A stretch of DNA of 64,000 nucleotides from a bacterium (GTDB lineage: Bacteria; Zhuqueibacterota; QNDG01; JAFGCO01). A program made the translations under genes and the position numbers. This document shows, piece after piece, positions 1-64,000 of the stretch (position 1 is the stretch's first letter; the number at the start of each line of letters is the position of its first letter). The notes beneath the pieces are model-generated. The model had not been told where the DNA came from. It saw only the letters and a program-made list of their open reading frames with translations, and ran no database searches. The stretch is from assembly GCA_016932575.1 (NCBI GenBank), contig JAFGCO010000018.1, positions 34,590 through 98,589 on the forward strand, in the 5' to 3' direction.

Positions 1-177
1 ATCTGGTCGATTAAAAAACATACTTTTACACTGAAACCGGAAAACGGAGATACGGAAACAGGAGATTATGAATTACACTATAAAACACTAAGCATCGCCA
101 TGATTAAAGAGATGATCATCGATGAATCGGGTATCGCAAAAAAAATTCCAGTAACGATGACATACAAAAAACTTTAA
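1..177 (+). CDS. 3' end of a probable lipoprotein-array member (partial)
   Basis: The frame is open from the window edge to a TAA at 175-177 and gives 58 residues. The C-terminal end (IPVTMTYKKL) resembles the last strand of the two downstream lipoproteins (PVEITMDRIAE and PFEMTLTKVED). I infer that this is the first visible member of the same tandem family, with its start and lipobox outside the window. It lies 27 bp upstream of the next lipoprotein in the same direction, consistent with one operon. Function unknown. Confidence 0.6.
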   Translation: MWSIKKHTFTLKPENGDTETGDYELHYKTLSIAMIKEMIIDESGIAKKIPVTMTYKKL

Positions 178-204
178 TTCTATAAAAAATAAGGAGCCTT
201 ATTT

Positions 205-699
205 ATGAAATCTCTTCAACGAATCATTTTCATGACAATCTTAACAACTCTGCCAGTGATATTCATCATGAACTGCAGCAAGGACAGCAGTACCAGCTCA
301 AAAGACGATTTGATTGGCACATGGGAACTTATTGAACTCATTGTCAACTACGAAGGCATTCCAGCGGATTTGATTCAATACCTTGGACTCGATATTACTT
401 TGACTGTCCGGGAGGATGAGACGTATACATTGTCCACAACCCGAGACGGCGACACACAGGTTGAACACGGAACCTGGAAAGCCGGCAGTAAAACCATTAC
501 CATCAATCCGGATGACGGCGATCCGAAAACCATGGATTATTCAATTGACGGCAATACAGCCACATTGAAAACAACGCTTCCCAATGTGGTGGATCCGAAT
601 GACGAAGATCTAATGAGCAATATTCCGGCAGATATGTTCAACACTGATGGCACACTTAAAGACACGGCTGTAAAATTAATCTACCAGAAAATAGGTTAA
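205..699 (+). CDS. Lipocalin-like lipoprotein
   Basis: 164 residues. The N-terminus has a basic start, a hydrophobic stretch and a lipobox ending at IMNC (Cys near residue 24), so the protein is predicted to be lipidated and held on the periplasmic or outer-membrane face. After a Ser-rich linker the motif LIGTWELIEL begins a small beta-rich domain like those of lipocalin-like families. The start ATG is preceded by AAGGAGCC at proper spacing. It belongs to a tandem set with the genes at 738 and 1300 but is the most divergent of them. No catalytic residues are evident; ligand and role are unknown. Confidence 0.75.
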   Translation: MKSLQRIIFMTILTTLPVIFIMNCSKDSSTSSKDDLIGTWELIELIVNYEGIPADLIQYLGLDITLTVREDETYTLSTTRDGDTQVEHGTWKAGSKTITINPDDGDPKTMDYSIDGNTATLKTTLPNVVDPNDEDLMSNIPADMFNTDGTLKDTAVKLIYQKIG

Positions 700-737
700 T
701 TGATAACAACACCATAATTCAAACGAAGGAGAGAACT

Positions 738-1214
738 ATGAAGAAAATCATCCACATCGGAATGACTGTTTTGATCGCCATTGGTCTAATCATGTTGCTT
801 GGATGTGATGGTGACAATGGATCTGAGTCCAATGAAGGTTCGTTGGTCGGAACATGGGAAGCCGTCAAAGAAATCATCAGTATTCCCGGCACAGGCGATG
901 CAACGCTTACACCTCAAAGCGAAATGTTCATGCATTTAATTGTTTCAATTGCAGAAAATAACACATTTACGTATGAAACCTGGAGTGGTTCGGATAAAAC
1001 GGCTGAAACTGCCGGCTATGAATCAGGATCAGGATCCTGGGAAGTGGACGGATCTGTTTTCTCCATGGAATTCGAGGGAGATACTCAAATGATCCTTGAA
1101 GGCACTTACAAAGTGTCCAAAAACAAATTGGAGATCAGCACGTCTCTGGTTGTTGATATCTTCGGAACAGATCCCGTACCCGTCGAGATCACCATGGACC
1201 GAATTGCAGAATAA
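738..1214 (+). CDS. Lipocalin-like lipoprotein (paralogue)
   Basis: 158 residues with a lipobox MLLGC (Cys about residue 23). The body starts with SLVGTWEAVKEI and contains LTPQSEMFMHLI and GSDKTAETAGYESGSGSW. These segments are nearly repeated in the next gene, so the two are recent paralogues. The RBS is AAGGAGAGA before the ATG. A stem-loop with a T-run directly follows the stop and probably ends transcription. The predicted location is membrane-anchored in the periplasm. Function unknown. Confidence 0.75.
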   Translation: MKKIIHIGMTVLIAIGLIMLLGCDGDNGSESNEGSLVGTWEAVKEIISIPGTGDATLTPQSEMFMHLIVSIAENNTFTYETWSGSDKTAETAGYESGSGSWEVDGSVFSMEFEGDTQMILEGTYKVSKNKLEISTSLVVDIFGTDPVPVEITMDRIAE

Positions 1215-1238
1215 ATTTCCAAAAGAAATAACATTTTT

Positions 1239-1276
1239 AAAAATGGCCTCCTGTGAACAGACGGGGGCCATTTTTT
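1239..1276 (+). terminator. Rho-independent terminator
   Basis: The arms AAAAATGGCC and GGCCATTTTT form a perfect 10-bp stem around a loop of about 17 nt, and T residues continue after it. It follows the stop of the 738-1214 gene by about 25 bp and precedes the RBS of the next lipoprotein. That gene may therefore be reached by read-through or have its own promoter. Confidence 0.7.
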
Positions 1277-1299
1277 ATATTTCAAGGGGGTGCTTTGAA

Positions 1300-2094
1300 A
1301 TGAAAAATGTGTCTCATTATTACCGGCCGTTCCTGACAATATTCTTTTTTATACTTATTCATGGATGCGATTGGAAAAACGGATCGGAATCTGAATCACC
1401 AAATCCGGTAATTCAGCTGACAAAATATACGAATAGCGTCAACAATGTTACTCCACCGGGACAAAAAATACAGGCCGGGCAGCATGTCAAATGGACCTAT
1501 GAAATTACCAATACAGGGAATACGCAGCTTCAAAATATACATATCACAGATGACAGGGAAGGATATATCGGGGCAATTGATACACTTTCAATTGGTGAAA
1601 CAAAAATACTCGCGGATTCAGGATATGCCATCATTGGAACATACACCAATATTGGCAGGGCCGTATGTGCATATGATGAAAACGATACTCTGAAGGCTGA
1701 AGATCCGGATTTCTATAACGGATATTTTGGCGGAACCTGGAAAGCGAGCAAGGAAGTGATCATCCTTACAGGCTTCGGACAAATAACCCTTACACCTCAG
1801 AGTGAAATGTTTTTACATATGATATTCTCTTTCGAAGAAAACGGCACATTGACCTATGAATCATGGACAGGTTCGGATAAAACCGCGGAAGAAGCTGGTT
1901 ATGAATCCGGTTCAGGAACCTGGTCCATGGGTGTGCCTGATTTTTCCATGTCATTGGAAGAGGACGATCAGATCATTGAAGGTCCTTACAGCCTTATTGA
2001 GAATACATTGGTCATCAATACCACCTTGATTATTGACAGCTTTGGATCGGATCCGATACCCTTCGAAATGACCCTGACAAAGGTTGAGGATTAA
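1300..2094 (+). CDS. Lipoprotein with inserted DUF11-like domain plus lipocalin-like domain
   Basis: 264 residues from the ATG at 1300, which is preceded by the RBS AAGGGGG. An upstream extension of the frame has no RBS and runs through the terminator. The lipobox is LIHGC (Cys about 23). Residues about 40-125 form a domain with TPPGQKIQAGQHVKWTYEI and TNTGNTQLQNIHITDD, typical of the DUF11/CARDB-like extracellular beta folds. Residues about 140-264 match the 738-1214 gene closely (LTPQSEMFLHMI, GSDKTAEEAGYESGSGTW). It is therefore the paralogue with an extra domain inserted after the lipid anchor. Function unknown. Confidence 0.75.
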   Translation: MKNVSHYYRPFLTIFFFILIHGCDWKNGSESESPNPVIQLTKYTNSVNNVTPPGQKIQAGQHVKWTYEITNTGNTQLQNIHITDDREGYIGAIDTLSIGETKILADSGYAIIGTYTNIGRAVCAYDENDTLKAEDPDFYNGYFGGTWKASKEVIILTGFGQITLTPQSEMFLHMIFSFEENGTLTYESWTGSDKTAEEAGYESGSGTWSMGVPDFSMSLEEDDQIIEGPYSLIENTLVINTTLIIDSFGSDPIPFEMTLTKVED

Positions 2095-2233
2095 TTTAAA
2101 TTCAGCATTGCTTGAATATAAACGACCTTCCTCTATAAGATTAAACAAGAAGTGATTTTTACTACAAAATGGGAGGGTGTGGGTATTTGCGAAAATTTAT
2201 TATATTCATACAGGCCGGTATTTTTTTATATGC

Positions 2234-2360
2234 TTGTCATCTCGATCCGCCTCTGGCGGAGAGAGATCTTAAATGATTTCATTTTTATCATGCCCTGAAT
2301 CAATAAAGATTTCTCGCGGAGTTTATCCTGAGCTTGCCGAAGGACTCGAAATGACAAATC
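2234..2360. repeat. Pair of interspersed TGTCAT-type repeat units, head to head
   Basis: This fills most of the gene-free stretch between the lipoprotein array and apt. Unit 1 (2234-2270) reads TTGTCATCTCGA, then a small palindrome TCCGCC/GGCGGA, then GAGAGATC. Unit 2 (about 2308-2360) is on the opposite strand and reads TTGTCATTTCGA, a GC-rich core with CTTCGGCAAGCTCAGG, then GAGAAATC. Related units recur at 23335-23516. Such elements are common intergenic repeats in environmental bacteria. No coding capacity is seen. Confidence 0.7.
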
Positions 2361-2381
2361 CATGGTCAAGCATCACTTAAC

Positions 2382-2903
2382 TCATTCAGACTCACAGGCA
2401 ATCAGCGTATGAACAGGCACATCTCCCAGTTTTTCCCGTCCGTTTAAAAAACAGAGTTCGATCAGAAATGCAGCGCCAATCACGCTGCCTCCCAGCTTTT
2501 TCACCAAACGAATCGAAGCAGCTGCAGTGCCGCCCGTGGCCAGAAGATCATCCACGACCAGGATTTTAACTTCGGGCTGTATGGCGTCCCGGTGAACTTC
2601 AATTGCATCTGTTCCATATTCCAGTGCATATTCTTCTTTTTCTGTTTCTGCAGGTAATTTACCCGGTTTGCGCATGGGAATAAATCCGGTATCCAGTTCC
2701 ATGGCCATCGCACCGCCAAATATAAAACCGCGCGATTCAATACCAACAACCTGATCGATATTCTGTTTCCTGTATGGCTGACAGAGCTGGTGAACCGCCT
2801 CTTTAAAAGCATCGGGATCTTTGAGTAAGGTGGTGATATCCTTAAAAATAATCCCGGGTTTCGGAAAATCCGGCACATCCCGGATAAAATCGTTCAACTC
2901 CAT
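2382..2903 (-). CDS. apt: Adenine phosphoribosyltransferase
   Basis: The enzyme converts adenine and PRPP to AMP in purine salvage (cytoplasm). 173 residues, the usual APT length. The protein opens with ELNDFIRDVPDFPKPGI, carries DITTLLKDP, and has the PRPP-binding motif ILVVDDLLATGGTA near residue 118. An 18-residue upstream extension is possible, but the ATG at 2903 has a clear AAGGAG at good spacing, so I chose it. It is monocistronic in this window, convergent with the lipoprotein array. Confidence 0.93.
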   Translation of the reverse strand: MELNDFIRDVPDFPKPGIIFKDITTLLKDPDAFKEAVHQLCQPYRKQNIDQVVGIESRGFIFGGAMAMELDTGFIPMRKPGKLPAETEKEEYALEYGTDAIEVHRDAIQPEVKILVVDDLLATGGTAAASIRLVKKLGGSVIGAAFLIELCFLNGREKLGDVPVHTLIACESE

Positions 2904-2984
2904 AAATGCTCCTTCTTTTATTACATGATAAAAATTCTTTTCTGCAAAATTAACCATATTTTATTAAGAAATGAGAGGGTTTAA

Positions 2985-3079
2985 CTCAATGAGGTACTTA
3001 ACTTTGATATATTTTAACTTAATGAACCTCCCGGAGGTTTAAAAACCGTTGATAATGATTTTTTGACAGTCTCATTGAG
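2985..3079. promoter_or_regulatory. Inverted repeats upstream of apt
   Basis: Three small symmetric elements lie between apt and acyP. CTCAATGAG (2985-2993) is mirrored by CTCATTGAG (3071-3079). Between them AACCTCC-C-GGAGGTT (3025-3039) is a perfect 7-bp hairpin. They lie 80-175 bp upstream of the apt start. They may be an operator for apt, a terminator for acyP lacking a T-run, or a repeat remnant. No regulator can be named. Confidence 0.3.
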
Positions 3080-3145
3080 ACGCTTCACTTGAAATTTTCT
3101 CTTTCATCCTACAATAAATGCAGTCGTTCACCGACAGCAAATCAT

Positions 3146-3421
3146 TCAAAACGTAATATCAAAACCCGTAAATTTTCCCTGATACTCGCTCCAGTTGACC
3201 TGGATATTCCGGACCGCTGCGTAAGGATTTCCTGTACGCAGGGACTTTACAAGTATCTCAATTCTGGATTTATCTCCTTCTGCGAGAATTTCTACTTCAC
3301 CGGAAGGTAAATTTTTTACCCATCCGCCAAGTCCCAGATGCCTGGCATGCTTCTGTACAAAAAACCGGTACCCGACACCCTGTACCATACCGGATACGAT
3401 AATATGTGCTTTTGCATCCAT
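3146..3421 (-). CDS. acyP: Acylphosphatase
   Basis: 91 residues, the family's standard size. The conserved core VSGMVQGVGYRFFV contains the phosphate-binding Arg19, and WVKNLPSGEVEI contains the catalytic Asn37. It hydrolyses acyl phosphates such as 1,3-bisphosphoglycerate or carbamoyl phosphate in the cytoplasm. A short GGTG lies ahead of the ATG. It is a stand-alone gene between apt and a membrane methyltransferase, with about 90 bp to the latter, so an operon is uncertain. Confidence 0.92.
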   Translation of the reverse strand: MDAKAHIIVSGMVQGVGYRFFVQKHARHLGLGGWVKNLPSGEVEILAEGDKSRIEILVKSLRTGNPYAAVRNIQVNWSEYQGKFTGFDITF

Positions 3422-3508
3422 GAATTCACCTGAATTTAACCTTTGGTATTCTTACCGGATAACCGGGCGATATACACCTGTATGGATCTGTTATTTTTAC
3501 AATGAATA

Positions 3509-4024
3509 TTAAAACCATGTTTTCCTTTTATATTCCCGATACTCACTGTATTGCTTCTCCAAATCTTTTTCTTCCAATAATTTCCAGTAGAGTATGAAGG
3601 ATATCCATACAACAGAGGATATCAATGTGGCAAAGCTTCTCATAAATACCGGAAAACCGATGATCCAGATAATGAATCCAAAATACATCGGATTTCTTAT
3701 TTTTGAATAAATCCCTCCTTTGACAAGCGTCCCCTTACCGGTAAACCCCTTCAGATTGATATGTGAATAAATGAAAAGAAAAACACCCACGATGAACAGC
3801 ACCAATCCGGAAATCCTGGCCCATACAGGAATATTGATTTTCATTGGATCAAAAAAACACATTTGAAACCATGAGAACCATAAAACAGCCATGACAATAT
3901 AAACAATATTTAGCATGATTTTCCTGTCTGCCATCGGATTCTTCTGATACTTAAGAACATTGAACACGGTACGCAAAAAATAAGAGACAAAACATACCCC
4001 GGACCAGAGGAAAAACATATTCAC
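3509..4024 (-). CDS. Isoprenylcysteine/phospholipid methyltransferase family membrane protein
   Basis: 171 residues with about four or five hydrophobic segments. The C-terminal half has the ICMT/PEMT signature: GTLVKGGIYSKIRNPMYFG, then a later LEEKDLEKQYSEYREYKRK. These segments bind S-adenosylmethionine at the membrane face in this superfamily. Bacterial members usually have unknown substrates (small molecules, isoprenoids or phospholipids). A strong RBS, AAAGGAGGGG, precedes the ATG. The assignment to the superfamily is firm, the substrate unknown. Confidence 0.82.
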   Translation of the reverse strand: MNMFFLWSGVCFVSYFLRTVFNVLKYQKNPMADRKIMLNIVYIVMAVLWFSWFQMCFFDPMKINIPVWARISGLVLFIVGVFLFIYSHINLKGFTGKGTLVKGGIYSKIRNPMYFGFIIWIIGFPVFMRSFATLISSVVWISFILYWKLLEEKDLEKQYSEYREYKRKTWF

Positions 4025-4215
4025 CCCTCCTTTAAACAGATACGATCAAATAATGATTTGAATGAACAGTTAAAATCCATCCAAATGAAAAGTATCATAT
4101 CAATTTTAATAATAACAGGACAAAATGCAAATCGGTTAGAAATGCCCGTCATGAAAAACAATCCTGGGTTATCTAATTTAAGATTCATGTTCTTGAAATG
4201 AATGGTAATGTTGTT

Positions 4216-4695
4216 TTACGGCAGCAAATTCAGCTTATTCAATTGATTGAATAATTCTGTAACAGCTTCTTCAGATGTTTTTGCCACCAGAACCGCCGGA
4301 TCAATTTCCCAGCTGTATAACGATACAATTGGAATCTCTCGCTGAAGCGCAAACGCCATTTCAGATAAGGTTCCGAATTTACCGCCTATGGCAATCACGC
4401 CATCGCAAGCATTAATAATCACGGCGTTACGTGCTACACCAAGACCTGTGGGGATCACAATATCCACGTATGGATTGGCCAGCTGACTTTGTTCCATAGG
4501 AAGAATGCCGACAGTCAAGCCGAATGCCTCTTTCGCACCTTTGCAGGCAGCTGCCATAACACCACCAAGCCCCCCGCAAAACAGAACAGCACCTTTTTGC
4601 GCGATCAGATAGCCGACTTCGCATGCCGCTTGCAAAACTTCAGGAGTTTCTTCCCTTCCCCCAATCACACCGATCTGTATTTTTCTCTGCTTCAT
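4216..4695 (-). CDS. TIGR00725-type LOG/SLOG-family protein
   Basis: 159 residues. The Rossmann-like fold has IGVIGGREE at the N-terminus, FCGGLGGVMAAACKGA, and the PGGxGT-like motif GGKFGTLSEMAFAL. Families of this kind bind nucleotide ligands; the LOG branch releases cytokinin-type bases from nucleotides, but TIGR00725 proteins have no assigned reaction. The frame extends four codons to a TTG, but GGTGA lies at the right distance from the ATG at 4695. A gap of about 215 bp without recognisable content separates it from asnS. Confidence 0.8.
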   Translation of the reverse strand: MKQRKIQIGVIGGREETPEVLQAACEVGYLIAQKGAVLFCGGLGGVMAAACKGAKEAFGLTVGILPMEQSQLANPYVDIVIPTGLGVARNAVIINACDGVIAIGGKFGTLSEMAFALQREIPIVSLYSWEIDPAVLVAKTSEEAVTELFNQLNKLNLLP

Positions 4696-4923
4696 GTCTA
4701 TCACCAAATTTTAATAAAAATATTTGCGGAATGAACGGCCCTTGATAATCGTCTCAAAATTATGGTAGTGAGGATTAAAAATGATCGTATCGCTCCGAAA
4801 CAGTTATCATCGAAACTGAGGAAATCAGCATTTCTGCAAATCTGAGAATAAATAAGATATTCTGAATATTTTTCTTTTACCTAAAAATCGAAAATCTGTG
4901 AAAGCCGGATTATTCATTTAAAT

Positions 4924-6345
4924 TTAAAATGCAGCCTGATTCGGTGTCCTTGGAAAGGGAATTACGTCCCGGATATTCTTCATGCCGGTAATATACATCA
5001 ACACCCGTTCAAATCCCAGTCCGAATCCTGCATGCGGAAACGACCCATATCTCCTGACATCAAGATACCATCCGTACACATCTTCCGACATGCCCTCTTC
5101 CTTCATACGCTGTAACAGAACATCCTCTCGATCCTCACGCTGACTGCCGCCAATGATTTCTCCCACCCCCGGCACCAGAAGATCCATTGCCCGGACCGTC
5201 TTGCCATCCTCATTATGAAACATATAAAATGCTTTAATCCCGACTGGATAATCGATGACAAAAACAGGTTTTTTAAATATCTTTTCCGATAAAAACCGCT
5301 CATGCTCGGTCTGCAGGTTTGCACCCCAATTTGTGTCATATTCGAATTTTTGATCCGCTTTGTTCAATAATTCAATGGCTTCTGTATATGTGGTAACGCC
5401 AAAATCAGAATGAATGACTTTTTCCAGACGTTCGATCACACCCTTATCTATAAACTGGTTAAAAAAGGCCATTTCCTGGGATGCATTTTCCAAGACATAA
5501 GTAAAAATAAATTTCATCATTTCTTCAGCTAACTTCATATCATCTTCCAGATCAGCAAAAGCAATTTCAGGCTCGATCATCCAAAACTCAGTGGCGTGTC
5601 GAGGCGTATTGGAATTTTCCGCCCTGAATGTGGGCCCGAATGTGTACACATTTCTGAATCCCATGCAAAACGCTTCAACCGGCAGCTGACCGCTGACTGT
5701 AAGAAAGGTTTTTCGGCCAAGCAATTCTTTGGCGTAATCAATCGGATGTTTAATTTTATCCAGTTCCAATGTGGTCACCTGAAACATTTCTCCGGCACCT
5801 TCCGCGTCCACACTGGTGATAATAGGCGTGTGAACATATACAAATCCGCGCTCATTAAAAAATTTATGAATGGCGTAGGCCAGAATCGAACGTACCCGAA
5901 ACACCGCATTAAAGGTATTGGTTCTGGATCGCAAATGGGCGATCGTACGCAAATACTCGAATGTATGTCGTTTTTTCTGGATGGGATTACTCTGACTCGA
6001 GACAGCAAGAATGACTATCTCGCCGGCCTGTATTTCAAACGGCTGTTTGGCCTGTGGCGTTTTGACCAGTTTCCCCTGAATTTTCAGTGATGATCCGATG
6101 GTGAGCTTTGTAATTTCTTTGAAATTCGACAGTTTCTCATCAAACACAATTTGAATATTTTTAAAACAGGTGCCATCATGCAATTCAATGAATCCGAATG
6201 TTTTGGAGTCGCGTAAAGTACGTACCCATCCGGAGACTGCAACTGTGCGATTGTCATAAGCGTTGGGATCTTCAAAAAAATCCCGAATATGATTTACCTG
6301 ACCGATCAAACCCATCTCCTTATTTAGTTTTTCTTGAAATTTCAC
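4924..6345 (-). CDS. asnS: Asparaginyl-tRNA synthetase
   Basis: About 473 residues. It charges tRNA-Asn with asparagine. An N-terminal OB-fold anticodon-binding domain ([16 protein letters not shown]) is followed by the class II catalytic core. Motif 2 is [19 protein letters not shown]; motif 3 is [15 protein letters not shown]. Residues between these ([13 protein letters not shown]) fit AsnRS rather than AspRS. The start is uncertain: the long frame begins with GTG at 6345 without an RBS, an ATG lies at 6315 directly after AAGGAG (spacing too short), and a TTG six bases further on has the better spacing. The direct enzyme suggests Asn-tRNA is not made only by transamidation. Confidence 0.95.
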
Positions 6346-6454
6346 AAATGGTCATTATACGTCTATTAAATATCAATCGGTATTTACCTTTCATTGACTT
6401 AAAGCCTGTTTTCTTTTACCTGTAAATTGTTTAATCTTTCATTTTAAGTAACAG

Positions 6455-7465
6455 TCATCCCCAATCCTCGGCCTTGGCAGTCCGTGTCATTAAATCACTG
6501 ACAGCCTGACGCGGGGACTTATCTTCAAAAAGAACGTGGAATACTTCGGTGGTAATAGGCATATCAATCTTATGGTGTAACGAAAGATCCAGCGCCGATT
6601 GTGTGGTTCGCACCCCTTCTGCCACCATAACCATCTCTTTTAATATTTGTCTGAGACCTTTGCCTCTTGCAATTTCCTCCCCAACAAACCGGTTGCGGCT
6701 GTGGCGGCTGGTGCACGTGACAATCAAATCTCCCATTCCGGATAAACCTGCAAATGTCATGGAATTTGCATTCAGTGCCGTACCCAAACGGGTAATTTCC
6801 ACCAGTCCGCGATTGATCAACGCTGCTTTTAAATTGTCTCCCAGCTCAAGACCGTCTATAATACCAGCGGCAATAGCAATGACATTTTTCAAAGCCCCCC
6901 CCAACTCCACGCCAATCACATCATCACTTGTATAAATTCTAAAAAACGGACTCATGAACAGCTTTTGTACTTCACGGGAACTTATATCCCCCTCGGAAGC
7001 CGCGACAATAACCGTCGGACGTTTCCGGGCCAGCTCTTCTGCATGGCTTGGTCCGGACAGTACCACGACACGGTCCGGAGTTAAATTTGGCAGACTTTCT
7101 AAAAGAATTTCCGATATCCTTTTCCATGTCATATTTTCAAGACCTTTGCTTCCGCTGACCAGGATACACTGATCGGATAAAATAGGCTGGCATTTTTCTG
7201 CCACGGAACGAATCACATGCGACGGCAGAGCAATAACAACAAATGCCTTATCCTGAACAGCAACAGTCAGATCTTGTGTAATTTTTATATCTTCCGGAAT
7301 AGAAATCCCCGGAAGAAACACAGAATTTTCCCGTGTGGCTTCCAATTGCGCTTTGATTTTCGGATTAAATTCCCATAAGGTCACATCATGATGATTATGG
7401 GCAAGCGCAATGGCCAGGGCAGTTCCCCATCCTCCGGCACCCAATATGCCAACTTCTGAATTCAA
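6455..7465 (-). CDS. gpsA: NAD(P)H-dependent glycerol-3-phosphate dehydrogenase
   Basis: 336 residues. It reduces dihydroxyacetone phosphate to sn-glycerol-3-phosphate for phospholipid synthesis. The dinucleotide motif VGILGAGGWGTALA is at the N-terminus, and VLSGPSHAEE and the substrate-site stretch ELGGALKNVIAIAAGI with GLSGMGDLIVTC are all present. The start is a TTG whose last bases overlap the TGA stop of plsY (TTGA), with GAGGA upstream, so the two genes are probably translationally coupled. PlsY uses the product of this enzyme, which explains the pairing. Confidence 0.95.
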   Translation of the reverse strand: MNSEVGILGAGGWGTALAIALAHNHHDVTLWEFNPKIKAQLEATRENSVFLPGISIPEDIKITQDLTVAVQDKAFVVIALPSHVIRSVAEKCQPILSDQCILVSGSKGLENMTWKRISEILLESLPNLTPDRVVVLSGPSHAEELARKRPTVIVAASEGDISSREVQKLFMSPFFRIYTSDDVIGVELGGALKNVIAIAAGIIDGLELGDNLKAALINRGLVEITRLGTALNANSMTFAGLSGMGDLIVTCTSRHSRNRFVGEEIARGKGLRQILKEMVMVAEGVRTTQSALDLSLHHKIDMPITTEVFHVLFEDKSPRQAVSDLMTRTAKAEDWG

Positions 7466-8112
7466 ATGTCATTATCCTCATTTGTCGATCTGCTTCCGAA
7501 CCGGTTCTCTTCCCCTCGAATCAGACGCCCGATATTGCTTCGATGCGTAAATACAATTAAAGCAGCAACAATCAGAGCAATACATAACAACACATTGGGA
7601 ACCGTGACTCCCAGCGCCCGCTGAACCAGAATTGAAACCGGAAGCGATACTGCTGCAATCATGGAACTGACAGAGACAATGCGTGTAAGCCAAACCAGAA
7701 CAATCCAAAGTCCCAATGCAATCAATGCCGGAACAGGAATCAGCGCGACCAGCACACCGAACGCCGTGCCCACGCCTTTGCCACCCTTGAATCCGGCAAA
7801 AACTGTCCAGATATGTCCAAAAATGGCCGCGATGCCTGCTAAAATCTGAATGAATGATGCATTATTCAGCGGAACTGAATCCAGACGGATTTTTGCAATA
7901 AGCAGGACAGCCAGCACACCTTTGGCCATATCAACCAGTACCACAATCAAGGCCGGTTTCCACCCCATAACCCGAAATACATTGGTGGCTCCTGCATTCT
8001 TGCTGCCGTGATTACGGACATCATCCTTCATCACAATCCGGCTCGTCCAAATCGCCGTGGGAATTGATCCCACCAGATAGCTGCAAAGTATGATTAAAAC
8101 AAGAGAGATCAT
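7462..8112 (-). CDS. plsY: Acyl-phosphate:glycerol-3-phosphate acyltransferase
   Basis: 216 residues, multi-spanning inner-membrane enzyme of phospholipid synthesis. It transfers acyl groups from acyl-phosphate to glycerol-3-phosphate. Family motifs are present in order: GSIPTA, GSKNAGATNVFR, FAGFKGGKGVGT and HRSNIGRLIRGEENRF. It overlaps gpsA by 4 nt. It lies about 110 bp after purM in the same direction. The C-terminal tail is slightly acidic and variable, as usual. Confidence 0.95.
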   Translation of the reverse strand: MISLVLIILCSYLVGSIPTAIWTSRIVMKDDVRNHGSKNAGATNVFRVMGWKPALIVVLVDMAKGVLAVLLIAKIRLDSVPLNNASFIQILAGIAAIFGHIWTVFAGFKGGKGVGTAFGVLVALIPVPALIALGLWIVLVWLTRIVSVSSMIAAVSLPVSILVQRALGVTVPNVLLCIALIVAALIVFTHRSNIGRLIRGEENRFGSRSTNEDNDI

Positions 8113-8220
8113 ATCTTAATTATCCTATATTTAACACCGTATTAAAGTTTGTTAACATAAAAAAAAGCGATACCAATTCAAATATGACACAATCATATTT
8201 CAAGCGATCGTCGAACAATT

Positions 8221-9228
8221 TTAAACGACTTCTCCCACCCGAATGGGCGTTTCGCCCTGCATTTCCAGAATTTCCATACATCTGGATTCCTCATCAGGCG
8301 GCACAATAAAAATATATCCCACTCCCATATTAAATGTCCGATGCATATCTTGCTCCGGTACATGGCCCTCTTCTTGAATAAGACGGAATATAGAGGGGAG
8401 TTTCCAGCTTTCCCACTGAATGGAAAGAGACAATCCATCCGGTAAAATCCGTCGGGTGTTTCCTTCAATACCCCCGCCGGTAATATGAGACATGCCATGA
8501 ATATCAATCGAACCATAAAGCGCTTCGAAAACCGGCTTATAGCAGCGATGCACCGCGATCAAGGCTTCGCCCACACTGCATTCCAATCCAGGAACTCTCG
8601 TATTCACATCATATCCTGCATGATCGAACAGAACTTTCCGTGCCAGGCTGTAGCCATTGGTATGCAATCCTGTGGAAGGAAGCCCAATAAGAACGTCGTT
8701 TTTTTGGATTCGGCTTCCGTCAATCACATGGTCTTTTTCCACGATCCCGACAATGCATCCAGCCACATCATATTCGCCTGCCTGGTAAAAACCGGGCATT
8801 TCTGCCATTTCACCGCCAATTAAAGCACATTCAGCAGCCTTGCATCCCCGAACCATCCCCGATACGAGTGATTCAACGTCCTTGGATCTAAGAATTCCTG
8901 TGCCGATATAATCAAGAAAAAAGAGAGGACAGGCACCACCCACGAGAATATCATTAATACAATGATTGACCAGATCTTCTCCCACTGTGTCATGCCTTTT
9001 CATCATAAAGGCGACTTTTAATTTTGTTCCGACGCCATCAATGGAAGACACCAGAACCGGATTTTTGTATTTGGATAAATCCAGCGCAAAAAAACCGCCG
9101 AATTTTCCAATATCCGTTAACACCCCGGATGTAAAAGTCGATCTTACGGCTGCCTTGATATTTTTAACCGCATTTTCTCCTGCTTCAATATCGACACCTG
9201 CAGATTTATAATCGAATGATTGGGTCAT
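8221..9228 (-). CDS. purM: Phosphoribosylformylglycinamidine cyclo-ligase
   Basis: 335 residues. It makes AIR from FGAM with ATP in purine synthesis. Recognisable blocks are SFDYKSAGVDIEAGE at the N-terminus, SSIDGVGTKLKVA, ALIGGEMAEMPGFY, GLPSTGLHTNGYSLARK and HITGGGIEGN. The frame can be extended 12 codons, but the ATG at 9228 has AGGAAAGAG just before it and matches typical PurM starts. Its 5' end overlaps the DUF4416 gene by 23 nt. No other pur genes lie nearby. Confidence 0.95.
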   Translation of the reverse strand: MTQSFDYKSAGVDIEAGENAVKNIKAAVRSTFTSGVLTDIGKFGGFFALDLSKYKNPVLVSSIDGVGTKLKVAFMMKRHDTVGEDLVNHCINDILVGGACPLFFLDYIGTGILRSKDVESLVSGMVRGCKAAECALIGGEMAEMPGFYQAGEYDVAGCIVGIVEKDHVIDGSRIQKNDVLIGLPSTGLHTNGYSLARKVLFDHAGYDVNTRVPGLECSVGEALIAVHRCYKPVFEALYGSIDIHGMSHITGGGIEGNTRRILPDGLSLSIQWESWKLPSIFRLIQEEGHVPEQDMHRTFNMGVGYIFIVPPDEESRCMEILEMQGETPIRVGEVV

Positions 9229-9754
9229 TTTCTCTTTCCTGTTGAATAAATCGTTGTCGGACATTTTGAAAAAATGTCACAGCAAGATCTGTCTCGTAAT
9301 CGGGATATGTCCACTTGCTCGGTTCAAATCTGCCATTCCGAAAACGATATTGGACATCTCCGTAAATCCCCTGTCCGACATAGATCCGATGAGCAAAATC
9401 CTTGGTTGTTGCCAGAACCAGTTTTGCCGCTGTAATATAACCGGGATCGAGGTTCACCCGACGCCTGCCTTTGCCTGACCATTTGTCCTCAATTTCATTT
9501 GTTTTCACTTTGCTCTTTCCCAGGACGACCGGATCATACAATCCCTGGAAACAAATAAACAGCTTGCTCAGATCCGATCCCATTTCATCCTGATAATAAG
9601 AGGTAAAAGACGAAAAATCGAAAACTGCACTCTTGATTTCGACCGGAGAAAATGTTTGTTCCAGTCTTTGGACAACTTTTTCCATAGAAATGTCTGGAGC
9701 ATAAGTGACTCCGCAAATCAATTTCACCGGAATCGGCTTTCGAATGGGTGCCAC
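9206..9754 (-). CDS. DUF4416 family protein
   Basis: 182 residues, matching the DUF4416 pattern: PVKLICGVTYAP at the start, YYQDEMGSDLSKLFICF in the middle, then RRRVNLDPGYITAAKLVLATTKD and RIYLGQGIYGDVQYRF-like text near the end. The family is widespread in anaerobes and often adjacent to housekeeping genes, and has no assigned activity. The 23-nt overlap with purM implies one transcript. Conserved Asp, Arg and Gly residues hint at an enzyme or RNA/nucleotide-binding role, but nothing is proven. Confidence 0.85.
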   Translation of the reverse strand: MAPIRKPIPVKLICGVTYAPDISMEKVVQRLEQTFSPVEIKSAVFDFSSFTSYYQDEMGSDLSKLFICFQGLYDPVVLGKSKVKTNEIEDKWSGKGRRRVNLDPGYITAAKLVLATTKDFAHRIYVGQGIYGDVQYRFRNGRFEPSKWTYPDYETDLAVTFFQNVRQRFIQQERENDPIIRL

Positions 9755-10010
9755 ATTATTCTCCGGATTTTACAAAAGGCTGTCACTTTTACTGGATTGA
9801 TACTGACGAGAAAATCCCGATTCAGGAGCGCGTTCGTCTTTGGAAATACCTTTCCAATGATTTTAGGATCAGACGGTCTTCAATATCGAAAAAATCATCC
9901 GGAAAGTCAAGATAAATTCCTGAATATAATCAATCCTCCATATAAAAATTGAAAAAGTCCGGAAAAACATCAGCTGTGAAAATTTAGGTCTGGTATTTCT
10001 CTGTTAATAA

Positions 10011-10295
10011 TCAAATAAATCCGAAACAAATAGCGATAAAGCTTGGGTCATTTAATCCTCGGTGCATAATCACACCGATCCATGAATTTTTTGTTTTTTG
10101 GACAGCATAGGATTGAATGAAAATTAACGGAGTAAATATCCCCAGTCCGGCGACAATAAACCAGATCAGAATGGTTTCGCAGCGGGTTGCTCTGCTTAGA
10201 AACGGAATCAAATACTTCGTTAAACAGACCATTAATATTGCGGCCGGTATATAAACCGCAAACGAGCTGAAACAGCCTAATTTTTTCATTTCCAA
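10011..10295 (-). CDS. Small membrane protein, possible truncated CPBP-type protein
   Basis: 94 residues with two strong hydrophobic segments (FAVYIPAAILMVCLTKYLI and TILIWFIVAGLGIFTPLIF). The layout resembles the first two helices of CPBP-family intramembrane proteases or related membrane proteins, but the catalytic part is missing, so it could be a remnant. The first codon is TTG with AAGGA upstream; an ATG two codons later (10289) is an alternative. It sits between DUF4416 and the Nif3-like gene. Recognition is weak. Confidence 0.4.
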   Translation of the reverse strand: MEMKKLGCFSSFAVYIPAAILMVCLTKYLIPFLSRATRCETILIWFIVAGLGIFTPLIFIQSYAVQKTKNSWIGVIMHRGLNDPSFIAICFGFI

Positions 10296-10348
10296 TGTCG
10301 TTTCCTTATCATGTCAGTGAACTTATCAACCATTTTCCGGTTTTCAGA

Positions 10349-11101
10349 TTAATACCCCGTCGGCAAATCGATAAATATTGTCTCGAGCTTGAACTTTTCT
10401 TCAAGATGTCTGCCTACGGCTTTGACACCCAGTGTTTCTGTGGCATAATGCCCGGCCAGAACCACATTCATTCCGGCTTCGCGGGCTTCCCAGTAGGCAC
10501 TGTGCTTGGGTTCGCCTGTAACCAGTGTATCCAGTCCGGCATCCAAAGCCTGATCCATAAAACCGATACCGCTTCCACTGATAAATCCAAGCTTTTTTAC
10601 AGAAGCAGGCCCGAAATTCCAAACCTGCGGCTCAACTTTCAAGCTTCTCCGCAGATCATCAACAATTTTATTCAATGCTCTCGGGGGATCGAATGTTACT
10701 GCTGTTCCAAGAGGCATGCCCTGAAATTCACCAAAATTGACTGTGGCCGGCCATTTGGTGATTTCCCGGATCTGCACATTATTTCCAAACTCAGGATGCA
10801 CATCCAATGGCAAATGAGCGGCATATAACGCGATGTCATTAACAATCATCAAGCGAATCCGCTGATACATGGCACCTGTGATGGCCTCTGATTTTCCCCA
10901 GAACAGCCCATGATGCACGATTAAGAAATCCACATGCATATCACAGGCCTTGCGAATGACATCCTGAGAAATATCCACAGCCAGACCCACAATTTTGACA
11001 TCACGTGTATTCTCCACCTGTAAACCATTCAGGCTGGCATCCTCAATACCGGAAACATTCAGCAATTCATCTAAATATTCTGCCAATTCTCTGGATTCCA
11101 T
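10349..11101 (-). CDS. Nif3-like dinuclear metal centre protein (DUF34/GTP cyclohydrolase I type 2 family)
   Basis: 250 residues. The metal-site motifs are FLIVHHGLFWGK in the N-terminal half and LAGHYATETLGVKAV near the C-terminus, and LDVHPEFGNN lies between. Family proteins form hexameric rings with two metal ions per site; their biochemical role is unsettled. The short form lacks the inserted PII-like domain found in longer relatives. The next gene upstream is separated by the repeat-rich region 11102-11380. Confidence 0.9.
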   Translation of the reverse strand: MESRELAEYLDELLNVSGIEDASLNGLQVENTRDVKIVGLAVDISQDVIRKACDMHVDFLIVHHGLFWGKSEAITGAMYQRIRLMIVNDIALYAAHLPLDVHPEFGNNVQIREITKWPATVNFGEFQGMPLGTAVTFDPPRALNKIVDDLRRSLKVEPQVWNFGPASVKKLGFISGSGIGFMDQALDAGLDTLVTGEPKHSAYWEAREAGMNVVLAGHYATETLGVKAVGRHLEEKFKLETIFIDLPTGY

Positions 11102-11129
11102 ATCTTCCTCGATTCTCCTGATTTATGAT

Positions 11130-11370
11130 TCTTGTTTTTTGTTGCTGGCTGCTGGTTTCTCTTCTCAGGCACCTAATTTATTGTTTATTACTTCTTGTTT
11201 TTCTTTGATTCTTGATTCTTTCTCTCTCCGTCTCCCCCATGCTCCGTTTCTGTTTCTGTTATTACCATATTACCCAATTACCCTATTACCATCTTTGTCT
11301 TTTTTCTTATTTCTTGTTTCTTGTTTCTTCTGACCTGATGACTCAACGACCCTAAGACTCTATGACCCTG
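11130..11370. repeat. Pyrimidine-rich intergenic array with 8-bp periodicity
   Basis: The gene-free stretch 11102-11380 consists of short degenerate words. At 11258-11292 TTACC recurs every 8 bases (TTACCATA TTACCCAA TTACCCTA TTACCATC). At 11335-11370 GACYC recurs every 8 bases (TGACTCAA CGACCCTA AGACTCTA TGACCCTG). In between lie runs of TTCTTGTTTCTT type. A related stretch lies at 17641-17760. No ORF on either strand looks coding. Confidence 0.65.
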
Positions 11371-11380
11371 CGAAATTTCT

Positions 11381-12352
11381 TCAATCTTTACTCTTCCTTA
11401 ATTCTGACAAAACCCGCTGCATATCTTCCGGCAGATGGGATGTAAATGACAAATTTTCTTTCGTCACAGGATGGACAAATCCCAGCGTCATGGCATGCAG
11501 AGCCTGCCTGGGCATTAAATCGAGCAAATGCCGTGCAAGGGCTGTTCGTTCATGATTGAGTCCACCCATGGGCCGGCTACGGCCACCGTAGGTCTGATCC
11601 CCGAACACAGGATGCCCGATATGTGCCATATGTACGCGAATCTGATGGGTACGCCCGGTTTCCAGATGCAAAGATATCAATGATAGAAAATCAAATAATT
11701 CATCTGCTTCATAATGAGTAACCGCCCTTTTCCCGGAACTGGCAACAGCAAACACTTTCCGGTCCCTGGTGCTTCGATTCAGCAGGGTTTCCACAGTGCC
11801 GGTTCTCTTTCGCATCGGCTTCCAGACAATAGCCTTGTACATACGATCCACCTGTTTTTCGGAAAATTGATTAGCGAGCATACGATGTGTATAATCATCC
11901 TTTACAGCCAAAAGCAGACCGGAAGTATCTTTATCAAGTCTGTGAACAATGCCCGGCCGCGGGGCTTCATTCACTTTTGAAAGTTGGTCGCAATGATAAA
12001 GCAGGGCATTCACCAAAGTGCCGCTGCGATGACCGTGGGCCGGATGCACAACCATACCCGGAGGTTTATTAATAATGATTAAATACTCATCTTCAAAAAC
12101 AATATCCAGTGGAATGTCTTCAGGCATCAAATCAGAAGGTTTGGATCTGGGGAGTGCGACAGTCACACTGTCTCCGGGGCGAATGGAATAATTTGATTTG
12201 ACTGACTTTCCATCAACCCGAATAAGTTCCTCTTTGACCATCGCTTGAATCTGGCTGCGTGAAAATCGCGGCAACTCTCTGGTCAGAAACGTATCAATGC
12301 GTTCTTTTGCTTTATTGGAAGGGATTAAAATGGTCAGTATTTGTGATTCCAT
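11381..12352 (-). CDS. rluD: RluA/RluD-family pseudouridine synthase
   Basis: 323 residues. An N-terminal S4 RNA-binding domain (ERIDTFLTRELPRFSRSQIQ) precedes the catalytic domain, with the Asp-containing motif RPGIVHRLDKDTSGLLLAVK and LETGRTHQIRVHMAHIGHPV. It isomerises uridines in 23S rRNA; RluD is the best guess from neighbourhood (lspA-rluD), but paralogues act on other sites. The longer frame starts at a TTG; I use the ATG at 12352. It is followed by the period-8 repeat region. Confidence 0.9.
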   Translation of the reverse strand: MESQILTILIPSNKAKERIDTFLTRELPRFSRSQIQAMVKEELIRVDGKSVKSNYSIRPGDSVTVALPRSKPSDLMPEDIPLDIVFEDEYLIIINKPPGMVVHPAHGHRSGTLVNALLYHCDQLSKVNEAPRPGIVHRLDKDTSGLLLAVKDDYTHRMLANQFSEKQVDRMYKAIVWKPMRKRTGTVETLLNRSTRDRKVFAVASSGKRAVTHYEADELFDFLSLISLHLETGRTHQIRVHMAHIGHPVFGDQTYGGRSRPMGGLNHERTALARHLLDLMPRQALHAMTLGFVHPVTKENLSFTSHLPEDMQRVLSELRKSKD

Positions 12353-12469
12353 GGAATCAAACAATTCATTTTTTTTCAGATCGGCATATAAAACTCATAT
12401 TTGAAACATAGGCAAGGAGTTAATTTTTTCAAACCAAATAATGATAGCAAAAAACGATTTTGGCATGTT

Positions 12470-12961
12470 TTATATGCAAGCAGACTCTTCCTCTGTAACT
12501 TTCTTGGGTGGTCGCTTTTTTTCCTGCATATACATTGTAATAAACAACATAAACATACCAATGACAACCGCCGAATCCGCGACGTTAAATACAGGCCAGC
12601 GAAGCGTACCAATACCGATATCCACAAAATCTGCAACTCTGGAAAATGCGATACGATCAATGAGATTTCCGACAGCACCGCCTAAAATCAACGCCAGTGA
12701 CGATTTGATCCAGCCACTCTCCTTCCATTGTGTAATCAAATAAACGATAATACCAATTGACGCTAATATAGACAGCACTGTAAAAATCCATCCATGAGAA
12801 ACGCGGATTCCAAAGGCGATACCGGGATTTTCTACATATGTCAATCGAACAACATCCCCCAATACAGGAATTGACTGACCCGGAACCATCGTATCCCGCA
12901 CCAGATGTTTTGTTAGCTGGTCAGCAATAAGCACAAATGAAATAAAAATAAATACAATCAA
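12470..12961 (-). CDS. lspA: Lipoprotein signal peptidase (signal peptidase II)
   Basis: 163 residues, four transmembrane segments. The catalytic aspartates are in GGAVGNLIDRI and FNVADSAV, and VENPGIAFG precedes them. It cleaves prolipoproteins at the lipobox, which fits the several lipoproteins encoded in this window. The start is a TTG overlapping the TGA stop of the DksA-like gene (TTGA), implying coupling. The hydrophilic tail (KKRPPKKVTEEE) is at the cytoplasmic end. Confidence 0.95.
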   Translation of the reverse strand: MIVFIFISFVLIADQLTKHLVRDTMVPGQSIPVLGDVVRLTYVENPGIAFGIRVSHGWIFTVLSILASIGIIVYLITQWKESGWIKSSLALILGGAVGNLIDRIAFSRVADFVDIGIGTLRWPVFNVADSAVVIGMFMLFITMYMQEKKRPPKKVTEEESACI

Positions 12962-13365
12962 AAAGCATCTCCAGTCATAAAATGATTATTACGTGTAATT
13001 TTTTCCAGATCCGATTTACATTGAACGCAGAAAATGGCATAGGGCATCGCTTCGAGACGATCACGATTAATTTTTTGACCGCACTCTACACACATACCGA
13101 ATGTTCCTGCTTCAATCCGCTCAAGAGCTTCAATTATATCCTGCATGGTATGATTGTCCCGCTGCACATAGAAAAAATTTTTTTCCCTCTCCATATTATC
13201 CGTACCCTGATCTGCCATATGATAAGAATAGGCAGAATGATCACCCGCCGCATCTCTAAGTGTTGAATTCAAATCGTTTTCTTTCACCTGATCGATTTGC
13301 CCCATCAAGTCTTGTCTGAATTTCAATAATACCGACTTGAAATAATCACGGTCCTTTTTGTTCAT
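12958..13365 (-). CDS. TraR/DksA-family zinc-finger protein
   Basis: 135 residues. An N-terminal coiled-coil region is followed by a C4 zinc finger: GMCVECGQKINRDRLEA and IFCVQC. Members of this family bind RNA polymerase through the secondary channel; this short form placed between ileS and lspA is common in many phyla and is not necessarily functional DksA. The RBS is GGGAG ahead of the ATG at 13365. It overlaps lspA by 4 nt. Confidence 0.9.
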   Translation of the reverse strand: MNKKDRDYFKSVLLKFRQDLMGQIDQVKENDLNSTLRDAAGDHSAYSYHMADQGTDNMEREKNFFYVQRDNHTMQDIIEALERIEAGTFGMCVECGQKINRDRLEAMPYAIFCVQCKSDLEKITRNNHFMTGDAF

Positions 13366-13404
13366 CCATCGTCTCCCGGAGAATTTTCAATCATCAGTCG
13401 AAGT

Positions 13405-16400
13405 TTACCGATCACGTTCAATTCCAATTTTAAAAGTATCTTTATCCACCTGCCAGGTCTTTTGATATTCGCCAGATTGAAATCCTTCCTGGAGATCGAC
13501 GGCCAACACTTCCTGACATATTAAATCATGCTTGCTCCGAATCGCCCTTCGGGCAGCAGGCGACGCATTATAAAAAACTCGGATACGGTCAGAAACATCA
13601 AAATCAGCGCTTTTCCGCATATTTTGAATCCGATTAATGAATTCCCGAGCCAATCCTTCTGCTACAAGGGCTTCATTAAGGTGTGTATCCAGCGCTATTG
13701 TGCAATTGCCATTGGTTTGAACTTCAAGGCCATGCGCGGCTTCATGACAAATTTCAATATCGTCCAAAACGATATCTCCGTGTTTGCCTTTATCCACACT
13801 GATATGGATAGATTCACCGTTTTCCAGGCGTTGAATTTCATCTGATTGAAATCCTCGAATAATTTCTGCCACCTGATTGACCTGGGAACCGAATTTTGGT
13901 CCTAATTTTTTAAACACAGGCCTTGCCTGTTTGGTCATTAATTTTGCAGCATCATCCACAAATTCCAATTTATGCACGTTGATTTCTTCGAGTATTAAAT
14001 CCTGAAATGCCTCAATCCCTGTCTTCATGCGTTCACCCGAAACCGCAATGAGTGCTTTGTTTAAAGGTTGTCGCACCTTGATTCCAGCTTCATTGCGTGC
14101 AGCCCGGCAAAGCTGTACCACATTTCGGGCTGCATCCATCTGGATCTCCAATGTTGTATCTCTGAATTGATATTGATCATTCTTAGGATCCGGATAATTC
14201 GCCAGATGCACACTTTCATACGGTTCTTTCTGAACGCTGTTCAGGTTCAGATAAATATCTTCTGATAAAAAAGGTGAAATCGGCGCGATCAATTTGGATA
14301 CGGTAAAAAGTGTTTCATATAATGTCTGATATGCCGAAATCTTGTCTGGCCCCATCTCCGACTTCCAGAAACGGCGGCGGTTCCTGCGTATATACCAGTT
14401 TGACAAATCATCAATGACAAAGGTTTGAATGGCACGTGAAGCTTTGGTGACATCATACCGCTGAAGACTGGTCCATACTTTTTGAACCATATGATTCAAG
14501 GTAGAAATCAGCCAGCGATCAATCTCTTGTCGATTCGGGACAGGAATAAGTGCTTCCTGGCAGTCAAAACCATCTATATTGGCGTAAAGAACGAAAAAGG
14601 TATATGTATTGGCGAGTGTACCAAAAAATTTACGTTTTACCTCACGAACGCCTTCTCTATCAAAACGTGTGGGCACCCATGGCGGGCTCACCGTGAAAAG
14701 ATACCAACGCAAGGGATCCGCTCCCTCTTCGTTGAGAATCCGAAATGGATCTACAGCATTGCCTCTGGATTTGGACATCTTCTGCCCATCTTTATCCAGA
14801 ATCATTTCAATGGAAATACATTGTCGATAGCTGGGTTTTCCCGAAATAATGGTCGAAATTGCCAGCAGCGAATAAAACCAACCGCGGGTTTGATCTACAC
14901 CTTCAGCAATAAAATCAGCAGGAAAATTATTTTCAAAATTTTCATCTTTCGCAAAGGGATAATGAAATTGAGCGTACGGCATGGCCCCGGAGTCAAACCA
15001 GCAATCAATCACTTCGGAAGTGCGTTTCATGACGCCATGGCATTCGACGCAGGGGAATGTCACCTCATCAATGTATGGTTTGTGAAGATCTTCAATGATT
15101 TCAAGTCCGGAACGCTGTTTAAGCACAGCGATACTACCGACTGATTCTCTTTTACCGCACTTTTCACAAATCCAGATATTGAGCGGTGTCCCCCAGTATC
15201 GATCCCTCGAAATGGCCCAGTCTATATTATTTTCAAGCCATTGTCCGAATCTTCCTTCACCAACTTCCCGAGGGAACCATTGGATTGCCTGATTGTTGGC
15301 AATCATCCGGTCCTTAATTTCAGTTGTTTTGATATACCAGGATTTTTTTGCATAATAAAGCAAAGGTGAATCACAACGCCAACAATGCGGATATGAATGA
15401 CGATATTTATCTGAACGATAAAGACGAGAATTCTTTTTCAAATCGAGAAGTATCGCTTTTTCAGTTTCCGGATCTTTGACATGCATGCCCTGCCATTTAG
15501 AAACCAGATCAGTAAATTTTCCCTGTTCATCAACCGTATGCTTTGTGGGCAGCCCCAGTTGCATACCCAGCCGATAATCATCTTCCCCATACATAACAGC
15601 TGTATGTACCACTCCGGTACCTTCTTCTGTGGTTACAAAATCGGCTGCAGCGATATAATAAGCCGGATGATCTTTGCTGGAAAGATTAATAAAATCAAAC
15701 AGAGGATGATATTTCCATCCGATTAAATCCTTCCCTGACAATTTACGGATAACTTGATACTCTCCCTTCAGCATTTCCATACGGTTTTCAGCGAGATAAT
15801 AAATTTCCCTGCCTTGATCAGTAATCTGTTGCACCTCAACGTAAACAATTTCTTCTCCAACTGCCAGAGCGACATTACCGGGCAACGTCCAGGGGGTGGT
15901 TGTCCAGGCCAGAATATAACGGCTGTCTCCTTCAATCAGAGGAAATTTGGCCACAATGGCCTGGTCAGTCACTTCCCTGTATCCCAAAGATGTTTCATGG
16001 CTGGACAGGGCAGTTTCACAACGGGAACAATAGGGCAAAATTTTAAATCCCTGATAAAGCAAATCTTTCTCAAACATCTGGGACAGCAACCACCAGACAC
16101 TTTCGATATAATCATTGGTATAGGTGATATACGGATTATCCAGATCAACCCAGTAAGCGATACGCCTGGTGAGTTCATTCCATTCTTTTACATATTTAAA
16201 CACAGAATCCCGGCATTTTTTATTAAATTTGTCCACACCGTAAGATTCAATCTGCTCCTTATGTTCAATGCCCAGCATCTTTTCCACTTCAATTTCAACA
16301 GGAAGTCCATGGGTATCCCAACCTGCTTTACGATGCACCTGGTAACCCAGCATGGTTTTATATCGGCAGACAAAGTCCTTAACACTGCGTGAAATGACAT

Positions 16401-16575
16401 GATGAATACCGGGCTTCCCATTGGCTGTGGGCGGACCTTCATAAAAAATGAAAGATTTTTCATTTGGTCGGGATGAAATAGACTTTTCGAAAATTTTATG
16501 ATCATCCCAGAATTTTAAAATATTCTTTTCGAGTTCGGAAAACTGAACCGGATTTTTCACTTCTTTAAACGGCAC
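13405..16575 (-). CDS. ileS: Isoleucyl-tRNA synthetase, type 2 (ileS2-like)
   Basis: 1056 residues. It charges tRNA-Ile. The class I core has GPPTANGKPGIHHVISRSV in place of the canonical HIGH region, and KMSKSRGNAVDP as the KMSKS loop. An editing (CP1) domain lies between them, and the C-terminal part is long. The HIGH-equivalent reads G-I-H-H, the GXHH form described for mupirocin-insensitive type 2 enzymes, and EVEKMLG early in the protein also fits type 2. The start ATG at 16575 has AAAGGAG upstream. It begins the ileS-dksA-lspA run. Confidence 0.95.
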   Translation of the reverse strand: MPFKEVKNPVQFSELEKNILKFWDDHKIFEKSISSRPNEKSFIFYEGPPTANGKPGIHHVISRSVKDFVCRYKTMLGYQVHRKAGWDTHGLPVEIEVEKMLGIEHKEQIESYGVDKFNKKCRDSVFKYVKEWNELTRRIAYWVDLDNPYITYTNDYIESVWWLLSQMFEKDLLYQGFKILPYCSRCETALSSHETSLGYREVTDQAIVAKFPLIEGDSRYILAWTTTPWTLPGNVALAVGEEIVYVEVQQITDQGREIYYLAENRMEMLKGEYQVIRKLSGKDLIGWKYHPLFDFINLSSKDHPAYYIAAADFVTTEEGTGVVHTAVMYGEDDYRLGMQLGLPTKHTVDEQGKFTDLVSKWQGMHVKDPETEKAILLDLKKNSRLYRSDKYRHSYPHCWRCDSPLLYYAKKSWYIKTTEIKDRMIANNQAIQWFPREVGEGRFGQWLENNIDWAISRDRYWGTPLNIWICEKCGKRESVGSIAVLKQRSGLEIIEDLHKPYIDEVTFPCVECHGVMKRTSEVIDCWFDSGAMPYAQFHYPFAKDENFENNFPADFIAEGVDQTRGWFYSLLAISTIISGKPSYRQCISIEMILDKDGQKMSKSRGNAVDPFRILNEEGADPLRWYLFTVSPPWVPTRFDREGVREVKRKFFGTLANTYTFFVLYANIDGFDCQEALIPVPNRQEIDRWLISTLNHMVQKVWTSLQRYDVTKASRAIQTFVIDDLSNWYIRRNRRRFWKSEMGPDKISAYQTLYETLFTVSKLIAPISPFLSEDIYLNLNSVQKEPYESVHLANYPDPKNDQYQFRDTTLEIQMDAARNVVQLCRAARNEAGIKVRQPLNKALIAVSGERMKTGIEAFQDLILEEINVHKLEFVDDAAKLMTKQARPVFKKLGPKFGSQVNQVAEIIRGFQSDEIQRLENGESIHISVDKGKHGDIVLDDIEICHEAAHGLEVQTNGNCTIALDTHLNEALVAEGLAREFINRIQNMRKSADFDVSDRIRVFYNASPAARRAIRSKHDLICQEVLAVDLQEGFQSGEYQKTWQVDKDTFKIGIERDR

Positions 16576-16599
16576 TCATACTCCTTTTTATACTATCTG

Positions 16600-16637
16600 A
16601 AAACCCCCGGCTGATATTGAAAATTTAAGGCCGGGGA
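16600..16637 (-). terminator. Terminator after mtnP
   Basis: On the minus strand CCCCGGC pairs with GCCGGGG around an AT-rich loop of about 18 nt, followed by GGTTTTC. It lies between the mtnP stop and the ileS start, 25 bp ahead of the latter's ATG, so it may terminate mtnP transcripts or attenuate ileS. No T-box consensus was seen in the leader. Confidence 0.55.
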
Positions 16638-16727
16638 TCAAAAATAAAACTTAAGACACAAATATGATTTCAACAACTGTGATGAACACTTCAAGATTTT
16701 TTAAGCAGCGAATGCCCCCCAATTGAA

Positions 16728-17609
16728 TTATTTCTTAATGTACCTTCCTAAAATGGGTTCAAGCTTATCCAATGTGAGCTGGGGTGCAAGATGCAGAGGG
16801 GTGACCAGCGCTGTTTTTAGTGCGTTTTTACACTCACATTGACGTGTTTTTGAAATATTCGGAATCGCTGTTTTAATTATTTTCTGCGCGGTTATAACAT
16901 TCAATTTTAAATTCTTCAAAACCATCTCAACATTCACATCGCCTTCTGGAGCATCGTCTTTCCAACAGTCATAATCCGACACCAGGGCTACAGTGGCATA
17001 ACAAATTTCTGCTTCCCGGGCCAGTTTTGCCTCAACCAAATTTGTCATCCCAATCACATCCATTCCCCATGAACGATAGAGATTGGATTCTGCCTTTGTG
17101 GAAAATGCCGGCCCTTCAATATTTAAATAGGTACCGCCCCAATGAATTCGAGCGCCCTCGCCAATTTCCTGACCGGCTTCATAAAGTACACGACTAAGTT
17201 CTTCACAAATTGGCCGGGCGAACATAATGTGTGCCACAATACCATTCCCAAAAAACGTGGCATCCGATCCTCTTTTTGTACGGTCCACAAATTGATCCAC
17301 AAGCACAATATCAAGAGGATGAATTTCTTTTTTCAATGACCCAACAGCAGATACTGAAATGATCCATTCGACACCCAGTTTTTTCATTGCCCAGATATTG
17401 GCTTTGGCATTGACTTCAGAAGGAAGAATACGATGCCCTCTGCCGTGACGAGGCAAAAAAACAATTTCCCGCCCGCTCAGTTCACATATGTCAAACTCAT
17501 CAGAAGGTTGACCAAACGGGGTCTGCATCTTGATACGCTCGATGGATTGAATACCCTCGATATCATAAAGACCACTTCCTCCGATAATGCCGACTCGCGA
17601 ATCTGCCAT
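16728..17609 (-). CDS. mtnP: S-methyl-5'-thioadenosine phosphorylase
   Basis: 293 residues. It splits methylthioadenosine with phosphate to adenine and methylthioribose-1-phosphate. The phosphate site GIIGGSGLYDIEG, the stretch LPRHGRGHRILPSEVNAKAN and the base-recognising VSDYDCWKDDAPE (Asp rather than Asn, so adenine-type) are present. The adenine product would feed apt at 2382-2903. It is inserted between divIVA and ileS, which are usually close neighbours. Confidence 0.93.
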   Translation of the reverse strand: MADSRVGIIGGSGLYDIEGIQSIERIKMQTPFGQPSDEFDICELSGREIVFLPRHGRGHRILPSEVNAKANIWAMKKLGVEWIISVSAVGSLKKEIHPLDIVLVDQFVDRTKRGSDATFFGNGIVAHIMFARPICEELSRVLYEAGQEIGEGARIHWGGTYLNIEGPAFSTKAESNLYRSWGMDVIGMTNLVEAKLAREAEICYATVALVSDYDCWKDDAPEGDVNVEMVLKNLKLNVITAQKIIKTAIPNISKTRQCECKNALKTALVTPLHLAPQLTLDKLEPILGRYIKK

Positions 17610-17640
17610 ATTTTAAATATCCCTCTTCACCTTTTTAATG

Positions 17641-17760
17641 ATTCAATAACTCAACAACATTTCCTCTATTTCCCGTATATTCCCTGTACTTATTTCCTTA
17701 TTCTTGATTCTTATTTCTTATAATCCAACGACTCTATGACCCAATGACTCTCTTTTTTTT
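17641..17760. repeat. Second period-8 pyrimidine-rich intergenic array
   Basis: Between mtnP and the lipoprotein gene, words such as AACGACTC TATGACCC AATGACTC (about 17724-17751) repeat with period 8, beside TTCTTGATTCTTATTTCTT-type runs. The composition and the GACYC word match the array at 11335-11370. No coding frame is seen. Confidence 0.6.
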
Positions 17761-17764
17761 CTCT

Positions 17765-18427
17765 TTATTCTTTCCTCTTGGTCTCTTCCAGTTCTCTTAA
17801 TAATTTCTCATGCTGCCGGCGTAACTCTTCCAGCTTTTTTGATTCTTCTTTTCGTTTCTCATCAGCCGTTTTCTGTTGACTCCTGGGTCTGATTTGCTTG
17901 GATTGACGACTTGCGCGGATTTTCCGTACAGCTTCTTTTCTGTCCTGCTTCTTCCCGGCCTGAATAAAAAGAATAGTTCCCAATATCCCTCCTGCACCTG
18001 TCGTTGCTGCCAGCACAGTTCCGCCGTCCTCTGCATTTTGTGAAATCATCGATCCGATAAAAAAACTGGTGCCAAAACTTAAAAGACCTCCTCCAATTCC
18101 ATAAATCGTTGTATTTTTATTGGACTGTTTTTCCTTAATTTCTCGTTCAGAGATTGCATTGCCAAAATCATCGTATTCCGGAGGAATACGTTTCACCTGC
18201 TGAATACGGGATACTTCTACTGCCAGATTCCTTCCCTCACGATTACGAATAGCAATTAAATGCGGTTCTGCCCGTAAAACATGCCCCTCTACCTGATCCC
18301 CTGAATTCAGTGTGATCGTTACCCAATTATTTTTTTCAACATCCTGATAGGGAACCAGTACCTGTTTTGAACACCCACTGAATATAAGAACACCAATAGT
18401 TATTAAAATCGCAATTCTTTGAATCAT
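17765..18427 (-). CDS. Lipoprotein with glycine-rich membrane segments and coiled-coil tail
   Basis: 220 residues from the ATG at 18427, which has GGAGGCTTT before it. The lipobox is LIFSGC (Cys about 18). Residues about 35-85 resemble a small SH3-like beta domain (WVTITLNSGDQVEGHVLRA). Two glycine-rich hydrophobic stretches follow (about 107-155). The C-terminus is a highly charged coiled coil rich in K, R and E, ending EETKRKE. Not recognised as a named family. It could tether the envelope to another component. It precedes mtnP and lies 27 bp after divIVA in the same direction. Confidence 0.7.
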   Translation of the reverse strand: MIQRIAILITIGVLIFSGCSKQVLVPYQDVEKNNWVTITLNSGDQVEGHVLRAEPHLIAIRNREGRNLAVEVSRIQQVKRIPPEYDDFGNAISEREIKEKQSNKNTTIYGIGGGLLSFGTSFFIGSMISQNAEDGGTVLAATTGAGGILGTILFIQAGKKQDRKEAVRKIRASRQSKQIRPRSQQKTADEKRKEESKKLEELRRQHEKLLRELEETKRKE

Positions 18428-18454
18428 AAAGCCTCCGACTGCCAAAAAATATAC

Positions 18455-18994
18455 TTATTTTACTTCTTTCACTGAGGGAGTAGCTTTGGTTTCTTCACCA
18501 ATACCGGACTGAGCCTTTTCATCAATCGCTTTCACGAATCCCACATCATCCATCTCCAGAACGCGTATAAGTTCCATTTGTGACTGGAGCAGATGCTTCA
18601 AACGTTTGGCAAAAGATTCTTTCTGAGCTTTAAGAATTGAATACTCATTTTTCATTTTATCCAGTTTCTCACGGGCATCATCAAGAATGCGTTCTGATTT
18701 CAATTCGGCTTCACGAATTACAATCTGCGCTTCACGTTTTGAATTCTCACGAGCCTGATTCACATTTTCCTGCGCATTCATCAGTGTCTCTTGCAATGTC
18801 TTTTCAACCTGCTGATAATCTCGCAATTGTGTTTTCAATTTGGACAGTTCTTCTGACAACCGGTTTCTCTCATTCAAGACAGTTTCATATTCATCTGCCA
18901 GCATTTCAAGAAATGCTTCAACCTCCATGGGATCAAAACCACGGACTTTTGTTTTGAACCGCTGCTTTTTAATTTCCAGAGGCGTTAATCTCAA
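18455..18994 (-). CDS. divIVA: DivIVA-domain protein
   Basis: 179 residues. The N-terminal membrane-curvature motif is LTPLEIKKQRFKTKVRGFD, followed by PMEVEAFLEMLADEYE and a coiled coil to about residue 155. Family members mark poles or division sites and recruit partners. The start is TTG with GGGGGTGA at good spacing. Position next to ileS fits the conserved divIVA-ileS neighbourhood. The tail is acidic and probably flexible. Confidence 0.9.
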   Translation of the reverse strand: MRLTPLEIKKQRFKTKVRGFDPMEVEAFLEMLADEYETVLNERNRLSEELSKLKTQLRDYQQVEKTLQETLMNAQENVNQARENSKREAQIVIREAELKSERILDDAREKLDKMKNEYSILKAQKESFAKRLKHLLQSQMELIRVLEMDDVGFVKAIDEKAQSGIGEETKATPSVKEVK

Positions 18995-19127
18995 AAATAA
19001 TCACCCCCTGATTCTTTAGAAAATAATTGTTAAAATACATTAAACGATATCGTAATCCCCTGAAACCAGGTAAACCCCGATCAATTAATATAGCTGTTTA
19101 TCAAAACAAAATCAACCCTTTTCAGGA

Positions 19128-21158
19128 TCAGCGCGCCAAGATCATTTTTCGTGTTTCATTATATTCACGAGTTGTCAGCAAGCATAAATAAAGACCGGAC
19201 GGAACAGGCAATCCGTCATCATCATACCCATACCAGACAATCGAATGCTCGCCAGCCGGTAAAAATTCTTTAAGAAGAAGATCGATCCTTTGTCCCGTAA
19301 TATTAAAAATATGAATTTCAACATTCTCAGCTTCAGGCAACCGGAATACGATTTTTGTCGTATTGTTAAACGGATTCGGAAAATTCTGTAAAAGTGCATA
19401 GGATTCAGGCAGTCTGAGACGAACGGGAATGCGCTCCTTTCCCTCTGCGGAAAATTGGTAAAGAATATCCGGAGCCCCTTTTGGAATTGTGTATATTCTC
19501 TCTTCACAATCATTCAATGATACATAAAATGCAAATTGATCCAGATCAGGCATGAACGGCATAGAAACCGAATATTGACCGCTCAATCCGGAAACAATCG
19601 TGGCAACAGACAGTGTTTGCAATTCACTGCCATCGGGTGTATAATAGAATCGGACGGAAGATTCTGAAACCTGTTTTGCTGCCTGGATTTTAAATTCCAG
19701 TTGAAAACTTGAGGTCATCAGATCATGAGAAAAATGTAAATCACTTAAAAACGGTCCATGATAAAAAACAGCCTGATAGGCATCCACCAATCCCCAGCCA
19801 TATTGATTATCAGGAATATCCGCCCTGTCAGCGGTTTCCCGCAATGCGTTGCGAACCTGCATTGGAGTTAATTCTGGATGAGCTTCCAGGATAAGCGCAC
19901 AAACACCAGCTGCCAGTGGGCAGGAAAATGAAGTGCCGCTTCCATAAACATAATGAATCGAGCCATCCGGATCCGGTTTTGCTGAATAAATCCCCATGCC
20001 CATAGCGACAACATCCGGTTTAATCCTTCCGTCCGAAGTCGGACCTCCTGAACTGAAACTGGCAATTTCACCGTTCCAATCCACTGCACCAACTGCAATG
20101 ACACTGTCTCCGTCTGCCGGAGATAAAATGTAGTGCCATGAATCCATTGCTTCATTACCCGCAGATGTCAGCACAGTCACACCTTTTTTTGCTGCGATAT
20201 CAGCGGCTACTGTTGTTACGCAAACATCACCATTTAAATCCTCATAGCTGTATGAAAACCCATTATCAAAATAGCCATATCCGAGCGAGCTGGATACAAT
20301 ATCCACGCCCAATCCTTCCATCCATTCCAGAGCTGCAACCCACAAATCTTCTTCCAGTTGTGTTTCAGATGAAATCCACTCGGATTTTGCCAGCGCATAA
20401 GAAGCGCCATAAGCTGAACCAATCAATACACCCTCCTGATATCCCCCGATAACAGAAAGTGTCATTGTGCCATGATTGTGCTGCGTCGTACTGTCCCCTA
20501 TTTCATTTGCAGGATTCTCATCATCCCAATAAAAATCATAAGTATTCATGATTTTGGTCTGCGAAAAAATTCGATAACCTTCAGTATCAAAACCGGAATC
20601 GATCATCCCAATAAACACACCCTCACCTGATAATCCAAGATCGTGCGTTTCAGGCACATTAATTTGATCCAGTTGGGAAAAGCTGCCGCCGTATTCCAAT
20701 GTGTGAGAATCCTGCTGCTGATGTGAATATTTCATGAGATCTGGCAGTGGCAAAGGAATCTGAATATGATGTCGATGAACCGGCTGAACAGATTTCACGA
20801 AATATAGATCCGAGATATCCGTGATTTTTTCTTTTGAGATGCGTACGCTCACAGCATTTAACCAGCGTGAGCGAACGATAATGATAGCGCCCATGTCTTC
20901 GAGTGTTTTTATATAATCTGCAGAGAGCGGTAAATCGTATATGTCGGGGCATTCAGAAGAAGATAAGACTTTGGCGCGTCGACGCATCGCCCTTCCGGAT
21001 ATTTCCGGATACGTTGGATTTGACTTTGATCCTTTATGTAACTGATCGTTCAATTGTTTATCCTGAAAGAAAATCCAGTACCGCGAAGAATCAGCAGAAT
21101 AACCTGAAAAGGCCGAAAAAATACAAAAAATAATAATGAGTCTGATTTTGATATTCAT
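19128..21158 (-). CDS. Secreted subtilisin-like (S8) protease with T9SS sorting domain
   Basis: About 676 residues from the ATG at 21158. The signal peptide is LIIIFCIFSAFSGYSA. The catalytic triad can be seen: Asp in FIGMIDSGFD, His in QHNHGTMTLSV, Ser in GSGTSFSCPLAAG. The C-terminus (from about residue 585) has NFPNPFNNTTKIVFRLP and ends GLYLCLLTTREYNETRKMIL, the Por/FlgD-like sorting domain of type IX secretion. It is therefore predicted to be exported and cell-surface bound or released. No obvious RBS precedes this ATG. An upstream TTG is an alternative. Confidence 0.92.
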   Translation of the reverse strand: MNIKIRLIIIFCIFSAFSGYSADSSRYWIFFQDKQLNDQLHKGSKSNPTYPEISGRAMRRRAKVLSSSECPDIYDLPLSADYIKTLEDMGAIIIVRSRWLNAVSVRISKEKITDISDLYFVKSVQPVHRHHIQIPLPLPDLMKYSHQQQDSHTLEYGGSFSQLDQINVPETHDLGLSGEGVFIGMIDSGFDTEGYRIFSQTKIMNTYDFYWDDENPANEIGDSTTQHNHGTMTLSVIGGYQEGVLIGSAYGASYALAKSEWISSETQLEEDLWVAALEWMEGLGVDIVSSSLGYGYFDNGFSYSYEDLNGDVCVTTVAADIAAKKGVTVLTSAGNEAMDSWHYILSPADGDSVIAVGAVDWNGEIASFSSGGPTSDGRIKPDVVAMGMGIYSAKPDPDGSIHYVYGSGTSFSCPLAAGVCALILEAHPELTPMQVRNALRETADRADIPDNQYGWGLVDAYQAVFYHGPFLSDLHFSHDLMTSSFQLEFKIQAAKQVSESSVRFYYTPDGSELQTLSVATIVSGLSGQYSVSMPFMPDLDQFAFYVSLNDCEERIYTIPKGAPDILYQFSAEGKERIPVRLRLPESYALLQNFPNPFNNTTKIVFRLPEAENVEIHIFNITGQRIDLLLKEFLPAGEHSIVWYGYDDDGLPVPSGLYLCLLTTREYNETRKMILAR

Positions 21159-21252
21159 TGTTTTGTCCGAAAAAATGAAGATCAACTCTATCGGGAATTA
21201 AATTTCATACCCAGGTATATACAAGTAAAAATGAAGATTTTGTATCCTGATA

Positions 21253-21687
21253 TCATTTAACAATCTCAATTTTATCAATTCTTCTCTGGTGACGCCCGCC
21301 CTCAAATTCAGAAGTCATCCAGATATCGACAATCTTACATGCCAGATCGATGGAAATGGTTCGCTCACCAATGGCAATCATATTGGCATCATTATGCGTT
21401 TTGGCCCATTCAGCGGTCTCTGGACTCCAGCATACAGCACAGCGAATCCCTTTGACTTTGTTGGCGGCTATTGCTTCACCGTTACCCGATCCTCCGAATA
21501 CGATTCCCAAATCTGCGGTCTGGCTTGCCACTGCTTCAGCCGCCGGCCGGATAAAATCTGGATAATCACAAGATTCATCGGAATCCGTACCAAAATCGAG
21601 CACCTCAATACCCTTATTTTCAAGATGGCTTTTTACAGCCGTTTTATATTTAAATCCAGCATGATCCGATCCGACAGCGACTTTCAT
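21253..21687 (-). CDS. rpiB: Ribose-5-phosphate isomerase B
   Basis: 144 residues. It interconverts ribose-5-phosphate and ribulose-5-phosphate. GSDHAGFKYK at the N-terminus and GGSGNGEAIAANKVKGIR identify the family. The catalytic Cys of the E. coli type (CGTGIG) is replaced by the GSGNGE form, with Glu as the probable base, as known for actinobacterial RpiB. It is a single gene between the S8 protease and lpdA. Confidence 0.92.
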   Translation of the reverse strand: MKVAVGSDHAGFKYKTAVKSHLENKGIEVLDFGTDSDESCDYPDFIRPAAEAVASQTADLGIVFGGSGNGEAIAANKVKGIRCAVCWSPETAEWAKTHNDANMIAIGERTISIDLACKIVDIWMTSEFEGGRHQRRIDKIEIVK

Positions 21688-21819
21688 TCAGCAGACCCCT
21701 TTTTTTCTTAAAATACATACAGAATCAATGTACACAATCTCCGGAAAAAATTCAAGATATTCGGAGAATTATTTTCCACTGAATTCAGACATTTCTTTTC
21801 GTATAATGAAACACGTGAA

Positions 21820-23235
21820 TCACGAACGTCTGGGTCTAAAAATATGCGTGCTCGTCCCGTAGAATACATCGGCTGCTTCCATAATCGTCTCAGACAGTGT
21901 GGGATGCGGATGGATGGTGAAACTGATATCCGAAGCGAGTGCGGCCATCTCGACAGCGAGGGCACCTTCCGAAATTAATTCTCCCGCTCCCGTACCGGCC
22001 AGGCCCACACCCAGTATCCGTTCGGTGTCAGGATCGATAACAAGTTTGGTGATTCCGTTTGTCACACCCATGGTTAAAGCACGCCCGGAAGCCGCCCAGG
22101 GAAATTTTGCAACTTTAAACTTGTCCCCGGCTGCTTTGGCTTCGGTTTCTGTCAGACCGCACCAGGCAATTTCAGGATTGGTATATACAATCCCGGGAAT
22201 CACTGTCGGCTCAAATGCTGCCTTCTTTCCGGCAATGGATTCTGCAGCCGTTTTTCCTTCATGCGCGGCTTTATGGGCCAGTAATGGTCCTCCTGTGATA
22301 TCCCCAATCGCAAAAATAGAAGGATCATCGGTTTGACGATTGGGATTGACCCGGACAAATCCATTATCATTCAGCCGGACCTTTGTTTTTTCCAAACCAA
22401 CGCTATCTGTATTTGGTTTTCGGCCGATTGAAACCAATACCTGATTGAACACTTTATCGTTTAAGTTTTGCCTTTGACTGGAAAACCGGACCTTATACTT
22501 TCTTTCACAGAATTGAATGTTATCAACTTTGGTTTGTGTATAAATGGCTTCAAACATTCCCTCTGCTTTTTTTAAAAATACCGAAACCAGATCACGATCC
22601 GCTCCGGTCATCACCTGAGGCAGCATCTCTACCACAGTAACCCGGCTTCCCAAATTGGCATACACAGATCCCAGTTCAAGGCCGATATACCCCCCACCAA
22701 CGATCAGCAATGTTTCGGGGACTTCCTCCAACGCCAGCGCTTTCGTCGAATCCCATAAATCATCAGGAGCGCCGGTCAACCGGATGCTCCGGCTCCCGAC
22801 GGCCAGAATGGCATGATCGAATTTGAATATTTCTTTACTTCTATCCGGTTTTGTTACTTTCACAGAATTTGAACTTTCAAAAACAGCCGTTCCCTGGACA
22901 AACATCACCTTCCTTTGTTTGGCAAGAACACCCAATCCACCGGTCAGTCTTTCAACAACTGAAGTTTTCCATGTTCGCAACTGATTCAGATTGATTTTTG
23001 GTTTTCCAAAAGAAAGGCCGATCGAAGCAGCCTGCTTGGTGTCTTCTATGATCTTTGCAGCATGCAGCAGCGCTTTGGAAGGAATACATCCCCTGTACAG
23101 GCAGACCCCTCCCGGATTTGGGCTTTGATCAATTAATGTCACATGCATTCCGAAGTCTGCAGCACGAAAAGCAGCTGCATAACCGCCCGGTCCTGCGCCA
23201 ATCACAATAACTTTTCGACTCTCCAAATCTGACAT
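21820..23235 (-). CDS. lpdA: Dihydrolipoyl dehydrogenase
   Basis: 471 residues. FAD site VIGAGPGGYAAAFRAADFG, the redox disulfide in GGVCLYRGCIPSK, NAD site LLIVGGGYIGLELGSVY, AIGDITGGPLLAHKA and the C-terminal HPHPTLSE active-site His. It reoxidises lipoamide in 2-oxoacid dehydrogenase or glycine cleavage complexes. No E1/E2 or gcv genes are nearby, so the partner complex is unknown. The RBS is AGGAG before the ATG. The stretch upstream contains repeats. Confidence 0.94.
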   Translation of the reverse strand: MSDLESRKVIVIGAGPGGYAAAFRAADFGMHVTLIDQSPNPGGVCLYRGCIPSKALLHAAKIIEDTKQAASIGLSFGKPKINLNQLRTWKTSVVERLTGGLGVLAKQRKVMFVQGTAVFESSNSVKVTKPDRSKEIFKFDHAILAVGSRSIRLTGAPDDLWDSTKALALEEVPETLLIVGGGYIGLELGSVYANLGSRVTVVEMLPQVMTGADRDLVSVFLKKAEGMFEAIYTQTKVDNIQFCERKYKVRFSSQRQNLNDKVFNQVLVSIGRKPNTDSVGLEKTKVRLNDNGFVRVNPNRQTDDPSIFAIGDITGGPLLAHKAAHEGKTAAESIAGKKAAFEPTVIPGIVYTNPEIAWCGLTETEAKAAGDKFKVAKFPWAASGRALTMGVTNGITKLVIDPDTERILGVGLAGTGAGELISEGALAVEMAALASDISFTIHPHPTLSETIMEAADVFYGTSTHIFRPRRS

Positions 23236-23334
23236 TACAATTCTCCTTCATAAAAATCCAGGTTGCATTGTTCCCGAATGCATCGCCAGTTCAGATTCTT
23301 TGCCTCGTGCAAAGAACGCCTGAGACTCAGACTT

Positions 23335-23516
23335 GCCCTGAGCAAAAGCGAAGGGATGACAGGCGTCTTAGAGAAGCCTTTTGTCATCCTGAAGGAGCGA
23401 AGTGACTGAAGGATCTGCTGCTGCCCAAGGCTCTTAAATACAATAACCCATGTTTCAGCAGTACAATCCACCCTGTCTGTCATCCCTTTTTCAGGCATAG
23501 TGCGAGCTCTGGATCC
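23335..23516. repeat. Cluster of TGTCAT-type interspersed repeat units
   Basis: The 420-bp gene-free gap 23236-23655 holds at least three units. Unit A is on the minus strand (about 23335-23362, CTGTCATCCCTTCGC then TGCTCAGGGC). Unit B is 23381-23416 (TTGTCATCCTGA, then GAGCGAAGTGACTGAAGGAT). Unit C is about 23474-23516 (CTGTCATCCC, then GAGCTCTGGATCC). They are the same class as 2234-2360. A frame of 87 codons through this stretch looks non-coding. The rest up to glnS is AT-rich. Confidence 0.7.
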
Positions 23517-23655
23517 CGATAATATTTATTAAATAAATTCTATGATATTCTTATGAAAAAATCAAGCTTGTTTATTCTCCATTTCCATTTGTAAAAACGT
23601 TTCATTTTGCTTATTTTATATTTAATTTCGATGAAACCCATAAAGGATTCCGAAA

Positions 23656-25332
23656 ATGCCGGATGACAGCATAAAAAAAGCGCCGAACTTTATCCGCAAT
23701 ATCATTAGAAAAGATCTTGAAACGAATAAGTGGGACGGGCGGGTGCAGACACGTTTTCCCCCCGAACCCAACGGATATCTGCACATTGGTCATGCGAAAG
23801 CCATCTGTCTGAACTTCGGGCTGGCCAGGGAATTCAACGGATCATGCAATCTTCGGTTTGATGATACCAATCCTTTAAAAGAAGAAGAGGAATACATACA
23901 TTCAATTATTGAGGATGTAAAATGGCTGGGATTTGATATAGAAGGCCATGTGTTTTATGCCTCTGACTACTTTCAACAAATGTATGATTACGCTGTAGAA
24001 TTAATTCAAAAGGGACTGGCTTATGTAGACGACCTGACTGCAGATGAAATTCGTGAATACCGGGGGACACTTACAGAACCCGGCAAAGAAAGTCCCTTCC
24101 GCAATCGCTCTGCGGAAGAGAATCTGGACCTGTTCATACGAATGAAAAACGGGGAATTTCCGGACGGTTCAAAAGTACTCCGGGCGAAGATTGATATGTC
24201 TTCTGGAAACATCAATATGAGAGACCCGGTCATGTACCGGGTCCTTCATGCCAGCCATCATCGCTCCGGGGACCAATGGTGTGTGTATCCAATGTATGAC
24301 TGGGCACATGGTCTGGAAGATTCTATTGAGCATATCACACATTCCATTTGTACGCTTGAATTCGAAGACCATCGTCCGCTTTATGACTGGTATCTGGACG
24401 CTCTGAAAATTCATCATCCCCAGCAAATCGAATTTGCAAGGCTGAATCTGACTTATACAATCATGAGCAAGCGAAAACTGCTTCAACTCGTTCGTGAAGG
24501 TCATGTGAACGGATGGGATGATCCGAGAATGCCTACAATCTCCGGTATGCGAAGGCGGGGATACACACCGGAAGCCATCCGGAGTCTCGCGGAACGCATT
24601 GGTGTGGCCAAGCGGGACAGCATGGTGGATATGGCGCTGCTGGAATTCTGTGTCCGGGAAGATCTGAATAAGAATGCGCCGAGATATATGGGCGTTCTGA
24701 ATCCCTTAAAAGTGATCATTATCAATTATCCAGATCACTGTGAACATCTTGATTGTGTAAACAATCCGGAAAATCCCGAATCCGGCACACGAAAGGTGCC
24801 TTTCAGCCGAGAAATCTATATTGAGCGGGAGGATTTTCGGGAAGATCCTCCAAAAAAATTCTTCCGCCTGGCACCCGGCCGTGAAGTCCGATTAAGATAT
24901 GCATACTTCATTAAATGCGTTGAAGTAATCAAAGACAAGAAAACAGGAGAAATCCAACAGATTCACTGCACATATGATCCGGCCACACGTGGCGGCGATG
25001 CACCTGATGGGCGGAAAGTTAAAGCCACCCTTCACTGGGTTTCCGTTCATCACGCCCTGTCTGCCAAGATCCGGCTCTACGATCGTCTCTTCACCATCCC
25101 CGATCCGGGAAATGCCGAAAAGGATTATCTCGAATATCTGAATCCGGGATCTCTTAAAACCGTTGAGGCCAGGATTGAACCTTCTCTGCAGGGAATTGAG
25201 CCTGGCACCCGTATTCAGTTTGAAAGAAAAGGCTATTTTTGTGTTGATTCGGATTCAAAAGATCACCGTCTGATTTTTAACCAGACGGTAACACTGCGCG
25301 ATACCTGGGCAAAACTCGAGCAAAAAAAATAA
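23656..25332 (+). CDS. glnS: Glutaminyl-tRNA synthetase
   Basis: 558 residues. It charges tRNA-Gln directly. Class I motifs are [20 protein letters not shown] and the KMSKS equivalent [25 protein letters not shown] and the C-terminal beta-barrel anticodon domain are present ([18 protein letters not shown], ending [13 protein letters not shown]). Presence of both asnS and glnS means direct charging of both amides is possible here. The RBS is AAAGGA. No terminator was seen after the stop. Confidence 0.96.
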
Positions 25333-25507
25333 TGCCATAAAAATAATACTATTTAGCTGTAAACGCAGGGTTTTCGTGTGAACCATTTTATTAATGATAT
25401 TTTTTTCGTCTAACTTCTGTAAAGTCAAGTTTTTTCAAAAATATCATTTTAATTCGGCATAATATTCAGAATTTATATTGATTTACAGAAAATATGACGA
25501 TTTTTTC

Positions 25508-25557
25508 TTGACTTTTAGGGCTGCCTTGTCTATGTTGTTTTTACATATTGTGCACAA
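25508..25557 (+). promoter_or_regulatory. Candidate promoter and palindromic operator for the porin gene
   Basis: In the 311-bp gap after glnS, TTGACT (25508-25513) and TATGTT (25531-25536) are spaced 17 bp apart. A perfect 10-bp palindrome TTGTGCACAA (25548-25557) follows at about the transcription start, where a repressor could act. The ATG of the porin is about 85 bp further on. The remaining gap is AT-rich without other signals. Confidence 0.45.
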
Positions 25558-25643
25558 CAATAATATCACGATAATGAATCACTGTAAATGACCTGTTGAC
25601 TTACTGATAGCCTTGTTGCATATGATTAAAATAGGAGATCGCA

Positions 25644-26918
25644 ATGAAGCATAAACGAAAAATCATCGGTTTCATTGCCATGATGACCGGTTTGATTGCA
25701 TCAGCACAGTCTATTCTGGACCGGATTGACATTCATGGATTCATCAGCCAGGGATATATTATTAGCAGCAATAACAACTATCTGAATTTGAAAACCTCCA
25801 GAGGCAGCTATGAAATGAATGAATCCGCCATCAATTTTTCCACAAATATTACCGACAATCTCCGGGGAGGATTACAGCTGCTGTCCCGTGATCTGGGTAA
25901 AGTGGGTAATAATGTGGTGATGCTGGATTGGGCTTATGCCGATTATCGCATTCGGGATTACCTGGGGATTCGTCTGGGTAAAATTAAAACACCTCTGGCT
26001 CTGTATGACGAAATAAGGGATGTCGATGCATTACGTACATTTATTTTACTGCCGCAGTCCGTTTATGATGAAAATGTCCGCGATTTTTCGTTCGCATTTC
26101 AGGGCGCAGCATTATACGGCAATTATCAAATGGGTATCATGGGAGATTTGGATTATAATTTGTATATGGGTACTTTCAATATTCCCGATCCGAATACCGG
26201 ATTTTGGCATGACTCATTTTCAAATCTTGCCAATGAAGTGAAACCTGTCATTGCCAAGCCCTCGTCTCATATTAATGAAGTATCAATCTGCAATGCGGAT
26301 ATCTCAGCCGAATATATTTGGGGCTTTTCAGGTTACTGGAACTCCCCTTTTACAGGACTGAAAATCGGTGGATGCTATTTAATCGGATCCATCGATATGA
26401 GCGTAGATATTGAAGCATTTTCTGAAAAGACGTTAAAATCCGGAGATTCTGTCGAAGAAATATCCAGAATACCGATGACATCCAAGGTCAAAATCAAGGA
26501 TTATTATACACTGTCCGGTGAGTATGCCATCCAGAACCTGACACTGACCGGTGAATATCATTCCCGTATTTACCGTGTCCACGTAAATTTACCGGAAAAT
26601 GGATTCATGACGGATCTGAGCTATCAATTAATCGGCTATTATGGCCAGGCCACCTACCGGCTTACGGAATGGCTTGAAGCCGGGACCTATTATTCATTTT
26701 ATGACGATGTCGACAGTCATATCAAGGGAATTTCTGATTGGTATTTTACGCAAAAAGATATATGCGGAGCCATCCGTTTTGACATCACTCCCAATTTTCT
26801 GATCAAGCTGGAGGGACACAAAATAAACGGAGTGGGTCTGGCTCTGGCCTGTGAGAATCCATCAGAAAGAACACGAAACTGGAACCTGTTTACTGTTAAA
26901 AGTTCACTTAACCTTTAA
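25644..26918 (+). CDS. Porin-like outer-membrane beta-barrel protein
   Basis: 424 residues. A signal peptide (KIIGFIAMMTGLIASAQS) is followed by alternating amphipathic strands; IDIHGFISQGYII at the mature start and RLGKIKTPLALYDEIRDVD resemble phosphate-selective or other trimeric-porin-like proteins, and the length fits a 16-18 strand barrel. The last residues are SSLNL, hydrophobic as in barrels. The following gene encodes a PstS-like protein, which hints at anion uptake, but substrate is not shown. The RBS is AGGAG. Confidence 0.75.
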   Translation: MKHKRKIIGFIAMMTGLIASAQSILDRIDIHGFISQGYIISSNNNYLNLKTSRGSYEMNESAINFSTNITDNLRGGLQLLSRDLGKVGNNVVMLDWAYADYRIRDYLGIRLGKIKTPLALYDEIRDVDALRTFILLPQSVYDENVRDFSFAFQGAALYGNYQMGIMGDLDYNLYMGTFNIPDPNTGFWHDSFSNLANEVKPVIAKPSSHINEVSICNADISAEYIWGFSGYWNSPFTGLKIGGCYLIGSIDMSVDIEAFSEKTLKSGDSVEEISRIPMTSKVKIKDYYTLSGEYAIQNLTLTGEYHSRIYRVHVNLPENGFMTDLSYQLIGYYGQATYRLTEWLEAGTYYSFYDDVDSHIKGISDWYFTQKDICGAIRFDITPNFLIKLEGHKINGVGLALACENPSERTRNWNLFTVKSSLNL

Positions 26919-26984
26919 CAGGTTTGAAAATATGATATTTTTAAACGGGTTTTTATTGATGAATAGTTAATTTAAAATTCAGGC

Positions 26985-27011
26985 ATTATACTCGATATAA
27001 AAAAGTATAAT
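26985..27011. promoter_or_regulatory. AT-rich stem-loop before the PstS-like gene
   Basis: ATTATACT (26985-26992) and AGTATAAT (27004-27011) are perfect inverted repeats with an 11-bp spacer. They lie just upstream of the RBS GGAAGGAG. The repeat could be an operator, the stem of a short leader hairpin, or a processing site between the porin and the PstS-like gene. Confidence 0.35.
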
Positions 27012-27031
27012 CATACCGGAAGGAGAGAACT

Positions 27032-27466
27032 ATGAGACAGCGTATTTTTATGGTGATTGTCATTGGATTCATACTCATTCTCCCCCTTGCAGCGCAAAAT
27101 GATTATATCATTATTGTGAATAACAGCATACAGGATGAAACGCTGAATCAGGCAAATATTAAAAATATTTTTCTTGGTAAAAAAAGCCGTTGGACCGACG
27201 GTACTAAAATCGTTCCGGTTAATCTTAAACAGGGTAAAATTCACGAATCATTCATTAAAGAAATGGTTCAGAAAAGTACCAATGCCTATATGAACTATTG
27301 GAGGAAAATGATATTTACAGGGAAAGGAGTCATGCCCATTTCTTTTGAGAACGAGGCCGAAGTTGTCAGATATATCAGCCGCACAAAAGGAGCGATTGGA
27401 TATGTTTCTTCATCTGCACAATTGGAAGAAAGTGAACAAGTAAAAGTTGTATCATTAACGGATTGA
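27032..27466 (+). CDS. Short PstS-like periplasmic binding protein
   Basis: 144 residues. The signal peptide is IVIGFILILPLAAQ. The mature part reads like a truncated phosphate-binding domain: NQANIKNIFLGKKSRWTDG, KIVPVNLKQGKIHESFIKEM and SRTKGAIGYVSSSA. Such one-lobe PBP-like proteins often accompany porins in Gram-negative bacteria, without ABC permease genes nearby (as here). The actual ligand is unknown. The RBS is GGAAGGAGA. Confidence 0.8.
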   Translation: MRQRIFMVIVIGFILILPLAAQNDYIIIVNNSIQDETLNQANIKNIFLGKKSRWTDGTKIVPVNLKQGKIHESFIKEMVQKSTNAYMNYWRKMIFTGKGVMPISFENEAEVVRYISRTKGAIGYVSSSAQLEESEQVKVVSLTD

Positions 27467-27642
27467 TTGTTTATTGTATTGTCTATTTATCTGCTTATTA
27501 TCCTGAGTAATACTGGATGCTCGGCACATTGTATTTTTGGTTTTTATAAGAGCAATATTCAGAATGAATACTTCGCAACTCCATCCACCCCTGGGATTCA
27601 ATTTCCGGCCTTATGTTTATTTTCGAATAAACGGACAACTCA

Positions 27643-28074
27643 ATGAAAAATCATGATAAACCTGAGAAGAAAAAAAAACGGCTCGAGCTGTTTGAATTAT
27701 TTTACCCGCTTGAAAGAAAAATGGAACGCCGATGGGCGAAAATATTCAAATCGCATTTTATAATTATTGCTCAAAAATTTAAAGAATTATCCTTTGAAAA
27801 AGGATACGAGCAGGAAAACATCGATGAACAGTTGATCCTGTGGCGTGATCCTGAAGACTCTTTTGTGGAATGCATGTTTTATTTTGTGCCGGATGTCACT
27901 GATTTAAGTTCGATTCATCATTGTTTCGAACACATCAAACAATATGATGTCTACTTGACGTACATCATCGTGAATCAGAAAAAAGACGGTAAAAATGTGT
28001 TTGATATATTCAGATCATCTCAGTTCAGCTATCTGGAACATTGTAACCGGGTTAAATATCCGGAAAAAACCTGA
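27643..28074 (+). CDS. Unknown basic protein
   Basis: 143 residues, cytoplasmic by sequence (no signal or membrane segment). The N-terminus is strongly basic (KPEKKKKR), followed by a helical part (LERKMERRWAKIFKSHF) and an alternating part with VECMFYFVPDVTDLSSIHHC. I do not recognise a family. It follows the PstS-like gene by 176 bp in the same direction; no strong RBS is visible, so the start is uncertain. Confidence 0.45.
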   Translation: MKNHDKPEKKKKRLELFELFYPLERKMERRWAKIFKSHFIIIAQKFKELSFEKGYEQENIDEQLILWRDPEDSFVECMFYFVPDVTDLSSIHHCFEHIKQYDVYLTYIIVNQKKDGKNVFDIFRSSQFSYLEHCNRVKYPEKT

Positions 28075-28211
28075 CACATAAGGCCGGCAGGTTTAACCGA
28101 TCTTCTGCACATGCGGCCTGTTCTCAGAAAATAAGATGTGTTCTATGAAACAGATATCCACGGAAAAATGCATCTGAAAACAAAAAGAATAAACCATAAT
28201 ACAACAGGACA

Positions 28212-28334
28212 GTTTCATCACTGATAATAATGAAACATTCGCGCAATTTTTACAACAGGCAGAATACACAACCGGTATTTTTTCATGTTAGACTTGAAGA
28301 TTAAATCTATATTTATTATATTAATATAATTAAT
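28212..28334. promoter_or_regulatory. Two palindromes upstream of the His-rich/TonB-receptor pair
   Basis: GTTTCAT (28212-28218) and ATGAAAC (28230-28236) form an inverted repeat. Further on, ATTATATTAATATAAT (28315-28330) is a perfect 16-bp palindrome, extendable to 24 bp (28311-28334) with one mismatched pair. It ends 7 bp before the start of the His-rich gene. Such AT-rich palindromes are typical of Fur/Zur-type operators. The regulator is inference. The rest of the 28075-28341 gap shows nothing else. Confidence 0.4.
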
Positions 28335-28341
28335 CATACGA

Positions 28342-28743
28342 ATGAATCATCAAATGAAAATGATAAAAAACAAACACCAGAAAATATTGATTTGGGCCGT
28401 TTTATTATTAATTTTTTGGTCAGTCTTTAATATCGACTTTAACCTCCATTGCCATATCGGGGATAATGGAAATCTCATCTTTCATTCCCATCCCTATCAA
28501 AAAAATAATAATAAAAATCAGCATACAGCAAATCATACCCACACACAAATTGAGTTCATATTCCTTAATGTTATTTTAAATATATTTTCTTCTGTTGCAA
28601 TTCTTGTTTTATTATTGTTTTCTATGTTAAAACGAAGGCAATTATTTCATAAAGATGAGCAAAGCTTCAGTTTCAAATCTTTAATCAGATACAATATAAC
28701 GAGTCGGGGCCCTCCGTATTACACTGCTGTAAATACCGCATAA
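28342..28743 (+). CDS. His-rich small membrane protein
   Basis: 133 residues. Two hydrophobic segments (about 14-32 and 75-93) flank a periplasmic loop with many His residues (LHCHIGDNG, FHSHPYQ, ANHTHTQ). The tail contains RGPPYY. Proteins of this layout often stand directly before TonB-dependent receptors in Bacteroidota-like genomes and are thought to relate to metal uptake, which fits here. No named family is assigned. A metal (Zn, Cu or Ni) function is inference. Confidence 0.65.
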   Translation: MNHQMKMIKNKHQKILIWAVLLLIFWSVFNIDFNLHCHIGDNGNLIFHSHPYQKNNNKNQHTANHTHTQIEFIFLNVILNIFSSVAILVLLLFSMLKRRQLFHKDEQSFSFKSLIRYNITSRGPPYYTAVNTA

Positions 28744-28780
28744 AAATTCTCCTTTAAAAAAAGAATTAATAAATCTCTCT

Positions 28781-28803
28781 TTTTTTCTGTACTGCAGAAA
28801 AAA
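28781..28803 (+). terminator. AT-rich stem-loop between His-rich and receptor genes
   Basis: TTTTTTCTG and CAGAAAAAA pair over 9 bp around TACTG. There is no clear T-run after the stem, so it is more likely an attenuator or mRNA-processing hairpin than a strong terminator. The receptor ATG lies about 90 bp downstream, after the RBS AAAGGA. Confidence 0.35.
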
Positions 28804-28890
28804 GTTTTGGTTTCACCTTTCCCAATGGGCGTTTGCTGAAATATTTCCATTGAAAGGGGTACTATTTGATTTTCATGAAAGGATAGAAAC

Positions 28891-31200
28891 ATGAAACATT
28901 TCTTTAAATTTTATATTCCTTTAATATTTTTTATTTTTCTGCTTTTCAACTCAGGATTGTCCGGCAGTGACGCAAATGCGACAATTCAAGGACAGATCAC
29001 CGATACCGGGACAAAAGAGCCCTTGCCTTCAGTCAATGTGATGGTTGTTCATACAAATATAGGCGTAGCAACTGATATCAACGGGCATTACTGTTTAACG
29101 AATATATCTCCAGGAAGAATTCACCTTGTCGCTTCCATGATAGGATACAAAAAGAAGAATAAAACCATCACTCTGGAACCGGAACAGAATATATCAGTTA
29201 ACTTTGAACTTGAATCCACCATTCTGGAAATGGGAGCCGTAGTCGTAACCGGTACGGCCACACCGCATCTGATAGAAGATATGCCCGTACGCACAGAAGT
29301 AATCCCCAGAAAATTGATTGAACGCAAGCAAGCCGCAAATCTTGCCGAAGCGCTCAGCTTTCATACAGGGATACGTGTAGAGAACAACTGCCAGAATTGT
29401 AATTTTTCACAGGTACGGATTCTCGGTATGGATGGAAAATACTCCCAGATTCTGATTGACGGGGATCCGGTCGTGAGCAGTCTGGCCGGAGTCTATGGTT
29501 TAGAACATTTTCCCGATGAAATGATCGACCAGATTGAAATCGTCAAAGGCGGCGGTTCTTCCCTTTACGGGGGCGGAGCGGTTGCCGGTGTGATCAACAT
29601 GATCACGCGTCGGCCGATGAGCAATCAGGTTCGCATTAAATATCTGGGACATTCCACGAATGGAAAATTCGACCAGCATGTGGGCGCTGTTGCAGAAACA
29701 GTGAACAAAACCGGGTCTTCCGGAGCCTACGTGTTTGGATCATTTCGAAAACGCAATCCAATTGATCAGAATATGGACGGATACAGCGAACTGGGAGAAC
29801 TGAACAACGAATCCATGGGATTCAAGTGGTACTACAAACCGCTGGAAAACAGTGAACTGTTAACTGCTTTTCATCGGATCCACGAGGAACGCCGGGGCGG
29901 TAACAAGTTTAAGCTGCCTGTGCACGAGGCGGAAATCGCCGAGTGGATCGAGCACTGGCGTTCCGGAGGCACTCTCCGATGGAAACACAGGCCGAATCCC
30001 CTGTTTGACTACCGTTTGTATTATTCATTCTCTGAAGAAAACCGGAAGTCTTATTATGGCGGACTTGACAGTAATTCTCCCGAAGATCGGCTGAATGCTC
30101 TAAGTTTTTACGGCAGGGCTGAAAATCCGTTGCACATCACCGGTTTCCAGACCAATTATCAATTATCCGGTCAACTTTTAACAGCCGGGCTTCAATATAC
30201 TTACGATAAAATCAGGGATGAAACTGCCGCAGAAACGGCCTATCACCTTGATGAAGTATATAGAAACACAGGCCTCTTCCTGCAGGACAATCTCCATTTT
30301 GGTCCCAATGAAGAAATTGAATTCGTTCTCGGAGTCAGGTTCGACAAACACTCGGAATTGACCAACTGGATTATCAGCCCCAGGATAAACATGAAATTCG
30401 ACATAGAAAAGGATTTTATACTTCGTTGCGCTTATACCACCGGATTCAAACCGCCCCAGACATATGATGAGGACCTGCATCTGTGCGGCATTGAAGGGGA
30501 CCAGCGTATTATCCGAAATGCGCCGGATTTAAAAGAAGAGAAGAGCTATACACTCAGTGCCGGTTTCGAATACCGGGGATATCTGAACAGAATTCCGGCG
30601 ATGGCTTCAATCACAGTGTTTCGGACACGTTTGAATGATTCATTTACCGAACAGTTTGTGTCAAAAACAGGCAGCATCGAAAAATGGGAACGTTTGAACA
30701 GCGAGGGCGCCGAGGTCAAAGGTGTGGAACTTGATATGGGCATCCGACCGATTCCAGAAATCGAACTCAGAGGCGGATTCACCTGTCAGATAAGCCGTTA
30801 CGACAGCCCTCACGAAGATTTCCATACAAAAGACTTCCTGAGAACTCCCGATTTAACAGCCAACTTACGGTTTAATGCATCGCCGTCAAATCGGATTGAC
30901 TGTTATATCCTGGGCAATTACATCGGAAATGCATATGTTCCCCACGAGGTGATAGTCAAAGAACGGGAAGAACCTGAACTTCGGCTTGAACGGAGTGACC
31001 GGTTTTTTCATATAGATATTGGTATCATATACAGACTGCCCTTAAACAACGGTTTAAACAGCAAGGTCAGTCTTGGCATAAAAAATATAACAAATGCTTT
31101 CCAAAAAGACCTCGATCAAGGTCCGGATCGGGATCCGGCCTATGTCTATGGGCCTGCTCGCCCGAGGACTCTTTATTTTGGTTTGGAAACAGCATTCTAA
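28891..31200 (+). CDS. TonB-dependent outer-membrane receptor
   Basis: 769 residues. Signal peptide to about residue 25-30, then a carboxypeptidase-regulatory-like beta-sandwich (IQGQITDTGTKEPLPSVNV), then the plug domain (about 115-235) with NCQNCNFSQVRILGMDG and GGGSSLYGGGAVAGVINMIT, then the barrel to the C-terminus, which ends GLETAF with aromatic last residue. The Cys pair in the plug is typical of a receptor group in FCB bacteria. The substrate may be a metal complex or cobalamin; the adjacent His-rich protein favours metal. The RBS is AAAGGA. Confidence 0.93.
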   Translation: MKHFFKFYIPLIFFIFLLFNSGLSGSDANATIQGQITDTGTKEPLPSVNVMVVHTNIGVATDINGHYCLTNISPGRIHLVASMIGYKKKNKTITLEPEQNISVNFELESTILEMGAVVVTGTATPHLIEDMPVRTEVIPRKLIERKQAANLAEALSFHTGIRVENNCQNCNFSQVRILGMDGKYSQILIDGDPVVSSLAGVYGLEHFPDEMIDQIEIVKGGGSSLYGGGAVAGVINMITRRPMSNQVRIKYLGHSTNGKFDQHVGAVAETVNKTGSSGAYVFGSFRKRNPIDQNMDGYSELGELNNESMGFKWYYKPLENSELLTAFHRIHEERRGGNKFKLPVHEAEIAEWIEHWRSGGTLRWKHRPNPLFDYRLYYSFSEENRKSYYGGLDSNSPEDRLNALSFYGRAENPLHITGFQTNYQLSGQLLTAGLQYTYDKIRDETAAETAYHLDEVYRNTGLFLQDNLHFGPNEEIEFVLGVRFDKHSELTNWIISPRINMKFDIEKDFILRCAYTTGFKPPQTYDEDLHLCGIEGDQRIIRNAPDLKEEKSYTLSAGFEYRGYLNRIPAMASITVFRTRLNDSFTEQFVSKTGSIEKWERLNSEGAEVKGVELDMGIRPIPEIELRGGFTCQISRYDSPHEDFHTKDFLRTPDLTANLRFNASPSNRIDCYILGNYIGNAYVPHEVIVKEREEPELRLERSDRFFHIDIGIIYRLPLNNGLNSKVSLGIKNITNAFQKDLDQGPDRDPAYVYGPARPRTLYFGLETAF

Positions 31201-31233
31201 TAAATACTGTATGTGTCAGCTTATCAACAGAGC

Positions 31234-31443
31234 TTAAGCGAGGGGGCATGTTCCGGTCGGACAGCTTGAACCAGATCCGCCGGATCTGCCGCCTCCTGTT
31301 CCAACATTGAAAGACCCAATGGCCTTTTTGATATTTTTGCTTCCACACTTTTTGCACTTTAACGCTTCCTGTTGCGCAGTGACACCCACCAGCAGATCAA
31401 ATTTTTCACCGCATTCATTGCAGATGTACGTATAAACAGGCAT
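31234..31443 (-). CDS. FmdB-family zinc-ribbon protein
   Basis: 69 residues. The N-terminus MPVYTYICNECGEKFD and a second pair KCKKCGSKN form the FmdB zinc ribbon. A Gly/Ser-rich tail ends in a Cys pair (SCPTGTC). The family is common beside other genes as a putative regulator or metal-binding protein without proven role. The RBS is GGAGG. Another member lies at 56700. Confidence 0.9.
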   Translation of the reverse strand: MPVYTYICNECGEKFDLLVGVTAQQEALKCKKCGSKNIKKAIGSFNVGTGGGRSGGSGSSCPTGTCPLA

Positions 31444-31465
31444 GAATTTCCTCCAAAATTATTTT

Positions 31466-32245
31466 TTAAACAGGCTTCAAACTGTTATCTATACTACCGT
31501 CCGGAAGCATCCAGTCGTGATGAAAACGTCTTTCTTCCTCCATTTTAAATCGGACACAGCTTTCCCAGTCGCCCCTGCAATACTTCTCAATCCATTTTTT
31601 ATCAAGACGTCCCTTTTCATAATACCATTTCATCGGACAAACGGGAAACCATTTGCAGTCATGCAGGAAAATATTCAATTTTATATATTTCTCCTCGGTT
31701 TTAGATTCAAACGACGGATGATATAAAAGCGAAGCCGGATGAGGCAAAGGGAATATTTTTTGATCATCAGAAAAAATAAGTCTGCCATAAAGAGATGTAA
31801 ACTCAGATCGTGCGGATGGCAGATCAGCATGATATTTCATTAATACCGAGCGTGTTGCATAAAATCCCAGCGGAACGATGATTTCAGGATCAATAACCGC
31901 GATCTCTTCTTCCAAAAATGGACTGCATGCATTGATCTCATCTGTTTTTGGTCTGCGGTTCTTCGGCAGCATGCATTTGATCAGATTGGTTATATAGACT
32001 GATTCCCTGAGCATTTTTGCCTTATCAAACAGTTTATTTAAAATCTGACCGGACGGTCCGATAAACATTCGATTTTCAGAATCTTCTTTTTCACCAGGAG
32101 AAAGTGCGATCATCATCAAACGGGCATTGATATCCCCTTCACCGGTCAGAACATGCTTTCTGGTTAAAGACAACCGGCAGACCGTACACTTGTTTATCCT
32201 TTTGTTGAGTTCATCGACGGCTTTATATTTGCAACTGAGATTCAT
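31466..32245 (-). CDS. Uracil-DNA glycosylase (family 4/5 type) with Cys-rich C-terminal extension
   Basis: 259 residues. The UDG core holds NKCTVCRLSLTR, MMIALSPGEKEDSE, RMFIGPSGQILNKLF, YITNLIKCMLPKNR and the C-terminal FPLPHPASLLYHPSF. These four Cys (two before, two after) fit an Fe-S form that removes uracil from DNA. From about residue 200 an extra segment (CPMKWYYEKGRLDKKW and YCRGDWESCVRFKMEE, ending HHDWMLPDGSID) is seen, which recurs in other anaerobes but has no named function. It overlaps the upstream HD gene by 23 nt. Confidence 0.85.
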   Translation of the reverse strand: MNLSCKYKAVDELNKRINKCTVCRLSLTRKHVLTGEGDINARLMMIALSPGEKEDSENRMFIGPSGQILNKLFDKAKMLRESVYITNLIKCMLPKNRRPKTDEINACSPFLEEEIAVIDPEIIVPLGFYATRSVLMKYHADLPSARSEFTSLYGRLIFSDDQKIFPLPHPASLLYHPSFESKTEEKYIKLNIFLHDCKWFPVCPMKWYYEKGRLDKKWIEKYCRGDWESCVRFKMEEERRFHHDWMLPDGSIDNSLKPV

Positions 32246-33044
32246 TTCTTGATGAATTTAAATGTTGATCAAGATAAAGACGGACTCTGTTAAATATATC
32301 CTGAATTTCATCAGATTCCGGTAGCGCCTGCCGTATCATTTCGAGATATTGCCGAGATCGTATCGCATGGAATGTGGATTTAAAGTTCACGTCAAAAATC
32401 CACCCCATTTGAAGCACTTTAAAATCATTTAAATTCCGAATATGACTGGCATGGACAATGCGCTGGTGGATAATATCCTGATAAACGAATTCTGATATAC
32501 CGGGTGTATCAGGCAAATCCAGTTCAATGGCGACGTTTCTTCTTTTGTCCTGGCAATGATAATAATCAGTAACCACCTTCCATATATCCAGTTTATCCGC
32601 ATCACGGAGTAATTTTGAAAAAAACAGACATCGTTCTGTTTCGTCATGAGGAAGCGCTGCCCGGTTATGATATCGGATGGTTCGAAGAATCAGGCTCACT
32701 GTTGATTTATCAAATTTATTCAACACTTCATTTTCTTTCAGGATTCGGATTCCCAGGCTTGCATGATCCTCGGATAGGCGATCAGCAAAGGTTCTGTACC
32801 GGACATACTGTTCGAACCGGCCGATATCATGGAAAAGTGCGATAATTTCAGCCAGACGCAGTTCCTGCGTGTTTAACCGCATGGCTTGTCCGAGTTGAAG
32901 AATCTCCTGGCACACCCGCCCCGTATGATCCGCTTTTAAAACGATATTCCTTTCACATTCTTCATCGCCATTAATGAACGACTGAGCATATTCAGAAAAC
33001 CATCGCTTTAAATCATTTATTTTTTTTCGTTGGATAACAATCAC
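32223..33044 (-). CDS. HD-domain phosphohydrolase
   Basis: 273 residues. The metal motif is IALFHDIGRFEQY, preceded by the first His in KADHTGRV, and RDADKLDIWKV carries the last Asp. HD proteins hydrolyse nucleotides or cyclic nucleotides; the substrate here is unknown. The first codon is GTG, with weak RBS. The 3' end overlaps the UDG gene by 23 nt, so they are probably co-translated. Confidence 0.82.
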   Translation of the reverse strand: MIVIQRKKINDLKRWFSEYAQSFINGDEECERNIVLKADHTGRVCQEILQLGQAMRLNTQELRLAEIIALFHDIGRFEQYVRYRTFADRLSEDHASLGIRILKENEVLNKFDKSTVSLILRTIRYHNRAALPHDETERCLFFSKLLRDADKLDIWKVVTDYYHCQDKRRNVAIELDLPDTPGISEFVYQDIIHQRIVHASHIRNLNDFKVLQMGWIFDVNFKSTFHAIRSRQYLEMIRQALPESDEIQDIFNRVRLYLDQHLNSSRNESQLQI

Positions 33045-33073
33045 ATTCTATTTACTGTCTATTTTTATTTTTC

Positions 33074-33850
33074 TCACGCTGCATGTACTTTGAACTGCGT
33101 ACCTGCATGAACCGGGACATACTGTTCCTTATATAAATTTTTGAAAATTTTTATGGCCTCATCTCCCGTACAATGCGTGGGTCCCACAGACCTCACACCC
33201 ATGTCCTGCATTCGGGCTGCTATGTCCTGGACCTCTTTCCTTGTTGTACTCATCAGATGAAATCCGCCTAAAACAAGAGAAAACGGTTTATTATGATACT
33301 GACACTGGACTATTTCGAGCATATGGATAATTCCCGGGTGGGAACATCCGGTGAACATTGTCAATTCATCATCAGATTCAAGCACAAGTGCCTGTTCAGG
33401 CATGGGCATTCCCTTGTACTCTCCCGGAATCTCTCCTGTCACTGTGATCATGGGTTCTATTTTCCGAAAACCTGAAGATGTGACCAGTTTGCCCTCCAAA
33501 GCAGTCACTGTCTTTTTAAATTCATCACCAAATCCGGGACAGGCATAAACGGTCAATCCACGATTTCTTTTCAACAGGTCCCATAGACCCCCGGTATGAT
33601 CCCAGTGGTCATGTGAAATCACAACGGCTTCGATCTGCTCAGGTTCGACATTCAGTTGATTCAGGTTATAAAAAAGGGGTTTGGGCGCTTCTCCGGTATC
33701 AAAAAGAATCCGGTTATCCACCAGACAGGAAAATCCCCACCCGAATTGATAATTATTATCACAGGCCGTGTTATCGTACACAATTTTTACGGAAACCTCG
33801 GTCAATGGCGCCTTTTTTTCGCCGGATCGATGCGATTTATATTCTTTCAT
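33074..33850 (-). CDS. Metallo-beta-lactamase-fold hydrolase (COG1237 type)
   Basis: 258 residues from the ATG at 33850 (AAGAGG upstream). The metal motif is SHDHWDHTGG, with FTGCSHPGI and LGGFHLMST further on. The family includes proteins annotated as 7,8-dihydropterin-6-methyl synthases in archaea, but most members have no tested reaction. It sits between the HD gene and trmO, with a 12-nt gap or slight overlap to the latter depending on the start, so likely one operon. Confidence 0.85.
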   Translation of the reverse strand: MKEYKSHRSGEKKAPLTEVSVKIVYDNTACDNNYQFGWGFSCLVDNRILFDTGEAPKPLFYNLNQLNVEPEQIEAVVISHDHWDHTGGLWDLLKRNRGLTVYACPGFGDEFKKTVTALEGKLVTSSGFRKIEPMITVTGEIPGEYKGMPMPEQALVLESDDELTMFTGCSHPGIIHMLEIVQCQYHNKPFSLVLGGFHLMSTTRKEVQDIAARMQDMGVRSVGPTHCTGDEAIKIFKNLYKEQYVPVHAGTQFKVHAA

Positions 33851-33861
33851 ATTCATCCTCT

Positions 33862-34359
33862 TCAGCAATATGGATAGTCTCTTTTTCCCAATGATCCTGC
33901 AACATCATCTGAAATATTCTCCTGCCAACCCGAGCGTGCATCCGCTCTTGAGTCATATCGCTGAATATAAGGTTTGATGTCAAGAAGCGGAGTTTTGTCC
34001 AGTATATCCACGTCCTCAATGGTCAATATACCATTTTCAATCTTGAGTAGTCTGACCAGGCTCATGCCGATCTTATTGGGCCGGTGCGGAGCCCGTGTGG
34101 CAAACACGCCCCGTTTGACTGAATCCAGATAAGGCACAACCTGTAACTGCATTTTTGCTGACCGATCAAAAAAATACAAAAGATAAATGTGCGAAAATCC
34201 TTCGAGATCTTTGAGTCCTTCACAAAATTCAGGATAAATTTCCACTGTTCCCTGCACGCCCCTGGAAAATACAGGCTGAATCGGTGTCTGGCTCCCTTCA
34301 TTGTGAGGAGTATGAATCACGCCAATCGGCCGAATTTCAAAAGATTTATTTTTTTGCAT
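33862..34359 (-). CDS. trmO: tRNA t6A37 N6-methyltransferase TrmO (TsaA-like)
   Basis: 165 residues. The family signature appears as RPIGVIHTPHNEGSQTP, then RGVQGTVEIYPEF, GFSHIYLLYFFDRS and ATRAPHRPNKIGMSLVRLL. It methylates t6A at position 37 of tRNA-Thr using S-adenosylmethionine. No RBS is evident; the ATG is chosen by homology start. First gene of the minus-strand operon to the zinc ribbon at 31234. Confidence 0.9.
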   Translation of the reverse strand: MQKNKSFEIRPIGVIHTPHNEGSQTPIQPVFSRGVQGTVEIYPEFCEGLKDLEGFSHIYLLYFFDRSAKMQLQVVPYLDSVKRGVFATRAPHRPNKIGMSLVRLLKIENGILTIEDVDILDKTPLLDIKPYIQRYDSRADARSGWQENISDDVAGSLGKRDYPYC

Positions 34360-34824
34360 GGTTTTTTTATTACCAGAATTAAATTAAACCGGATATCCAA
34401 CTGAACTTTAGCAAATTTCAAGTTAAATGAATGGTCGATTTTTAGAGAAGGCAACCTTTTAAGATTTAAGATGAACTATCTTTTTTAAGAATTATTCATG
34501 ATTCGTATAAAGAAACCATAGCAACAATCCCAGTAAAATAATATCCCTTCCAAACCAGCAGGCCGTCTATTGCTGAATGGGTATAATATTTTATTCATTT
34601 TTATTAAAATTACCAAAGTTCAGCAAGTAATATAAGAAATAAATGCTTGGTTTACAATTCTGAATATATAAAAAAATCAAATATTATAGCCTTCTGTTGA
34701 AAATCTTCCAAAAAAGAAAAGCATAACTTGTTACTTATCAATTTTAGATATTTTGCATGGAGTCTGATTAAATTAAAAATAAATAGCTGATGAAGATCTC
34801 GCTGGATTAAATCACTCTCTGAAA
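34360..34824. other. Gene-free AT-rich stretch
   Basis: No frame looks coding, and no RNA gene or repeat was recognised here. It must contain the promoter of the trmO operon, but no -35/-10 pair was convincing by eye. Confidence 0.4.
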
Positions 34825-34873
34825 AAAAATAGCCGTCCCTCCCCTAAAAAACATACGATGAACGGCTATTTTT
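34825..34873 (-). terminator. Rho-independent terminator after the first C39 gene
   Basis: AAAAATAGCCGT (34825-34836) and ACGGCTATTTTT (34862-34873) form a perfect 12-bp stem with a 25-nt loop. Read on the minus strand it ends in a long T-run, about 48 bp after the stop of the 34921-39438 gene. Confidence 0.85.
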
Positions 34874-34920
34874 AATTTTTAATATAATATCCTGAAATCA
34901 ATTTAAAAAGATGCCCATTC

Positions 34921-37900
34921 TCACTCCAATATCACCATCTTTTTCACTGATCTGAAATTCCCCATCTGAATTCTGTAAAAATAGATGCCGGGTGAGAATC
35001 CATTTGCATTGAACTGAACCTTATACATGCCAGGGTGATAATCTCTATCCACCAAATTGATCATTTCCTGTCCCATAATATTGTAAACTTTCAGTACAAC
35101 ACGGCATGGTTCCTTCACATCAAAGCGGATTGTTGTCTCAGGATTGAATGGATTGGGATAATTCTGAGTCAATTGAAAGCTTTGAATAAACGCTTCCTCC
35201 TGTTCATCCACATCAACAATAAGACCAGCAAACCGGACAGTGCCGAAAACACTAGGATTGCTCCCTGCCTTATCATCATCAGACCACCAGCGGCTCCAAA
35301 TATCCCGTCCACCGCCATCATTGTCGTTCAGCTGTATGTCAAAGCCCATCAGGTCACCGATGTCTGGTGTGATTCCAGGGTTGACACTCAAATCCCATTC
35401 GGCTTCCATGGTCCATCCAGACCCTGTCTGGGTAAAAGCCAAATTACTGGTGGGAGTGGTATTGTATACAGGATCAAACTCAGCATCATTGGCATCCGTG
35501 GATGTCGTTTTATCATTGTGACCGTCAATAAAAATCTGAATACCATCATTCATCCAGCAATCTGCATGGTCTGTACTGATCATGTCATCAAAGACATTCA
35601 CATAAAGGTAGAGCATGCTGCCCTCCCAGGTCAGTTTGTAGTTGAACCGGCAGTCGTTACAGTCATCCACAAAGGAAACCTCGAATGGCGGATTGAGAGC
35701 CGAGCCTCCGGAATGGGTCACAAAGGTATTGTCACTGAGCCAGGGAATATCATCCCAAACCATTTTTTCCGCCAAACCGTCAATCACAGGAGCCGTTGAT
35801 GTCCGAAGGATATTCGTCGGATATGCGGCCACATAATCTGTAGTACGGGCTGTGCCAAAGAGACTCGGATTGTGCCATGAATGATCACTTTCAGACCACC
35901 ACTTTAAAAGATGATCTCGGCCTCCGCTGTCATTATCATTGAACTGGATGTCAAATCCGAATGTCTGATCTGGAGTCAGATTGAATGTCATATCCTGAGC
36001 AGGAATACGAACTTCGAAATTGTATCCATTGTCCGAATTCTTGAACATGCAATCTGAATTGGGCGCACTGTCGAGATTATCAGACGTCTGGCCATGGATG
36101 TATCGTAATTGTGTGTCATTGTCATCATACCCTGTAGACAGATCGTTTTTACTGTTGTCGCCGTCAAAAAAGATCTCAAATGAATCATTTTCCCAGGCAA
36201 GTGAATTGGATGTATTGATAACATCATCATAAGCCTGAATGAAGAGATAATAGTAATCGCTATCATACATCATTTTAAAACTGGCAAAATTGTCCAACCA
36301 GTCATCTGGAGCAACTTCATCTGTGACATTCTGTTTTTCCATGAGCACGGAACAGACACTGTACCAAACAGGATCCATCTGTCCATCAATCACAGGAGCT
36401 ATCCCGGCCATGGGTACTTCCAGTATGACATCAGTTTCTTCTCCGCCTCCTCCATCCTTAATCAAGAAGGGTTCATTGCTTAAATCATAGGGATTCCCGT
36501 CAGAAGCATCTTCTATTTTAATCAAGCATTGATCACTTGCTGTATTGGGAACGGTCCAGGAATAGGATCCTGTATTCTCTATAATAGATGCAATCGGGGG
36601 GACCACCCAGTGACTGCCGCCGTCTGTCGAATACCGTATTGTCACCTGATCAATTTTGTAAGCCGAAGTACTCCAAAAGGAACTCCATGTAATATCTTGG
36701 CTCGAACCAGGTGTCCACTCCTCTCCACCGTTGGGACTTTCAATCGTGATCGATACCAAGAGTAAATTGCCTTTCACTTCATCAGTATTTGAATACGCTG
36801 AATTCCCGTACTCATTAAAGGCGAACACCCGAAAATAAAAAGTCTGATTTAATGAAGCGGGGGCATCGGTCTGATAAGAAGTCACATCGGAGTTTAATGT
36901 ATCAATGGTATGCCAATAATTTTCACTGATAATGCAAGGCAAATACTTTTTTTGTATGACAAAACCATCCTCATCATCAGAATTATCCTCCCACGTCAAA
37001 TGTACCTGGCCCGGGAGCAAATGCGCCTCTAAATCTGACGGAGAAGCAGGCACCAATGGACTGGAGCAAATAGTAAACGGATGATTGCTAAGATCATAGG
37101 GAAGACCATCGGAAGCATCTTCGATCTTAATCAGGCATTCCGTTGAAGGAACGTCCGACACAATCCACGAATAGGAACCCGTATTGGCAATATCACTGGC
37201 AATGGGTGACTCAAGCCAGTTGCTTCCCGCATCTGTTGAAAGCAGTATATTGACTTTGGACGGTGGATGCATAGTAGAGTTTGTCCAAGTGATTTCCCGG
37301 TTACTTCCAATGTTCCAAATTTCATCGCCATTGGGCGAGGTGATCTTGAGATACGTAAGTGATATACCCGTTGATATTGATGTTTGATCCGAATAGTCTG
37401 AATTCCCGAATTCATTAAATGCATAAACCCGAAAATAATAAGTAAAATTTCCTCCTGGATCATCAATCTGATAGGACGTTCTGTTCTCCATCAATGTATC
37501 AACAACTTCCCACACAATAGGAAACGCTCCTGGAGTCACTTTTTTTTCAAGAACAAAGCCATCTTCATCATCGGAGTGATCTTCCCATGTCACATGAATT
37601 TGCTCAGGAATAGAATGGGCGGCCAGATTGGTGGGCACTGCAGGTATATTAATCGGACATATGACAGCAAACTGTGAAAGATGATTTGTCTCACCACAGA
37701 TGATATTCGCATCTGTATCCAACGATATTATTGGAATTTCCTCCCACTCACCGGGAGGAACCTTATAATACATGAATTTTAATTCTGCTTCCTGTGCAGG
37801 CGAAAGTCCGGTATCGTCATAATGAACACAGATTGTTATATTTCCGGAATAGGTAGCGGTCGTTTCTATATCGTAATAAACAGGATTATCCAAAGGCAGA

Positions 37901-39438
37901 ATTGCATAGCTATTCGGAGGAACAATATTGCAGTCAGATGCAGTCGCTGTTGTATTTCCTGATTCGGTTATTTCATCAAATCCAACTGTAACTCCATTGC
38001 CGGCATCTACTTCAACATCTGTCCCCTCATATGTATTTGGTTTTATATTTCCAAGAATTAATCTATCGAGATGGTTTGTTTCAAAATCAGTACTTACATA
38101 TAATTCTTCTATTCCAATCTCATCGGAGAACTTATATCTCCAGTCCTCGTATTCATCCTCTGGCCAGTGCCAGGAAACTCCTTCTATAGGATTCGTCTGA
38201 TACCGATTTTGATAAGCTTCAACGCAGATAACACCAGCATTGTTCGAAAGAGCCGGTCTAACTGTATACGTATTGTGCACATCAACACTCAACGAAGAAA
38301 TCCTTTTATATGTCCAGCTCGCCGAATTATTCCATTCCCATCCAGAGGCTAACATGTCGATAAAATGAATTACGAATCGGCCCCGATCCTCATCAAGCTG
38401 ACCATGGCAAACACCCCCGGTCCCCACTTGGTACATAAAGTCGTATCGATTATCATACGGATAAGCTGTCGGCAACCACCTTGCCATACCGGTAAGAGTA
38501 CGAAAAACCACTTGCGTATCATAAGTACCGTCTCCATCCAGATCATAATAAAGAGAACTGAAGTGATCAGGACATACCCATTGCCCTTCTCCATAGAGAA
38601 AATGATCAACCACATCCAATCGTCCCAAATATCTCACAGATCGAACCATGATAATGGAATTATCAGTAAGTATACCTGTACCTCTAGCATAATGAATGTC
38701 TGCCCATTTTACTGACGTGCTATATGTATCATAGTAAGCATATTTTCCCAATGCCTTGTTAAAACCAATACATGGAACCCAGTGATCTCCTTCACGGTCC
38801 ATATTTGTATCAATCGTTAAAAAAATGGGGACGCCTTCAGAAAGCTTATCATGGATAAAGTCGCAAAAATCATCAGAATTGATATTCAATCTGCCCATAT
38901 TATCATAATGCCAAAAATAACCATCATTGATCCAGGCGTCTCCATAACTGCCATACTCATTAAGCCAATCTGCATAATCAGCAGTCGGATCCGTATACTT
39001 CTCAGCACAATGAATTGTAACTTTGATCCTGTATTTTTGGTTAAAAGCATAACCTTCCAATCCTGTTTTTATACTATCCTGACGTCCGAATCCGCTGTCC
39101 CTTGTATTCATATATTGTTCTCGGCCTAATATTTGTGCCGTAAATAATCCCTCATCCTCTTCACCTTCGGGATCCATTAATAATCCATATTGGGGAACCA
39201 GATGATTAACATGATCAAAATACGCCATTATCATTGCACCTGTTGTTGGTCCGCATCCAATAAAAGCACCATTCACTTTATATTGTTCAGTATTGTACGG
39301 GTAAGCTGGAAAATCCTCAAAATCTTTAATAAAGACCTCTTGTGCATATAAACCCGAATAAATAGATCCTGTTAAAAGACTGATCAGTAAACACATGATT
39401 CCAATATTAATCCGTTTTTGTCTATTTAGATTTTTCAT
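34921..39438 (-). CDS. Giant secreted C39-like peptidase with CBM9-like and T9SS domains
   Basis: 1505 residues. Signal peptide to about residue 32. Residues about 35-270 form a C39-like peptidase: Cys62 in AFIGCGPTTGAMIMAYFDH, His in EGDHWVPCIGFN (about 216) and YYDTYS. Next come FnIII domains (VPTNLAAHSIPEQIHVTWED), alternating with Ser/Thr-rich GPI-anchored-type domains (ITSPNGDEIWNIGSNREITW), and two CBM9-like domains (APVIDGQMDPVW and APVIDGLAEKMVW). The C-terminus has NYPNPFNPETTIRFDV and GIYFYRIQMGN, the T9SS sorting domain. The RBS is GGGAGGG. Probably exported to the surface; target unknown. A paralogue lies upstream in the same direction. Confidence 0.88.
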   Translation of the reverse strand: MKNLNRQKRINIGIMCLLISLLTGSIYSGLYAQEVFIKDFEDFPAYPYNTEQYKVNGAFIGCGPTTGAMIMAYFDHVNHLVPQYGLLMDPEGEEDEGLFTAQILGREQYMNTRDSGFGRQDSIKTGLEGYAFNQKYRIKVTIHCAEKYTDPTADYADWLNEYGSYGDAWINDGYFWHYDNMGRLNINSDDFCDFIHDKLSEGVPIFLTIDTNMDREGDHWVPCIGFNKALGKYAYYDTYSTSVKWADIHYARGTGILTDNSIIMVRSVRYLGRLDVVDHFLYGEGQWVCPDHFSSLYYDLDGDGTYDTQVVFRTLTGMARWLPTAYPYDNRYDFMYQVGTGGVCHGQLDEDRGRFVIHFIDMLASGWEWNNSASWTYKRISSLSVDVHNTYTVRPALSNNAGVICVEAYQNRYQTNPIEGVSWHWPEDEYEDWRYKFSDEIGIEELYVSTDFETNHLDRLILGNIKPNTYEGTDVEVDAGNGVTVGFDEITESGNTTATASDCNIVPPNSYAILPLDNPVYYDIETTATYSGNITICVHYDDTGLSPAQEAELKFMYYKVPPGEWEEIPIISLDTDANIICGETNHLSQFAVICPINIPAVPTNLAAHSIPEQIHVTWEDHSDDEDGFVLEKKVTPGAFPIVWEVVDTLMENRTSYQIDDPGGNFTYYFRVYAFNEFGNSDYSDQTSISTGISLTYLKITSPNGDEIWNIGSNREITWTNSTMHPPSKVNILLSTDAGSNWLESPIASDIANTGSYSWIVSDVPSTECLIKIEDASDGLPYDLSNHPFTICSSPLVPASPSDLEAHLLPGQVHLTWEDNSDDEDGFVIQKKYLPCIISENYWHTIDTLNSDVTSYQTDAPASLNQTFYFRVFAFNEYGNSAYSNTDEVKGNLLLVSITIESPNGGEEWTPGSSQDITWSSFWSTSAYKIDQVTIRYSTDGGSHWVVPPIASIIENTGSYSWTVPNTASDQCLIKIEDASDGNPYDLSNEPFLIKDGGGGEETDVILEVPMAGIAPVIDGQMDPVWYSVCSVLMEKQNVTDEVAPDDWLDNFASFKMMYDSDYYYLFIQAYDDVINTSNSLAWENDSFEIFFDGDNSKNDLSTGYDDNDTQLRYIHGQTSDNLDSAPNSDCMFKNSDNGYNFEVRIPAQDMTFNLTPDQTFGFDIQFNDNDSGGRDHLLKWWSESDHSWHNPSLFGTARTTDYVAAYPTNILRTSTAPVIDGLAEKMVWDDIPWLSDNTFVTHSGGSALNPPFEVSFVDDCNDCRFNYKLTWEGSMLYLYVNVFDDMISTDHADCWMNDGIQIFIDGHNDKTTSTDANDAEFDPVYNTTPTSNLAFTQTGSGWTMEAEWDLSVNPGITPDIGDLMGFDIQLNDNDGGGRDIWSRWWSDDDKAGSNPSVFGTVRFAGLIVDVDEQEEAFIQSFQLTQNYPNPFNPETTIRFDVKEPCRVVLKVYNIMGQEMINLVDRDYHPGMYKVQFNANGFSPGIYFYRIQMGNFRSVKKMVILE

Positions 39439-39550
39439 TATTATGCCCTCCCAATTATTTCATTTATCAAAAGTTACATATCATCTCTTTAAATTAAAAA
39501 CTGTCTTGACTTGAATCACATATGAGCCGGGAGTTTCCACCAGATTATTT

Positions 39551-39583
39551 GACCTTGCGAAGGTCGATGACCTTCGCAAGGTC
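39551..39583. repeat. Perfect hairpin with 15-bp arms
   Basis: GACCTTGCGAAGGTC and GACCTTCGCAAGGTC flank the trinucleotide GAT. Each arm is itself nearly palindromic (GACCTT/AAGGTC). It sits between the two C39 genes. No T-run follows in either direction, so it looks more like a REP-type element than a terminator. Confidence 0.7.
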
Positions 39584-39607
39584 TTCCATTGTTCAGAAAA
39601 ATGTGAG

Positions 39608-42600
39608 TCATTTCATGAAAATCATCTTTCTAACTTGAATCCACTTTTTATCGGAACCATCATCAGGATGAGCAACAATCCGGTAAAAATACATCCCTGA
39701 AGCCATGAGCCGTCCGTTCTGATGGATTCCTGCCCAGTGGGCTGTATGTATACCGGCTGACATCGTTTTCCTGAATAAACAATACACCTCCCGGCCTGTC
39801 ATATCATATATTGTGAGGATAACTTCCGCTTGTTTCGGCAAATGAAATTCGATGGCCGTCTCCGGATTAAACGGATTGGGGTAATTCTGGTTCAGTGAAA
39901 ATTTTTCAGGTATGGTAGAAATTGGAATATTTTCAATGCCTGTCCCGATTTCAGCAGTCAATTCTGTTAATACGCCATATCCATCCGAACGATACACGGT
40001 ACTGGATTCATTTTCAAAACAAGCACGGGCAGCATATTCTGTTTCTTCGCTATTGTCCCATATCCTGAAACGAAGCGTATCATTCTCCAAAAACCCATCA
40101 ATTGTGTCTGCTGTCTGTGTATTGTCTCCCCAAATTGTAATGGCGGCATTCTCTCCATTCCAGACGATTGCTCCGCAGCACAAACCTGCAGAGTTGAACA
40201 CACCGATCTCATCCCCGGATTCCAGCAAAGTGCCATCCCCGCATTTCGGTTCAATGGCAGTCGGAACCACGACTGTGCAATTCTGACCTGTATTGTCAGT
40301 AAACTGAAAATGTTGCATGTCCTTCATACCATCAGATTCTGAAATATACCTGGAGGCAATACCGGCCTTGGGCAGCCCGCCGCTTCCGTCTGGATAAACA
40401 AGTGTGGCTTCATTCCTGACATACAATTTATATCCTTTTCCCGGTTCCATGTCACCAATAGTATTGATGCCAAAAGACGGAATATAGGTTTTACCCTCTT
40501 CATTTTTGGCAATCACCAGCGCATCACTGATACTTGTCAGTGCCTGGGCGGCATCCATGGGAGTCTCTGGCAAATAACCGACCATACTCCATCCGCTTTC
40601 AAGATTAATAGGGGTCGACGGGTCAATGCACTGTCCCCTGACCACCAGATCCGAGGCCTCATTTAAATACCCTTTGTATCCCTTTCGATAATCCATATCA
40701 CCAATATTATTAATACCATAAGCCGGAACATAAGTATTTCCATCACCGTCCTTGATAATCACTATTTTTTCTTTAATATCACGCATCACCGAGTCAATAT
40801 GGGAATACACCGGATCAATGTTAAAGGAAAACATGTTCCATCCTTCTTCAAGCGTGACTGTCCGTTCACTGATATCTGCAGCATCAAACTGACTTAATAC
40901 AATGAATGCATCTGCTGCATAGGTTCCCGCCCCCTGAGAATAAGCAACCGTCACGGTATTCCATGATTTTGCTTCACTGAGACGATACACTCTGTAGCTG
41001 ATGATCTCTCCAGGCTGGAATCCATCAATTTCGTTCGTCTGAGAGTCATCTCCCCACACTGTCAGGGAAAGGTTTGTTTCCTGCCACTGTGCATATCCGC
41101 AGCACAGCCCGGCTGGAGTAAAGGCGCCAATATAGTCACCGTTTAACAGTGAATTTCCATCAATATTTGGATTCGCCTCTGCAGGTAAAACCACGGTTGC
41201 GTTATTCCCTGTTTCAGTATAACTCCACTCTTCAGGCAAGTTCCCCTGTTCCTTTGTAACCGATACGGTCACTTCCTGATTTCCGGCATTTGAAGTGATT
41301 TTTAACAATCCTGTGTCGCTGTCGCCGATTAATTGACTGCGGTCTATTTGAACACTTATCGTGGCATCTCCATTCCCGGCGGATGGATCGATATCAGCCA
41401 TCCAGAGCTTATCAGGAGTCTCTGCCACATCCCAGCTCAGGGTGCCCCCGCCAGTATTCGATATTTGAAAATTTAATTCATTCAAAGAAGATCCGAATTC
41501 CAGATGATCAGGCTGAACAGAAAGGACCGGTGTCACTGGCTCGCCGATTCTGAATGGTTCATTACTCAAATCATATGGGCTTCCGTCAGAAGCATCTTCA
41601 ATTTTAATCAGGCACTGATCACATTCAATATTTGGAACAGTCCAGGCATAGGAACCCGTATTTTCTATATTCGATGCAATGGGAGGATCCACCCAGTGAC
41701 TTCCGCCGTCTGTTGAATACCGTATCGTCACCTCGTGAATTTGATATGCAATAATACTGCTGAATGAACTCCAGGTAATATCATGCGTGGAACCCGAAGC
41801 CCACTCTTCTCCTCCATTGGGGCTTTTCAGTGTGATAGATACCAGGAATAATCCCCCTCTTACCGTATCAGGATTTGAATAAGCCGAATTGCCATACTCA
41901 TTGAATGCAAGCACCCGAAAATAAAAAGTCTGATTAAATATCGAGGGCACGCCTGTCTGATAAGAGGTTGTATTTGCATCCAGAGTATCAATTTTACTCC
42001 AGACAGACGGAAAACCCGGAGACATTTTCCTTTCAATAATAAATCCGGTTTCATTATCGGAATGATCTTCCCAGGTCAGGTGAACCTGTTCCGGAATCAA
42101 ACGCGCCACCAGATTGGTCGGTACTGCAGGCAGGTTTTCATCCATTTCGTAACCTACAGTACGAACCATCACAATACTGTTGTCATGAAGCGGACCGATG
42201 GCATTCACATAATGAATGTCTGCCCACTGAAGCGTCTGACTGTAGGTATCATAATAAGCATATTTCTCAGAACTTCTGTCATACCCTACCATGGGAACCC
42301 AGTGATCTCCCCCCTGATCCATATCGGTGTCAATGGTTAAAAAAAGCGGAATATTCAAAGCAAACACCGAATCAGCAAAATCGCAGAATTTTTCCACATC
42401 GATTTCCCAGTCTCCGCCCGGATTTTCCTGCCAGAAAGCGCCGTCATTGATCCAGGCATCTCCATAATCCCCGTAGTTATTCCATGAATAATCTCCGCCG
42501 GGTACATAGATAGGTGACACATGGATCATCACTTCCAGGGCATAGCCCCGGGCTTCTGCATACCCCTCCAGACCGGGTTTTATATCATAGGGAGAACCGA

Positions 42601-44329
42601 ATCCGTCGCTGTTGGTCTTCATATATTCGTTTCCATGCAAAGCCCAGGCTGTATTCAGACCTTCATCCGCTCCCTGATCCGGATCGGTCAATAATCCGTC
42701 GGGAGCAGAAAGATTATAGATATGATCGAAATAACCCAGGATCATTGCTCCGGATGTGGGCCCGCATCCGACAAATGCACCGCCCTGTTTGTAATCTGAA
42801 GTATTATAAGGATAGGCCGGAAATAAATCAAACTCATCGATATAGGTACCATAATCTTCAGTTGTCACATTGTCTTGATTGGAATAAGTCGAAGCCCCTG
42901 TATTATTAAAAGCAAATACTCTGTATGAATAAGACGTATTGATCTGCACATCTTTGTCGCTGTAGGATTCCTGATCTGCCAAAGTGGTGTGAATTGTCTG
43001 GTAAGTCCCGGAAGATCCTGCTTTGCGTTCAATTTTGAAACCGGTTTCGTTGTCAGAATTGTCATCCCAGGCAAGATCAATCTGTGTGCTTGTCACCACA
43101 GTTGCAACCAGATTGGACGGCGGAGGCGGAGCAACATCTGATTCACCTCCACACGAAAAAACGGCTTGTGCTGAAAATGTCCCTGTCTCTTCAAAAGTTC
43201 CGGTAAGCGGCATATCGCAGGATATGCCTGTAAAAGTGATTTCAACAGCCGCTCCTTCATAGGTACTGCCATAGGGCGAGCCTGAAGCGCCAATATCAAG
43301 ATCCACACCGACTGAAACCACTTTGCCCGATGAAAAATTGGTAAAATCAACTTCAAGAATCTTATCGCTTATTTTTCTGACATCACTCACCTCAGGAGAA
43401 TGTGGAACTGCCATGCTGCCCAAATAATCAATAGTCACATTGGTACCCGTAAAATCTATTCTGGCCCCTGTCAACCGGTGATACTGCGTAAAATACGAAT
43501 CGTATGAAAAATCCAATCCGTTTCCGCCCTCACCAACCATATAGGCTAAAACAGTCCCGGACAAACCCGCCCCGGCGCTTCCGGAAATGGCAGTGACATT
43601 GTCAATGTTGATTTCCCGCATAGAACCAGTGATGTCCGGATCACCGAAAACCCGGACGCGGACACGATTGATCGTATAATTTGACAGATTGACAAAATGA
43701 TCTGCGTCAATATGATTCCAACCGTTGGTTAAAGAATGGAATACGCCCTGTCCGGATACATATTCTTGAAGCCATACTTCCTGGGCATCAGATTTCCGGG
43801 TGGCATTGATCAAAATTTGAGCAGAGCATTCTCCTGAATGAAACCCGGCAGCATGAATGTTCAGCGAAATACCTGTCAGATCCTGCCATTGCTGATTTGA
43901 AGTGACATCCGGCGAAACAATATCAATTAACCAGTAAGAAGCCCCGGAAGAAAAATTTGAGGGCAAAGTAAAGTTCGAAGCATAAACCGATGCAGATCCC
44001 ATACTATTCCCTGCAGGATCATTACCCGATGAACCGGGATACTGTGTGGCATCATCCCAAGTCAATGTAAAAGGATTGTTATAAACCGTGGGGTAGGTAT
44101 TGTATGCATATATTCCCTGCATCGTCCAGCCCTGAAGCGTCCCATTATCAAAATCAAAAATTTGAGAAAAACTTAAGGACGTGATAAGAAATAACAAACA
44201 AACTAAGATGCGTACAACTGAAATTTTTCTTTTCGAAAGATCCTGGTAAGACAACATGCTTTTCCCCCTCGATGTTTGTAAATTTTGAAGATTAATTCTT
44301 GTCTTTTGAAAATCAGCAATCCCTTTCAT
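39608..44329 (-). CDS. Giant secreted C39-like peptidase, second paralogue, with T9SS domain
   Basis: 1573 residues. A long N-terminus precedes the hydrophobic signal VRILVCLLFLITSLSFSQ. Residues about 58-255 form a jelly-roll-like region (DNGTLQGW), then a cohesin-like stretch and FnIII (PSNLVATVVTSTQIDLAWDD). The C39-like domain is at about 495-735 (AFVGCGPTSGAMILGYFDH, GGDHWVPMVGYD). More FnIII, a Ser/Thr-rich domain, a BACON-like domain (FQISNTGGGTLSWDVAETPD), repeated beta domains and the T9SS tail (NYPNPFNPETAIEFHLP) follow. Two starts have good RBSs: 44329 (GGAGGGG) and 44257 (GAGGGGG); the second gives a normal signal peptide length. Confidence 0.88.
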   Translation of the reverse strand: MKGIADFQKTRINLQNLQTSRGKSMLSYQDLSKRKISVVRILVCLLFLITSLSFSQIFDFDNGTLQGWTMQGIYAYNTYPTVYNNPFTLTWDDATQYPGSSGNDPAGNSMGSASVYASNFTLPSNFSSGASYWLIDIVSPDVTSNQQWQDLTGISLNIHAAGFHSGECSAQILINATRKSDAQEVWLQEYVSGQGVFHSLTNGWNHIDADHFVNLSNYTINRVRVRVFGDPDITGSMREINIDNVTAISGSAGAGLSGTVLAYMVGEGGNGLDFSYDSYFTQYHRLTGARIDFTGTNVTIDYLGSMAVPHSPEVSDVRKISDKILEVDFTNFSSGKVVSVGVDLDIGASGSPYGSTYEGAAVEITFTGISCDMPLTGTFEETGTFSAQAVFSCGGESDVAPPPPSNLVATVVTSTQIDLAWDDNSDNETGFKIERKAGSSGTYQTIHTTLADQESYSDKDVQINTSYSYRVFAFNNTGASTYSNQDNVTTEDYGTYIDEFDLFPAYPYNTSDYKQGGAFVGCGPTSGAMILGYFDHIYNLSAPDGLLTDPDQGADEGLNTAWALHGNEYMKTNSDGFGSPYDIKPGLEGYAEARGYALEVMIHVSPIYVPGGDYSWNNYGDYGDAWINDGAFWQENPGGDWEIDVEKFCDFADSVFALNIPLFLTIDTDMDQGGDHWVPMVGYDRSSEKYAYYDTYSQTLQWADIHYVNAIGPLHDNSIVMVRTVGYEMDENLPAVPTNLVARLIPEQVHLTWEDHSDNETGFIIERKMSPGFPSVWSKIDTLDANTTSYQTGVPSIFNQTFYFRVLAFNEYGNSAYSNPDTVRGGLFLVSITLKSPNGGEEWASGSTHDITWSSFSSIIAYQIHEVTIRYSTDGGSHWVDPPIASNIENTGSYAWTVPNIECDQCLIKIEDASDGSPYDLSNEPFRIGEPVTPVLSVQPDHLEFGSSLNELNFQISNTGGGTLSWDVAETPDKLWMADIDPSAGNGDATISVQIDRSQLIGDSDTGLLKITSNAGNQEVTVSVTKEQGNLPEEWSYTETGNNATVVLPAEANPNIDGNSLLNGDYIGAFTPAGLCCGYAQWQETNLSLTVWGDDSQTNEIDGFQPGEIISYRVYRLSEAKSWNTVTVAYSQGAGTYAADAFIVLSQFDAADISERTVTLEEGWNMFSFNIDPVYSHIDSVMRDIKEKIVIIKDGDGNTYVPAYGINNIGDMDYRKGYKGYLNEASDLVVRGQCIDPSTPINLESGWSMVGYLPETPMDAAQALTSISDALVIAKNEEGKTYIPSFGINTIGDMEPGKGYKLYVRNEATLVYPDGSGGLPKAGIASRYISESDGMKDMQHFQFTDNTGQNCTVVVPTAIEPKCGDGTLLESGDEIGVFNSAGLCCGAIVWNGENAAITIWGDNTQTADTIDGFLENDTLRFRIWDNSEETEYAARACFENESSTVYRSDGYGVLTELTAEIGTGIENIPISTIPEKFSLNQNYPNPFNPETAIEFHLPKQAEVILTIYDMTGREVYCLFRKTMSAGIHTAHWAGIHQNGRLMASGMYFYRIVAHPDDGSDKKWIQVRKMIFMK

Positions 44330-44397
44330 GGCATCCCCTCCTGCCTTTAATTAAATATTGAATCTGAAATGCAGAATCTACTTATATGTCGTTTTCA

Positions 44398-44426
44398 ATT
44401 GTACCATATTTTGATAAAAAATTCAA
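44398..44426 (-). promoter_or_regulatory. Sigma70-like promoter for the C39 gene
   Basis: On the minus strand TTGAAT (44421-44426) and TACAAT (44398-44403) are spaced 17 bp apart. They lie about 70 bp upstream of the first possible start at 44329. The match is good by eye. Confidence 0.6.
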
Positions 44427-44455
44427 TTTTTTAAATAACGATTTCGAAAAAATGC

Positions 44456-44484
44456 TTGATTTTAAACCGGATTGGATTTACATT
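44456..44484 (+). promoter_or_regulatory. Possible promoter for the sigma-factor gene
   Basis: TTGATT (44456-44461) and TACATT (44479-44484) are spaced 17 bp apart, 66 bp before the ATG of the sigma gene. It is divergent from the C39 promoter about 30 bp away. The match is moderate. Confidence 0.4.
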
Positions 44485-44550
44485 CTGGCATTAAACAACA
44501 TGTTTTCCAAAGATTTATAATCCGGTTAAAATACAAAAGCAGCGTTTCCC

Positions 44551-45165
44551 ATGAAATCTCAATATATAACCGACTATAAGTTAATTCAGTCTTATCTTAA
44601 AAACAATCTGAAAACTCAGAAACTCCTTTATGACGAAACAAAACGGTTAATCGCAGGACTGATCAAACGGCTGGAATCCCGCGGGACGACTTTTTATGAC
44701 CGGGATAACGTGGTTGCAGAGGTTCTGTACCAAATTATGGTTGCCGATAACAAAAAAGTGCTTCGTAATTACAATGGGCAAAGCCGATTGACCACATATT
44801 TATGGCCTGTTATTCGTAATAAAATCATAGATGTAATCCGTAAGGAGCGCAGTCATTATAATCATCACAGATATCAGGAAGAGGCCATCCAAATAAACAT
44901 GGAAACATCCGGTTCGAGAGGAAACCTTGGCGTCGATATCGCTGAGTATATCGCCCACGAGTCCCCTCTGAAACAGTTCATTAAAATATCCAAATGGATT
45001 GAAAATCTGAGTTATCAGGAAATCATCAATAAGGCTTTAAAAACATTCCCGGATGGAAAGTCATTAACACATCAGCAAATCGCCTATATATTGCATTCAA
45101 ACCGAAAACATTTGCAAAAAAAATTCAAAAAATCGAACGTCTCAAACCGACATATAGGTAAATGA
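44551..45165 (+). CDS. ECF-like RNA polymerase sigma factor
   Basis: 204 residues. Region 2 is recognisable: DRDNVVAEVLYQIMVADNK then SRLTTYLWPVIRNKIIDVIR, which contacts the -10 element and core polymerase. Region 4 is weak: LSYQEIINKALKTFPDGKSLTHQQIAYIL, then RKHLQKKFKK, with a helix-turn-helix character but without the usual LP-R-VF start. A 45-bp gap separates it from the anti-sigma gene. It is divergent from the C39 genes, which may be targets. Sigma identity is fairly sure, the subfamily is not. Confidence 0.78.
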   Translation: MKSQYITDYKLIQSYLKNNLKTQKLLYDETKRLIAGLIKRLESRGTTFYDRDNVVAEVLYQIMVADNKKVLRNYNGQSRLTTYLWPVIRNKIIDVIRKERSHYNHHRYQEEAIQINMETSGSRGNLGVDIAEYIAHESPLKQFIKISKWIENLSYQEIINKALKTFPDGKSLTHQQIAYILHSNRKHLQKKFKKSNVSNRHIGK

Positions 45166-45210
45166 TATGATTCATCGAGTGTCTGGTGTTCTCATCATAA
45201 GGATAAAATT

Positions 45211-46152
45211 ATGCAGCCCTCATCTTGTAAACAAATAGAAGCCCTCTTTAGTTATTCCATTGATGGAGAGCCCATTCCTGAACATGAACATCGTGCTTTT
45301 CAAATCCATATAGAAACGTGTAAAGACTGTCAGCAACGCCTTGCCGGATTTCGCCAAACGGACACCTCTATCAGGAAAGCATTGAACGAATCGATCCGTA
45401 ATCATATATCAACCGATCTGTTGGATGCTTTTCTCAACAATCAAATCTACTCTGAATTAAAAAAAATACAGATTACAAGGCATCTTGATTCATGTACCCA
45501 ATGCATGGAAATATATCAGCGACTCATAGATCTTGATAAACAAAATCTGTTTTTTTCTTATCGCCTTCGTGCTTTGTTGCTTCGAATACAATTGTTGGAA
45601 AAATGGAAGGCCCTGTGGAAAAATTTTTCAAAAAAACCGCTGGCAGTGCGTGTTTTAGCGCCGGTCATGGCTTCTGTTATCCTCTTTATCTCCAGTTATT
45701 CATTCATCAAGGAAATAAGCGGACCTGTCTCTCTTCCTCAACTTGCTGACACAGAGCCCTATCCCTATATTGAAATGGGTCTGAGGAGGTCCGATCATCC
45801 AGCAGGCGATGCTGTCTGGCTCCAGGCCATGGATTATTATCAACATGGGGATTATCATGAGGCTATTTTTCTGCTTCGTGATTTGATTCAAGAACACCCC
45901 GAAAATCATCAGGCGCGCTTTTTTCTGGGCGTCAGTCATTATCTCGCCGGTCAGCCTGATAAAGCCGCTTATTACCTGAATACAGCCGTTCAACATCACC
46001 CGAATGATTCTAAGGCCTGCTGGTATCTGGCTCAGGTCTATCTGAAGCAGAATGACAAAGGACATTCACGTGATATGTTGGAAAAAACAGTCAGCCTGGG
46101 TCAGGAACCTTTTTTAACCAAAGCACGACGGTTATTAAAAAAGATGAAATAA
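45211..46152 (+). CDS. Transmembrane anti-sigma factor with two zinc fingers and periplasmic TPRs
   Basis: 313 residues. Zinc motifs are HIETCKDC (His33, Cys37, Cys40) and HLDSCTQC (His91, Cys95, Cys98). One hydrophobic segment (about 148-166, LAPVMASVILFISSY) crosses the membrane. Residues about 200-310 hold TPR units (AVWLQAMDYYQHGDYHEAIF and ARFFLGVSHYLAGQPDKAAY). The cytoplasmic zinc fingers probably hold the sigma factor encoded just upstream, and the periplasmic TPRs may sense or bind a protein partner. The RBS is AAGGA. Its last 52 bp overlap the convergent CHAT gene. Confidence 0.85.
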   Translation: MQPSSCKQIEALFSYSIDGEPIPEHEHRAFQIHIETCKDCQQRLAGFRQTDTSIRKALNESIRNHISTDLLDAFLNNQIYSELKKIQITRHLDSCTQCMEIYQRLIDLDKQNLFFSYRLRALLLRIQLLEKWKALWKNFSKKPLAVRVLAPVMASVILFISSYSFIKEISGPVSLPQLADTEPYPYIEMGLRRSDHPAGDAVWLQAMDYYQHGDYHEAIFLLRDLIQEHPENHQARFFLGVSHYLAGQPDKAAYYLNTAVQHHPNDSKACWYLAQVYLKQNDKGHSRDMLEKTVSLGQEPFLTKARRLLKKMK

Positions 46153-49100
46153 CAGATTAGAGACGACAAAATCACACCCGAACCAAAAAACCAGAACCAA
46201 AGAAAAGAATACCCGGTTTCAGAAGCATGTGTGGGTTGTGCGTCTCCAACCAGAATAAAAGGGGCCCAAAAAAACGGATGGGCATATGAGATTTGAACAC
46301 CACCCATATTGCCGGTTGTTTTTATTAAATTAATTTTTGCCTGCCGAAGCGCCTCAGCTTTTGATTTTCCTTGTTCCAGGTAATGATAAAAATTCGTCAT
46401 CAGTTGCGCAGTAGAAACATCGGAAACGTTCCATAAACTGACCACAACAGAATGCGCCCCGGCCGAAAGAAAAGCGTGTGTCAAACCGATAACACCTTCA
46501 CCTTGTTTCAATGCGCCCAATCCGGTATTGCACGCACTCAGCGTGACGAGGTCTGCTTTCAATTTCATATTGACTATTTCAAACACCTGTAAATATCCGT
46601 CTTCTGCAGAATCTGCATCCATGGCGAGCACGAGTCCGGAATAGAGAGGCTGTCGTTCATCCAGAATGCCGTGAGTGGAAAAATGAAGAACCCTGTAATC
46701 CCCGGCTGTCTCCTTGATCGTTTCCTCCTTGGCATCAATGCCAATCAGCATATGCACCTCTTTAAACGACCCGCTGATCTGCTCGATTTCGTAGGTTGAA
46801 AAAGGTAGTGGCCGAAATGACCTTCCTTCTTGTCTTGTAGCGAAAGTCAGGGGATTATTTAATCCCCGAAACGCCATGCCAATGGCCAGCAGGTTGTCCC
46901 CTTCAAATGCTTCATGCAATTGAAAAAAGCGGGGATCAAGAAGACTTGCGGAACAAGCATATGAAATGGGATAATTCTCTATGAGATAAGTTGAATGTTC
47001 ATAGTTTGAATACCATTTGGATACAGATTCGTCAGTTTTACTTCGGGGATCAACAACGAGCACTTCGAATGGAAGATAGAAAAGTGCATCATCAGGGATA
47101 ATAAGCAGCTCATCTCCCTTATTAAGATAAGGTTCAATGGGTTTGACAAGCTGACAATAGAGTTCATGCGCTTTATCAATATCAAACATAATCGCCAGCG
47201 GATCTTCAATCTCGATCAATGGCCGACGTATCTCCTCAACGGCAGATTGAATATCCGATTCTGTCAAAGCAATATCCGCCATTGCAATATGCCGATCCCG
47301 TACAATAAAGGCATAACTGTGGTTCATTCCAATGGCATATTCTATAAGAACACGGCCGGGTGTTGCAATACGATCGCAGATTTTCTGAACAGTAAGGGGC
47401 TGTATTTGTGACAAGCCGGGCAACTCCTTCCAGCGGCAGCGATCTACCTTTTCCTGAATCTTTTCAAATTTATTTTTTGCAGCTGATAATGATTTTTCAA
47501 GGCTGTCCAATGATGAAATCCGGGATTCTTGTTGAAATATGGCGGCATACAGCCTGGATTGAAGTGTATAAAGGTTTTGCTCGGCTTTACTATACTCTTC
47601 CATCAGTTTCAAAGGAATATTTTGGTCCAGACTTGTTTTGTTAAGATAAAAGAGATCAAGCAGGATTCTTGATTTGGACTGTTCAGCGAAGCGAAATGCC
47701 ACTTCGATATAATTCTCCTGGGGATCCCTCCGATTAAGTTCGGCCAGAATATGAATTAATTCATCATAGAGCCGGGTTTTTTCTTCAAAATACAAGACGC
47801 GTAATTCCTGTCCGGCAATGCCGCCCCGAATCTGCTCGATGTGATCAATGGCCTTTCTGTAATAAGCTTGAGCAGTCATTAAACTGTCAAGCTCCTGATA
47901 AAGCCGGCCCAACTCCCGGCAGGCGCGAATCATCTGGGGAATATCCTTGAGACGCTCTGTGATTTTCAGTGCGCGGAGACTTGCTTTTTTTGATTGATCA
48001 AAGGCCTTCTGTTTGCGATTAAGCCGGCCTATATTTAAAAGGATATCAGGAATTCTGCGGGCATTTTGAGATCGTTCTGCCAGAAGCAGGCTTAGGGTCA
48101 GTTGTGATTCCGCTTCCCTGAATCGTCCAAGCTCTTGATAAATGTAACCCAATTGGCTCCGAATCTGAATTTCATTTGGCACCAGTCCCAGATTACATGA
48201 CAATTGAAGCCCCTCATTCAGGCAAATGAGTGCACTGTCCGTTTGACCGACAGAATAATAGATATGGCTGATATTGAATAACAGATTCACTTCACGCTCT
48301 CCTGCATTTAAAAGCCGGGCCAGTATCAGGGCCTGATGCAAGTACTGTTTTGCCGCCTTCAAGTCTCCCAATTTCTGGTAACAGACTCCCACATTCTCCA
48401 GATATCGGATTTCGGCCTGTTTTTCACCAACTTCTCTGGAAAGCTTAAGTGCTTTTTCATAATATTCAAGACCTTTTGAATAATGCCCGGATGCATTCTC
48501 AATCATGGCCATATTGCCCAGCACATGGGCCACAAACAACTGATTCCCGGATTGATGATGCAATTTAAGCGCCAGTTGATAACAAATCCTTGATGAATCC
48601 ATACGGCCGATCTCATAGAATATTCGGCCCATCGTATTCATATTACGGGCCTGTTCATCAATATTATCAATCCGCCTGGCAAATTGAAATGCTTGTCGAA
48701 AACAATCCAGTGCTTTAAAAATGTTCCCCTTGTTTTGCTCAATAAGGCCTAAAAATCGATTACAATATGCCGCAAATCGAAGATCATCGGTCTGTTCACT
48801 CAATTCAGCGGCCGGGATTAAATAGGTCAATGCCGAATCATACATGGTTTGGTTAAAATAGACCCAGCCAATCTGTAACAAACAAGCTGAATATTGAGCT
48901 GTATCTTTTTCAATTTCCAGGAATGATTTACATTCACTTAAGGATTTCAGCGCTTCATCATATTGCCCGAGCCTGTTTTGAATCATGGCCACATTAAGCT
49001 GTATGACAAATTGATGTTTGATAAAACCGATTTGTTTGTACAGCCTGGCGGCAAGAGTATAATGGGTTAATGCTTCTCTGATGTCCCCCATCTCAGACTT

Positions 49101-49865
49101 TAAATTTCCAAGCATGTTCAATAACCGGCCTTCTTCTTCCTTCCATTCTTTCTTCCGGATGAGCTTAAGCGTATACAGGCAGAGTGATTCACACGTTTTA
49201 AACTCGCCCTTTTGAAACAGGGCCTGCGTTTTCTCGATTTTTGCATATATAAAAGAATCATCAGGTGGATAAACGCGATCAAAATAAAAAACAGCCTCAG
49301 TATATTTTTTATCGGCGGTTTTCAGATAACCCAATGCAAAATTCAGCGTCAGATTTAATGAGTCAGCAGACATGCTTTTCTGCAAATAGAGACGGCAATC
49401 AGACAATTGGTTGCTTTTTTGACAGCAATCCACCAGCGATCTGTAAATAAGATGATGCCGTCTTCCATGTTCCAGGGCATTCTTAAAAAACTCAATCGCT
49501 TTCGGATAGTCTTGTTTATTCTGATAGAAAACACCCAATCCATATAATGCACCCACGGCCCTGGATGTGTCGCTGATCATGCCTTCCAGATAATGACAGA
49601 CATCATCAGGACACTCCATTTTCTCATGCAGGATGACAATTAAGCTGAATGCTTCAAGAAAATCAGGTTTTTTCTGGATAAGTGTCCTGATAATTTGAGC
49701 GGAATCGTTAAACCGCTGTTCGCCCATCAGGTTCAGCGCATGGTTGTAGGTCTGTCTGATCCCGGTGTCATCGTAACTTATATCCTGTGAAAAAATCATA
49801 GCCGCATTCCAGAGGAAAAACAGAAGAATCATGCACAGAAATTGTGAATCGCGACGATGTGCCAT
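46101..49865 (-). CDS. Exported TPR-CHAT protease
   Basis: 1254 residues. A signal-like N-terminus (LCMILLFFLWNAAMIFSQ) is followed by many TPRs (about 35-720), with LYGLGVFYQNKQDYPKAIEF and similar units. The CHAT caspase-like domain is C-terminal: His in VLHFSTHGILDERQP (about 1058) and Cys in LVTLSACNTGLGALKQGEG (about 1112), with AFLSAGAHSVVVSLW after it. A final hydrophobic helix (WFWFFGSGVILSSLICYFIFF) and a basic tail suggest membrane anchoring. CHAT-TPR proteins are proteases or protease relatives. The orientation predicts the catalytic domain in the periplasm. It is convergent with and overlaps the anti-sigma gene. Confidence 0.87.
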   Translation of the reverse strand: MAHRRDSQFLCMILLFFLWNAAMIFSQDISYDDTGIRQTYNHALNLMGEQRFNDSAQIIRTLIQKKPDFLEAFSLIVILHEKMECPDDVCHYLEGMISDTSRAVGALYGLGVFYQNKQDYPKAIEFFKNALEHGRRHHLIYRSLVDCCQKSNQLSDCRLYLQKSMSADSLNLTLNFALGYLKTADKKYTEAVFYFDRVYPPDDSFIYAKIEKTQALFQKGEFKTCESLCLYTLKLIRKKEWKEEEGRLLNMLGNLKSEMGDIREALTHYTLAARLYKQIGFIKHQFVIQLNVAMIQNRLGQYDEALKSLSECKSFLEIEKDTAQYSACLLQIGWVYFNQTMYDSALTYLIPAAELSEQTDDLRFAAYCNRFLGLIEQNKGNIFKALDCFRQAFQFARRIDNIDEQARNMNTMGRIFYEIGRMDSSRICYQLALKLHHQSGNQLFVAHVLGNMAMIENASGHYSKGLEYYEKALKLSREVGEKQAEIRYLENVGVCYQKLGDLKAAKQYLHQALILARLLNAGEREVNLLFNISHIYYSVGQTDSALICLNEGLQLSCNLGLVPNEIQIRSQLGYIYQELGRFREAESQLTLSLLLAERSQNARRIPDILLNIGRLNRKQKAFDQSKKASLRALKITERLKDIPQMIRACRELGRLYQELDSLMTAQAYYRKAIDHIEQIRGGIAGQELRVLYFEEKTRLYDELIHILAELNRRDPQENYIEVAFRFAEQSKSRILLDLFYLNKTSLDQNIPLKLMEEYSKAEQNLYTLQSRLYAAIFQQESRISSLDSLEKSLSAAKNKFEKIQEKVDRCRWKELPGLSQIQPLTVQKICDRIATPGRVLIEYAIGMNHSYAFIVRDRHIAMADIALTESDIQSAVEEIRRPLIEIEDPLAIMFDIDKAHELYCQLVKPIEPYLNKGDELLIIPDDALFYLPFEVLVVDPRSKTDESVSKWYSNYEHSTYLIENYPISYACSASLLDPRFFQLHEAFEGDNLLAIGMAFRGLNNPLTFATRQEGRSFRPLPFSTYEIEQISGSFKEVHMLIGIDAKEETIKETAGDYRVLHFSTHGILDERQPLYSGLVLAMDADSAEDGYLQVFEIVNMKLKADLVTLSACNTGLGALKQGEGVIGLTHAFLSAGAHSVVVSLWNVSDVSTAQLMTNFYHYLEQGKSKAEALRQAKINLIKTTGNMGGVQISYAHPFFWAPFILVGDAQPTHASETGYSFLWFWFFGSGVILSSLICYFIFFNNRRALVKKGS

Positions 49866-49984
49866 GTTTCAACCAATCGTTCATTCCCGGGATTTCACAA
49901 ATATTATTTTTGCAGTACTTCATTCATTTTCAATTCGGCATCCATATCAATCGTACTTACAACAACATCCGTGTCCGTCCCATT

Positions 49985-50428
49985 CTAATTATATGATTCC
50001 ATAATCTGTTCATCTTCTTTCATCAGGTCATCAGCAATGGTTTCCATCTTCATATTTTCCCAAAAAGAGAGTTTTTTATGAATCTGCATATATTTTAAAG
50101 GAATCGGATGTGTTCCAGCAACCACTGGTATGCCATATCGTTTTTCAATAAATTCTATAAAATGAAAAATTCTCGGGCAAGGAGGATATCCGACAACAAG
50201 ACCTGTGGCCAAATGAATAACATCCGCTCCATTTTTAATCATCTCCTCAGGAACATATTCGACATTGCCGCCGGGACAGTCGCCGCAATAGGAATATCCC
50301 ACTATCTCAAGCAGTTCTTCTTTCGGATACTTCGCGAATCCGCCCACATGTTCCCTCATGGCACGAAAACATTTTCCACCCCCGCAGTTCTTATATCTTC
50401 CGCAGATAATGATTCCGATTTTTTTCAT
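49985..50428 (-). CDS. CGGC-domain protein
   Basis: 147 residues. The N-terminus IGIIICGRYKNCGGGKCFRAM and SYCGDCPGGNVEYV carry the cysteines of the CGGC family, which probably bind a metal. HLATGLVVGYPPCPRI follows. The function is unknown. The frame continues past the TAG for 26 codons with coding-like content (see findings). The RBS is GAGGAAA. Last gene of the Fe-S run. Confidence 0.85.
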   Translation of the reverse strand: MKKIGIIICGRYKNCGGGKCFRAMREHVGGFAKYPKEELLEIVGYSYCGDCPGGNVEYVPEEMIKNGADVIHLATGLVVGYPPCPRIFHFIEFIEKRYGIPVVAGTHPIPLKYMQIHKKLSFWENMKMETIADDLMKEDEQIMESYN

Positions 50429-50462
50429 GATTTCATTTCCTCTATTTGAATGTTGAACAGCT

Positions 50463-51356
50463 TTACATTACATTTTTATTTTGGTAGGATAAAATGACAT
50501 CGCCCACCCTGCACCCAATGTGATTCGCGATGACAGGGCACTTTGCCAGCAGCAGAAAAAAGACCGGACGATTCACACCCGACAGGGTTTCATAATTCCC
50601 CTGACCCTTGCTGATTACCATATCTGCATTCCAAAACAGTTTTTGGAAGGACGCGGAGCATAACGAAAGTAAGGTGCCCGGAGCATCCGAACCGGAAGAT
50701 ATCACCTGCGCCACAGTCCCGATACCGCAATCCCGGGCATCTTTCTCAAGGGCATCATTGATAGCGGGTTTTTCTTTCACTGCAAAATAGATCTCAATTT
50801 TTGGATACTGCTGATGGATGACTTCGAGAAGCACCCGGTCAAACACAATCTCGCCGGCATTGTCCGCCAAATAGAGAATATTGTCGATCTGAGCCAATTC
50901 GGATTTAAATTCCTCATACTTAAAAAAGCGGGCGCCTTCATGCTGGATTTTCTGCTGTTCATTCGCCAGAATTTTTTCCAGCTCCCGGTCAACATTCAGA
51001 GAATTTTTCACACCGTAATCGATAATATTACCGGCAATGGCCAGTTCAACTGCAGTAAACAAGGGATCGGTACTTTTATTGATCTTTTCTGTCAGCCGGG
51101 GATACATTTCAAGAGCCAGCCGGTTGCTCTGATCCTTAATCTCCAGATAGGGGTCTTCCACTCCGGTCATTTCCCGAACCACCTTATATATGGTCCGGGC
51201 CATTTCTGGTGGAGATGCCTCCAAACGAAATTCCGGAATCACACGGGCCACATCATTTAAGATCTGACGCTGCGTCACATCATCCGCTCCTGCGATCCGG
51301 GCCGCTTCAAGTGCCTGTTTGAAAAAGCAGGGAATGCAGTCTAAATAGGTTTTCAT
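50463..51356 (-). CDS. DUF89/ARMT1-like protein
   Basis: 297 residues. The family has a metal-dependent phosphatase fold; conserved stretches here are DCIPCFFKQALEAAR, ILYLADNAGEIVFDRVLLE and MVISKGQGNYETLSG. Some homologues dephosphorylate damaged sugar phosphates; the target here is unknown. The two Cys near the N-terminus (CIPC) suggest a metal-sensitive role. The RBS is AGGAG before the ATG. It lies about 34 bp from the CGGC gene, probably the same operon. Confidence 0.88.
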   Translation of the reverse strand: MKTYLDCIPCFFKQALEAARIAGADDVTQRQILNDVARVIPEFRLEASPPEMARTIYKVVREMTGVEDPYLEIKDQSNRLALEMYPRLTEKINKSTDPLFTAVELAIAGNIIDYGVKNSLNVDRELEKILANEQQKIQHEGARFFKYEEFKSELAQIDNILYLADNAGEIVFDRVLLEVIHQQYPKIEIYFAVKEKPAINDALEKDARDCGIGTVAQVISSGSDAPGTLLSLCSASFQKLFWNADMVISKGQGNYETLSGVNRPVFFLLLAKCPVIANHIGCRVGDVILSYQNKNVM

Positions 51357-51380
51357 AGGGCTCCTTATTCTTATTGAAAT

Positions 51381-51611
51381 TTATTTTCTGGTGATCGTTC
51401 CTGAATAATTAAACGCATGGGGCTTCATCTTAATCCACTTTCCTTCATCAACACCGATAGTATTACCGCATGAACATTTGATGATATGACCATCCCGGAC
51501 ACTGTTGTCTTCCTTGATTCGATCTTTCCAGCAATGCCATATCCGCCCTTTACCGATCTTTTTATAAATAAATATTTCTCTTCTGCATTTTGAACATTTA
51601 ATGTGTATCAT
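51381..51611 (-). CDS. Small zinc-ribbon-like protein
   Basis: 76 residues from the ATG at 51611, whose start overlaps the 3' end of the methyltransferase gene by 14 nt, implying translational coupling. Cysteine pairs IKCSKCRRE and IKCSCGNT make a zinc- or iron-binding site. A longer frame begins inside the methyltransferase but lacks a reason for use. The function is not recognised. Confidence 0.65.
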   Translation of the reverse strand: MIHIKCSKCRREIFIYKKIGKGRIWHCWKDRIKEDNSVRDGHIIKCSCGNTIGVDEGKWIKMKPHAFNYSGTITRK

Positions 51612-52182
51612 GATAAATTTTAAAAAAATTGAACACACAGCCTTGTATCAAAAAATCATCATGACTGAGGGTGTTGCAAAATTTTCCCTGAAATTGAAAA
51701 TTCTGATTAAGGATTTCATTTTTCACATCATCCCAGTGAAGATCCCTGAATTGATCGGCCGGAGCATCTTCAATCACATGCTTGGGATATACAGAAATCC
51801 ATCCGTCCACTTTTAAAACCCGATAAGCTTCGCGATACAGCATTTTTCTTTTTTCTTTATCCAGATAATGCAGTACATCATAGAGTAATATAACATCAAT
51901 CGATGCATCATCAAAATCAAGAATCACGTGTCCCTTTGTCTGAACAGGTTTGATATTCTTCAGATTCAAAGCTTCTGTCTTTCGAACCAATTGATTCAGA
52001 TCCCGCTGTTCTCTATCGATGGCATATACCTGGCCTTCCGGTCCGACTGCAAACGCAGCGGGAATGCTGTAATGACCCACCCGGGCACCGAAATCCAAAA
52101 CCGTCTGGCCGGTTTTTATCCCGGTCCTTTTTAAGAAGCGGACACCGTCTTCTCTTTCCCACTTTATTATCGCATCAATCAT
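51598..52182 (-). CDS. Class I SAM-dependent methyltransferase
   Basis: 194 residues. Motif I is VLDFGARVGHYSIPAAF, followed by VYAIDREQ (motif II) and DVILLYDVLHYL and AYRVLKVDGW. It lies 15 bp after the radical SAM gene and before the zinc ribbon. Substrate unknown. A metal or thiol context is likely because of the neighbours. Confidence 0.85.
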   Translation of the reverse strand: MIDAIIKWEREDGVRFLKRTGIKTGQTVLDFGARVGHYSIPAAFAVGPEGQVYAIDREQRDLNQLVRKTEALNLKNIKPVQTKGHVILDFDDASIDVILLYDVLHYLDKEKRKMLYREAYRVLKVDGWISVYPKHVIEDAPADQFRDLHWDDVKNEILNQNFQFQGKFCNTLSHDDFLIQGCVFNFFKIYHDTH

Positions 52183-52197
52183 TTTTTTATCGGGATC

Positions 52198-53160
52198 TTA
52201 TGACAAACCCTGATTATTCTGCGAAACGAAAAGTTTCCTTGCATAAAATATATTTTTCTGAAAAGATTTTCGCACCATCAGGCCCTGCTCGATGAGCTGA
52301 TCGACCGGAGACCAGTCGGATCCGGCTTTCTTTAAAAACTCATTCACAGCTTCTTCACGCATCGGATGCACAGCTGTAATATCCAGAAGATCCCGTTTGA
52401 CATCCCCGGTGAACGCAAAGGCATTGCCTTCGTACCCGATCAGAGTCTCGACGCTCCTCAATTCAGAGCTGAATACATGATAAGCTCGAATGATCGCTTC
52501 TTCTGTCGGCGGCCCGACCCATTTCTCTGCCGGCGGCCGGGTTGGAACGGATAAATATGAGATTTCCGGCGAAATCTTTTTTATGAAATCCGCCACGTCT
52601 TTCATATGTGCTTCACTGTCATTCAGATCGCGTACAAGCATGGTTTCCGTGACCAACCTGCCCGAAAATTCTTTGGAAAAAGATAGAATCCCGTTTAAAA
52701 CAGAATTCAGGTTTAATGAACGGTGAGGCCGGTTGATCCGATGCCAGATATCCTCCTGAACCGAATCGATCTTCACAGAAACCCAGTCGGCTTTCTTTAA
52801 ATCTTCCCTGACCATTTCATTGCCAATCAGGGAACTGTTGGTAATGACAGCTATTTTTTTCCCCGCGAAGCGGATTCGTTCAATGGCTTTCCCTAATTGA
52901 GTATCCATGGTCGGCTCGCCATCCGGCACAAATGTAAGATAATCGATGGATTCTCCCCGCTTTTCTGCAGAGGCTATTCTTTCCCCGACGCTTTTTTGTA
53001 TGTCTTCAGAAGGATAAAACACGCGGCGTTCCGCCTCCATTTTTATGGTACGTCCCAACTGGCAGTAGACGCAGGAATAGGTACAGAACTTGGGCGGGAT
53101 ATTGTTGATCCCGACACTCCGGCCGAGTCTTCTCGACGGTACAGGACCGAATGTAAGCAT
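52198..53160 (-). CDS. Radical SAM protein (COG0731 type)
   Basis: 320 residues. The N-terminus FGPVPSRRLGRSVGINN and the cluster motif CTYSCVYCQLG identify this radical SAM family. FVPDGEPTMD, ITNSSLI and VSVKIDS lie in the barrel. Related proteins occur in metal-linked gene clusters of anaerobes; the reaction is unknown. A very strong RBS, AGGAGGTG, precedes the ATG. About 210 bp without features follow upstream. Confidence 0.9.
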   Translation of the reverse strand: MLTFGPVPSRRLGRSVGINNIPPKFCTYSCVYCQLGRTIKMEAERRVFYPSEDIQKSVGERIASAEKRGESIDYLTFVPDGEPTMDTQLGKAIERIRFAGKKIAVITNSSLIGNEMVREDLKKADWVSVKIDSVQEDIWHRINRPHRSLNLNSVLNGILSFSKEFSGRLVTETMLVRDLNDSEAHMKDVADFIKKISPEISYLSVPTRPPAEKWVGPPTEEAIIRAYHVFSSELRSVETLIGYEGNAFAFTGDVKRDLLDITAVHPMREEAVNEFLKKAGSDWSPVDQLIEQGLMVRKSFQKNIFYARKLFVSQNNQGLS

Positions 53161-53369
53161 TACACCTCCTGATGATCAGTGATTACAGCATCGATGAAAT
53201 GATGCAATTCACATTAAACCCTGTTTGTCAATTGACCCATCATTCGAACGTTTTACCTGGCTTCCAGAATAGTGATTCGCAATCCAAAGACTGAATCTCT
53301 GAGATATTGTGCATTGAAAATCAGTTTATGTATGATTATCAAATAAGTCATATAGATAAAAAAATGACT

Positions 53370-54011
53370 TTATTTGTTTTTCCTCTGACTGTTTTGTTTC
53401 ACAAACAGAAGAGGAAACACAATATCACTCAGACAGCAAGGGGCCCAAACAGCAAGAAATAAAAATAAAAAAACAGCCACATATGAATACCAGGGTAAAG
53501 CACCTCCCATGGCCATAAGAATGTGGAATAACGATGCCCATGTACTCAATAAAACATGACCGGCGTGCGGCACCTTGGTTGCCGGCTTAAAACAGGCAAA
53601 GAGAACCCCGATGATTGCCAAAGGATTCACAAGCCACCATTTTTCAATAAATCCGAGATGAATGCCCCGATTGGGCAAATCCAACAGGATCTCCCCCAGG
53701 TAAGGGATAATGGAATCGCTGAGTGTGGCAATTCCAACTGAACCAAAATAACCGATCATCAGAAGCGCCCAAAGATTACACTTCCCCTTGATACATTTTT
53801 CACCGAAACGATCACAACTGTGAAGCCGATAAATCGACGCCGTAACCAGGGCGCTCAAAACAACATGGACAGGATGAAGAATATAAAAAATATTGTAGGA
53901 GATTTGTTCTGGAATTTTGAACGAGACGATGATAATGAGAATACCTATTATTGCGCCAAAGCTGGTAAACGGTGCATGCTTTTTCAGCTCCTTTGTAATA
54001 TATGTGATCAT
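53370..54011 (-). CDS. Membrane protein of unknown function
   Basis: 213 residues with about six hydrophobic segments. Conserved-looking polar residues are HPVHVVLSA, HSCDRFGEKC, GIATLSDSIIPYLGE and a Cys pair in WAPCCLSDIV. It was not assigned to a family; similar proteins occur beside other metal or Fe-S genes in anaerobes as far as I can recall. The RBS is AGGAGATG before the ATG. It is in line with the permease gene upstream. Confidence 0.65.
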   Translation of the reverse strand: MITYITKELKKHAPFTSFGAIIGILIIIVSFKIPEQISYNIFYILHPVHVVLSALVTASIYRLHSCDRFGEKCIKGKCNLWALLMIGYFGSVGIATLSDSIIPYLGEILLDLPNRGIHLGFIEKWWLVNPLAIIGVLFACFKPATKVPHAGHVLLSTWASLFHILMAMGGALPWYSYVAVFLFLFLAVWAPCCLSDIVFPLLFVKQNSQRKNK

Positions 54012-54113
54012 ATTCCATCTCCTCTTATATTAAGAATCCATGTTCCCGATGTTTTTTTATCAATGCATTCAATCATAATAACAATGTCTATTTCTTATTT
54101 TACGGCGCATCTT

Positions 54114-55307
54114 TTACAGGATGTATATCCCAATAACCGAGACCACTGTAAAACAGATCAGTGCCGGAAAAGCCAATCGTTTATAGAACGCCTTTAAATC
54201 GGTATGAAAATATTCCAGAGAAACTGAAACACAGGGATGCACAGGCGAAACAATATATCCCTGATAAACAGCAAAAAACATCACGGCAAATGTCGCCGGC
54301 TTCATGGATTGAACGCTGAATTGCGCCGAATAAATCGGCAGCAGAATAGCCACAGGCACCTGGACTCTACCGGTGGCAAATCCCAGAAGTGCCCCGATAC
54401 TCACGAGAAGAACGCCTTTGGGAAAATCTGCCTCAGCGATTACCCGGGATGTGGCGGATGCCTGAAATATATGCAGAAAAAGAAACATGCCGAGAATAAT
54501 GAAGACGAAATTCCATGGCTTCATTTGAATAACCACGGACTTAAACTGATTTAAATTCATATGGCTAAATCCAATTACCAGTATCAGGCTTACAGTAACA
54601 CCAATCATAAGCGGAACTTCAGGGATTGCCTTTTTAAAAAAAATCATGAGCAGAAAATGAATCAACGGGGCTATCAGAATCACTGCGACGGGAATAACAA
54701 TCTTTTTTCGATTCACAGGCAAATGATATTCATTTTTACTTTGAATATTCTTAAGCAAAACAAAATATCCCAAAACAGACATTAAAATAAATCCGGGCAA
54801 TAAATATAAAATGACCGCATATAGATTAACGTCAGCCATTGCTGTTGTTGCCAGCAGCATACCGAGTGGATATATCAGCAAAAACACGTGACGAAACCAG
54901 ACATTGATCGCTGTTTTGGTTTCCTTTGGTACATGTTGTCCGCTTTTGTCCACGGGCGGCGCCGAAAGCAATGCACCGCCCGGCATGGGCAGCATGCCGA
55001 TGAAGGCCGCTGTAAATGCCATAAAATAGCTGCTTTTCATGCGAATATGATGGACCAGGTCATCAATCATGCCGCTATGCTCCATCACGCCCCCGATGAC
55101 CGGAATAATCCCTACGGCCAGAGCAAGCAGTAAAATGGATGGATCCGTGATTGTCAGGGTTGTTTGGTCCAGCATATCACTTATCGAAAGACTGAACGCT
55201 CCGAGTACATAAGAGGCTGTCATAAGTCCCAGCCAAAGATTTTTCCGGGCAATGAGGAGCAGCAATCCGAGCGAAAAGAAAAATCCAAACCAGATTTTTA
55301 TTGTCAT
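54114..55307 (-). CDS. DUF401-family permease
   Basis: About 397 residues, ten or more hydrophobic segments. GIIPVIGGVMEHSGMIDDLV and MLPMPGGALLSAPPVD are family-type motifs, and GFATGRVQVPVAILLPIY is in the C-terminal half. The family is an uncharacterised anion-transporter-like group. The start is uncertain: GTG at 55319, ATG at 55313 or ATG at 55307 are all possible. Confidence 0.82.
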   Translation of the reverse strand: MTIKIWFGFFFSLGLLLLIARKNLWLGLMTASYVLGAFSLSISDMLDQTTLTITDPSILLLALAVGIIPVIGGVMEHSGMIDDLVHHIRMKSSYFMAFTAAFIGMLPMPGGALLSAPPVDKSGQHVPKETKTAINVWFRHVFLLIYPLGMLLATTAMADVNLYAVILYLLPGFILMSVLGYFVLLKNIQSKNEYHLPVNRKKIVIPVAVILIAPLIHFLLMIFFKKAIPEVPLMIGVTVSLILVIGFSHMNLNQFKSVVIQMKPWNFVFIILGMFLFLHIFQASATSRVIAEADFPKGVLLVSIGALLGFATGRVQVPVAILLPIYSAQFSVQSMKPATFAVMFFAVYQGYIVSPVHPCVSVSLEYFHTDLKAFYKRLAFPALICFTVVSVIGIYIL

Positions 55308-55333
55308 AGACATACCCACATTATCTTAACTTA

Positions 55334-55477
55334 TCAGGATTTTCCTTTTATTACCAAATATTCTTCAAGTGCTTCTTTCACTGTTTCATAAATAAAAAAC
55401 GCTTTTGCCATGTCAAGCATTTTGGGAAAATCAGTGATGCCATCATTCGTTATGATAGTAGTCTTGGTCGATTTCAT
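55334..55477 (-). CDS. Small protein of 47 residues overlapping a methyltransferase stop
   Basis: The ATG at 55477 overlaps the TGA of the methyltransferase gene (ATGA), the usual sign of coupling, and GGAG lies about 10 nt upstream. The frame ends at 55334. The sequence begins MKSTKTTIITNDGITDFPK and ends EALEEYLVIKGKS, with MAKAFFIYETVK in the middle. It is mostly helical and not recognised. It fills the gap up to the DUF401 permease. Confidence 0.55.
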   Translation of the reverse strand: MKSTKTTIITNDGITDFPKMLDMAKAFFIYETVKEALEEYLVIKGKS

Positions 55478-56139
55478 CCGGCTTTCTCCGCTCTTAATAA
55501 CCGGACATAACGGTCAAAAAAGAAAAACTCTTCAAATTTGGCAAAATGGTAACCGGACAGTATTTTTTTCCAGTCCCGCTTGATAAAATCAAACGCATAT
55601 TTACATTCAAACCGTTGAAAAACAAAGCGATATAATGCCGGCATTTCATGGAGTTCAAACTCTGAAAAATCAAGCATAAAAAACAGACCGCCGGTTTTCA
55701 AATGCTTGAATACATTTTCTAATACCGCTAAGCGGATTTCATGCGGAAATCCGTGAATGACAAAGCTGATCCATACTTTATCAAATTGGTCTGACAAATC
55801 AAATGGCTGATCAATTCGTTGCCGGATAAAATCAATATGCTTGTACTTCCCGCACTTCTTTTTAAATATTTCCTCCATCACTGGAGAGTTATCCATACAC
55901 GTAATTTTTCCATTCGGATTGAGATAGGCATTCATGATGAGAGCATTTCGCCCTGTCCCGCATCCCAAATCCAAAATTTTATCTTCAGATTGAATATCCA
56001 TGGCCTGAATTGCTTTTCGGATAAATCCGCAATAAAGGCCGAAAGATGCAATATTCATGATTCTGTCATAATTTTTTGCCGAAAACGAATTAAGCTCAAC
56101 TTTGGATTCAGGATATAATTTATCTGATTTCATTTTCAT
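55474..56139 (-). CDS. UbiE/class I methyltransferase
   Basis: 221 residues from the ATG at 56139. Motif I is ILDLGCGTGRNALIM, with ITCMDNSPVM as motif II, DKVWISFVIHGFP and FKHLKTGGLFFMLDF. The extra N-terminal codons up to a GTG at 56169 read like the end of a decayed upstream gene (see 56140-56312), so they are left out. Substrate unknown. Confidence 0.82.
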   Translation of the reverse strand: MKMKSDKLYPESKVELNSFSAKNYDRIMNIASFGLYCGFIRKAIQAMDIQSEDKILDLGCGTGRNALIMNAYLNPNGKITCMDNSPVMEEIFKKKCGKYKHIDFIRQRIDQPFDLSDQFDKVWISFVIHGFPHEIRLAVLENVFKHLKTGGLFFMLDFSEFELHEMPALYRFVFQRFECKYAFDFIKRDWKKILSGYHFAKFEEFFFFDRYVRLLRAEKAG

Positions 56140-56312
56140 TTTTTTAATCTTGTTTAACCACCATGGCACAATTGCGGCAAAAAATATCCGATTTACACTT
56201 TATCCGGATGCGCTATCTCTATCTGGATAATGGCCTTTGACGAGGCGACACCAGTTTTGCATCCACCGTAACAGGTAAAAATCAATAACCGATAACGCAC
56301 TCGGTTCCTCAA
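56140..56312 (-). pseudogene. Remnant of a DGC-type putative zinc-binding protein gene
   Basis: On the minus strand, a frame from a TTG at 56312 reads YRLLIFTCYGGCKTGVASSK and then AIIQIEIAHPDKV, then TAA in place of a Lys codon, then IGYFLPQLC. A shifted frame continues IVPWWLNKIKKM into the methyltransferase 5' end. This resembles known Cys-rich zinc-binding proteins with a following CLPA-VPW segment, from memory. A nonsense mutation and a frameshift would have inactivated it. Confidence 0.55.
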
Positions 56313-56316
56313 ATAA

Positions 56317-56676
56317 TTAATTATTCTCCAATTTCTCAAGTTCTTTCAATGTTCTTTCTGCAATCATTTTCTGACTGTTGAAATGTTTTTTCATTCGATT
56401 CAAACACTTCACCTTTTCCTCAACATCGCCGAGATATCGGGCACAAAGCTCCATATATTGCTTTGTCATTTTTACATTATCATTGATTTTTTCGGAGACT
56501 TTTTCACTGTCATGTCTTATCGAATTCTGCGGGCACACATCGTGACAAATTCCACAGCGGATACATTCAGCCATATTAATATCAGCCTTTTCCATCTTCA
56601 ATGAAATCGCACCGGCAGGGCATTCGTCGATGCAAATCCCGCATCCCGTACAATTTCCTTGGTCAACCCAGGGCAT
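56317..56676 (-). CDS. Ferredoxin-like 2[4Fe-4S] protein with helical tail
   Basis: 119 residues. Two cluster motifs are CTGCGICIDECPAGAI and CIRCGICHDVCPQNSI. The C-terminal half (about 60-119) is a charged helix ending LKELEKLENN. The RBS AAGGAGAG is just before the ATG at 56676; a longer frame lacks support. It is an electron carrier or sensor in the Fe-S run. Confidence 0.9.
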   Translation of the reverse strand: MPWVDQGNCTGCGICIDECPAGAISLKMEKADINMAECIRCGICHDVCPQNSIRHDSEKVSEKINDNVKMTKQYMELCARYLGDVEEKVKCLNRMKKHFNSQKMIAERTLKELEKLENN

Positions 56677-56699
56677 TATTCTCTCCTTCTTTTTTATAA

Positions 56700-56954
56700 T
56701 CATTTTTCACAGCAGCGTTTGGGATTGGAACAGCCATTCCCGCAATCACAGCCACGATTGCTATTACGGCTTTTATTTTTATAATCCGTGGCGTAAAAAC
56801 CTGATCCTTTGAATATCACTCCGGCCCCCCCGGAAATCAACCTGCGCACAGGGCCGGAACATTGCGGGCATTCTGTTAACGGCTTGTCTTTCATATTTTG
56901 AAATTGCGTAAACCTGTGACCGCAGGATTTACATTCATATTCATAGTTAGGCAT
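56700..56954 (-). CDS. FmdB-family zinc-ribbon protein
   Basis: 84 residues. MPNYEYECKSCGHRFTQ and LTECPQCSGPVRRLIS are the FmdB ribbon. GSGFYATDYKNKS follows, as in many members, and the tail is Cys-rich (CDCGNGCSNPKRCCEK). Role unproven. It is in line between the MinD fusion and the ferredoxin. Confidence 0.9.
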   Translation of the reverse strand: MPNYEYECKSCGHRFTQFQNMKDKPLTECPQCSGPVRRLISGGAGVIFKGSGFYATDYKNKSRNSNRGCDCGNGCSNPKRCCEK

Positions 56955-57096
56955 GGTATTACCCCATTAAATAAGTTCATCACCCAGGCGTATTTCAAAA
57001 CTCCGGGCTCCAATTTATTCCTCCCATGCTTTTATCTTTACTCTTCCTCGAAACAAGGAGGTCGCACAATGACAGACTATACATCCGTCCGAATAT

Positions 57097-58947
57097 TTAT
57101 TTGCGTTCTACATGCAAAATCCCGTTCATCTTTTCCCAAATTTTCTTGATGCTTTCCGTTAATGGCGTATCCGTGTATTCAACCACAGATAATTTTTGCA
57201 TCTGAGCCTCTGTCACTTCTTTTCCATACGGTATGGTTCCCAAGAACGTCGCACCGTATTCTTCAGCCAGCTCATTAATCTTATGAGTTAATTCTTCATT
57301 TAAATCGTACTTATTGACAATCACTCCGGAACGGACACCAAAATGATGAATGACCTGCAGCACCCTCTCTAAATCATGAATTCCGGATACGGTGGGTTCG
57401 GTGACCGCCAGGGCAAATTCGGCGCCTGTAATTGAAGATATCACCGGACATCCAGTACCGGGAGCGCCGTCCATGATGGCTTCAGAGATGCCATTCTGCT
57501 GGGCAAGATATGCTGCTTTATCACGGACGATAGTGACCAGCCTGCCGGAATTCTCCTCGGCCACTCCGAGTTTGGCATGACTCATGGGACCATGCCGGCA
57601 GTCCGACATAAACCACTCTCCATTGAGGGCCGGCTTGCTTTTAATGGCATCATCAGCACAGACCAGTTCACATACACCGCAACCTTCGCATGCCAGCGCA
57701 TCTATTTCATATCTGCTTTTGCCGTTTTCTTGAAATTCCCGGACTGCCGAGAACCGGCACACCTGCTTGCACTTGCCGCATTGTGTGCAGACATCCTGAT
57801 CGATGCGCACTTCGACGCCCCCGCTAAATAATCCCCTTTCCTTGATTTGGGGAGATAAAACCAGATGTAAATCCGCTGCGTCTACATCGCAGTCTGCAAT
57901 TACAACAGATTGCGCCAATGCAGTAAAACTTGCGGTCAGAGACGTTTTTCCGGTGCCGCCTTTGCCGCTGATCACCACCAATTCTCTCGGTTTTTGATTT
58001 TGAGATTCGCCGTAACTTTTTGCTCGCTCGGGAGATTTTTTACTCGTTATCTTTTCTTTTCCCGCTTTTTTTCTCACCGGTCGTTCCTGTTCGGCCAAAA
58101 TCAGCACATCATCAGCTATTTTTTCAAATCTCTTTCTAATTTCTGGAAATTGGTCGACGGCCATCTCTCCCCTGGAATAACTTTCGGCTATCTTTCGTTC
58201 ATCCGGAATTTCTCCGATAATATCCAGCTGTTCTGCTTCGCAGTACGCTTTTAACGCATCATCGTGATATTCAGCCCGGTTGACGAGAATCGCCGGTTCC
58301 TGACCGATTTCGCGGGCCATATCAACCGAAAGTTTCAGATCATTTATTCCAAAGGGCGTTGGATCGGTCACCAAAACACACAAGTCAACATCCTTCACTG
58401 TTTCCACAACAGGACAGCTTGTTCCGGGAGAGGAATCCAGTATATTGATGCAATCTCCCGTGTATTCTTTGATTTTTTGTACCAGTCTTGGAGACATCCC
58501 TCCTTCAGCAGTTTCCAAAAGCGCATAAAACACATTGATATTCTGGCTTGCACCTTCTTTAATTATCCCGATTTTTCTGTCTTTTTCAAGTATCGCATCC
58601 ACAGGACAGGCAATGACGCATCCGCCGCATACATGGCATAATTCTCTAAATATTAAAACATTATCCTTAACCATTGCAATGGCGTTATAATGACATGCTT
58701 CAGCACATTTGCCGCAGTGAATGCATTTTTCTTCATCCACGTCCATCGGAGCAACCAGAGTCACATCTTTTTGTTTATGAATCACCGGATGAATAAATAA
58801 ATGCCCGTTTGGTTCTTCCACATCACAATCCAAATAGTGAATCCGGTCATGTTTTTCGGAGAGCACTTTCGCCAGATTCGTCGCAATAAATGTTTTTCCG
58901 GTTCCGCCTTTTCCGCTCGAAATTGCTATATTTATTTTCTTTCTCAT
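57097..58947 (-). CDS. Double MinD-type P-loop ATPase with two inserted ferredoxin domains
   Basis: 616 residues. Half 1 starts INIAISSGKGGTGKTFIA, with Fe-S motifs CIHCGKCAEACHYNAI and CHVCGGCVIACPVDAI. A charged linker at about 290-325 leads to half 2 (LVVISGKGGTGKTSLTASF), with CTQCGKCKQVCRF and CEGCGVCELVCADDAI, and GAPGTGCPVISS near the end. In many anaerobes the two are separate adjacent genes (COG1149). Here they are joined in a single frame. The start overlaps the previous ferredoxin gene by 4 nt (ATGA). Confidence 0.93.
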   Translation of the reverse strand: MRKKINIAISSGKGGTGKTFIATNLAKVLSEKHDRIHYLDCDVEEPNGHLFIHPVIHKQKDVTLVAPMDVDEEKCIHCGKCAEACHYNAIAMVKDNVLIFRELCHVCGGCVIACPVDAILEKDRKIGIIKEGASQNINVFYALLETAEGGMSPRLVQKIKEYTGDCINILDSSPGTSCPVVETVKDVDLCVLVTDPTPFGINDLKLSVDMAREIGQEPAILVNRAEYHDDALKAYCEAEQLDIIGEIPDERKIAESYSRGEMAVDQFPEIRKRFEKIADDVLILAEQERPVRKKAGKEKITSKKSPERAKSYGESQNQKPRELVVISGKGGTGKTSLTASFTALAQSVVIADCDVDAADLHLVLSPQIKERGLFSGGVEVRIDQDVCTQCGKCKQVCRFSAVREFQENGKSRYEIDALACEGCGVCELVCADDAIKSKPALNGEWFMSDCRHGPMSHAKLGVAEENSGRLVTIVRDKAAYLAQQNGISEAIMDGAPGTGCPVISSITGAEFALAVTEPTVSGIHDLERVLQVIHHFGVRSGVIVNKYDLNEELTHKINELAEEYGATFLGTIPYGKEVTEAQMQKLSVVEYTDTPLTESIKKIWEKMNGILHVERK

Positions 58948-59303
58948 CTTCTCCTACCCCCGCCACCTTTACCTCCCCCCCTTCCATCCCGGGGTCCTCT
59001 GCCCATACCGCGCCCCATGCCGCTCCCCATGCCCCGGCCACCTCCGCGGCCCATCCCCATTCCCCTCCCTGTTCCGAAAGCCGGACCCGGAAACATCGGG
59101 GACTGATTTGGGAATCCGGTTTGCGGAGACTGCGTATCAGAATAAACAGCACCCGTCGGACAGGCCTGAACACATATTCCGCATTGGCTGCATAGATTGG
59201 ATTCAATACGGGCTTTTCCGTCACTTATCGATATCGCACCGGCCGGACAAACCTGGATACACTCTCCACATCCCGTACATTTTTCTTCATTGATTTGAAA
59301 CAT
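58944..59303 (-). CDS. Ferredoxin with Gly/Arg/Met-rich tail
   Basis: 119 residues. Residues about 1-55 hold two 4Fe-4S motifs (CTGCGECIQVCPAGAI and CSQCGICVQACPTGAV). After a linker, residues about 75-119 are low-complexity (GMGRGGGRGMGSGMGRG and RDGRGGGKGGGG). Such tails accompany MinD/ferredoxin clusters in anaerobes. Probable electron carrier or metal-site partner of the ATPase. It overlaps the next gene by 4 nt. Confidence 0.88.
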   Translation of the reverse strand: MFQINEEKCTGCGECIQVCPAGAISISDGKARIESNLCSQCGICVQACPTGAVYSDTQSPQTGFPNQSPMFPGPAFGTGRGMGMGRGGGRGMGSGMGRGMGRGPRDGRGGGKGGGGRRR

Positions 59304-59350
59304 TCTGCATCTCCTTCGATACTCGTATCCGTATCATTTTTCTGAAAAAA

Positions 59351-59959
59351 TCACAAATTCGATTCTATCTTTTTCTTAAGATCATATTCATAATTGGGCG
59401 TGATTCCAATCATTTGATCAACGACGTTGCCATTTTTAAAAAAATATAACGTCGGTATACTTCTGATCCTGTATTTCATCGAGGTCTGGCGCGCCTCATC
59501 AACATTCAGCTTGCATATCTTCAATTGCCCTTGATATTGACGGGACATTTTCTCAAGCACAGGAGCAGCCATGAGACAAGGTCTGCACCACGAAGCCCAG
59601 AAATCCACTAGAACGGGAATATCCGATTGCAGAACCACATTTTCAAAATTCTGATCATTGACCATGACTGGTCCGGAAGTTACCTTTTCTGCTGCTGTTT
59701 TAATTTCTGGTTCTGTCTTCTTTTGAACGTTTTCGACCGTGTCCGCATTCACAGTCTGTACGGGTTCCGTCTCAGATTTGGCAAGAGTTGTATCTTTTAC
59801 ATTATCAGTCGTTTTCTCGATGAGCTGCGGCTCCTTCGTCTTTCTCCTGGAGATATCTTCTTCTGCCTGCTTTCCGCATCCCGAAATAACTGCAGACCAT
59901 GCAATTCCGGTGATAATCAATAGATTTCTTACAGGAAATGCCTGATTCTTCTTATTCAT
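59351..59959 (-). CDS. Thioredoxin-domain lipoprotein
   Basis: 202 residues. Lipobox VISGC (Cys about 28). A charged, Thr-rich linker to about residue 95 is followed by a thioredoxin fold: VLVDFWASWCRPCLMAAP (CRPC instead of CGPC) and YRIRSIPTLYFFKNG with the cis-Pro. It should act as a reductant at the periplasmic side. The RBS is AAGGAGG. It heads the Fe-S run, about 180 bp from the Fur-box-like site. Confidence 0.92.
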   Translation of the reverse strand: MNKKNQAFPVRNLLIITGIAWSAVISGCGKQAEEDISRRKTKEPQLIEKTTDNVKDTTLAKSETEPVQTVNADTVENVQKKTEPEIKTAAEKVTSGPVMVNDQNFENVVLQSDIPVLVDFWASWCRPCLMAAPVLEKMSRQYQGQLKICKLNVDEARQTSMKYRIRSIPTLYFFKNGNVVDQMIGITPNYEYDLKKKIESNL

Positions 59960-60140
59960 ATTTCCTCCTTATTTTATTCGGATCAAAACTGCCGACCGGT
60001 TTCTTTTTATCATCCTTTTAACCATTATGTACATTCTCCCATTCCCTATTTGTATCTTCGCTTCTTCTCTCCTTTTATGATCCGGTGAGAATTGACACTG
60101 AATAGATGAAATCATGTTATCATTTAATATACAAAAAAAT

Positions 60141-60165
60141 ATTGATAATGAAAATCATTTTCAAT
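60141..60165. promoter_or_regulatory. Fur-box-like palindrome
   Basis: GATAATGAAAATCATTTTC (60144-60162) matches the E. coli Fur consensus at 17 of 19 positions. The full inverted repeat 60141-60165 has 10 of 12 pairs. It lies about 180 bp before the thioredoxin start, in the 400-bp gap between this gene and the end of the GltD-like gene. The likely target is the minus-strand Fe-S run. Confidence 0.65.
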
Positions 60166-60263
60166 AATATTTCAAAATTTTTTATACGCTCACGGATCTA
60201 TTTAAAAATCATGAAATATAAATTGGATATGTGAATCGAAAAAGATAGGATATACGGATTTAT

Positions 60264-60377
60264 TTATTCAACATGCCTCTTTTTACCCATTTCGATAGCG
60301 GGAAAAATGAGGGACTCCATGATCAATTCAGTCGGATCCCCGTTTGACAAATCATCCAGTTCAAATAAATCGATCAA
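60264..60377 (-). other. Possible small ORF overlapping the GltD-like stop
   Basis: From a TTG at 60375-60377 the frame gives 37 residues: LIDLFELDDLSNGDPTELI and MESLIFPAIEMGKKRHVE, then TAA. The frame is +1 to the upstream gene, so it might be a lost C-terminal tail after a frameshift, or a small protein. No RBS with correct spacing is seen. Confidence 0.2.
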
Positions 60378-62208
60378 TTCCCTCGGATGCCGCTTTGGCA
60401 TCGGCAATGGCCGTTACTGCATCCAGGTTCATGTTGACAATATCGCCGCCGGCAAATACACCCTGAATAGATGTCATTCCGTTTTTGTCGACTTTGACTT
60501 TTCTGAATTTTGTGAACTTCAACTGATCAAACAGTTTTTTTGGAATAAATGAAAAATCCGGGGCCTGGCCAATCGCTTCAATAATCATATCGGCTTCCAA
60601 TAACATTTCTTGGCCCTCATAAAAAGTCGGGGCAAAGCGTCCCTGGGGGTCAAACACGGATTTGACTTTTTTACAAAGCAGACCTTTGACATGACCATCG
60701 TTATCCAGAACGACTTCTTTCGGTCCCCAGGCAGGATGAAACTGAATGCCTTCTTCCTTTGCCTCTTCGATTTCCTCTTTTGTGGCCGGCATCTCATCCC
60801 AGCTTTCCAATGAGACTGCCTTGGTCATCACATGATGCTTTGGATACTGCATATGCTGCAGCCGGAGAGCTTCCCTGGCCACATCCATGGCCACATTTCC
60901 TCCGCCAATGACAATAATATTTTTACCTACAGTCCGTTGTTCCCCAATTTTGTTATCGCTTAAGAACTCGAGCGCTTTGAGACACTTTTCAGAATTGCGG
61001 ACTCTTGTCGATCGGCTTTCCGTCAGCCCCGTCCCTATATACACGGCATCGTATTTCTTTAACAGATCCTGAAAAGAAATATCACGTCCGATTTTTGTAT
61101 TGAATCTGAACTCTGCTCCCAGAGAAGCGATATAGTTGACATCTTTGTCTATGCTTTCCAACGGCAGCCGATAGAGCGGCGGGCCGATACGTATCATCCC
61201 CCCGCCACCGGGCAGTGCATCAAATACCACAACATAATGGCCCTTTAAAGTCAGAAAATAGGCCACCGACAGTCCACTCGGACCGGCACCAATCACAGCA
61301 ATCCTTTTTCCTGACGGGGTTTTAAAACTCTGCTCCAAAGCTGTTTTGTAATCTTGAATCGTATCAGACACATAACGCTTCAACCACCGGATGGCCAGAG
61401 ACTCGCCTCTCAATCGCAGCGAGCAGGCATCTTCGCAGTATTTCATACAAATCCTTCCGCATATGGCCGGAATCGGATTGTCTTCAAATATCTTTCGCAG
61501 AGATGCATCAGGTTTATCTTCATAGATGGCCTGTATGTATTCGGATATTTTCAGATGGGCGGGACAGGCTTCTTCGCAAAGTTTACATTCCAGGCACCGC
61601 GATGCTTCTTTTTTTGCCTCTTCTCTGTTATATCCGATCACCTGTTCAATAAAGGAAAGTTTTCTTTCATCGGGAGCCACTTCCGGCATGGGTACCCGTT
61701 CCGGTTCGAACAGGGCATAATCCAGGTCGGAAACAAATCCCTCATAATCCTGCTTCCGATGGGAAAGGCTGGCTTTGAGCACAGAGTATTTTTCCGCAGG
61801 AAGGAATTTTTCCTGTTCGGATTTCTCATCCCGAGGCAAAAAAACAAAGGATCCGGTATTGAAATGAATATGGAAATAGTCCCGGGACAATCGCAGCGAA
61901 CCGGGAGGACAAATATCCACGCACAAGCCGCAAAAACAGCATCGGCCATAATCCAGTTGTGGCCGCTCATTCTTTTTCCCTTCCTCCGGTTTCGATGCCA
62001 ATTCTGTGATCTTGACCATATCGATGGCTTCATTAGGACAGATATCCGCACAATTCCCGCATCCTGTACAGGTATCCCAATCATTGAGATGAAATCCCCT
62101 GTACCTCCCGGCAGGTTCCTTCAACTCAAACGGATATCGCAATGTCTTCGGCTTCTTAAAGAGAAAACGTGCCGATTTTAAAGGACTGAACAGACTTGGT
62201 TTCGCCAT
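60361..62208 (-). CDS. Ferredoxin-fused GltD-like FAD/NAD(P) oxidoreductase
   Basis: 615 residues. N-terminal 4Fe-4S motifs CTGCGNCADICPNEAI and CCFCGLCVDICPPGSL resemble NuoI. A second Cys-rich helical module (CLECKLCEEACPAH and CGRICMKYCEDAC) matches the N-terminal domain of GltD/NfnB-type proteins. FAD site IAVIGAGPSGLSVAYF (about 300), NAD(P) site IIVIGGGNVAMDVARE (about 430), and GVFAGGDIVNMN near the end. It may pass electrons between NAD(P)H and the complex-I-like partner NuoD just upstream. Confidence 0.9.
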   Translation of the reverse strand: MAKPSLFSPLKSARFLFKKPKTLRYPFELKEPAGRYRGFHLNDWDTCTGCGNCADICPNEAIDMVKITELASKPEEGKKNERPQLDYGRCCFCGLCVDICPPGSLRLSRDYFHIHFNTGSFVFLPRDEKSEQEKFLPAEKYSVLKASLSHRKQDYEGFVSDLDYALFEPERVPMPEVAPDERKLSFIEQVIGYNREEAKKEASRCLECKLCEEACPAHLKISEYIQAIYEDKPDASLRKIFEDNPIPAICGRICMKYCEDACSLRLRGESLAIRWLKRYVSDTIQDYKTALEQSFKTPSGKRIAVIGAGPSGLSVAYFLTLKGHYVVVFDALPGGGGMIRIGPPLYRLPLESIDKDVNYIASLGAEFRFNTKIGRDISFQDLLKKYDAVYIGTGLTESRSTRVRNSEKCLKALEFLSDNKIGEQRTVGKNIIVIGGGNVAMDVAREALRLQHMQYPKHHVMTKAVSLESWDEMPATKEEIEEAKEEGIQFHPAWGPKEVVLDNDGHVKGLLCKKVKSVFDPQGRFAPTFYEGQEMLLEADMIIEAIGQAPDFSFIPKKLFDQLKFTKFRKVKVDKNGMTSIQGVFAGGDIVNMNLDAVTAIADAKAASEGIDRFI

Positions 62209-62249
62209 GGCTTTTTATTCCCTTATGCTTTCATACATAGATTAAAGAA

Positions 62250-63359
62250 TCATCGATCAATTTCCGGAGCCACCACATATAAACTGATCATGATATTGCC
62301 GACATCAGCAATGCTGGCATTTTCCAGAGTTTTTTCCAGAACCGTTAATCCGTGAGGATAAGATGGGGTTCGAAAGTGTACACGGTAAGGTTTATCCTCA
62401 CCATTGCTCACCAGATAAAGTCCCAGTTCCCCCCGGGAGGACTCACACCGCACATAAGTCTCGCCCTCAGGAATTTTCCATTTAAACGGATTCGGAACAC
62501 GATGATAAACGTCCCCTTTGGGCATGGCGTCCAGTAACTTAAAAATCATATGCACACTTTCAATCATCTCGTCCCGCACAACCCAAATCCGGGAGTAGGC
62601 ATCGCCGTCCTCCCGTGTCGGTACATTCCAGGGAACCTTGTCATAGGCTGCATAAGGTTCCACTTTTCGAATATCGTATTGCATACCGGTCGCTCTTAAA
62701 ACCTGCCCGGTTCCTCCCCATGCCAAAGCCTCTTCCCGCGTCACTTTACCGATTCCCCTGGCACGATTATAAAACAGCCGGTTATTAAAAAATGTATTGT
62801 CATAATCCGGCACGCATCCGCCAATGGAATGCAATGTATTCACAAGCTTATCTTCAAATCCTTTCGGGAAATCCCGCCGGACACCGCCGGGCCATATATA
62901 AATGTGATACACCCTGCCGCCTGTTAATTCTTCAAAAAGGTCCAGAACCAGATCCCGATGATACATGGCCCACTGAGCCACCGTATCAAAACCCAGCATA
63001 TTCGCATAAGCCCACAGACCAAAGAGATGGGATCCGACACGGGCAAGCTCCAGATAAATGCTTCTTACATAATGGGCCCGTTCGGGTACTTCAATATTTG
63101 CCAGTTTCTCAACCGCCATCGCATAGACCATTTCAATATGATCCGGTTCAACCACATTAATTCTGCATACCAGCGGAAAATTTTGTATCCATGTTCTGTA
63201 TTCCATCAATTTTTCAAAACCGCGGTGCAGATATCCGGGATTGGCGGTAGCTTTTAAAACCCGATCCCCTTCGACCTGGAGTGTAATGCTGAAATTTCCA
63301 ACCATGCCCAGATGCTGAGGGCCAAAGTAGAGTTCAAGTTCTCTCATGTCAGTGTCCAT
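62250..63359 (-). CDS. nuoD: NuoD-type (49-kDa) subunit of a complex-I-like enzyme
   Basis: 369 residues from the ATG at 63359. FGPQHLGMVGNFSITLQVEGD, TANPGYLHRGFEKLMEYRT, VARVGSHLFGLW-like text and GGTGQVLRATG identify the family. The nickel-binding Cys pairs of NiFe hydrogenases are absent (VCRINVVEPDHIE at the first site, VVAPEIDR at the end), so it is a quinone-type or scaffold subunit. The neighbouring GltD fusion might supply electrons. Other nuo genes are not in this window. A TTG-started extension lies in repeat DNA and is left out. Confidence 0.9.
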   Translation of the reverse strand: MDTDMRELELYFGPQHLGMVGNFSITLQVEGDRVLKATANPGYLHRGFEKLMEYRTWIQNFPLVCRINVVEPDHIEMVYAMAVEKLANIEVPERAHYVRSIYLELARVGSHLFGLWAYANMLGFDTVAQWAMYHRDLVLDLFEELTGGRVYHIYIWPGGVRRDFPKGFEDKLVNTLHSIGGCVPDYDNTFFNNRLFYNRARGIGKVTREEALAWGGTGQVLRATGMQYDIRKVEPYAAYDKVPWNVPTREDGDAYSRIWVVRDEMIESVHMIFKLLDAMPKGDVYHRVPNPFKWKIPEGETYVRCESSRGELGLYLVSNGEDKPYRVHFRTPSYPHGLTVLEKTLENASIADVGNIMISLYVVAPEIDR

Positions 63360-63387
63360 GTTTCCAGTGCACAAGTCACGAGTGCAC

Positions 63388-63476
63388 AAGTGATAAGTTC
63401 ATAAGTGATAAGTACACAAGTCACAAGTGCGTAATTTACTTGTGCTCCTGTGCTATTGCGCACTTCTGCTCTGAAG
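63388..63476. repeat. Left direct-repeat copy beside the four-helix-bundle gene
   Basis: 63388-63447 is repeated at 63859-63918 with one mismatch in 60 bp. It contains AAGT every 7-8 bases, then a hairpin CACAAGT/ACTTGTG, then the words TGTGCTCC and TGTGCTAT. The tract up to 63476 holds further degenerate TGCTC words. Confidence 0.75.
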
Positions 63477-63830
63477 TTATAGAGACTTGTAAAACTTCCA
63501 TAACAATTTCCCAATTTCAACACCTAAGTCATTTAATTCTTTGTGTTTTTCCACAGTTAAATATTCCAATCTTAAAGAAAAATCTAATAGATATCTTACT
63601 TCTGCCAACGAACCTAATGCTATATTTACAAACTGTCTTAATTCATTCTTACCTTGCCTGCCATATCCTTCAACAATATTTGTGGGAACAGATAATGCTG
63701 CTCGTCTCATTTGAGAAGTAATTCCATAAATTTCTTTTTTAGGAAAATTCTTTGTTGCGATAAAAATTTGATATGCAAACTCATCTGCTTTCTGCCACAC
63801 AATCAGCTTTTTATATCCTACTTCTTTCAT
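63477..63830 (-). CDS. Four-helix-bundle protein (23S rRNA intervening-sequence type)
   Basis: 117 residues from the ATG at 63830. The family is typified by YKKLIVWQKADEFAYQIF, FPKKEIYGITSQMRRAALSVP, TNIVEGYGRQGKNELRQF and LAEVRYLLDFSLRL. Such genes are found inside rRNA intervening sequences or elsewhere next to mobile or repeat DNA; the biochemical role is unknown. Both flanks are direct repeats, which suggests insertion as a cassette. Confidence 0.88.
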   Translation of the reverse strand: MKEVGYKKLIVWQKADEFAYQIFIATKNFPKKEIYGITSQMRRAALSVPTNIVEGYGRQGKNELRQFVNIALGSLAEVRYLLDFSLRLEYLTVEKHKELNDLGVEIGKLLWKFYKSL

Positions 63831-63858
63831 CTTACGATAGTGTAGAGGCATAAGTGAC

Positions 63859-63918
63859 AAGTGATAAGTTCATAAGTGATAAGTACACAAGTCACAAGTA
63901 CGTAATTTACTTGTGCTC
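63859..63918. repeat. Right direct-repeat copy beside the four-helix-bundle gene
   Basis: Same as 63388-63447 with one mismatch. It includes CACAAGTA/TACTTGTG as a perfect 8-bp inverted repeat and the AAGT array with alternating 7- and 8-base spacing. Confidence 0.8.
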
Positions 63919-64000
63919 TTATGCTCTTGTGCTCTTATGCTCTTGTGCTCTTATGCTCTTATGCTCTTGTGCTCTTATGCTCTTGTGCTCTTATGCTCTT
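63911..64000. repeat. Octamer tandem array (RTGCTCTT)
   Basis: From about 63911 to the window end, TGTGCTCT and TATGCTCT units repeat in register every 8 bases, about 11 copies, and the array is cut by the window edge. The end lies beyond this window. Confidence 0.85.

Follow-up and report, generated by a model that had tools for sequence, protein, structure and literature searches.

Three adjacent genes make up the locus described here, which lies within the window (the whole stretch of DNA analyzed, 64,000 nucleotides): those for an ECF-like sigma factor, a transmembrane anti-sigma factor and a TPR-CHAT protein (Table 1). The sigma factor matches Sigma70 region 2 above the cut-off (PF04542), scores 37.8 bits against TIGR02937 (cut-off 42.9) and has no Pfam match for region 4. 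After a gap of 45 bp follows the gene for the anti-sigma, which has the full set of features of a zf-HC2 transmembrane anti-sigma: an N-terminal zf-HC2 domain, a single transmembrane helix (at about residues 144 to 162) and a gene downstream of that of the sigma factor. Its C-terminal TPRs occupy residues 202 to 300. The anti-sigma and CHAT reading frames meet tail to tail with an overlap of 52 bp. Besides its CHAT domain, the third protein contains numerous TPRs (profile search), and a C-terminal transmembrane helix at 1224 to 1242 is followed by the basic sequence RRALVKKGS. The reading frames and domains of all three genes agree with a preliminary description of this DNA, as does the C-terminal helix of the CHAT protein, found at residue 1224. 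The signal peptide claimed there fared less evenly: the hydrophobic stretch after RR at the N terminus is called as a signal by an n/h-region test, but a stricter test that also requires a cleavage motif makes no call. A second copy of the arrangement, consisting of a sigma gene, an anti-sigma gene and two convergent CHAT genes, lies on contig C29 of the same genome, which has five CHAT-bearing and at least 18 sigma70-type genes in total. An Rfam search of 34 to 54 kb gave 0 matches, and PADLOC returned weak matches only.

Table 1. Features of the sigma/anti-sigma/CHAT locus and its neighbors (positions in the window)
Feature	Position	Strand	Evidence or remark
T9SS-tailed surface protein, C39-like domain; paralog of the next	34921..39438	-	Profile matches
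T9SS-tailed surface protein, fn3 and C39-like domain	39608..44329	-	Profile matches; divergent from sigma
ECF-like sigma factor, 204 aa	44551..45165	+	PF04542, 25.2 bits (cut-off 24)
Transmembrane anti-sigma, 313 aa	45211..46152	+	N-terminal zf-HC2, 30.4 bits (cut-off 22.2)
Arg192-Arg193 then Ser in TM-TPR linker, candidate cleavage site	45784..45789	+	Arg recurs here in most CHAT-linked anti-sigmas
TPR-CHAT protein, 1254 aa	46101..49865	-	PF12770, 236 bits (cut-off 24), residues 898-1208

Neighboring surface proteins

The preliminary description had also reported two T9SS-type C39 proteins beside the sigma gene and had suggested that the sigma factor may control them. The T9SS-tailed proteins are real, but their C39-like domain scores 19.8 bits against Peptidase_C39_2, under the cut-off of 24, with GCGPT and HWVP motifs present. 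We find no support for the proposed control by the sigma factor: the C39 domain occurs in only 1 other of 59 genomes (G039), where sigma and CHAT genes are absent from the 14 kb examined, and a low-power search for a bipartite motif common to the upstream regions found none beyond those in shuffled sequence. T9SS genes in general were likewise rejected as a regulon, as one lies within four genes of 12/45 CHAT-linked sigmas and of 8/45 other sigmas, with no clear enrichment. Membership of the C39-like surface proteins in the module is not supported. A strong inverted repeat (GACCTTGCGAAGGTCATCGACCTTCGCAAGGTC, minus strand) lies within positions 39439 to 39607, upstream of the first C39-like gene.

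The CHAT domain

The catalytic dyad is present in the window CHAT (His1065/Cys1112) and is almost invariant in its homologs, with His conserved in 37/38 and Cys in 38/38 of the sigma-linked CHATs. An AF2 model of residues 660 to 1215 (pLDDT 88), used for a fold search, matched Csx29 (Z about 30, rmsd 3), separase (Z = 28) and gingipain R (Z = 21); against DdvA of Myxococcus xanthus it gave a Z of 22 over 351 residues, with both His and Cys retained in the alignment. Structure match and intact dyad bear out the likeness to CHAT proteases first drawn from the letters, and the window CHAT is a peptidase-like domain and a predicted protease. In Arg-specific members of clan CD, acidic residues stand after β1 and where the helix following β5 begins (PMC4626109). 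Compared by sequence position, Asp925 and Asp1149 of the window protein correspond to these and are conserved in 33/38 and 36/38 linked CHATs, respectively; because unlinked CHATs conserve them too, they are compatible with Arg specificity rather than diagnostic of it. Nor does the fold fix the specificity of the CHAT, since the bond cut by Csx29 lies beside a Met and not an Arg (PMC10028731).

Topology of the partners

Most linked anti-sigmas have one transmembrane helix and, beyond it, an external sensor domain of the TPR or Ig-like type, while some loci encode a short soluble protein directly after the sigma factor and a TM-TPR protein as the next gene. Among linked CHATs with a readable N terminus, nearly all begin with a signal or lipoprotein sequence; several of these N termini were judged by eye, as the open reading frame began too far upstream. 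Transmembrane anti-sigmas pair with exported CHATs, and in three loci (L204 to L206) an anti-sigma without a transmembrane helix accompanies a CHAT without a signal. These matching topologies suggest that the two proteins share a compartment, and they support the prediction that the window CHAT is exported to the compartment of the anti-sigma sensor domain. Export as such is not a mark of sigma-linked CHATs and was rejected in that role: roughly half of the CHATs sampled lack a sigma gene in their vicinity, and most of these are exported too.

Linkage within the phylum and beyond

Linkage was assessed in 80 CHAT regions from related genomes together with the loci of the window's own genome, 87 CHAT genes in all, in which sigma, anti-sigma and CHAT genes were mapped with custom-built profiles. 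An ECF sigma gene lay within 3.5 kb of 43/87 CHAT genes, against 2.5 (strict) to 4.5 (liberal) expected from sigma density. With loci taken as independent, the binomial p is < 1e-30, a value that is too small because some loci come from related species, although the effect is still large. The anti-sigma stood on the CHAT side of the sigma factor in 37/43 linked loci (p = 8e-7), and the CHAT gene was convergent in 13 of the 43. By comparison, none of the 36 ECF sigma genes recognized in a control set of 40 regions, at places picked by a Sigma70_r2 search, had a CHAT beside it. In the reverse direction, 14 of the best 16 TPR-type anti-sigma profile matches from 60 genomes adjoin a CHAT, and sigma and CHAT distances are correlated (Mantel r = 0.30, P = 0.002). 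Sigma, anti-sigma and CHAT are a conserved unit, and the association that the preliminary description had noted at one locus recurs in related genomes and in other phyla.

A scan of a genome collection with the CHAT alignment yielded 80 loci with 99 CHAT genes, 32 of which had a sigma gene within 3.5 kb. Linked trios occur in records titled Bacteroidetes, Acidobacteria, Aminicenantes, Chloroflexi, Eisenbacteria, Planctomycetota and Calditrichaceae; the anti-sigma of the KSB1 record L131 is the same as that of L260, from a genome of the window's phylum, a match that points to the KSB1 group as the likely home of the window. A record titled Actinomycetota (L133) has the same sigma/anti-sigma/CHAT module as L258 (genome G062 of the window's phylum), and its title probably reflects a mislabelled metagenome bin. 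Two gene orders are found, either collinear (sigma, anti-sigma, CHAT) or with a convergent CHAT. The tree of linked CHATs has nine switches between them, at least three forced by well-supported branches, and linkage itself is clustered on the CHAT tree (25 changes; 0/500 shuffles that low). That the three genes are kept together despite rearrangement suggests selection for joint function.

Several other loci were observed along the way. On contig C32 of the window's genome (L008:2465-4012, about 22.5-24.0 kb), a further sigma/TPR anti-sigma pair with the linker MR|SS faces a CHAT gene about 7 kb off, with T9SS-tailed genes in between. L243 and L244 (genomes G057 and G035) encode TPR anti-sigma-like proteins with the linker YRER|ST, and no sigma gene was recognized in the flanks examined. 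On contig C6 of the window's genome (L010:7239-15398), an exported protein of 2,719 aa combines PD40 beta-propeller repeats, TPRs and two CHAT domains, with no neighboring sigma gene seen; similar frames with CHAT, of about 2,590-2,850 aa, occur in some 25 other genomes of the phylum.

A candidate cut site in the anti-sigma linker

In the linker that joins the membrane helix to the sensor domain, Arg plus a small residue forms a recurrent pattern, first spotted in one set of anti-sigmas, recorded and then checked on new loci. In 34 TPR-type linkers counted by eye, 30 have Arg, two have Lys (L054, L173) and two have neither (L058, L180); the residue after the Arg is Gly or Ser in 24/30. In an automatic alignment, Arg was the best-scoring linker column (28 rows; maximum 24 in 60 realigned linker shuffles), and an unaligned dipeptide test, a weak one confined to a single test segment, gave 27/28 against 17 by shuffling. 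The residue is also found in Ig-type anti-sigmas (SR|S, VR|T, QR|S, TR|S, LR|S) and in soluble ones (VR|G, VR|R, TR|T). An AF2 model of the window anti-sigma places the site in a stretch (residues 179 to 196) outside any secondary structure, with the first TPR helix at 197 to 211 (pLDDT about 61-66 in the linker, model mean 72). The closest ortholog (L265) has Arg-Pro at the site, a poor scissile bond. The case for an Arg specific to CHAT partners is weakened by five TPR-type anti-sigmas without a CHAT within about 5 kb that keep the Arg-small pair (L008, L211, L217, L261, L263); its presence there means that its role may be structural or connected with a different protease. Judged from these sequences, the linker Arg characterizes this type of anti-sigma, and we infer from it a candidate site at which the CHAT could cut.

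Comparison with known systems

The preliminary description knew of no such system, but in the DdvA protein of M. xanthus (PDB 8rot) an anti-sigma and a TPR-CHAT part are joined in one chain. A CHAT together with a sigma/anti-sigma pair is already known twice over, from Craspase and from DdvA, the latter judged on its structure title and our alignment. The Craspase/CASP system of type III-E CRISPR (Csx29, Csx30 and CASP-sigma) shares the TPR-CHAT fold (Z = 30) and co-encodes an ECF-type sigma and an inhibitor, with proteolysis proposed to free the sigma: cleavage of Csx30 by Csx29 would relieve inhibition of CASP-sigma (PMC10028731). In contrast, the window module is without Cas7-11, crRNA and Csx30, its inhibitor is a zf-HC2 membrane anti-sigma, and its CHAT is predicted to be exported, while that of Craspase is cytoplasmic and RNA-triggered. 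Membership in type III-E CRISPR was rejected on equivalog cut-offs (27 vs 300 bits for Csx29; 24.1 vs 100 for CASP-sigma). Closer in design is the DdvS-DdvA pair (PDB 8rot, 8rw5), likewise an ECF sigma and a membrane anti-sigma with a TPR-CHAT-like part. There, anti-sigma and CHAT form one polypeptide, whereas here each is encoded by its own gene, with a small TPR domain belonging to the anti-sigma itself; anti-sigma/CHAT fusions numbered 0 among the sampled loci. Separase and gingipain R, Arg-specific members of clan CD, share the fold, and Asp925 and Asp1149 correspond by sequence position to the acids of Arg-specific members. A literature search for the trio with a separate, exported CHAT over many phyla found none, although mentions of the gene neighborhood may exist. 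What appears to be new is the separate, exported CHAT partner of an anti-sigma, a widespread variant of the Craspase/DdvA kind.

Proposed mechanism and alternatives

We propose that the three proteins form an envelope signaling switch composed of a sigma factor, a membrane anti-sigma and a separate, exported TPR-CHAT protease. The zinc-finger part of the anti-sigma would hold the ECF-like sigma at the membrane, which the anti-sigma would span once, with its TPR domain (Ig-like in some relatives) outside. The protease would be exported and, in this genome, anchored via its C-terminal helix, with its TPRs the likely sensor of the signal. Once activated, the CHAT could cut the anti-sigma in the linker that separates its sensor domain from the membrane, with the bond after the conserved Arg as the most probable site; a site-2 protease would then remove the stump and set the sigma free. 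An M50 site-2 protease is encoded in the genome (G000:C18:92801-93811, 218 bits), and its role in the switch is a prediction. RseA/DegS/RseP of Escherichia coli likewise comprises a membrane anti-sigma cut outside the cytoplasm and then within the membrane, as we propose here, but DegS is a PDZ serine protease, whereas the putative site-1 enzyme of the window is a clan CD cysteine protease. The model draws on gene content, linkage in several phyla, the intact dyad, the matching topology of the partners and the fold; from these we infer the cutting, its site, the signal and the release, and we put the chances that the CHAT acts as site-1 protease of the anti-sigma and frees the sigma at a little better than even.

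The CHAT could instead be an output of the switch, expressed under the sigma factor and acting on other envelope proteins. The last place in a sigma operon is a common spot for regulon genes, and it is there, in a collinear operon with sigma and anti-sigma, that many relatives have their CHAT; many exported CHATs also have no nearby sigma. We nevertheless think an output role unlikely, given that the convergent CHATs (13/43) stand outside the sigma operon, that CHAT topology tracks that of the anti-sigma, and that both the DdvA fusion and the Csx29-Csx30 pair argue for direct contact. In a further alternative, the TPRs of the CHAT might bind the sensor domain of the anti-sigma and control its state, with the CHAT acting as sensor or co-inhibitor. 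The TPRs on both proteins in the same compartment, their union in a single chain in DdvA and a linker Arg that is not CHAT-specific would all fit such a non-proteolytic partner, which we nonetheless hold to be rather unlikely: His and Cys persist in 37 and 38 of the 38 linked CHATs, respectively, and linkage to CHAT extends to anti-sigmas that lack TPRs, both Ig-type and soluble.

Another site-1 protease might also cut at the linker Arg, with the CHAT directed at a different target in the same stress response, as the several anti-sigmas that keep the Arg with no CHAT within about 5 kb could indicate. However, CHAT genes lie elsewhere in most genomes of the phylum and could act in trans, and the strong linkage of sigma and CHAT would be left unexplained, which makes this reading very improbable. 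That the genes are chance neighbors in a genome rich in both (five CHAT-bearing and at least 18 sigma70-type genes) is hardly credible beside the binomial p of < 1e-30, the occurrence in other phyla and a linkage retained through changes of gene order.

Proteolytic release of the sigma through the CHAT, our preferred reading, can be tested directly, as cultured hosts exist (Spongiivirga citrea, Splendidivirga corallicola, Agaribacillus aureus). The trio may be a widespread gene switch that works by cutting an inhibitor outside the cytoplasm. More broadly, and with somewhat less than even confidence, we suggest that it could represent a multi-phylum class of envelope signaling in which an exported, Arg-specific protease resembling separase and Csx29 serves as dedicated site-1 protease of membrane anti-sigmas, with Craspase and the fused DdvA as specialized offshoots. 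To our knowledge, caspase-like CHAT proteases are common in bacteria, but partners are known for few of them. Pairing with a conserved anti-sigma would assign a function to many of them and, if the model is true, would bring a new class of site-1 protease into sigma-factor signaling and provide a plausible ancestry for the Craspase pathway.
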